Below are positions 1-26,410 of a stretch of DNA of 26,410 nt, piece after piece; the first letter of the stretch is position 1; the number at the start of each line of letters is the position of its first letter. A program made the translations under genes and the position numbers. The DNA comes from a virus. The notes under the pieces were generated by a model. It worked only from the letters and a program-made list of their open reading frames with translations, had not been told where the DNA came from and searched no databases. The stretch spans positions 1 to 26,410 of the IMG/VR virus record IMGVR_UViG_3300027861_003227. One strand, given 5' to 3'.

Positions 1-40
1 TGGTGGAAGTTGCAGCCTAAAGTATTTCCATTTGTCTTCA
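1..40 (+). other. Possible 3' end of an upstream rightward gene
   Basis: Reading from base 1 in the third frame gives a few sense codons and a TAA ending at base 18. An AT-rich stretch and then the first promoter block follow. The same arrangement (stop codon, short AT-rich gap, promoter block) follows the gene ending at 644, so base 18 may be the end of another cassette gene. Too little sequence is present to prove it. Confidence 0.2.
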
Positions 41-89
41 TTATTTAGTTGACCATAATATAAAATGGTACTATATTGTTTATATAGAG
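41..89 (+). promoter_or_regulatory. Sigma-70 type promoter, repeat copy 1
   Basis: The -35 hexamer TTGACC lies at 49-54 and the -10 hexamer TATATT at 72-77, with an exact 17-bp spacer. The whole 49-bp block is identical to 665-713. Two inverted repeats sit inside it: ACCAT-N8-ATGGT (52-69), just after the -35, and CTATAT-N5-ATATAG (71-87), over the -10 and start site. Either could bind a repressor. Transcription would begin near 84 and give a short leader to the gene at 117. Confidence 0.85.
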
Positions 90-116
90 CAGAGGGAATC
101 AACAAGGAGACATCAA

Positions 117-644
117 ATGACTACAGCATTCACCAAATTGGCAAACGGAATCTGGAACGAATTATCGGCAGACGGTGACTCTTGTGCAAAGACCAAGACG
201 GGAACTCTTTATGTGGAGATTGACTCTGACGAACTTCACACCTTCATTCGATTTACCCATAACGGCGAGACGTCGTGCATGACGATGAAGGGTGGAGTTG
301 AGAGATTCACTGCACACCTTGACGCATTCCTGACTTTTAAGTGTGGGTTTGAGAATGAGGTAACTCTCGTCAAGGGTGACGAGGTTAAGCAATACTCCTC
401 CGACGATTCCGAGGGGCCAACCTTCAGTGCCCACCAAAACTTTGAGCTTTTGGTCAATGGCGTCATCGCCTTCACATTCGAGGCAAGCACCTATAGAAGC
501 GGAACTGAAGCGAAGTTCAAGAGATTCCCCTTCAACTGCATGTGGGAGGCTACTCACAGCAACCCCTTCATTAATGTGGCGCAGCTTAGAAGCGACGAGG
601 GCGACCGACGCAACCCGATGAGCATGATCGAACTTACCGCGTAA
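117..644 (+). CDS. Unknown 175-residue protein behind a strong promoter
   Basis: I do not recognise this protein. It has 175 residues, is soluble-looking and has no signal peptide or membrane segment. The composition is mixed, with many Thr, Phe and acidic residues and scattered cysteines. The ATG at 117 follows a good ribosome site (AAGGAGACATCAA) and lies about 30 bases below a consensus promoter. The next gene has its own copy of the same promoter, so this is a single-gene transcription unit. In phages, small genes with private strong promoters are often early host-takeover or counter-defence genes; for this gene that is only an inference from position. Confidence 0.8.
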   Translation: MTTAFTKLANGIWNELSADGDSCAKTKTGTLYVEIDSDELHTFIRFTHNGETSCMTMKGGVERFTAHLDAFLTFKCGFENEVTLVKGDEVKQYSSDDSEGPTFSAHQNFELLVNGVIAFTFEASTYRSGTEAKFKRFPFNCMWEATHSNPFINVAQLRSDEGDRRNPMSMIELTA

Positions 645-664
645 ATTATTTTTATTTATCTCAC

Positions 665-713
665 TTATTTAGTTGACCATAATATAAAATGGTACTATAT
701 TGTTTATATAGAG
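665..713 (+). promoter_or_regulatory. Sigma-70 type promoter, repeat copy 2
   Basis: TTGACC at 673-678 and TATATT at 696-701 are separated by 17 bp. The sequence is identical over 49 bp to copy 1 (41-89), including both internal inverted repeats. The flanks outside this block differ between copies, so the repeat is confined to the promoter and its possible operators. It drives the gene at 744. Confidence 0.85.
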
Positions 714-743
714 AGCAGAGAAAATAAAAAAACGGAGTACAAA

Positions 744-1055
744 ATGAGCAACCAAATCAAATTCGGAAAAGCAATCAAAGCAAATAAGTGGTCCGCACCA
801 ACTCACGATGTACTTGTTGAGCGTGAAGGGCAGTGGATTTCGATCGGCAAGATGGAAGCCAACACTGACGAATTTTACACCAATGGCGGAAGCCAGCGAA
901 CTTTGGTTCGTTATTATAGCACCACGGTAAATGGATACCATCTCTCCGCAGAGGTTCGCGCCGGCTCTCGATACTCCGGCGGAACGATTATCCAGAGCGC
1001 GGCAAGCGCGAAGGCTGCTCTCAAGGCGCAAATCATCGAGGCTCTTGAAGCCTAA
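744..1055 (+). CDS. Unknown 103-residue basic protein behind the same promoter
   Basis: This is an unrecognised small soluble protein of 103 residues. Residues 1-15 are rich in Lys, and the C-terminus (roughly residues 85-103) is an Ala-rich predicted helix. The ATG at 744 follows ACGGAGTACAAA, an adequate ribosome site. The gene is the second cassette driven by the 49-bp promoter block, so it is probably expressed together with the gene at 117. No catalytic motif or membrane segment is visible. A DNA- or protein-binding role would be a guess. Confidence 0.78.
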   Translation: MSNQIKFGKAIKANKWSAPTHDVLVEREGQWISIGKMEANTDEFYTNGGSQRTLVRYYSTTVNGYHLSAEVRAGSRYSGGTIIQSAASAKAALKAQIIEALEA

Positions 1056-1097
1056 TCAACAACTACCCTCCCAACTGGGACACACAAGGAGATCGAG

Positions 1098-1382
1098 ATG
1101 GAAATGTGGAAAGACGATAGAAGTGAAGAACAGATGAGTACTCATACGGTCATCATAGCGGCCAGAGACGTCTCATCACTTTGTGCTGACGCCACAAGCC
1201 GTTACGGTGGCAGCACAGCGGCTTGGGCATGTAAGCCGGAGGATGCCGATTCAGTCTTTGACTGGGTGAACTCCAGATCCGATGTGAAGCGAGTTAGATT
1301 CACGTCCGTTGAAAACTTGGAACGGCTTAGTGGGATGGTGCATATATACGTAGGGCGACCAAAGGTGATCTACGACTGGTAG
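1098..1382 (+). CDS. Unknown 94-residue protein
   Basis: This is an unrecognised protein of 94 residues. The ATG at 1098 has a close ribosome site (AAGGAGATCGAG). A second in-frame ATG at 1134 would give an 82-residue product, but it lacks as good a site. The gene lies 42 bases after the previous gene with no promoter seen between them, so it is probably co-transcribed from the promoter at 665. Its stop codon ends at 1382, directly against the last base of the leftward methyltransferase gene that ends at 1383. The two units therefore converge with no spacer and no visible terminator. Confidence 0.72.
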   Translation: MEMWKDDRSEEQMSTHTVIIAARDVSSLCADATSRYGGSTAAWACKPEDADSVFDWVNSRSDVKRVRFTSVENLERLSGMVHIYVGRPKVIYDW

Positions 1383-2012
1383 TCAGGTTCCCAAGTTCTT
1401 ATTCAGGAATGCCTTCGTCTTGCTCAGCCTGTGGGAGTTTAACTCATTCCCTCGAAAGTGCATCCCATGAAAAACTCCGGCTTTCGCCGTGTATCCCATC
1501 CCGCAGCATGGATCGAGAATGATGCCGCCCTTTTTTGCAAAAGGCGCAATCGCTAACCTTGCGGTCTTTGCCCCCATCGATGCCCCTAGTTCAGCAAGAT
1601 ACTCTTGACTGACCTTCGGGCGCTCATTTTTGTAGAAAATATTGAGGTGCATTGGGAGCAACTTAGATCCTGCCCGATAATTTAGGTCGATGGTTGTATG
1701 CAGCCTCATCCCAAACTTTCTCGCAGTCTCAATCTCCTGATTTATCCACTGATTGCCGCCCTCGATAAAGACGATGTTCTTGGCGTATCTTTTAATGACA
1801 CCGAAGACGGAGTTCAAGAACTCGGAGTAATCCTGTCCGGTGGTTACATCGCCCGTCTGACGCTTATTGATTGAATGCCAGTATTTTACATTGCCAGTTC
1901 CCCATGGTGGATCACTGTAAACGATGTCTGCCGACTCCCCCTTCATGAGGTCATCGATTCCCTTAGTTACATCTCCATGCTTCACCCTATGGACACCGAT
2001 CTGCTCAATCAT
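1383..2012 (-). CDS. DNA methyltransferase with DPPW motif (N6-adenine/N4-cytosine type)
   Basis: The product transfers a methyl group from S-adenosylmethionine to an exocyclic amino group of a DNA base. The catalytic motif SDPPWG is at about residues 33-38. The AdoMet-binding motif DPCCGMG comes near residue 168, followed by an NELN-type acidic motif. Having the catalytic motif before the AdoMet motif is the circularly permuted beta-class order. The 209-residue length is short, leaving little room for a target-recognition domain between the motifs. No restriction partner is adjacent, so self-protection of phage DNA is more likely than a restriction-modification pair. The start has only a weak ribosome site (TAGGGA, about 12 bases away) and lies just downstream of a strong leftward terminator, which implies read-through or its own unseen promoter. 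Confidence 0.85.
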   Translation of the reverse strand: MIEQIGVHRVKHGDVTKGIDDLMKGESADIVYSDPPWGTGNVKYWHSINKRQTGDVTTGQDYSEFLNSVFGVIKRYAKNIVFIEGGNQWINQEIETARKFGMRLHTTIDLNYRAGSKLLPMHLNIFYKNERPKVSQEYLAELGASMGAKTARLAIAPFAKKGGIILDPCCGMGYTAKAGVFHGMHFRGNELNSHRLSKTKAFLNKNLGT

Positions 2013-2034
2013 CTTAAAACCATTCCCTACGCAT

Positions 2035-2080
2035 AAAAAAAGACCGGCACTACCTAACGGAGAGAAAAGCAGCGCCGGTC
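2035..2080 (-). terminator. Strong intrinsic terminator ending the leftward module
   Basis: On the minus strand GACCGGCGCTGC (2080-2069) pairs with GTAGTGCCGGTC (2053-2042). This is a 12-bp stem with two G-U pairs around a 15-base loop, and it is followed at once by seven T residues (2041-2035). It lies 59 bases past the glycosyltransferase stop and 23 bases before the methyltransferase start. It should end most transcripts of the 7592-2139 gene set. Confidence 0.85.
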
Positions 2081-2138
2081 AAAAGCTCGCCAAGCAAACA
2101 AGCGAGATGATCATAGCTGACCCAGAGCCCATTGTGTA

Positions 2139-4475
2139 CTAGAAACTTCCGCCATACTTGCTGAACTCGCTGGAATTGTAGACACGCCCAATCTCGCTGA
2201 ACCACCGGTCCCCGATCCTGTCCCACGAAAACCTAAGAGCAGACTGCCGTCCTGCGCCCCCAAGAGTTCTCCGAAGTTCAGCGTCCTCAATTAATTCGCA
2301 AATGTTCTCCGCTAGCGTGGACCCGTCTTTCTCTATGAGGCAGTTATGACGATGAACTCCATACTCATCGATCCCTCGATTGTCGGTAGTCGCCAGCGCC
2401 ACACCGGAAGACAGCGCCTCAAGACCAGGCAAACCAAAGCCCTGGTACTCGCTTGGCTCCACAACTATATCTATGGACCGCATTACCACAGCAACCTGAT
2501 CCTGACTCAGTGCCCCGTAATTTACATCTCCGAAAGTACAAGGCTCGCCGAACGTCTCCAAACTTAACCGCTTGCCGTATTTCTCACGCAGCCCCTCGTA
2601 AATCGCCTGTAAGCGCTTTCCGCCTCGTCTGGGAGTGCTGGGTCTATACATTCCCAAAACTCTTACCTGGGAAGGGTTCACTGGCTTGCTGGATGGGTGA
2701 AATCGCTCAACATCTACACCGACTGGAATATGGGTATAAGAATCTATGCCTAAATCAGACTTAGCCGTTCTGCCTACCCAGTCTGCATTTACAACTCGAT
2801 TTGGAATCGTCGGGTAAAGTTCTATGCTGGATTTACGGAGAGACGGCTTACCGCTTTTCTCTGTAAACCAGTCCTCCCTGTCTTGCCAGAATGCCATTGG
2901 CACGAATGACTCCTCACGATTAAGCATATCTCTAACCAACTCACCTGTGAACCAGTGAGTTGCGACAATGACCCCTTCTGCCGTATTTGGGTCTTTGCCG
3001 AGCCGCCTCATGCTGGTTGCGTCACGGTGAGGGTTTGGTCCAGCCAGCATTTTAAATGTATGCTCCTGCTTAATGCAGTGCTCCACGCTTGCATTGAGCC
3101 CCCGCTTCACAAGTTCATCGACCAAGCGAAGTACACAGTAGACGCCTCCATATGGTCCGATATTGAAAGCCACGAATCTAACTGGGCACCCGTCAGGTTT
3201 GCTTGTGAGGGCGACGCTTCGAAGAGGTCTACACTTTTGATGCCACGTCTTAATCTTGACTGCTTCCTTCCCGTACAACTCTCTCCATCGACTTATAAAG
3301 AGTTTTGCTCCAACCTCTTGCTGGTCGCTCCCAGTCTCATGAGTTCCGTGGCTTTCGTGATAGACGTAAGCATCATCAGCCACCGCGCATCTGCCGAACT
3401 TGCTTCGAACCCTTGCCCAAAGTTCGCACTCCTCTCCGTAACCATTCCCATAGATGTCTCCGTCAAATGGTCCGTGATCAATCCAGGCGGGCTTGTCGAT
3501 GAGCATGCACTGCCCAACATTTGTTACTGCGTCTGGATAGTTCGGTGGCATCAGGCTGGCGTATAGTGCCGCTTGTATATAATTAGTTCTGCCTGGCAAC
3601 CTTGGAAATCCCCAGGACTTTTCGTCAGCAAGAGGAAGGGATATCGCCGCCTGCTGGTTGCACATTGGATTGACTAACTGGGCACCAGTTCTAAGGTTGC
3701 ATCTGACCATCGCTGAAAGCCAGCCTCTGGTCACAAGCACATCTGAATTTACGATAACCACAAGATCACATCCGGCGGCAAATGCTGTATCTACTCCGCG
3801 ATTCACAGTTTTGAGGTATCCCATGTTCGGGTGAAAGATGTGCCTAAATGGAAAGGAAGAAATCCTTTCCTTGCTGTATTTGTCAGAGCCGTCATCCATC
3901 ACGAACACGTCTTCATTCATGAGCGGATAAATCGTGTTCTCCTCGATGCTCTTTAGGCACGGCACGAATCTGTCTGGCTTATTATAGACAGTTATGACAA
4001 CTCCAACTCTAGGCGCCGTCTTTGATATTGGCTCTACACTGGGCATCATTACCGGACCTGACTCGCTGCTCCATCCTCGCCAAGTTGACCGCTCCGAGAC
4101 CTTCTTGATCCAGATGGGGTCTGGCTTTTCATTGTCAGGAGTTAAGATGACGTCAGCATCTGACGCACTTTCAGCCATTTGTAGAAATGAAGAATCCCGA
4201 TAGGCTTCACTGTGGCACCAAAAGCGAACTTCACTTCTAACTGGATTTCTGGTTCTACGCCTGCTCATTGGGGAGATAAGTACGCTCAATCCAAACTCGC
4301 TTTCATCTAAGCCGAGCCGATTAAAGTGGACCGCATTGTCTAGGCAGCGCTTAGTTTTGATAGGAAAAGTAGTTGCAATATCGGCTCGGATATAATCGCC
4401 GACCGATAGAGCCTGAAGCCTCCCTGGGAGTTTTACCGGCTTCTTGATTTTTCTATAATAGTCCTCTACTGCCAC
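2139..4475 (-). CDS. Two-domain glycosyltransferase (GT2 fused to GT4-like)
   Basis: This is a large 778-residue enzyme that should transfer sugars from nucleotide-sugar donors to a glycan or protein. Residues 157-390 form a GT-A fold of the GT2 kind: VGVVITVYNK at the start, DDGS at 194-197 and the metal-binding NSDV at 243-246. After a linker, a GT-B fold of the GT4 kind begins with a glycine-rich GPYGGVY segment. It ends with YQGFGLPGLEALSSG, in which Gln replaces the usual first Glu of the EX7E motif. The first 150 residues are unrecognised. The GTG start overlaps the stop of the connector-like gene by 10 bases, so the two are translated together. Likely roles are virion glycosylation or alteration of host surface sugar. 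There is no signal peptide. Confidence 0.9.
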   Translation of the reverse strand: MAVEDYYRKIKKPVKLPGRLQALSVGDYIRADIATTFPIKTKRCLDNAVHFNRLGLDESEFGLSVLISPMSRRRTRNPVRSEVRFWCHSEAYRDSSFLQMAESASDADVILTPDNEKPDPIWIKKVSERSTWRGWSSESGPVMMPSVEPISKTAPRVGVVITVYNKPDRFVPCLKSIEENTIYPLMNEDVFVMDDGSDKYSKERISSFPFRHIFHPNMGYLKTVNRGVDTAFAAGCDLVVIVNSDVLVTRGWLSAMVRCNLRTGAQLVNPMCNQQAAISLPLADEKSWGFPRLPGRTNYIQAALYASLMPPNYPDAVTNVGQCMLIDKPAWIDHGPFDGDIYGNGYGEECELWARVRSKFGRCAVADDAYVYHESHGTHETGSDQQEVGAKLFISRWRELYGKEAVKIKTWHQKCRPLRSVALTSKPDGCPVRFVAFNIGPYGGVYCVLRLVDELVKRGLNASVEHCIKQEHTFKMLAGPNPHRDATSMRRLGKDPNTAEGVIVATHWFTGELVRDMLNREESFVPMAFWQDREDWFTEKSGKPSLRKSSIELYPTIPNRVVNADWVGRTAKSDLGIDSYTHIPVGVDVERFHPSSKPVNPSQVRVLGMYRPSTPRRGGKRLQAIYEGLREKYGKRLSLETFGEPCTFGDVNYGALSQDQVAVVMRSIDIVVEPSEYQGFGLPGLEALSSGVALATTDNRGIDEYGVHRHNCLIEKDGSTLAENICELIEDAELRRTLGGAGRQSALRFSWDRIGDRWFSEIGRVYNSSEFSKYGGSF

Positions 4476-5194
4476 GACCGCCCAGGTTTCAGTGGTGGCT
4501 TGAATGAATTGAACCTTTCCATCATCCGCTCAGACATTATCATGTGATGACTGGAAGCTTTGGTGGTCATATTCACTCCGCCCGAACTATTGACACCAGT
4601 TAGAGCGCCGCGTCCGACAGAAAGCGCCTGGTGGAGCATTGCAAGGGCGAAAGCATAGTAAGGCTCGACATGAATGTCAGACACCAACTCTACAGTTGCG
4701 TACCGCTCCATGAAATAAGTAAAGAAGACATCATGTCCCGCAGTTCTTGGAGTTGGGTCGAGATACACCGTCGTATCATTCATCTTATAAGCGCCATTAG
4801 AATACAGGCGATTGAAGAACTCGATTTGCTGCTGGAATCCCACTACTATGCTGGGCTCATATACCCGCCGACGTCCCATCTCGTCCACAACTTCCGAGTT
4901 TTGAAGAAGATTGAAATAATTCATAAACCCTTCTGGGTATGCTACCTGCGTACATCCAGTTGGGTAGAACACTTTCTTCAGCGCGAATGCGCCAGCGGGC
5001 AGCGGATCATAGTTCTGCTGATTTGCCACCGTATCAAAACTCGAAACTGCCTCGATAGCAAAAGTCTGATTGATCTGCCTAAGCGCCTGCGCCAGACAAT
5101 CATCAAGCAGGTTGTCGCTTATAAGCGCCGTGTCTTCTTGGTGCCCCACCTGTCGACGTAGGTAAGCCCGCTGTCCTGCTTGATTCTCAATCAT
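4466..5194 (-). CDS. Putative head-tail connector/adaptor protein
   Basis: This 242-residue protein resembles, in layout, the adaptor proteins that bind under the portal. A short N-terminal segment is followed by DNLLDDCLAQALRQINQTF (about residues 26-45), an amphipathic helix of the sort found in connectors. After it comes NYDPLPAGAFALKKVF, a beta segment typical of the same proteins. The rest carries many aromatic residues, and the C-terminus is basic. The ATG at 5194 starts one base after the stop of the preceding gene, so translation is probably coupled. The assignment rests on pattern and position among unassigned structural-type genes and not on a diagnostic motif. Another virion protein is possible. 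Confidence 0.5.
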   Translation of the reverse strand: MIENQAGQRAYLRRQVGHQEDTALISDNLLDDCLAQALRQINQTFAIEAVSSFDTVANQQNYDPLPAGAFALKKVFYPTGCTQVAYPEGFMNYFNLLQNSEVVDEMGRRRVYEPSIVVGFQQQIEFFNRLYSNGAYKMNDTTVYLDPTPRTAGHDVFFTYFMERYATVELVSDIHVEPYYAFALAMLHQALSVGRGALTGVNSSGGVNMTTKASSHHMIMSERMMERFNSFKPPLKPGRSWQ

Positions 5195-5195
5195 C

Positions 5196-5798
5196 TTAAA
5201 CCACCGCTCCGCTTCGATTTGCTATGCCGAGGTTCTCTCGCTCTTCGGCTTCCTTCTGGGTTATAACATAATTACCCCAGGCTGCCACATCGGGACGAGT
5301 ATCGAACTCCACTATAAAGCGATGGATGGCTTCTTTAGTGCGTAAAACTCGACTGATGAAATGCTGCCCCTGGGAGACGCTGTGATAAATGATTCGCCCG
5401 TTAATAGTCAACCCTTCTGGAGGAGCATAAATGTCAGTATTGAATCGGCGACCCTCACGCTCAAAGAACTTAGCCTCTGCTCGCTTCGGCGCCTTCTGGG
5501 GTCGAAGGTGCCAGATTAAAGGTGGGCGAACTAGACGGTTATTGACACGCTTCGCTGTCATAATCTTCTTGGCCCATGATGACGTGACGTCTGGGCTCAG
5601 TCCGAGTGCTGGGACGGTCACAAACTTGAATCCCCTTGCCACTGGGATCTGAACTTTGGAGTTACCCTTCATCGTCATGGCGATAAGCTGAACCTTGTCG
5701 CCCTCGTCAACTTTTGTTTGCTTTGCCGCTTCCTCTAACTCACTTGCTGGAACTGCTGGAGCAATTACCCCGTCCACTTCACTATTATTAACTGACAT
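5196..5798 (-). CDS. Unknown 200-residue protein, possibly virion-associated
   Basis: I do not recognise this family. The first 40 residues are acidic and low in order (Glu, Ala, Val, Ser, Lys). A beta-rich part (about 40-75) and a basic stretch with the sequence RPPLIWHLRPQ near residue 95 follow. There is no membrane segment. The ATG at 5798 has a strong ribosome site (AGGAGAAGGC). It sits between a GroES-like gene and a connector-like gene in one leftward unit, so a role in capsid assembly or as a minor virion protein is plausible. Confidence 0.75.
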   Translation of the reverse strand: MSVNNSEVDGVIAPAVPASELEEAAKQTKVDEGDKVQLIAMTMKGNSKVQIPVARGFKFVTVPALGLSPDVTSSWAKKIMTAKRVNNRLVRPPLIWHLRPQKAPKRAEAKFFEREGRRFNTDIYAPPEGLTINGRIIYHSVSQGQHFISRVLRTKEAIHRFIVEFDTRPDVAAWGNYVITQKEAEERENLGIANRSGAVV

Positions 5799-5806
5799 GC
5801 CTTCTC

Positions 5807-6346
5807 CTATGGTTTTATGATTGCGACGACCCCGCTGCCTTTTGCGGTGTCTCCCTTTTTGCGTCGTTCACCATTACGGCTTCGACCCCTTCTTTTCTCT
5901 GTAAGCAATGCTATTGACCGCTCATGAAATCCAAGTTTCTCGACGTCAGTCGGGTCTAACCAGCCTTTCTCGGCTTTTACGCTTAGAAGCTCAATGTCTC
6001 TTTGGTGCCTAACTAGCTGTTCCTCCAGGTCGGCCGAGCTAACCAATGCGCCGGAGTATACAGGAATTAAGTAAGCGTCCAACCCCTTTTCTCCTCCAAA
6101 GCATTCGGCATCTATTGGAGCAGCCTGTGATTCATGTGCGCTCTGCGCCTCGTACAAAACTGTGTCTCCAACTGACACATCTTCCGGAACTCTGGACCCG
6201 ACCCCCAAGACTATTCCCGAAATGAAGTTTCGGTGAGTTCGGGTTTCAATGGACAGAAGTATTCCGCCCACGGTCGTAAGTTCATTTCCTTTAGTTTGCC
6301 CTGTCGGACACACAGCAACATAGTTGCCAAGCGGTCTTGCCTTCAT
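5807..6346 (-). CDS. GroES-like co-chaperonin with a long basic C-terminal tail
   Basis: Residues 1 to about 102 match the GroES/Cpn10 barrel. MKARPLGNYVAV resembles the first strand of GroES. VGGILLS (27-32) corresponds to the mobile loop that docks onto GroEL through a hydrophobic tripeptide. SGIVLGVGSRV (43-53) and VSVGDTVLYEA (57-67) match the conserved barrel strands. The remaining 75 or so residues are not part of GroES: a helical acidic segment and then a very basic tail (KRRGRSRNGERRKKG). Known phage examples such as T4 gp31 replace host GroES so that the capsid protein can fold in GroEL. The ATG overlaps the preceding stop (ATGA), with AGGTG as the ribosome site. Confidence 0.85.
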   Translation of the reverse strand: MKARPLGNYVAVCPTGQTKGNELTTVGGILLSIETRTHRNFISGIVLGVGSRVPEDVSVGDTVLYEAQSAHESQAAPIDAECFGGEKGLDAYLIPVYSGALVSSADLEEQLVRHQRDIELLSVKAEKGWLDPTDVEKLGFHERSIALLTEKRRGRSRNGERRKKGDTAKGSGVVAIIKP

Positions 6347-6501
6347 TCAATACACCTATAGCAAATTGGCCCGTCTTTTGTGATGCTCATGGTCTGCCCA
6401 CAAATATCGCAGATCGGTCTTTTGACTTTCGGCGCCCTTGTAGATTTCCACGTAGAGAATCTTTCAGAAAACCATGAGGGAGTGGGCGACCTAGACACTG
6501 C
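6343..6501 (-). CDS. Tiny zinc-ribbon protein
   Basis: The last 25 residues carry CDICG and CYRC, two CxxC knuckles about 12 residues apart, enough for one zinc site. The likely start is the GTG at 6501, which overlaps the stop of the upstream gene in GTGTCTAG and gives 52 residues. A TTG at 6537 would give 64. The N-terminal half is basic and rich in Ser and Arg. Gene order and tight overlaps on both sides support expression. Function is unknown; small zinc ribbons in phages usually bind nucleic acid or a host protein. Confidence 0.6.
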   Translation of the reverse strand, partial: AVSRSPTPSWFSERFSTWKSTRAPKVKRPICDICGQTMSITKDGPICYRCIE

Positions 6502-7276
6502 CAATCTTTTCGACCAGCCCAGCCTGACGCTTCTCAAGTTTCGTTAATTTGTCTTCATGCTTTATGATTTGCGCTTCAACTCGATGGAGTTCCCTGGTCA
6601 ACTCCTCGACGTCCACTTCGTCCTTGCCAGACTCGTATGCTGCCAAGGCGTCCTCACGCTTCAATTCGTATTCAGCAAGTTTGGTTCGGAGTGCCTGAGT
6701 TGAGGCAATGAGATCCTCAACTGCCTCCTTGTCGCCTCGTAGAATTTTGGCGCCTGGGTTGCTATACATGAACCACCGCTCAAGTTCAGGAAGCATTTCC
6801 AAAGCGATTGCTCGATCATCCACGTCCTCAAGGTCGAGCCCCGTCATAGTGGAGACGATCCCCATTGCCGAGTCTGCCTCGTCCTCGGATAACTGACCGT
6901 AAGTTTGTATAAGGCTTGGGGTCTCATCAGTTAGCCACTGGACCCTGCTGCTTAGTCGGTCAATCCCTGGAGCGTATGATGTAACCTCCTGATCGTCCAC
7001 GTATGCCCTGCCGTCAGAATCAACTGACAGTCGAGACAATAGTGGCCCAACCACCAGGCTCTGAATGCTTGCGCCAACTTGCGGTCCGAACCAATCCCTG
7101 AACTCTTTATAGGCTTTAGCTATTTCTGGCGATGGCGGAGGGTCAATATTGTCAGACCCCTCCGGACCTGTCGCACTGTCGAGAATATATAAAACATCCT
7201 CGACCGCCCTTGCAGCTAACTCTGCGATAAGAATACGGGCCGCATCTTGATCACCGAAGGTCATTACCCTCAACAT
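6491..7276 (-). CDS. Unknown acidic protein with C-terminal coiled coil
   Basis: The product has 261 residues and is strongly acidic. Residues 1-180 are helical and contain SDNIDPPPSPEIAKAY, a proline-rich linker. Residues 185-258 form a long charged helix with heptad-like spacing, probably a coiled coil. The ATG at 7276 has a good ribosome site (AAGGTGG) and overlaps the end of the ribbon-helix-helix gene by 26 bases. An acidic, helical, coiled-coil protein next to a co-chaperonin could be a scaffold or assembly factor, but no family motif is visible and this remains a guess. Confidence 0.75.
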   Translation of the reverse strand: MLRVMTFGDQDAARILIAELAARAVEDVLYILDSATGPEGSDNIDPPPSPEIAKAYKEFRDWFGPQVGASIQSLVVGPLLSRLSVDSDGRAYVDDQEVTSYAPGIDRLSSRVQWLTDETPSLIQTYGQLSEDEADSAMGIVSTMTGLDLEDVDDRAIALEMLPELERWFMYSNPGAKILRGDKEAVEDLIASTQALRTKLAEYELKREDALAAYESGKDEVDVEELTRELHRVEAQIIKHEDKLTKLEKRQAGLVEKIGSV

Positions 7277-7592
7277 GAATCCACCTTTCTATCTGCCTGC
7301 CGTGAAGTAGGCAAGAACGAACCATTGCGCTGAGATTGCATTTCCGCTCAATCGCCATATCCTGGAGCGTATTCCAAACATCCTCTTTTAGGTAAGCGGT
7401 CATTCGTCCATCATTGTCATCTAAGGTTTCTTCTGGTTTCACTGTAAGTGGAGGGTGATCCAGAGACAATTGGATATAGAAATTTAGCTGCCAGCTAAGT
7501 TTCCGACATGATCGCTCGGCGTCTGCTCGCAATTGCTCACGAAGACTTCTGCCTAATTCAATATTTAGCTTTACGCTGTCCGTTCTTGCCAT
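7251..7592 (-). CDS. Tandem ribbon-helix-helix DNA-binding protein
   Basis: The 113 residues divide into two similar halves. VKLNIELGRSLREQLRADAE (about 7-26) looks like the strand plus first helix of an Arc/MetJ-type ribbon-helix-helix. RMTAYLKEDVWNTLQDMA (about 63-80) followed by KCNLSAMVRSCL looks like a second one. Single ribbon-helix-helix proteins work as dimers, so two copies in one chain could form a pseudo-dimer. The gene is the first of the leftward unit and faces an intergenic region with tandem 9-bp repeats, which suggests self-regulation. ATG at 7592, with AGGGTGAC as ribosome site. Confidence 0.7.
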   Translation of the reverse strand: MARTDSVKLNIELGRSLREQLRADAERSCRKLSWQLNFYIQLSLDHPPLTVKPEETLDDNDGRMTAYLKEDVWNTLQDMAIERKCNLSAMVRSCLLHGRQIERWIHVEGNDLR

Positions 7593-7774
7593 GGCGTCAC
7601 CCTAACTGTTCTGAAGATGGGTAGCAAGCCCATTTCCCTGCGAGACACAAACGACACAAAACACAGTTGCTGCACACAGTCAACCACAATGTAGACCAAT
7701 GTGCCGATGGGTAGGCTTATCCTTATACGATCGGTTATAATTTATCCCGCCTACAATAATTAAAGAGAACAAGC
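7593..7774. promoter_or_regulatory. Divergent control region between leftward and rightward genes
   Basis: This 182-base region has no gene. Rightward, a perfect -10 TATAAT lies at 7736-7741, but the -35 area (around 7713-7718) is poor, so an activator may be needed. Leftward, TTGACT (minus strand of 7678-7683) could be a -35, with only a weak -10 below it. A tandem 9-bp repeat, GACACAAAC/GACACAAAA, occupies 7644-7661 between the two and could be the operator of the ribbon-helix-helix protein encoded next door. Confidence 0.5.
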
Positions 7775-9196
7775 ATGAAGACGACGCCGACCCTGCTCAC
7801 AGTGTGGAGAAAGTATGGACAAGAGATCACGGATAACCGAGATCCTTTTGTGAGACGTGGATATGGAATCAGGGGACTTGCAAAAAGGTTCAGGCTTGGA
7901 TTTAGGGAAAGTGAGCGCCTGCTTATATTTATCGATCGATACGGACCGACACCTCCCGCCGAGTTCCTGGAAGACGGCGAAGCTTTGACTAAGCGAATTT
8001 CTCCTCAATCGTCCAGCAAGACGGAGTTAAATATCAAAAAAGATAATGCCTGGTGCAGCGGTGGAGTTGCCACCTTGGATGAGTTGCTGATTCGTGCCGA
8101 CGTCAATCCTGATGACTGGAAGGTTACAACTTGGCAAGCTAGAGCGTGGGATGCGAATACCGGCGACGGCAAAGTTCAAACCATGCACTATGTCAGGGCG
8201 CAGTTAGAGCCTAGACTCGGAAAGCAACTTCAGCGTGCAGTCCATATTCCCGCATTGGACCTTGAGGAGCGCTGCAATAAAGTTGGTCCCATCGAAAAGG
8301 TTATTCTCATTCCAGACACTCAAGTTGGTTATAGAAGATCGCGCAGGCATGGTCAGCAGTGGCTTGAGCCTATACATGACAGAAGAGCAATGGATGTTGC
8401 TTGGGAAATCTGCGCCCAAACTCAGCCCGATAAGATCATCTTGCTTGGCGACATGCTTGACCTGGCGGAGATGTCGACTAAATACCCAAGACCTGCGGAG
8501 TTAATCAATACAAGTCAGCCCGCCATTTTGGAGATGGCTTGGTGGTGCCGCCGACTAAGAGAGTCATGCCCAAACTCTGAGATTCTATTCGTCGAGGGAA
8601 ATCACGAAGCCCGACTGGAGAGGTTGATAATTGAGAAGGCTGGAAGCGCGGAGGGTCTTCGAGGTGCAGATGATGACAGAGCCGCTTTAAGCGTTGCTCG
8701 CCTACTTGGACTCGACCAGTTAGACATCGATTATCTCGGACCATTTGGTTCCGACCAGTGGCTTTGGAAGGGGAGCAAAACTCCAGTAAGAATACATCAC
8801 GGCGGAATAGTTAGAAGTAAAGGAGGGCAAACTGTCAGCGCCCAACTATCAAAGTATCATCGATCAATCATCGGTGGGCACATTCATCGAGTTGAAGTTG
8901 CCTGGGCGACAGACCACGGACCAGACGGACTGAAGCAAAGGTTCGCACTTTCACCTGGATGCTTGTGCAGAGTTGATGGGGCAGTTCCAGGTGTCAGCAC
9001 CAGACCGGATTGGCAGCAAGGTATTGGCTGGATCTATCGCGACACAGGGAATGACAACGTCTTCGCAAGCGCTCAGACCATTTTGGATGGGAGTACGATT
9101 TGGGAGGGCAGTCTCCTGTATGGGCATGACCCAGAACTCAGCATAGCCAAAGACATCGAGTGGCTCGAACTGATTAAGCCCGAAATTCCTGAATAG
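7775..9196 (+). CDS. Calcineurin-like metallophosphoesterase with N-terminal DNA-binding-like region
   Basis: Residues 174-380 carry the full metal-binding set of the metallophosphoesterase fold: D181 in IPDTQ, GDMLD at 225-229, GNHE at 275-278, HH at 341-342 and GGHIH at 367-371. Such enzymes hydrolyse phosphodiesters or phosphomonoesters with two metal ions, and phage members are often nucleases of the SbcD/Mre11 sort. The first 60 residues include YGIRGLAKRFRLGFRESERL, which reads like a helix-turn-helix. A Trp-rich segment at 115-125 links the two parts. It is a single gene behind a -10 TATAAT, and the ATG at 7775 has a modest site (AAAGAGAACAAGC). DNA processing is likely, but the substrate is unknown. 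Confidence 0.9.
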   Translation: MKTTPTLLTVWRKYGQEITDNRDPFVRRGYGIRGLAKRFRLGFRESERLLIFIDRYGPTPPAEFLEDGEALTKRISPQSSSKTELNIKKDNAWCSGGVATLDELLIRADVNPDDWKVTTWQARAWDANTGDGKVQTMHYVRAQLEPRLGKQLQRAVHIPALDLEERCNKVGPIEKVILIPDTQVGYRRSRRHGQQWLEPIHDRRAMDVAWEICAQTQPDKIILLGDMLDLAEMSTKYPRPAELINTSQPAILEMAWWCRRLRESCPNSEILFVEGNHEARLERLIIEKAGSAEGLRGADDDRAALSVARLLGLDQLDIDYLGPFGSDQWLWKGSKTPVRIHHGGIVRSKGGQTVSAQLSKYHRSIIGGHIHRVEVAWATDHGPDGLKQRFALSPGCLCRVDGAVPGVSTRPDWQQGIGWIYRDTGNDNVFASAQTILDGSTIWEGSLLYGHDPELSIAKDIEWLELIKPEIPE

Positions 9197-9219
9197 AAGT
9201 TCGCCGAAACTCATGGACC

Positions 9220-9465
9220 TCAATTAACTTTAGTCTCGACAGCGAGATGAGTTTCTATCCAGCAATGAGCCCCGCACGATAAGGGATTGTTCGGACGGTA
9301 CACGATTCGAGCAACTTCAATTCCCTCACCGTCCACTATGACAGCCTCGGAAGCGTACCGGTTATCCTTATAAGTTTTTACCGTCAATACAGGCGCCGCA
9401 TCTTCAGCGGCGATCTTCTTGTTCGCTTTAATGATGTGCTGATTTACGTGGATGATTGTCTTCAT
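9220..9465 (-). CDS. Small conserved phage protein (MKTIIHVNQH type)
   Basis: Translation most likely starts at the ATG at 9465, which has a strong ribosome site (AAGGAGAGGC). An upstream in-frame start at 9564 would add 33 unconvincing residues. The 81-residue product has the pattern HVNQHIIKANK, VLTVKTYKDNRYA, then NPLSCGAHCWIET. I know this pattern from memory as a short conserved protein of unknown function in many phages and mobile elements. The Cys and His in SCGAHCW could bind metal or form a disulfide. It runs convergent with the phosphoesterase and is separated from it by 23 bases. Confidence 0.82.
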   Translation of the reverse strand: MKTIIHVNQHIIKANKKIAAEDAAPVLTVKTYKDNRYASEAVIVDGEGIEVARIVYRPNNPLSCGAHCWIETHLAVETKVN

Positions 9466-9537
9466 GCCTCTCCTTAAAGCCATACCTTCGACACCGTACT
9501 CGACACAAAAGCAAAAGCCCATACTGAACTTATTTTG

Positions 9538-9566
9538 AAAAAAACCCACATTTCGCGGACGCAATT
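9538..9566 (+). repeat. Direct repeat, left copy, flanking a one-gene cassette
   Basis: A 29-bp sequence (seven A residues and then CCCACATTTCGCGGACGCAA plus TT) matches 9874-9902 with only two differences (9546 and 9560). The two copies bracket the promoter at 9593-9621 and the gene at 9650-9874. No terminal inverted repeat or transposase accompanies them. Confidence 0.8.
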
Positions 9567-9584
9567 TATTTTAACTTCCCCCCA

Positions 9585-9632
9585 TTATATTGTTGACCAT
9601 AATATAAAAGTCATCTATATTACTTATATACA
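9585..9632 (+). promoter_or_regulatory. Sigma-70 type promoter, repeat copy 3 (diverged)
   Basis: TTGACC at 9593-9598 and TATATT at 9616-9621 are again exactly 17 bp apart. The first 11 spacer bases (ATAATATAAAA) equal those of copies 1 and 2, while the last six differ. The ACCAT-N8-ATGGT inverted repeat is lost. CTATAT-N5-ATATAC survives with one mismatch. It drives the gene at 9650. Confidence 0.8.
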
Positions 9633-9649
9633 CAGCAGGGAGACACGAA

Positions 9650-9874
9650 ATGATTAAGGTAACATCAAACGCAATCTTGGAAGCACTCAGCGAAATCAAT
9701 ATCAAGGAGACGGCGGACCGGACCTCGATTAGAATGTGGATGGGTAACCCATACGGGTTCGACAAAGCCTTAAATGACGCCCTGTCTTCAGACCTGGTGA
9801 TCATGGAGACAGTTCATACAAGAGGCGGAGTTCGGGTCATGTATACACCCTGGTACAACTCACCGATTAATTAA
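9650..9874 (+). CDS. Unknown 74-residue protein in a repeat-flanked cassette
   Basis: I do not recognise this 74-residue protein. It is soluble, with an amphipathic helix in residues 5-20 (ILEALSEINI) and a C-terminal strand pair rich in Val, Met and Tyr. It could be a small helix-turn-helix fold, but no family motif is clear. The ATG at 9650 follows CAGGGAGACACGAA. The gene has its own strong promoter, and its stop codon ends at the start of the right-hand direct repeat. Promoter, gene and repeat thus form a compact module. It may be an accessory gene of the moron kind. Confidence 0.72.
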   Translation: MIKVTSNAILEALSEINIKETADRTSIRMWMGNPYGFDKALNDALSSDLVIMETVHTRGGVRVMYTPWYNSPIN

Positions 9875-9902
9875 AAAAAACGCACATTTCGCGGATGCAA
9901 TT
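9874..9902 (+). repeat. Direct repeat, right copy
   Basis: The seven or eight A residues and CGCACATTTCGCGGATGCAA plus TT repeat the sequence at 9538-9566 with two changes. The copies start 336 bp apart. The right copy begins at the stop codon of the cassette gene and is followed by the leader of the next gene (9942). Confidence 0.8.
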
Positions 9903-9941
9903 ATATGTAAGCAGTGGGCTTACCGAAAAACTGGAGACAGC

Positions 9942-10241
9942 ATGAACTCATTAAATTTCAATATCGATGTCGTGGCAATTGAGACTCTGGCGATCCTTCG
10001 GGGTCATTCGGGAGATCGTTTGGGCGCCCTCATGAACCTTTGTAAGGAGATTTGCTATAGTGGCGCAGTTGGCGGCAACTCGCTCTGGAATATCGCCATG
10101 ACACTTGAGCACCTAGACCTGGAGCCGATGCGAATGGTTTCAGAGATGAAGTCACTAAAGGAGAGCGTCGTAATCGTGGCTCAACTTAATTTTGATGATG
10201 ACGTCACAAAAAAGATTAGCATTATTGCCAACGCTATATAG
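9942..10241 (+). CDS. Unknown 99-residue protein, first of a small-gene operon
   Basis: This is an unrecognised, mainly helical protein of 99 residues with no membrane segment. The ATG at 9942 has a good ribosome site (GGAGACAGC). It heads a run of rightward genes (9942-12508) that mostly overlap or nearly touch. No separate promoter is obvious in the 67 bases before it, so it may be read from the promoter at 9593. Function unknown. Confidence 0.75.
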   Translation: MNSLNFNIDVVAIETLAILRGHSGDRLGALMNLCKEICYSGAVGGNSLWNIAMTLEHLDLEPMRMVSEMKSLKESVVIVAQLNFDDDVTKKISIIANAI

Positions 10242-10248
10242 GAGGACC

Positions 10249-10464
10249 ATGATGTCAGTAAGAGAAAGCTTGATAAAGGCTGCGCGATACGCCGCCGAAA
10301 TTTCTAACAATAATGAAGCCTTAAAAAAGCTTCGCCCTGAATGGTGCGCCAGATTGTCAGACGATGAACTGCTTGACCTTACTTGCACCATCAATAGGCA
10401 GATGAGTTCGCACATTAATGATATGATAACTGAGCAGACAGACACCCTTAGGAGAATGCAATGA
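10249..10464 (+). CDS. Unknown 71-residue protein
   Basis: This is a small helical protein of 71 residues without recognised motifs; the second half is polar and rich in Asp, Thr and Met. AGGAGG at 10240-10245 precedes two consecutive ATG codons (10249 and 10252), and the second has the better spacing. A longer reading frame upstream overlaps the previous gene and is not needed. The stop overlaps the next start in ATGA. Confidence 0.72.
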   Translation: MMSVRESLIKAARYAAEISNNNEALKKLRPEWCARLSDDELLDLTCTINRQMSSHINDMITEQTDTLRRMQ

Positions 10465-10760
10465 ACTGCAAGCGAGTAGAAGTAGTCGTCCAGGTGGATG
10501 ACCGTTATATTGATGAAAATGACACCAAAGGCTTTCCCGTCTTCATGATGATCGAGGCGTCCGTGGATATTACGCCCAACTTCACGGAGATGGAGAATGG
10601 CGTCACGATATCCGACGATCGAGACTCGATCCTCCAAATATCTGCAAGAAGCGTAAGCGCAGTAAGCGTAGATGCAGACGACTTGAGTAAGGCGGAGTGG
10701 GAGCATATTGAGAACTGTGTATATGCTGAGGCGAGAGTTGATGAAGCCGAGGACTATTAA
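10461..10760 (+). CDS. Unknown acidic 99-residue protein
   Basis: This 99-residue acidic protein has beta-strand-like alternation in residues 3-12 (CKRVEVVVQV) and many Asp and Glu. No motif, signal peptide or membrane segment is seen. It starts with ATGA overlapping the stop of the preceding gene, so translation is coupled. Strongly acidic small phage proteins can act as DNA mimics, but nothing in the sequence goes beyond charge to support that here. Confidence 0.72.
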   Translation: MNCKRVEVVVQVDDRYIDENDTKGFPVFMMIEASVDITPNFTEMENGVTISDDRDSILQISARSVSAVSVDADDLSKAEWEHIENCVYAEARVDEAEDY

Positions 10761-10935
10761 CTCAATGCGCGGCGGATTCATTAGGGCCAAAGACGAGCAG
10801 TCAATTAGAGACTACTTTCTTGCGCAGGGCTGGGAGATAGTTGGCAGATTTGCGGTCAATCCCGACACAGGCAGAAGGTGGCTTTTTGTAAAGAATAAGG
10901 CGTACAGCCACTGGGGTGACAATAGAGATGAATAA
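10741..10935 (+). CDS. Unknown 64-residue protein
   Basis: The likely start is the ATG at 10741, which overlaps the end of the previous gene by 20 bases. A second ATG at 10765 would give 56 residues, and neither start has a strong ribosome site. The sequence contains DYFLAQGWEIVGRFAVNPDTGRRW at its centre, written here as a continuous helix (DYFLAQGWEI) and a strand-turn (NPDTGRRW). No known family is recognised. The stop overlaps the next start. Confidence 0.65.
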   Translation: MKPRTINSMRGGFIRAKDEQSIRDYFLAQGWEIVGRFAVNPDTGRRWLFVKNKAYSHWGDNRDE

Positions 10936-11119
10936 AGTTCGCTGGATACTGAAGACAGGAAGTGACAAAAGGAAGTCTAAGGTTTGCGCGATATGCTCAA
11001 AACGGAAGCCGTCTGGCTGGGGACTCCCGCAAATTAAAACCGAGAAGCCCCTCATCGTATGTGACGAGTGCTGGATTCTTTGGGCAGATGCCCCAGTTGT
11101 GAGAAAGCATTTAGGCTAA
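10928..11119 (+). CDS. Small zinc-finger-like protein
   Basis: The ATG at 10928 overlaps the previous stop in ATGAATAA; a GTG at 10916 is possible but has less support. The 63-residue product carries CAICSK and CDECW, two CxxC pairs about 24 residues apart, which could bind zinc. The first 20 residues are basic. Its stop shares bases with the next start (TAATG). It is probably a nucleic-acid- or protein-binding accessory protein of unknown role. Confidence 0.68.
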   Translation: MNKVRWILKTGSDKRKSKVCAICSKRKPSGWGLPQIKTEKPLIVCDECWILWADAPVVRKHLG

Positions 11120-11424
11120 TGGATAACTTGACCGAATTGGAAGCTGAGATGATATCGGCAGTTGTAGAGAACTTGCAGTTCTGCATTCAGACCCTGACGA
11201 AAGTGGAAGAACTTCTCATTAGGCTTGCCTCGATTGAGTCAATGACTGAGACGACCATGACAAACTCTGATGGAGTTGTTTACGACATAGATGAAATCGA
11301 TAAAGAGATCGGGGACTCCCTCAATCGAATAGAGGGCACAATCAACTTTAGCCAAAGAATGAAGGACGCCTTCAGCGAGCAGCTTTCGACCTTGCGCCTA
11401 AAGCTGCATCGAGTTTTGCACTAA
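11119..11424 (+). CDS. Unknown 101-residue helical protein
   Basis: The ATG at 11119 overlaps the previous stop (TAATG). The product is 101 residues, with long amphipathic helices at about 3-45 and 60-100 and heptad-like Leu/Ile spacing, so a helical bundle or coiled coil is likely. No family motif is recognised. It immediately precedes a putative membrane peptide and a muramidase in the same operon, and the stop is again TAATG. Confidence 0.7.
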   Translation: MDNLTELEAEMISAVVENLQFCIQTLTKVEELLIRLASIESMTETTMTNSDGVVYDIDEIDKEIGDSLNRIEGTINFSQRMKDAFSEQLSTLRLKLHRVLH

Positions 11425-11513
11425 TGGACATGTTGTCTATTCAGCTTCAAGTTCTCGGCGCCACCTTTTTAATCATATTAATGATCGCAGTCCTTAAAGG
11501 AGATGAGTTTTGA
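11424..11513 (+). CDS. 29-residue single-span membrane peptide
   Basis: A complete small gene lies between two genes and overlaps both: it starts in TAATG and ends in TTGA. The peptide begins MDMLSIQLQV, then has an unbroken hydrophobic run (GATFLIILMIAVL, about residues 12-24), and ends KGDEF. That is one membrane segment with a charged tail. It directly precedes the muramidase gene, so a role in lysis, such as a minimal holin or a release accessory, is possible. It is too short for homology-based proof, and it might exist mainly to couple translation to the TTG start downstream. Confidence 0.5.
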   Translation: MDMLSIQLQVLGATFLIILMIAVLKGDEF

Positions 11514-11971
11514 ATACAGCCTGCCTTGTCGCGCTTTGCTCCGCAGCGCTTCAACCCTATGCCGACACATATGGGAAAGACGGAGCATTCAAGTCACGCC
11601 ACAAAATCTGCATTGAGATAACAGTGGAAGCCCAAAGGCAAGGGGTGGACCCATTCATACTTGCTGCGGTAGGATACACAGAGTCTGGCTTTACTGATTC
11701 TGTCAACCAGAGTTCAGGCGCCGCTGGTCCCTTACAGGTAATGAAGCGGTTTTGGTGTAAGGATTCTAACTGCGATCTGATACATGCTGGCGTGCTAGCC
11801 TATCGGTCATTTAGTAATAATAAAACTATGATGGATGCACTCTGCCTCTATGGTAGTGGCTATCCATGCAACCGCTCGAAGGCTGGTACAAGATATGCAA
11901 AGAAAGTTCTGCGTAGCCTTGAGAGAATAACGCACGGATCAGAACTGGCGTGCGAAATAGACGGCTGCTAA
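11510..11971 (+). CDS. SLT-type muramidase (lytic transglycosylase-like)
   Basis: The product cleaves the glycan strand of peptidoglycan. AAVGYTESGF (52-61) contains the catalytic Glu, E58, in the ESGF motif. SSGAAGPLQVM (68-78) is the second conserved SLT motif. AYRSF and a late YAKKVL match the usual C-terminal motifs. The 153 residues are about the size of one SLT domain. The start is a TTG at 11510 with a strong ribosome site (AAGGAGATGAG) inside the small membrane-peptide gene. The N-terminus (ACLVALCSAALQPYA) is mildly hydrophobic, perhaps an export or signal-arrest segment. Several Cys pairs suggest disulfides and activity outside the cytoplasm. It could act at DNA entry or in lysis. 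Confidence 0.85.
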   Translation: MNTACLVALCSAALQPYADTYGKDGAFKSRHKICIEITVEAQRQGVDPFILAAVGYTESGFTDSVNQSSGAAGPLQVMKRFWCKDSNCDLIHAGVLAYRSFSNNKTMMDALCLYGSGYPCNRSKAGTRYAKKVLRSLERITHGSELACEIDGC

Positions 11972-11980
11972 GGAGATGAA

Positions 11981-12508
11981 ATGAGCAAGGGAAACTGGGA
12001 GGCCATCCATTCAAGCAAGCGTCATGATTGGCAAACTCCGAAAGAGTTATTTGCACGACTAGATAGAGAGTTCGGATTTACACTCGACGCCGCTGCGAGT
12101 TCAGAGAACGCTTTATGCGAAAGGTATCTTACTTCCGACGAAGACGCACTTGGACTGGAGCCAGGGAAATGGGCAAAACTTGCGAACTTCGGACCCATCT
12201 GGGTTAACCCTCCATATGGTCGAGACGTGATAAAATGGATCAGGAGAGGCATACGTGAAAGTCAGGAAGGCTCAAGAGTTGTAATGCTAACCTTTGCGTG
12301 CACCGAAACAAAATGGTTTAAGGAAGCGTGGGACTCTGCCACCGAGGTCAGATTCATTGTCGGAAGGTTAAAGTTCATAAATCCTCAGACGAAAGCAATC
12401 GGAGCATCCGCGCCGAAAGGCTCCTGTCTTTTAATTTTTGAACCTCATAGTCGGGAGAAGATTGCCCTTCAGAGGCTGCCCGTTGTGTCGCTTCTTCAGC
12501 TTGACTGA
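11981..12508 (+). CDS. dam: Phage Dam-type N6-adenine methyltransferase
   Basis: This is a 175-residue protein of the phage adenine methylase family (the Dam family, Pfam PF05869, recalled from memory). The features are WQTPKELF near residue 18, DAAAS at about 35-39, and the catalytic NPPYG near residue 70, where Asn replaces the Asp of DPPY. KGSCLLIF at the C-terminus is also typical. It methylates adenine in DNA using AdoMet. The ATG at 11981 has a perfect ribosome site (AAGGAGATGAA). It ends the rightward operon, and its last 134 bases overlap a leftward gene on the other strand. Confidence 0.9.
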   Translation: MSKGNWEAIHSSKRHDWQTPKELFARLDREFGFTLDAAASSENALCERYLTSDEDALGLEPGKWAKLANFGPIWVNPPYGRDVIKWIRRGIRESQEGSRVVMLTFACTETKWFKEAWDSATEVRFIVGRLKFINPQTKAIGASAPKGSCLLIFEPHSREKIALQRLPVVSLLQLD

Positions 12509-12638
12509 GAAGGCTGAATTTATCCACCATTCGACAGTTTGAAAAACACCTGGCACATGTATCGTCAAGTGTGGAGGTTTCAGGCTGGTACCTCATAAAT
12601 TGAAAATCACAGTCCCTGCATTTCAGTTGGTAGAACAT
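12375..12638 (-). CDS. Zinc-ribbon-like protein overlapping the methylase gene tail
   Basis: The 87-residue product has CRDC near residues 8-11 and CARC near 28-31, spaced like a zinc ribbon, then a charged helical tail. The ATG at 12638 starts four bases after the RmlB-like stop and has AGGGGC as ribosome site, so it belongs to the leftward operon. Its 3' half is antisense to the end of the Dam gene. The zinc motif lies in the half that does not overlap, which supports a real gene. Function unknown. Confidence 0.6.
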   Translation of the reverse strand: MFYQLKCRDCDFQFMRYQPETSTLDDTCARCFSNCRMVDKFSLLSQAEEATQRAASEGQSSPDYEVQKLKDRSLSARMLRLLSSEDL

Positions 12639-12642
12639 GCCC

Positions 12643-13680
12643 CTATTTTACCGTAGGTAAATCAAGCCAGGACATATTTTCAAGATACCAGTTCACTGTC
12701 CTTTTCAGACTTTCCTCAAATGACACTGGCGCCTCCCAACCCCACTGGGCGATCTTGAATCCGTCCAAGGCGTATCGCAGATCATGCCCAGGTCGAGAAC
12801 TGTGAGCATCCACCAACTTAAACTTCGCGTCCGTATTCATGATATCTGCAATCATATCCACAAGCTCAAGGTTGGAAATCTCCCTGTCTCCCACAACGTT
12901 AAGCCTTAGAGGTCGCTCATCATATGGCGGAACTCTTCCAGGCGCTGGATAGTTCGGGATCTCGGAAGACCTCTCAATTATTGCCAGGAGTGCATCAGCG
13001 TGATTCCTTGCGTGAAGATAGAACCTCGAACCAACAACCCCGTCCACCGAGTGAATTGGAATGACCTTTCCATCCCTTAGACTTCTAATAATCATTGGGA
13101 AGAATTTGTCAGGATGCTGCTTCTCACCGATGTTATTCATTGTATTGGTGATAACCACTGGCACTCCAAAAGTTCTCCAGTAGCTAATGGCGATCGCCTC
13201 CTGACACGCCTTCGATGCTGAATATGGGTTTGAGGGGATAATGGGATCCCACTCCTTGTGATGATAATCGTCAAATGCAGCGCCATAAACTTCGTCAGTG
13301 CTTATTTGTATAAATGACTTCAGCCCGCTTACAGATCTAGCCCATTCAAGCAAATTCAAAGTCACCTTAACATTGTTCTCAATAACTTCAGCCGGCTGAA
13401 TTATACTGCGGTCCACATTGCTATCTGCGGCAAAATGCACAACGTGTTCTACGTGTGCAAGCGCCTCCTGTGAAATCCTGCTCAATGGCGCAGTTAGATC
13501 ATGAGTGATAAATCTAACTCTCTCAGGAGTTTTCTTGTAATACTCGCTCTGACTTATGCGCTCTGGTATTCCGTCATGGCGCCAGCTACATATGCACACC
13601 ATTTCATGTGAAGTTGTGCTCAGAGCATGCTCAATAAAATGGCTGCCAATAAATCCGTCTCCGCCAGTAACTAAAATCAC
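12643..13680 (-). CDS. RmlB-like NAD-dependent nucleotide-sugar 4,6-dehydratase
   Basis: The protein is an extended short-chain dehydrogenase of 345 residues, a usual length for dTDP-glucose 4,6-dehydratase. TGGDGFIG (5-12) binds NAD. STDEVYG (127-133) holds the Thr-Asp-Glu that marks dehydratases as opposed to epimerases. YSASK (153-157) is the catalytic Tyr-Lys pair. The likely reaction is NDP-glucose to NDP-4-keto-6-deoxyglucose, the first step to rhamnose and other deoxy sugars. No RmlA, RmlC or RmlD is in the window, so the pathway must use host enzymes or genes elsewhere. The start is GTG at 13680 with a strong site (GGAGGCGTAC). Confidence 0.9.
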   Translation of the reverse strand: MILVTGGDGFIGSHFIEHALSTTSHEMVCICSWRHDGIPERISQSEYYKKTPERVRFITHDLTAPLSRISQEALAHVEHVVHFAADSNVDRSIIQPAEVIENNVKVTLNLLEWARSVSGLKSFIQISTDEVYGAAFDDYHHKEWDPIIPSNPYSASKACQEAIAISYWRTFGVPVVITNTMNNIGEKQHPDKFFPMIIRSLRDGKVIPIHSVDGVVGSRFYLHARNHADALLAIIERSSEIPNYPAPGRVPPYDERPLRLNVVGDREISNLELVDMIADIMNTDAKFKLVDAHSSRPGHDLRYALDGFKIAQWGWEAPVSFEESLKRTVNWYLENMSWLDLPTVK

Positions 13681-13827
13681 GTACGCCTCCGCCAGTTTTA
13701 AGCTTATAAAAAAAGTTCGCGATAGTGGATAGGTATATCACGCCCCAACTATTCGATATAGTAATACATATGTTCATACATTGCGTTCGTAAATTAGCTG
13801 CATTTTTTAATTACTGGAAGAATTTCA
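13681..13827. other. Divergent intergenic gap with no clear promoter
   Basis: This 147-base gap lies between the leftward RmlB-like gene and a rightward small membrane-protein gene. It is AT-rich and contains several TATA-like words (for example around 13755), but no -35/-10 pair with good spacing was found on either strand. The only certain elements are the two ribosome sites at its ends. Confidence 0.5.
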
Positions 13828-14121
13828 ATGACCCAAGAACAGGTTCTCAAAGGAATTATTTGGCTTGTGCCAGTAATCTTCGGCGCAGGCGGAGTCTACA
13901 CTCAAACCCAGTCTACCAAGTCACAATTAAAATCAGTTGAGGCATCGGTGAAAAGTCTCGAAGGGTCGTTGATTGTTCACGAAAAGAAGGCACAGCATGA
14001 AGCCGGTGAAATCGAAGTTCAATACCTCAAGACCAATCAGTCCAAAATGATGAAGCGTCAGAATAGAATAATTGAGAGCCTTGGAGCAATATGCCAAGCT
14101 ACAAATGCCCGCTGCCGCTAA
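13828..14121 (+). CDS. Small membrane protein with coiled coil (holin- or spanin-like)
   Basis: The product is 97 residues. Residues 8-26 (GIIWLVPVIFGAGGVY) form one membrane helix close to the N-terminus. A polar region with heptad-like pattern (about 30-85) ends in a short Cys-containing tail (ICQATNARC). This layout fits a type II membrane protein such as an inner-membrane spanin subunit or an XhlA-like lysis accessory. The ATG at 13828 has a GGAAGAATTTCA leader. It is alone on the plus strand inside the leftward late module, and its stop overlaps the end of the sulfotransferase gene by four bases. Lysis function is inferred from shape and from the CHAP endolysin nearby. Confidence 0.7.
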   Translation: MTQEQVLKGIIWLVPVIFGAGGVYTQTQSTKSQLKSVEASVKSLEGSLIVHEKKAQHEAGEIEVQYLKTNQSKMMKRQNRIIESLGAICQATNARCR

Positions 14122-14663
14122 GAATAGCCGAACCTTCTAAAGTCATGCTTGTACCACCGCCGAACTTTAGTTAGCCCAACTCTTCCCTTTAGATCGTGCT
14201 GTGATCCGCCGGAGTTCATCCGCTGAATCTTTACGCTCGGCAATATGAAACCAAACGCTCTTAGATACTTTTCCAAATCGGGAAGTTCGGTCTCGTATTT
14301 AAAGATGAGCGCATGTTCCGGCACAAACTCTGCCTGCGGTCGAAAGTGGCGCTCCTCTACTTGAGGGGGTTGACGCATTCCGCGAATCTGCTTCTTCATG
14401 TCTGCCGCGTCTATGCTCCGGTCCTCAAACCTCATCGCAGAAAGAAACCTTTCGACCGGCTCCCGCACTACTGCCACGCAGGGAATCTCGGAGCCAAAAA
14501 CCTTGCGAGTCTCTTCCCAAGTTGCATGAGGATGAGTTCCGTGTCTTAGCCTATAATCGACATCACAACCACTCTGCACCATCGCCTGGACGAATGAGCG
14601 CCCCGCAGTTCTGGGGACGTGGCTGAAAAAGAATTTAATATTTCCAGAACCGATTACTGGCAT
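14118..14663 (-). CDS. Sulfotransferase (PAPS-dependent family)
   Basis: FSHVPRTAGRSF (13-24) corresponds to the 5'-phosphosulfate-binding loop (HIPKTGGTS in many relatives), with Arg replacing the usual Lys. VAVVREPVERFLSAM (63-77) corresponds to the 3'-phosphate-binding motif (VRDPVERFLSAY). Family members transfer sulfate from PAPS to hydroxyl groups of sugars or proteins. The 181-residue length is short for the family but both cofactor motifs are present. It sits just downstream of the CHAP endolysin gene (6-base gap) in the leftward late module and upstream of the RmlB-like gene. The ribosome site is poor (GGGGGA far from ATG), so it may depend on coupling. Confidence 0.85.
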   Translation of the reverse strand: MPVIGSGNIKFFFSHVPRTAGRSFVQAMVQSGCDVDYRLRHGTHPHATWEETRKVFGSEIPCVAVVREPVERFLSAMRFEDRSIDAADMKKQIRGMRQPPQVEERHFRPQAEFVPEHALIFKYETELPDLEKYLRAFGFILPSVKIQRMNSGGSQHDLKGRVGLTKVRRWYKHDFRRFGYS

Positions 14664-14669
14664 AAGGAA

Positions 14670-15434
14670 TCAATCCCCCTCAAATGGAGACAGCTTAGAG
14701 CGTTTCTTTTTTCCCCGCTTTAATTTTGGTCCCGTCTCCACGGTGGACCCCTCGGCGCCCTCGTCTGTCTTCACATGACTGGCAAGTCGACCAAACCCTT
14801 CGAGTCGAGTTTCGTTTTCTAAATCGTACTGGAAGCGTCTTACCTTGCTGGGAAAAGTTCCAACATTCCCCTCTATGGTGAAAAATAAGTTACCCTCAAC
14901 TCGCTCGACCAGTCCGACATGACCCTGCCAGCTTTTTGTGCCATCGTCATTCAGCGCTCCACGGTCCCAGCATACGACATCGCCGACTTCGGGAGTTTGA
15001 CTCTTGATCTGCATATTATTGTAGAGCGCCTTCGCCCCAAAACTCAAAGCTATAGGCAGCCCTTCCCCAACTTTCTCTGCACCCAAATTCAGGCAGTTGG
15101 AGACAAAGGCGGCGCACCAGGCGCCGTCGTCATCATTGTTCCCATCCCATTTCAGACCAAGCAAATTCTCTACATACGGACCTGAGTTATTTCCGCCCAC
15201 TTCGCCCTTGCCGACGTCTTCTGCCGCCACCTCAAGAGCGGCTCTTAATATTGGATGACAATCAACCCCTTCAATCTCGTCCTCTCGATCATTTAAAAGC
15301 GCCTGAATCGTGTCTGGTCCAATTAGCCCGTCCGCCACCAGCCCATGAGTTGACTGCCAAGCTCTTGCTAATTTTTGAAGCATCCACTCGTTAACATTAC
15401 CTGCTGCCACCTGGGACTTATTGTATTCTTTCAT
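14670..15434 (-). CDS. Endolysin: peptidoglycan-binding domain plus CHAP hydrolase
   Basis: Residues 10-50 resemble a peptidoglycan-binding type 1 domain (LARAWQSTHGLVADGLIGP). Residues about 85-220 form a CHAP-type cysteine peptidase: C106 in DGAWCAAFVS, H171 in WQGHVGLVE and the acidic/amide partner in FTIEGN (about 187-189). CHAP enzymes act as peptidoglycan amidases or endopeptidases. The last 20 residues are very basic (KLKRGKKKRSK), which may help it bind the envelope. No signal peptide is seen, so export would need a holin. The ATG at 15434 has GAGGTAAAT as ribosome site, and it follows the tail hub-like gene by seven bases. It could instead be a tail-associated hydrolase. Confidence 0.88.
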   Translation of the reverse strand: MKEYNKSQVAAGNVNEWMLQKLARAWQSTHGLVADGLIGPDTIQALLNDREDEIEGVDCHPILRAALEVAAEDVGKGEVGGNNSGPYVENLLGLKWDGNNDDDGAWCAAFVSNCLNLGAEKVGEGLPIALSFGAKALYNNMQIKSQTPEVGDVVCWDRGALNDDGTKSWQGHVGLVERVEGNLFFTIEGNVGTFPSKVRRFQYDLENETRLEGFGRLASHVKTDEGAEGSTVETGPKLKRGKKKRSKLSPFEGD

Positions 15435-15441
15435 ATTTACC

Positions 15442-17202
15442 TCAAATCATTTCAACGCTTAATAGTTCGACTGAAAATCCAGTCAGGTCTGCGAGCCACT
15501 TTAGCCCAAGAAAATAGAAGGGTTCTGAGTCGAAGCCTGCGTCGATATCTGTAACTTCAATGATGCTCATAAATGGTGCATAGACCAGGCTAAGATCGTC
15601 ACTCACATAAGATGAAGTCATCCGCACGCCTGCACGCTTCTTTATAAAATCGGCGCCGACTTTATACGCTGTGGATGCGGACCGTGTATCCTGAACACTG
15701 ATAGCGTTCGCTGGTCTTTTGCCCCACCTTTCAAGGCTTGCCCTCGATAACTCAAAATTTTCTGCATTGAAGACGACGCTTGCGCTTTCATTCCCGCTAT
15801 TCCCATTAATGCCAAACCCAACCTTTAATTCATTTACTATCTCGCCCCGTCCGGTCTCCCTGATGTCGCCTCGGCTGGTTGCGTTTACCCCATACTCAAG
15901 CTTCCCATATTTACCCGCATCCTCTTTTAGTACTAAGCTTTGCCACGCAAGGCGCCCAAATGGATAACCGAAGGCGATCGGAAATTGCTGCTGAATCCTA
16001 CTGCCGAAGATGCGCTCAATCGTCTGACCCTCTTGCTTGTCATTAAATACTGCGCTGACCTCAAAAGCATTCAAATCCTCCCTGCCTGAAGAAACGGTGG
16101 TCCAGTCAATTTGACTCGCATCACTGCCGCCATATGTTAACCAGATGTCGTCAAGCATGTCTCCTAGCCCACTAAGAAGGGCCCCGCCTGGACGCTTTTT
16201 TCCATGCAACACATTAATATAGCAACTCTCAATATTGAAGTCAGAGAAGAAGCCTGTCGGCTCTTCAAATGCCGATGACTGAAATTGAATTGGGAGTGTT
16301 GAGTAGGCGACCGTCTGATTTAACTTGTCGCTGGACACGTATCCGTTTGCCGCCGTAATGGATTTACCTGCCTGACTAATTGATATCGAAAAGTCGGCTG
16401 AAGAAGTTATGGCGGGATCTCCGATAACATCGTGGCTCGCTATTATCAAAATGAATACTTTAAAGTAGGCGCCCCCAACAGTCACCCTATAATGCCCAAG
16501 CACATTTAAGGGAACCTGCTCATTTGCCCCATAGATTACAGGGACAGCCAAATCACTGGCGCTGTCATCGAAAAATATAAAGGCATCTGAAGGCACAACT
16601 TGAGCAGATGAGGTTACGTCAAAACTTTTCTTCAAAAAAGTGTAGCCTGCATTTGGAGCAGTCGGCGTCCCAAATGACGTCTTAAACTCCATATGATATG
16701 CAAGATATTGGATTCCCTGGTTAAAGGCATTCTGAGTTACATTCTGGACATCAAGCTCTTTGCGCCTTATGAATCGCCCATCTTCAAGAAGCGACCCCCT
16801 TGGAAACTCCACTAAAGCAGTTGTAGTCTTTGCCCCAGCCTGAACTTTCACGCACCGGTCTTCCAATCCGTACTCAAAAGACGTGGCCTCTCCCTCAAAG
16901 GCAATAACCTCAAAACCATTTTCATCAAGAATAAATACACTAACCGCCGCCCCCTGATTTCTACTCCTAGCCCTCATTGTCTCACCAGGAGTTATAGACC
17001 CATCAAAGAAACTGAAGCTAGCCACTTGATTAGCAATAGTCTTTCCAAGCACATCAACTTCACGATTTGGAAGAGTTAGCTCTTTTATATTGTCGGTGAA
17101 AAGATACTCCTGTCCACCCACTGTATAGGCACCTGGAGAGTCAGTTGTAAGACAGACTAACCCGTAGTCGAATTTAGCGACGATATATGCTTCAAAGCTC
17201 AT
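15442..17202 (-). CDS. Tail tip / baseplate hub-like structural protein (tentative)
   Basis: This 586-residue, beta-rich protein lies at the end of the structural gene run, just before the endolysin, where tail tip proteins usually are. An N-terminal beta domain (1-150) and a middle domain containing VPVIYGANEQVPLNVLG (near 220) are followed by a region with RIFGSRIQQQFPIAFGYP (around 400). The last 100 residues mix helix and strand (STAYKVGADFIKKRAGV). These features resemble phage tail hub proteins in outline. No enzymatic motif is visible. The ATG overlaps the preceding stop in ATGA. A different virion protein, such as a tail fibre base, is possible. Confidence 0.55.
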   Translation of the reverse strand: MSFEAYIVAKFDYGLVCLTTDSPGAYTVGGQEYLFTDNIKELTLPNREVDVLGKTIANQVASFSFFDGSITPGETMRARSRNQGAAVSVFILDENGFEVIAFEGEATSFEYGLEDRCVKVQAGAKTTTALVEFPRGSLLEDGRFIRRKELDVQNVTQNAFNQGIQYLAYHMEFKTSFGTPTAPNAGYTFLKKSFDVTSSAQVVPSDAFIFFDDSASDLAVPVIYGANEQVPLNVLGHYRVTVGGAYFKVFILIIASHDVIGDPAITSSADFSISISQAGKSITAANGYVSSDKLNQTVAYSTLPIQFQSSAFEEPTGFFSDFNIESCYINVLHGKKRPGGALLSGLGDMLDDIWLTYGGSDASQIDWTTVSSGREDLNAFEVSAVFNDKQEGQTIERIFGSRIQQQFPIAFGYPFGRLAWQSLVLKEDAGKYGKLEYGVNATSRGDIRETGRGEIVNELKVGFGINGNSGNESASVVFNAENFELSRASLERWGKRPANAISVQDTRSASTAYKVGADFIKKRAGVRMTSSYVSDDLSLVYAPFMSIIEVTDIDAGFDSEPFYFLGLKWLADLTGFSVELLSVEMI

Positions 17203-17630
17203 CCTATCAAAACTCCATTCCCAACATGACGCATCGGCACAGTCTGCTCATGAGGCTTCTCTATGGTCCGACCAGGCTGAAGAACTCCTGCGCCCCCAGC
17301 CTTAAAAAGCCCCCGAACTCCGGACATGCCGACACTCAGACGGCCAAGCGATCTATCCCTAGCAAAGAAAATGGCCTCTTCCTGAAATGAAAAGCTGGAC
17401 CCAACCACGGCCGGCTCACTATAGCCGTCAAGACGGTAGACGTCCCACAGAACCACACCGTTATGGATCCGCCCCTTTACGAGGAACTGCTTTTTTTTAC
17501 GCCTCTCCTGCTCGCCGCTTTCCTCTTTCGTCCGCGCCCGTCCGCTAGCGAATAGCGATCGAACCTTAAATGCGCTGGAACTTAACTCGTCTCTTTGGCT
17601 TGCACTGAGTTCGCCGCTTAATTTAATCAT
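17199..17630 (-). CDS. Unknown 143-residue basic protein, probably tail-associated
   Basis: The start is the ATG at 17630 overlapping the previous stop (ATGA), with GAGGAG as ribosome site. An upstream in-frame start overlaps the neighbouring gene heavily and is not favoured. The product is 143 residues and very basic in residues 30-55 (many Arg, Lys and Glu). The C-terminal part contains GVRGLFKAGGAGVLQPG, a flexible glycine-rich segment. It is translationally coupled to the hub-like gene after it. Probably a minor head-tail or tail assembly protein; no family is recognised. Confidence 0.72.
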   Translation of the reverse strand: MIKLSGELSASQRDELSSSAFKVRSLFASGRARTKEESGEQERRKKKQFLVKGRIHNGVVLWDVYRLDGYSEPAVVGSSFSFQEEAIFFARDRSLGRLSVGMSGVRGLFKAGGAGVLQPGRTIEKPHEQTVPMRHVGNGVLIG

Positions 17631-18025
17631 TTTCTTGGCTCCTCGCCTTGCCGAAGGGCAAACACCCAAGAAAGGATCTTTTCCTTGTCCTCTTTTGATG
17701 ATGCGGTCTTTGAATACTCCCTCGCAGTCTTTATCCTGAATGGACGCCCAAGAGTTCGATTTCCTACAACTGCCCACGCTTGGTCAATTAAGCTCCCAAC
17801 AAAACGAGACACCTTCGGCACCCTTATAAGCGCCTGCCCCGTAAAACCCTTAAAGCTATATTTCGACTTACGCCCGCTTGCAATATCTTGTGCAGTTATA
17901 GTTCCGCCATCATTCGCCACCACCAAAACTAAAGAGAGCCCCCTCCAGAACTGGTCATTCGTGCGAATCTTCATTCCGCGCTGTCGACGCCTTACCTGCT
18001 TCTCAATTTCACCCTTTATCGACAC
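17627..18025 (-). CDS. Unknown 132-residue protein, probable head-tail completion
   Basis: The best start is GTG at 18025, preceded by GGGAGG at six-base spacing. A TTG at 18049 would add eight residues. The start overlaps the end of the upstream gene. The product is basic with a beta-rich middle (SLVLVVANDGGTI) and an RVPKVSRFVGSLIDQAW segment. Length, position after the portal and MuF-like genes, and coupling fit a tail terminator or head completion protein, but no motif decides it. Confidence 0.68.
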   Translation of the reverse strand: MSIKGEIEKQVRRRQRGMKIRTNDQFWRGLSLVLVVANDGGTITAQDIASGRKSKYSFKGFTGQALIRVPKVSRFVGSLIDQAWAVVGNRTLGRPFRIKTAREYSKTASSKEDKEKILSWVFALRQGEEPRK

Positions 18026-18350
18026 GACCAACCTCCCGAAGAAGCTCAACCATTCGAGTGTGATTTACAAGTGAGTGCACCACTCGAATCGTTGCAGACT
18101 TTTTGGTTAGCCATCCGCCGCTAAATCTGACGACCTCGCTCCTGACCTTGCGATCGTAAAGCCCCGAAAAGTTGGAGTCCTCTATGATAATTGTCAGTGA
18201 TTCGCTTGCACACCAAACTCGGACGCGGTCAGTTTCATCAATAGCCCTGGCAAGCACAGTCTGGTCGATTAAGGCGCCTCTCTGGAAAATGGAGACTCCA
18301 CTATAGAGGAAGCGCTTCCAACCCATGAGCCTCAAGATAAGAGCCCTCAT
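18009..18350 (-). CDS. Unknown 113-residue protein, probable head-tail connector region
   Basis: The ATG at 18350 overlaps the preceding stop (ATGA) and has an excellent ribosome site (GGAGGTGATGCT). The product has 113 residues with a basic N-terminal helix (RALILRLMGWKRFLYSG) and beta-strand-like repeats (VRVWCASESLTIII). It is not recognised. It is one of four small genes between the MuF-like gene and the hub-like gene, the usual place for head closure and tail completion proteins. Confidence 0.7.
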   Translation of the reverse strand: MRALILRLMGWKRFLYSGVSIFQRGALIDQTVLARAIDETDRVRVWCASESLTIIIEDSNFSGLYDRKVRSEVVRFSGGWLTKKSATIRVVHSLVNHTRMVELLREVGRVDKG

Positions 18351-18619
18351 AGCATCACCTCCGAAACCTGAAAGGTCATTCCATCTTTCTGCATATCCGA
18401 AAGAAGCCTTTCAACCTCATCAGAACGTCCCGCAATCCATACGCCGGAGGCACTTGCAATGCTCGCCCCGTCGTCATCATAAGGGCTGACATTTACCTGA
18501 TATGGATCATCCTTATTTGAAGCCATCATTGACAGCAGGTCAAGTCGCAGTTGAAGCGTCTTAACCATTGATGGGCCAATGATATTAATTATCCGCCGCG
18601 CCCCAACCTCAACTATCAT
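18347..18619 (-). CDS. Unknown 90-residue protein
   Basis: The ATG at 18619 overlaps the MuF-like stop in ATGA. The product has 90 residues. Residues 15-35 form a helix (PSMVKTLQLRLDLLSMM), followed by an acidic loop (PYDDDGASIASASG) and a final helix (SDEVERLLSDMQ). No family is recognised. Tight coupling on both sides supports a real gene with a structural or assembly role. Confidence 0.7.
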   Translation of the reverse strand: MIVEVGARRIINIIGPSMVKTLQLRLDLLSMMASNKDDPYQVNVSPYDDDGASIASASGVWIAGRSDEVERLLSDMQKDGMTFQVSEVML

Positions 18620-19851
18620 CTTGTCCTCACGTCTACGGAATATCCCGCCGAACCGGGTCCAACTCGAAGCCCATAATTTGCCGCGCTTTTTAGGAGCGCT
18701 TCATTGGAATCCTTAACCATCGCGTCAATCATTCTTATGTCACCCTTCGAGATTGTGGTCCCGTCGATACCTCTTAAGAAAATGTCGTCAATCCCTCGCC
18801 TAGTTATGTCCTGTCCGGTTATAACCTCCCCCACCGAAAACTCCGGAGTCCACCGTACCCCGCTGCTGTCAGCATATTGCCTCACCTGTCTTTGAAGTGC
18901 CCGTCTTTGCTGGATTAGACTGGTTCTTGCCGGACCTTCGGGAGTATTTGCGATCTTGCGTCGTACATAGTTCTTCCGATTCTCCATGTCCCTCAATTTA
19001 GCCAACTGCTCTGGATTTGGAGTATTGAATCCAGGAACTTTGTCTGGACCCTTCGCCCACCTGCTAACTATGTCTTCAGGCGGCTCCGGCTGCGCCGGAC
19101 CAGGGACAAATGTAAGATGACAGCAGCAGTTGGTTTTGCAAATTGTCTGACCTTGCCCTGGCAGCGTGGGTAGAGTGCTTCTTGTATATGGACCAGACTG
19201 GGCAAGAACTGGGCAGTCCACACAGTGATCGCAACTTCCAAGCCTCCAGAATATTAACTCATCTTTTGGTCCGGCTGCGATTGCGCCTGCATTGAATCCC
19301 GCCGTGGTTGCGTTCGAGTACATTTTCAGTCTTTGTGCTACGGCCATACGTCCAGGCTTATTTAGCTGACCATTGCTAAGCTGCCCAACAAACTGATTCG
19401 CGAACCTTGCCTGCTCGTCGACCATATCTTCAAATCCTGGAAAAGCCTTGTTCGCTTCAGCGGCAGACATTGCGCCCCGTCCGCCTCGACTTAAACTTCC
19501 AGCATTGAAGGCATCCAGAAAGCTGTCTTGAATTTTACGCCGAAATTTAGCCTGAAGCTTTGATCTTGCGTTGGAAACCTTTGCGTCCATTACGCTGGCT
19601 GGACTCGTCGACGATCCGTCAACTGTTAAATAGAAATCCGTAAAGGCGCCACTCATCTGCGTCATGAACTTGCTTCGAAGTGATTGAGTTGACGCTCTTG
19701 CGTCACTGGTGTTTTCAGTTAGGGAAAGTCTCCCCGCCCACCTTTCAATGCTTTCAACTTTAGACGCTATCTTTGAAGAGCGATGTAGTTGAGACGTCTG
19801 ACACTTCCCCGTCTCGCAGTTCGCGGCGCGACTCTTTTGCAAGGGCATCAT
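18616..19851 (-). CDS. MuF-like minor head protein
   Basis: The 411-residue product follows the portal gene, as minor head proteins of the Mu gpF type do. The diagnostic part is a Cys/His cluster at about 200-245: CDHCVDC, then a Pro/Gly-rich loop (LPTLPGQGQTICKTNCCCHL). Such clusters are common in MuF-like proteins and probably bind metal. A helical region precedes it, and the C-terminal third contains SVGEVITGQDITRRGIDDI. These proteins enter the capsid with the portal. The ATG at 19851 has a strong ribosome site (GGAGGAGGTGGCAG) but overlaps the portal gene by 92 bases. If that overlap is false, the next ATG is at 19665. Confidence 0.72.
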   Translation of the reverse strand: MMPLQKSRAANCETGKCQTSQLHRSSKIASKVESIERWAGRLSLTENTSDARASTQSLRSKFMTQMSGAFTDFYLTVDGSSTSPASVMDAKVSNARSKLQAKFRRKIQDSFLDAFNAGSLSRGGRGAMSAAEANKAFPGFEDMVDEQARFANQFVGQLSNGQLNKPGRMAVAQRLKMYSNATTAGFNAGAIAAGPKDELIFWRLGSCDHCVDCPVLAQSGPYTRSTLPTLPGQGQTICKTNCCCHLTFVPGPAQPEPPEDIVSRWAKGPDKVPGFNTPNPEQLAKLRDMENRKNYVRRKIANTPEGPARTSLIQQRRALQRQVRQYADSSGVRWTPEFSVGEVITGQDITRRGIDDIFLRGIDGTTISKGDIRMIDAMVKDSNEALLKSAANYGLRVGPGSAGYSVDVRTR

Positions 19852-21322
19852 CTGCCACCTCCTCCAAGTGATTTATCATTGCCGCAACATCATTAACTGT
19901 GGCACTTTGACCCGACTCAAGATGAGCCTCCGTCATTAATTCATTGGCTCGCTCGTCGCTTAATCCAAGAACATCTTGGAGCACAAACCTCATATCCAGT
20001 CCAAGGTCGACAGCCAAAACTTTAGCCGCGTCGGACTTAATCTTTAAAACTTCCGCCTTTAGCTTTTCATCAAATGCGCTGACTGGCGGCATCTTGACAG
20101 TGTACTTAATTTCTGGAGTTAACCCAGCGGCAGCGATGCCTCGGAGCATAACTGTGTCAATCAAATACTTAACCTCGCTCTGCTTTCGCCTTACGGTCCG
20201 CACAAACTGCAACCCCTGCTGCTCCAAGGTTGCTCTTGCTGAAACGTTTTTCTCGAATCCACAAAGCGCGGCTGGAACTCCCGTCACGATAAAAAACCGA
20301 TCTTGAAGAAATCTCAATACATCCACAAGTTGAGTTAGGTTAGCAGGCTGCTCATTGTGGAATGTCGGCTTCTCACTTCCCTCTCGGTAAGGATACACGA
20401 CATCATCCATGGCAAGCATCGACGTAATCCTGCGCTTCATCTTCCCGTCTCGGTCAAACACCTGCTCAGTCCATGACCCCGATTTAAGTGACTCCATGAG
20501 TTCGTCAACTTGATCTGGTCTTAAATTGCTTGGAACTGGATATGCAACCGACTTCCTTGCCGCCGCCTGAAGAAGTGAAAGAAGGCTCATGACGTCCTCT
20601 GCGCTTTCGCTTTGCCGCCACAGTTTTCTGGCGGTCGCCCACATTGAGCGCCCGTACCTTGAACCCCTCATTTTGTCTGGCGCATAATGAAGCACCTGGA
20701 TTGGATTCAAAAGCACTGCCGTCTTGCTATTCTGGAGCGTATTGCCTGTGGTTACGCGATAACCAGAAACTTGGCTGTATTTATTTGTCACGACATCAGT
20801 TACGTCTGCTGGCAAAGGTCGCTCGGCGATCAATCCACTCTTCGAATATATCAGTTCCGAGAAACTGTCTCCGAGGCACGTAGCCTCCCTGAAGACATCT
20901 ATAAAAAACTGCTGTGATCCAACTGACTGAAATGCCGCCTCGACCACCGACCGATAATCATCGCTCGCATCTTCATGGAAAATTATCTCAGTTCGCTGCT
21001 CGCTATCACCGCCAAAAACAAAGTCAGTTAGAACTTGCAGTGCCGTCGCCATTTCAGGCACTTCGTCTCGCATCTCTCTGAAGTCACTATACCGACTGCT
21101 CCTTGATCTATCATAAGCATCCTGATTGAGATCCCGAAGCGTCTGGTTGGCACGCCTAAATCTCCGCTCGGTCGCGCTGTCCCCAGCGGTAGTCGCACGC
21201 CAATCAGTCTCTCGACTTGTGAAATCCGATGCGATAACTTCTGGGGAGCCTTTGAATAGCCGCATCATTTGAGTTCCGAGTCGCCTCGCCAGTGGACTGC
21301 TTGACTTTAATTGCTCGACCAT
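19760..21322 (-). CDS. Portal protein
   Basis: This 520-residue protein should form the twelve-fold ring through which DNA enters the head. Residues 60-105 carry RYSDFREMRDEVPEMATAL, a segment typical of T4-like portals, where a Y-x-DF-R-M motif precedes the wing. HYAPDKMRGSRYGRSMW (about 210-227) matches the clip/stem neighbourhood. RFFIVTGVPAALCGF, then a helical ARATLEQQGLQFVRTVRRKQ, resembles the portal crown-side helices. It lies between TerL and the MuF-like gene in the standard packaging order. ATG at 21322 with a GGAGACATT ribosome site, 57 bases after TerL. Confidence 0.88.
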   Translation of the reverse strand: MVEQLKSSSPLARRLGTQMMRLFKGSPEVIASDFTSRETDWRATTAGDSATERRFRRANQTLRDLNQDAYDRSRSSRYSDFREMRDEVPEMATALQVLTDFVFGGDSEQRTEIIFHEDASDDYRSVVEAAFQSVGSQQFFIDVFREATCLGDSFSELIYSKSGLIAERPLPADVTDVVTNKYSQVSGYRVTTGNTLQNSKTAVLLNPIQVLHYAPDKMRGSRYGRSMWATARKLWRQSESAEDVMSLLSLLQAAARKSVAYPVPSNLRPDQVDELMESLKSGSWTEQVFDRDGKMKRRITSMLAMDDVVYPYREGSEKPTFHNEQPANLTQLVDVLRFLQDRFFIVTGVPAALCGFEKNVSARATLEQQGLQFVRTVRRKQSEVKYLIDTVMLRGIAAAGLTPEIKYTVKMPPVSAFDEKLKAEVLKIKSDAAKVLAVDLGLDMRFVLQDVLGLSDERANELMTEAHLESGQSATVNDVAAMINHLEEVADDALAKESRRELRDGEVSDVSTTSLFKDSV

Positions 21323-21379
21323 AATGTCTCCAAGGTGTTTGCTTTAAAGAAGTTACCAGAAGCGCCTGCGTCTTTCTAC

Positions 21380-22819
21380 CTATCTGATCAGCCTACGACG
21401 AGGAGTTAGAATTTGACTATTTGACTGCTTTCTTAGCCGTCGGAGCGCTTGAGATGCCGCATCAACCTGATCATCATTTCGACCATAAGGAAATTGAAGA
21501 AGTTCGGAAGTGAAGTCTGTGATCCATGGTGCATCTTTTGGCAGCCACACCTGACCCGCCTCGAAAAGGGGACTGACCGCCGAAAGTCTCGCTTGCTTAC
21601 TTCCGTCAGCACGGACCGCAATTATTCCATGCAGGGAACTTCTAAGCGTATCCATTATCGCTGGACCGTTGGCTGCGTCCTCAATTAAAACCTCGTCGCA
21701 GTCTGGATGCCTGCCAGTCAGCCGCTCAATGGCGTGAATCGTCTCGCTGAAACTCCATCGTCCTCGCTCTTGGTCAATAAGGTAAAATTGGTTATCTTTG
21801 CAGCCCCACACCTGTCCACAGACATAGGATCCTGGACCACCTTTGAAAGCGGTGTCCCAACTTTGGACAATTCGATCGAACTGCTCAGGCTTATAATTAA
21901 AGTACTGAAGCCACCCGCCTTGGATCATTCCGCCTTCCTGCGGGACCGGCAACTGCTGTAGTTGTGCGCTGGCCGCATAGCTCCCAAGAACTTTCTTTAG
22001 ATTATCAATCCCTTCACGATCAAAACGCTCCTCCCAAAGTAACTGCCCCTGCTCTGTCCGTGGGTCGCTCCAACCTATCGAAGTTGACTTATTTCTCCCA
22101 TCGTATTCAGCCGGAAGAATCAAATGCTCGTACCCGCCCTGCTCCTCCAGAACTCCACATAGATCGCCAAAGTGAACTCGCTGCCCCACAACAATTCGTA
22201 CCGCCGTCTTTGGGTCATTGCCTCTTGTGCTCATTGTCTGATTCCACCAGTCTGCAACTCCTCTTCTTGCATTTTCGCTGGTGCTATCAAGAACCTTGTG
22301 CGGATCATCGACTAAGATGAAGTCACCGCCTTCACCTGTAGCTGCACCAAGAACGGTGGTACTAATTCTGCTCCCGCCGCCCAAGTTTTGGTATCGACCC
22401 TTTTGACTTTGGTCTGGAGCAATGGCGCAGTTCGGGAAGCGCATCTTGAACCAATCGCTTTGAATAATTCGTCTGCTTCTAAGACTATCGCGCACAGCCA
22501 GCCCATGACTGTAACTGCTGCAAAGCCAGTTTTTGGATGGAGAGTTTGCCCAGGTCCACACTGGAAAAAAGACGGAGCATAAAAGTGACTTGCAGTGTCT
22601 TGGTGGCATATTTATAACGAGGTTCCGTATCTCCCCACGATACGCTGCCTCCAAATGCTCGCAGATTGCTTGAAGATGCCACCCGTCCACAAAAGGAGTT
22701 TCAGGCTCCACCAAATGCCACGCCCTTTGTAGGAACCAGTGAAGGCTGCCCTGAAGTTTTCGGCGACTAAGTTCGACCAATGCCTCCAGTTGCTCAGGAT
22801 TTACAGTTTCAGGACTCAA
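21380..22819 (-). CDS. terL: Terminase large subunit (packaging ATPase and nuclease)
   Basis: TerL pumps DNA into the prohead and cuts it. Counting from an upstream TTG at 22837, MPPRHCKSL (77-85) is the ATP-binding loop, usually PPRHGKS, here with Cys instead of Gly. FILVDDPHK (173-181) is the Walker B region. QSWDTAFKGG (about 315) and a late NDDQVDAASQAL carry the acidic residues of the RNase H-like nuclease. The likely start is TTG at 22819, inside the end of terS and close to AGGGA. No ATG occurs before residue 75, so a TTG start is needed. Order TerS-TerL-portal is canonical. Confidence 0.93.
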   Translation of the reverse strand: MSPETVNPEQLEALVELSRRKLQGSLHWFLQRAWHLVEPETPFVDGWHLQAICEHLEAAYRGEIRNLVINMPPRHCKSLLCSVFFPVWTWANSPSKNWLCSSYSHGLAVRDSLRSRRIIQSDWFKMRFPNCAIAPDQSQKGRYQNLGGGSRISTTVLGAATGEGGDFILVDDPHKVLDSTSENARRGVADWWNQTMSTRGNDPKTAVRIVVGQRVHFGDLCGVLEEQGGYEHLILPAEYDGRNKSTSIGWSDPRTEQGQLLWEERFDREGIDNLKKVLGSYAASAQLQQLPVPQEGGMIQGGWLQYFNYKPEQFDRIVQSWDTAFKGGPGSYVCGQVWGCKDNQFYLIDQERGRWSFSETIHAIERLTGRHPDCDEVLIEDAANGPAIMDTLRSSLHGIIAVRADGSKQARLSAVSPLFEAGQVWLPKDAPWITDFTSELLQFPYGRNDDQVDAASQALRRLRKQSNSQILTPRRRLIR

Positions 22820-23267
22820 TCCCTGCGTCCTCGACAAGCCGAATCAGATCCTTTGTGCTGACGGATCTCATGTCCACTGGACCTCCATTTGCGCCGGTCA
22901 CTTCAACACGGTTGCTGGCGGAAGTCCCGTATAGCCTCATAAGCATGTCGACGCTTTTCAATTGAAGGTTCAGGTTTCCATCCCTGGCAGCCTTCGCACT
23001 GATTAGACGAATCATTCGCTCATGCTCTTTGCGCCGCTCGCCTACCGACCGACCATCCTCTTCGAGCGCCGATTCACGCCAGCGAGAAAATGCAGCGCTG
23101 ACGTATCTGGTTGCAGTTCGAAGAGACACATCATATTTATCTCGAAGAAGTTTTTGAACCTCTCGCCTAGACAAACCTTGGAGCGTCAATAGTTCCGCTT
23201 GATCAATCCGAGCTTCCCGCTCTTCGTCAGTCGGCCTAGTAATTTCATCTGAGTTTCTTTTAGCCAT
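22809..23267 (-). CDS. terS: Terminase small subunit
   Basis: This 152-residue protein should recognise the packaging site in phage DNA. Residues 18-60 form a helix-turn-helix (LLTLQGLSRREVQKLLRDKY, then SLRTATRYVSAAF). A central helical segment and then EVTGANGGPVD, a phrase often seen near the C-terminus of small terminases, follow. It ends at the start of terL, overlapping it by 11 bases. The ATG at 23267 has AGGGGC as ribosome site, and TAATAT a few bases upstream could be a -10 box with TTGATG as -35, giving a very short leader. Confidence 0.88.
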   Translation of the reverse strand: MAKRNSDEITRPTDEEREARIDQAELLTLQGLSRREVQKLLRDKYDVSLRTATRYVSAAFSRWRESALEEDGRSVGERRKEHERMIRLISAKAARDGNLNLQLKSVDMLMRLYGTSASNRVEVTGANGGPVDMRSVSTKDLIRLVEDAGIES

Positions 23268-23303
23268 GCCCCTATATTACCCATCCTCATAAAAACATCA
23301 ATG

Positions 23304-24572
23304 TTACTCGACGAACTTTTGGTAGGCACGCCTGAAGCTCATCAAAAAGCTGTCGGGTAAATTATGTCGGTTCAGGACAACATTCAGGCGACACTCCACA
23401 TCGCCTGCGCCTTCCGTCCATGCGTCCTCTTGATACTCGATTCTCATAAATGCGCTTGCGTTATGCTCGACTGCACGACTTTCTCGAATCTGCCCAGTTT
23501 CATTCAATTGCGTGAGCGCAAGAATCGGAACTTTATTTGTCACCGCTATCGCTACAAGAGTTTCACTTACTTGCGCCACCTCACGCTCCCGACTATGCCC
23601 GCCCTCATGTCTAAGAAGCTGCATGTAATCAATAACCACAAAATCAAGTTCATCCGCTAATTTCATCTGCCTGATAATTGTGGCCAATTGAAATGTGCTT
23701 AACCCCGCCTGATTCAAAATCTTAATCCGATGAGCGTAGCCTTTCATGATTTTCGCTCCCTCCGTTAGCCGATCTAACTGCCAATCCTCAAGCATTCCAT
23801 TCTGAATAAGGTTTGGACTAATATCACTCTCGGCGCTCAAGATTCTTCGCATAAGAGTTTTGGCGTTCATTTCGAGGCTGACATAGAGTACACGCTTTCC
23901 ACTGTAAGCCGCATTCCTTGCAAGGTTGCAGCCCATCACAGTCTTTCCTCGCTTAGTCCCAGCCCCAAGCATATAAAGGTTTTCGTCCTGAAATCCGTTT
24001 AAGATTCGGTCCAAGTTGGCAAATCCCGTAGGGATCCCGATTGGCTTGGCTCTTTCTTCCGGCGACTTTTTAAAGTTTACTTCGCACTCACCAATTACCT
24101 CCCTGAGACCCTCAAGACCTGTACTCATACACTCGTCCGGTCTAACCTCATTGAGCGCAAGGATTCTCCCGATTGCGGTTTGCCTTGCTTCGTTTGCATT
24201 GGGCGCCATCTGCGCCTCCGCCTTTGCCGTATCAATCTGCCTTAAAATGTCCCGATGTATCGCTGCCTCTTGGAGCATGTCGCAAAGTTTAGCAAACCAC
24301 GGACCACCCTGCTCCCCCCTTTCAACTCGCTCGAAAAGACTTTCTATCCCCTCAGGGTTTCGGACATTAGACTGAAGCCACTCGAAGACATTGACTGGAT
24401 CAATGTCGACGGACTTTGAAGTTAGTTCCCGAATGGCAAGGTGGATATTAGACGATCGCTCGTCAGTAAAGCAGTCAGGGGTCAATGACAGAAATGGAGT
24501 TAAGTCACCCGATGTAAACGCCTGCGCGATTACTCGATTTTCATACTCAAACTGATTTACTATTCCGCTCAA
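23304..24572 (-). CDS. dnaB: DnaB-type replicative helicase
   Basis: This protein unwinds DNA ahead of the replication fork as a hexamer. Residue numbers count from an ATG at 24587. Residues 10-110 resemble the DnaB N-terminal domain. From 187 the RecA-like core follows: GFANLDRILNGF, Walker A GAGTKRGKT (208-216), the VSLEM motif (236-240), Walker B VVIDYMQLL (317-325) and a late LTQLNE with the DNA-binding loop. The better start is TTG at 24572 (422 residues), because AGGAGG lies five bases before it and a promoter -10 lies just upstream. The ATG at 24587 has no ribosome site. It heads the leftward operon that continues into terS. Confidence 0.93.
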   Translation of the reverse strand: MSGIVNQFEYENRVIAQAFTSGDLTPFLSLTPDCFTDERSSNIHLAIRELTSKSVDIDPVNVFEWLQSNVRNPEGIESLFERVERGEQGGPWFAKLCDMLQEAAIHRDILRQIDTAKAEAQMAPNANEARQTAIGRILALNEVRPDECMSTGLEGLREVIGECEVNFKKSPEERAKPIGIPTGFANLDRILNGFQDENLYMLGAGTKRGKTVMGCNLARNAAYSGKRVLYVSLEMNAKTLMRRILSAESDISPNLIQNGMLEDWQLDRLTEGAKIMKGYAHRIKILNQAGLSTFQLATIIRQMKLADELDFVVIDYMQLLRHEGGHSREREVAQVSETLVAIAVTNKVPILALTQLNETGQIRESRAVEHNASAFMRIEYQEDAWTEGAGDVECRLNVVLNRHNLPDSFLMSFRRAYQKFVE

Positions 24573-24587
24573 TTGGTCCTCCTGCAT

Positions 24588-24758
24588 TAGGTGCTCTGGA
24601 TTTATACACTAAGACTAAATAAAATAAAACACTTTTAAAACGAATAAATTGCTTTTAAATAAAGTAAATCCATGCTAAAGATTCTTTACAGTACAAAGAA
24701 AAGTACTTACTTTTTAAACCCTTACAGGGTTTTAATTAATAACTGTATAGGAGGTCTT
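24588..24758. promoter_or_regulatory. Divergent control region: helicase/packaging vs recombination genes
   Basis: This 171-base AT-rich region holds signals for both directions. Rightward, TTTACA (24685-24690) and TACTTT (24708-24713) are 17 bp apart, and the spacer is filled by an inverted repeat AGTAC-N8-GTACT (24690-24707). AAACCCT-N3-AGGGTTT (24716-24732) is a second inverted repeat just before the ribosome site. Leftward, TATAAA (minus strand of 24601-24606) is a candidate -10 with a weak -35. CTTTTAAA occurs at 24632 and 24652, 20 bp apart. Confidence 0.6.
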
Positions 24759-25028
24759 ATGGATCCAGTAGAACAGAGGATAAAGATCAGGATTGCTTCC
24801 CTTGGGTATCGAGACATTAAAACTCTCCACAATGATCTGACTGAAAACCTTGCTGATTATGGAAGGAATTACGACTGGTGGTTGAGGCTTAACTCCCATT
24901 CAAAGGCTTCAGCGATTTCGGAGGCTGCTGGGTATTTAAAGACCAGCGTGACGGTGCTGCTTGGAGAGCAGGACAACAAGTTGCTTTCGGAGTCCAAGAT
25001 GGGTCGAATTGATTTGATGGAGGGATAA
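24759..25028 (+). CDS. Helix-turn-helix regulator (Cro/CI-like)
   Basis: The start is ATG at 24759 with a strong site (AGGAGGTCTT); an upstream in-frame ATG at 24672 is not needed. The 89-residue product contains a helix-turn-helix-like region at about 48-72: HSKASAISEAAGYLKTSVTVLL, here read as two helices around a turn (KASAISEAAGY and KTSVTVLLG). This resembles Cro/C1-type DNA-binding domains. It lies directly after a region with inverted repeats and opposite the helicase/terminase operon, so it may control the switch between the two directions. One base separates it from the exonuclease gene. Confidence 0.6.
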   Translation: MDPVEQRIKIRIASLGYRDIKTLHNDLTENLADYGRNYDWWLRLNSHSKASAISEAAGYLKTSVTVLLGEQDNKLLSESKMGRIDLMEG

Positions 25029-25029
25029 G

Positions 25030-26079
25030 TTGAGCCAAGCAAGCAAACAAGCACCCCCGAAGGATAGCATAGGCGGAACTGCCGCCTGCGCAATATTAGG
25101 GCTCAGTTCGTACAATGGACCCTTCTCCGTCTGGTCCAAAATCAGGAAGGCGTTGAGTGGAACACTGGAGGAGTCGCCAATTTTAGATGGACCGCTCCTC
25201 CGTGGGATTATAAGTGAAGACCCTCTGCTTGAATCATATAGTGAGATATTCAAATCAGAGACCGGACTTCATATGGTCGAACTGCCTCCAGAGCATAGCG
25301 TAATCCGGCATCCTGATTTTAGCTTTATTCATGGAACCCCTGATCGCCTGCTTATGAATGACGAGGGGGAGTTGGTGGGAGTTTTAGAGTTTAAGACTTT
25401 TGATAATTCTTCCGGTGGATTTAATTGGAGACGAGCGGACTACTGGTCACAGCTAACTCACTACTCCTGGCTATACGAGAAGGTTAGCGGCAAGGCTGCA
25501 TTAAGAAATTTTCTCATGGTCGCATCCGCAGGTTTTGGCGCTTGGTCGTCACTGGTCGACTGTCTTCAGTCTGGCGACCCATACGGGAGGGCATCTGCCA
25601 GGATCTCGATAGACTGGAGGGAAATGTCCAACCCCGCTGACACGGTGGATAAGTACGATAAGGTTCACGCTCCAAAGTTAATAGATTTCTGGAAAAGCTA
25701 TATTGAGGGCGAGAGTGTGCCACCGGTCGACCATACCGAATCATGCAGGGACAGTTTCCCAATCAATAAAGACGGACCGGTGAAGTTAACTGATTCATCG
25801 TCGAAAGAGTTTGTCCGGCTTGTAAAGTTAAGACTAGAGCACAAGCTAAAGGCGGACGACGCAACCACAGAAAGAAAGAGAGTTGAGAATCGAATCATCC
25901 AGCTTCTCGACGGACACGGAGCCGCTGAAAATGATAACTTCAAAGTTAGCTATAAAACGAGCAAAGGTCGAAAGGGATTTAAGCAATCCCTCTTCAAGAA
26001 AGACTATCCAAATATACACGCTTCCTATATAAAGGAAGGAGCGCCAAGCAAGCGCCTAACAATAACGGAGAAGACATGA
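25030..26079 (+). CDS. YqaJ-type exonuclease (lambda Exo-like, PD-(D/E)XK)
   Basis: The product should degrade one strand of double-stranded DNA ends to make 3' overhangs for recombination. SIGGTAACAILGLSSY (13-28) is the conserved N-terminal motif of the YqaJ family. HGTPDRL (101-107) gives the catalytic Asp, and VLEFKT (118-123) gives the Glu-x-Lys of the PD-(D/E)XK fold. Residues 260-300 form a charged helix. The C-terminus is basic. The start is TTG at 25030, well placed after GGAGGG and one base after the regulator stop. Its stop overlaps the start of the annealing-protein gene in ATGA. Confidence 0.9.
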   Translation: MSQASKQAPPKDSIGGTAACAILGLSSYNGPFSVWSKIRKALSGTLEESPILDGPLLRGIISEDPLLESYSEIFKSETGLHMVELPPEHSVIRHPDFSFIHGTPDRLLMNDEGELVGVLEFKTFDNSSGGFNWRRADYWSQLTHYSWLYEKVSGKAALRNFLMVASAGFGAWSSLVDCLQSGDPYGRASARISIDWREMSNPADTVDKYDKVHAPKLIDFWKSYIEGESVPPVDHTESCRDSFPINKDGPVKLTDSSSKEFVRLVKLRLEHKLKADDATTERKRVENRIIQLLDGHGAAENDNFKVSYKTSKGRKGFKQSLFKKDYPNIHASYIKEGAPSKRLTITEKT

Positions 26080-26410
26080 GTTTAGCCAAAGAAGTGCATG
26101 ACACTTTTGAGAAAGTTAACCTATTCAAGAATGGTCTGGTGGAGTGGAAAAATATCGGAAGAACTGACTTAGCTTACCTGAAGTGGGCAGTAGCGTGGAA
26201 AGTTTTGAAAGAACACTTCCCTGACAGTCATCGAGAATACACGAAGCATGAGCGACCCGATAACCGTCCTGGGCTTATAGATGTCCTTTATTATACGGAC
26301 GGAAGCGCCTCAGTTGAATGCACAGTGGAAATAAGAAAGGGCGAGGAGGTCTATCGTCAATCCACCTGGCGACCGATTCTGAACCACTCCAATAAGACAG
26401 TGGTCAATCC
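26076..26410 (+). CDS. Sak3-like single-strand annealing protein, 5' part (DUF1071-like)
   Basis: The gene starts with ATGA overlapping the exonuclease stop and runs off the window after 111 full codons. The segment TDLAYLKWAVAWKVLKEHFPD (residues about 30-50) matches in pattern the start of DUF1071/Sak3 annealing proteins, which typically read L-x-YL-x-WA-x-AW-x-x-x-K. A strand containing SVECTVEIR follows. Such proteins pair complementary single strands produced by an exonuclease. The neighbouring YqaJ gene makes a two-component recombinase of the lambda Red kind likely. The C-terminus is missing, so length cannot be judged. Confidence 0.75.
   Translation, partial: MSLAKEVHDTFEKVNLFKNGLVEWKNIGRTDLAYLKWAVAWKVLKEHFPDSHREYTKHERPDNRPGLIDVLYYTDGSASVECTVEIRKGEEVYRQSTWRPILNHSNKTVVN

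Follow-up and report, generated by a model that had tools for sequence, protein, structure and literature searches.

A genetic switch of the lambda type requires two opposed repressors together with repeated copies of one operator. At the OR/PR-cro region of phage lambda (NC_001416), a small protein heads an operon leading away from the intergenic region, the opposite gene encodes a repressor, and three copies of one operator are present, of which OR1 and OR2 are annotated at -35 and -59 relative to the cro start codon and which share 10, 14, and 10 of 17 bases between pairs. A different arrangement is found in Paracoccus phage vB_PkoS_Pkon1 (MK291442), in which genes annotated as CI-like and Cro-like face each other, with the helicase gene downstream of cro on the same strand. 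CtrA-controlled divergent regions of phages of Alphaproteobacteria are also located between divergently transcribed blocks (PMC9437464).

The DNA analyzed here, referred to as the window, is a virus record of 26,410 bases that covers part of a tailed phage genome. For the terminase large subunit, identity to the best-listed named phages, which are Aeromonas phages followed by Roseobacter phages CRP-901 and CRP-902, is approximately 41%, and the DNA between positions 23300 and 26410 had no match in the phage collection. An AT-rich region separates a leftward helicase and packaging block from a rightward recombination block, as the sequence-only reading had proposed and as a GC scan and the gene models confirmed. 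The leftward block consists of the genes for the DnaB helicase, a small-subunit-like protein, the terminase large subunit, and the portal, the small terminase subunit being named from its position and the annotation of homologues and not via a model match. The rightward block consists of an 89-residue small protein, a YqaJ exonuclease, and a Sak annealing protein. The features of the locus are as follows, with dyad centers counted from the start codon of the small protein.

23304-24587, minus strand: replicative helicase of the DnaB type, heading the leftward block (PF03796, 2.7e-43; PHROG 19, 4.4e-62)
24588-24758 (24573-24758 if the helicase starts at TTG), no strand: AT-rich divergent intergenic region, containing the lowest-GC 171-bp stretch of the window
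24601-24628, minus strand: weak candidate for a leftward promoter, TTTATT-16-TATAAA, ranking third among the reverse sites of the gap with a score of 5.8
24632-24659 (24632-24639 and 24652-24659), no strand: direct repeats CTTTTAAA, expected in 13-16% of shuffles
24685-24713, plus strand: candidate rightward promoter, TTTACA-17-TACTTT, best forward matrix score of the gap, 7.9
24690-24707, no strand: dyad 1, AGTAC-N8-GTACT, center at -60, its position matched by a dyad in the relatives
24699-24714, no strand: overlapping dyad, AAAAGTA-CT-TACTTTT, center at -52, without a positional match in the relatives
24716-24732, no strand: dyad 2, AAACCCT-TAC-AGGGTTT, center at -34.5, the preferred operator candidate; TCATGCATGA lies at -34.0 in the relatives
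24759-25028, plus strand: 89-residue small protein, a possible diverged Cro/CI-type helix-turn-helix regulator (37%-identical homologues at the same place in seven contigs, weak profile match, no family match)
25030-26079, plus strand: YqaJ/RecE-like recombination exonuclease (PF09588, 5.5e-6; PHROG 434, 1.5e-30)
26076-26408, plus strand: Sak-type single-strand annealing protein, truncated by the end of the window (PF06378, 4.7e-11)

Two starts, ATG 24587 and TTG 24572, are candidates for the helicase. The TTG codon may be the actual start, because a strong ribosome-binding-like site, AGGAGG (24577-24582), sits between the two codons, inside the ATG-started frame and five bases before the TTG. 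In the relative L013, GGGAGG lies five bases before the TTG of the helicase. Against the TTG start, the ATG starts give MQED and MHED in the window/L013 pair. The dyad distances are independent of this choice. Elsewhere in the window, minus-strand genes resembling a glycosyltransferase (two domain types), a GDP-mannose dehydratase-like epimerase, and a sulfotransferase are located at 2139-4475, 12643-13680, and 14118-14663, and two DNA methylase genes, of the N6/N4 and Dam types, at 1383-2012 and 11981-12508. A CHAP-domain endolysin-like gene (14670-15434) and a transglycosylase-like gene (11510-11971) lie on opposite strands.

The sequence-only reading had interpreted the gap as a genetic switch with an operator set. 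As in lambda, the small protein is the first in an early-type operon leading away from the gap, and dyads lie near -35 and -60, close to OR1 and OR2. In a true lysis-lysogeny switch, the small protein would be Cro-like and its opponent would be encoded in a part of the genome outside the window, which is considered extremely unlikely. The gene opposite the small protein is the helicase and not a repressor, and a search of six records, possibly partial, turned up neither a second repressor nor an integrase. In contrast to the lambda operators, the two dyads are unlike, with 7 of 17 aligned bases shared, and are not copies of one operator; the direct repeats are ordinary in shuffled sequence and were not seen when searched for in the gap of the relatives. 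Neither the switch nor the operator set was thus borne out, and a lambda-type switch was rejected as the main reading for its helicase neighbor and its lack of a repeated operator. The remark that no integrase was in view did hold, as the phage integrase model had no match in the window. Models for HTH_3, integrase (PF00589), resolvase (PF00239), and S24 matched none of six records, comprising the window and five relatives that are possibly fragments and include the 46.5-kb relative G003. Of 61 PHROG families listed across 57 ORFs from G003, the first 25 include ParB-like proteins but no integrase or repressor; this ORF set omits two ORFs straddling piece boundaries and one of 65 residues, and an ORF antisense to the small protein was exchanged for the small protein. 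In a further difference from lambda, no lysogeny genes were found in these six records, and the fold of the small protein is a predicted one. A lysogeny role for the gap is unlikely.

With vB_PkoS_Pkon1 the window shares a terminase of 37% identity and the occurrence of a Cro-like gene (a possible one in the window), the DnaB helicase, TerS, and TerL in one stretch, but in the window it is the helicase itself that is divergent, and no CI was seen. The possibility of a CtrA-controlled promoter was discarded, as no TTAA-N7-TTAA site was present in the window or in the gap of the relative L094.

The closest arrangements were found in uncultured relatives. A search with a terminase alignment yielded, among 80 kept loci, one contig of 69% identity, L013, whose layout is that of the window on the other strand, and alignments of the small protein and the helicase recovered L013 plus six further contigs. 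In all seven IMG/VR contigs, including 3300031851_000044, 3300048433_000904, and 3300003494_000228, the helicase and a homologous small protein flank the gap, and in those read in detail the exonuclease and then Sak follow downstream of the small protein. The order of helicase on the opposite strand, gap, small protein, exonuclease, and Sak is thus kept, and the small protein was present in all eight records searched, the window and its seven relatives. Its gene is the first of a candidate operon and adjoins the divergent gap in the window as well as in the relatives. The start of the exonuclease gene adjoins the stop codon of the small protein gene in the window, with an overlap of the two in L013, and the genes are presumably carried on one transcript.

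The conservation of gene order is accompanied by considerable divergence in sequence. The window and its relatives differ to the extent that the small proteins are 37% identical (34% by BLAST, E 9e-13, in a single comparison) and the helicases 40%, while the gap of the relatives is shorter, approximately 124 bp compared with 186 bp in the window, and the two gap sequences gave no convincing alignment. An alignment of 2750 bases around the gap divides the seven relatives into three haplotypes of 88-92% identity (four identical contigs, two identical contigs, and one alone), which are counted as one lineage. No relative emerged when viral contigs were scanned with the single sequences of the small protein and the exonuclease of the window, and none was found among the genome contigs scanned with the small-protein alignment. 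Distant relatives of the exonuclease (L189-L191) have a different neighborhood.

The gap is probably the start of both blocks, and the small protein would turn down its own operon there, a reading that, taken as a whole, is on balance probable, if narrowly so. The gap would act as a two-way promoter region, with leftward transcription leading to the DnaB helicase and the packaging genes and rightward transcription to the small protein, the YqaJ exonuclease, and the Sak annealing protein, as well as to SSB and more, judging by the relatives. The small protein is most likely of the Cro/CI helix-turn-helix type, though strongly diverged. It would bind at its own promoter, to dyad 2 and possibly also to dyad 1, and repress its own operon once enough of it had been made. 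It may also influence the leftward promoter. Gene control of this kind is routine in phages, and the locus is not a demonstrated switch between life cycles.

The repeats of the gap were compared with chance expectation in 5000 dinucleotide shuffles of its 171 bp. A dyad with arms of at least 7 and at least 3 G/C per arm occurred in 3.4% of the shuffles with loops up to 20 and in 1.6% with loops up to 8. Arms of at least 5 with a minimum of 2 G/C and loops up to 12 gave two or more dyads in 13%, and a direct repeat of 8 bases no more than 25 bp apart was present in 16%, or 13% if G or C was required. Dyad 2, found at 24716-24732 as had been described, is thus mildly unusual and the sole repeat class to be so, the other two classes being expected at 13-16%. 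The direct repeats are likewise present, at 24632 and 24652 and hence 20 bp, or two helical turns, apart. Dyad 1 had been said to fill the 17-bp promoter spacer exactly; it is present but is 18 bp long and includes the last base of the -35 hexamer. The third dyad, AAAAGTA-CT-TACTTTT, which was absent from the sequence-only reading, overlaps dyad 1 and has longer arms.

The proposed rightward promoter fared similarly. TTTACA at 24685 and TACTTT are present with a 17-bp spacing, but in a matrix scan the score of 7.9 was equaled or exceeded by 70% of 300 gap sequences shuffled by mononucleotide, and a consensus promoter scanner gave no site between 24000 and 26410. Because the repeats and the promoter fall mostly within shuffle expectation, the gap sequence by itself does not carry the regulatory claim. 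The same result favors a plain divergent promoter region, in which the dyads would be chance features of AT-rich DNA and the small protein a helper of recombination or replication, for instance a Gam-like or helicase-loader-like protein, that does not regulate the gap. The place of its gene in the recombination operon, beside the exonuclease and Sak and opposite the helicase, would suit such a helper. This explanation is regarded as rather unlikely.

In all three haplotypes of the relatives, dyads are centered at -60.0 (ATAAA-N6-TTTAT), -58.0, and -34.0 (the palindrome TCATGCATGA), with one extra dyad each in L093 and L097. The window has ten dyads in total, among them those at -60.0, -52.0, and -34.5. 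Two of the three dyads of L094 are therefore matched in the window to within half a base. For this comparison the window gap was taken as 24573-24758, and in 3000 trials at least two matched centers occurred in 0.3% when only the window was shuffled and in 0.7% when both gaps were shuffled; with dyads of at least 2 G/C per arm, the coincidence occurred in 0.4% of trials with both gaps shuffled. At these first settings, shuffled gaps thus reproduce the positional match in approximately 0.3-1% of trials, a figure that depends on the settings. When arms, loops, and tolerance were varied for L094 after the first result (400 trials each), P lay between 0 and 0.05 for arms of 5 and between 0.005 and 0.2 for arms of 4, so that the positions recur at both arm lengths, contrary to the expectation for a plain promoter gap. 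With arms of 6, no matching dyad was found in any of the nine settings for L094, which favors the plain promoter gap. For L093 and L097, with arms of 5 only, P was 0 to 0.02.

The coincidence is suggestive of a shared operator placement and not proof of it, because the dyad settings had not been set in advance and the three haplotypes represent one lineage. That the distance to the start codon is kept while the sequence differs is what would be expected if operator and regulator had diverged together. Variation among the relatives is limited to 3 of the 90 positions upstream of the start codon, compared with mostly 8-14 per 50 on the helicase side between -1350 and -201, with 7 and 6 in the next two blocks. 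However, this quiet stretch is not specific to the gap, because variation is similarly low in the adjoining genes on the side of the small protein, at 2-5 per 50 in the first 550 bases.

Of the two dyads, dyad 2 is preferred as the operator, being the less frequent one in shuffled sequence and having, at the corresponding position in the relatives, a counterpart that contains G/C. The dissimilar sequences of dyads 1 and 2 speak against binding of both by one protein, and the small protein may have its site in only one of them. In the window, no further copy was found of dyad 1 with up to 2 mismatches or of dyad 2 with up to 3, while dyad 2 with 4 mismatches occurs at sixteen places and the overlapping third dyad with 3 mismatches at three other places. 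In G003, TCATGCATGA and ATAAA-N6-TTTAT occur once each, both in the gap. A phage-wide regulon was rejected on these grounds, and autoregulation fits better, because the dyads are local and single-copy in the records examined. Separately, an AT-only 11-mer, TTTTAATTAAT, is found at 24730 and, in inverted orientation, at 9866, within a further divergent gap (9805-9941).

Dyad 2 could alternatively act as RNA, forming a leader hairpin before the ribosome site of the small protein that tunes translation or ends transcription. The 17-base dyad alone, AAACCCUUACAGGGUUU, folds at -6.3 kcal/mol and is equaled by only 3 of 200 shuffles, but a longer leader is no more stable than its shuffles, of which 71 of 200 and 106 of 200 fold equally well. 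Moreover, the counterpart TCATGCATGA of the relatives leaves no room for a loop, an Rfam search of the whole window gave no match, and a terminator scan lists no site in the gap. An RNA hairpin was rejected on this basis and is hardly probable at all.

Autorepression by a DNA-binding protein depends on the nature of the small protein, which had been called Cro/CI-like from its sequence. No support for this came from Pfam, PHROGs, NCBIfam, or PDB sequences, while a weak profile-profile match appeared once the relatives were added. Specifically, the window protein had no match in Pfam at E up to 10 and nothing meaningful in PHROGs, NCBIfam, or PDB sequences, the PDB matches being lysozyme C and a dehydrogenase at E 0.3-1.5. 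The small proteins of the relatives gave none over the cut-off with family models, and the HTH_3 model found nothing in the six records at E up to 1. Among phages, the window protein had no match at E up to 1, and the L013 homologue at E up to 10 gave partial matches in five records at E 2 or worse. The best of these five, in Pseudomonas phage Bjorn, falls on the strand opposite the gene annotated at that place, within a run of hypothetical and structural genes. The absence of a family match for the small protein favors the plain promoter gap, but the Pfam and PHROGs scans gave no match to a Gam or helicase-loader family either, which argues against the helper that this explanation invokes.

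For profile comparison, a Cro/CI model was assembled from 22 Cro/CI-type domains gathered from phage records through HTH_3. A three-member profile of the small protein family aligned with these domains in register, over 28-32 columns locally and 70 globally, with a probability of 30-31% in local and 16% in global mode. None of the column shuffles reached this score (0/60 and 0/100), which also argues against a plain promoter gap. When proteins were compared singly in a set of 42, comprising 40 small ORFs of G003 and two homologues, the L013 homologue ranked first with a probability of 42.6%, but the G003 terminase small subunit was level with it (42.5%); the protein of the window came seventh, at 0.9%. 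With a plain Cro/CI HMM, the window protein scored no better than shuffles, 319 of 500 being as high, whereas the proteins of the two relatives did better, with 13 of 500 shuffles as high in each case.

Structure prediction from the single sequence of the window protein gave a poor model (pLDDT 51). The model of the L013 homologue, built from three sequences (pLDDT 70), has predicted helices at 2-15, 21-31, 37-40, 48-59, 63-67, and 71-80, an order compatible with Cro/CI. With this model, the five best Foldseek hits against the PDB were SinR (four) and a 434 repressor variant, at E of at least 0.5 and TM approximately 0.3 and none of them significant, and many helix-turn-helix names were returned from BFVD at E 0.33 or worse. 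VIA-align gave no confirmation, with three chains at Z of at least 2 (up to 2.5) and neither of the two entries shown being Cro/CI. Taken together, the small protein is quite probably a diverged helix-turn-helix protein.

The position of the gap next to the helicase gene also raised the possibility of a replication origin, in which the repeats would be initiator sites and the AT-rich DNA an unwinding element for the adjoining helicase. The lowest-GC 171-bp stretch of the window adjoins the DnaB gene, and the cumulative GC skew does reach a minimum near 24.5 kb. However, this minimum is explained by gene direction, because the sign of the skew follows the gene strand in all nine gene blocks of the window, and in G003 the main skew turns likewise lie near changes of gene direction. 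The skew was for this reason rejected as evidence for an origin. Apart from the single 8-bp direct repeat, which is of a kind expected in shuffles and unseen in the relatives, no iteron array was seen in the gap. The suggestion of an origin thus found no independent support and is very unlikely to be correct.

A bolder form of the autorepression reading, distinctly unlikely at present, is that the small protein belongs to a new, diverged family of Cro-like regulators, found by the search only in one uncultured phage clade and lacking a partner repressor, which would balance replication and packaging against recombination during lytic growth, the position of its operator being kept and the sequence replaced as regulator and DNA co-diverged. 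Among the literature matches listed, nothing evidently concerned this clade or a Cro-like gene divergent from a helicase gene. If true, the locus would offer a testable case in which operator position is kept while the operator sequence and the regulator diverge, the latter to 37% identity, and an example of one-protein control of recombination versus replication and packaging genes in a lineage for which the DNA search of the phage collection gave no match. Under the plain reading, the locus would be nothing more than a usual phage promoter region and would warn against taking dyads in AT-rich DNA for switches.

The relatives also carry a gene for an FtsZ/tubulin-family protein, which lies further along the strand of the recombination operon. 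It was found in four of the six records and not in the window or G005, and the window ends before that place. In G003 it is located at L180:1672-2688 on the minus strand (PF00091, 1.1e-17), with FtsZ as the best PDB match (7.7e-16). To our knowledge, such a gene is unusual on a phage contig of approximately 46 kb. Beside it on the opposite strand, at L180:1075-1665 (plus strand), lies a ParB-like gene (PF02195, 1.8e-9).
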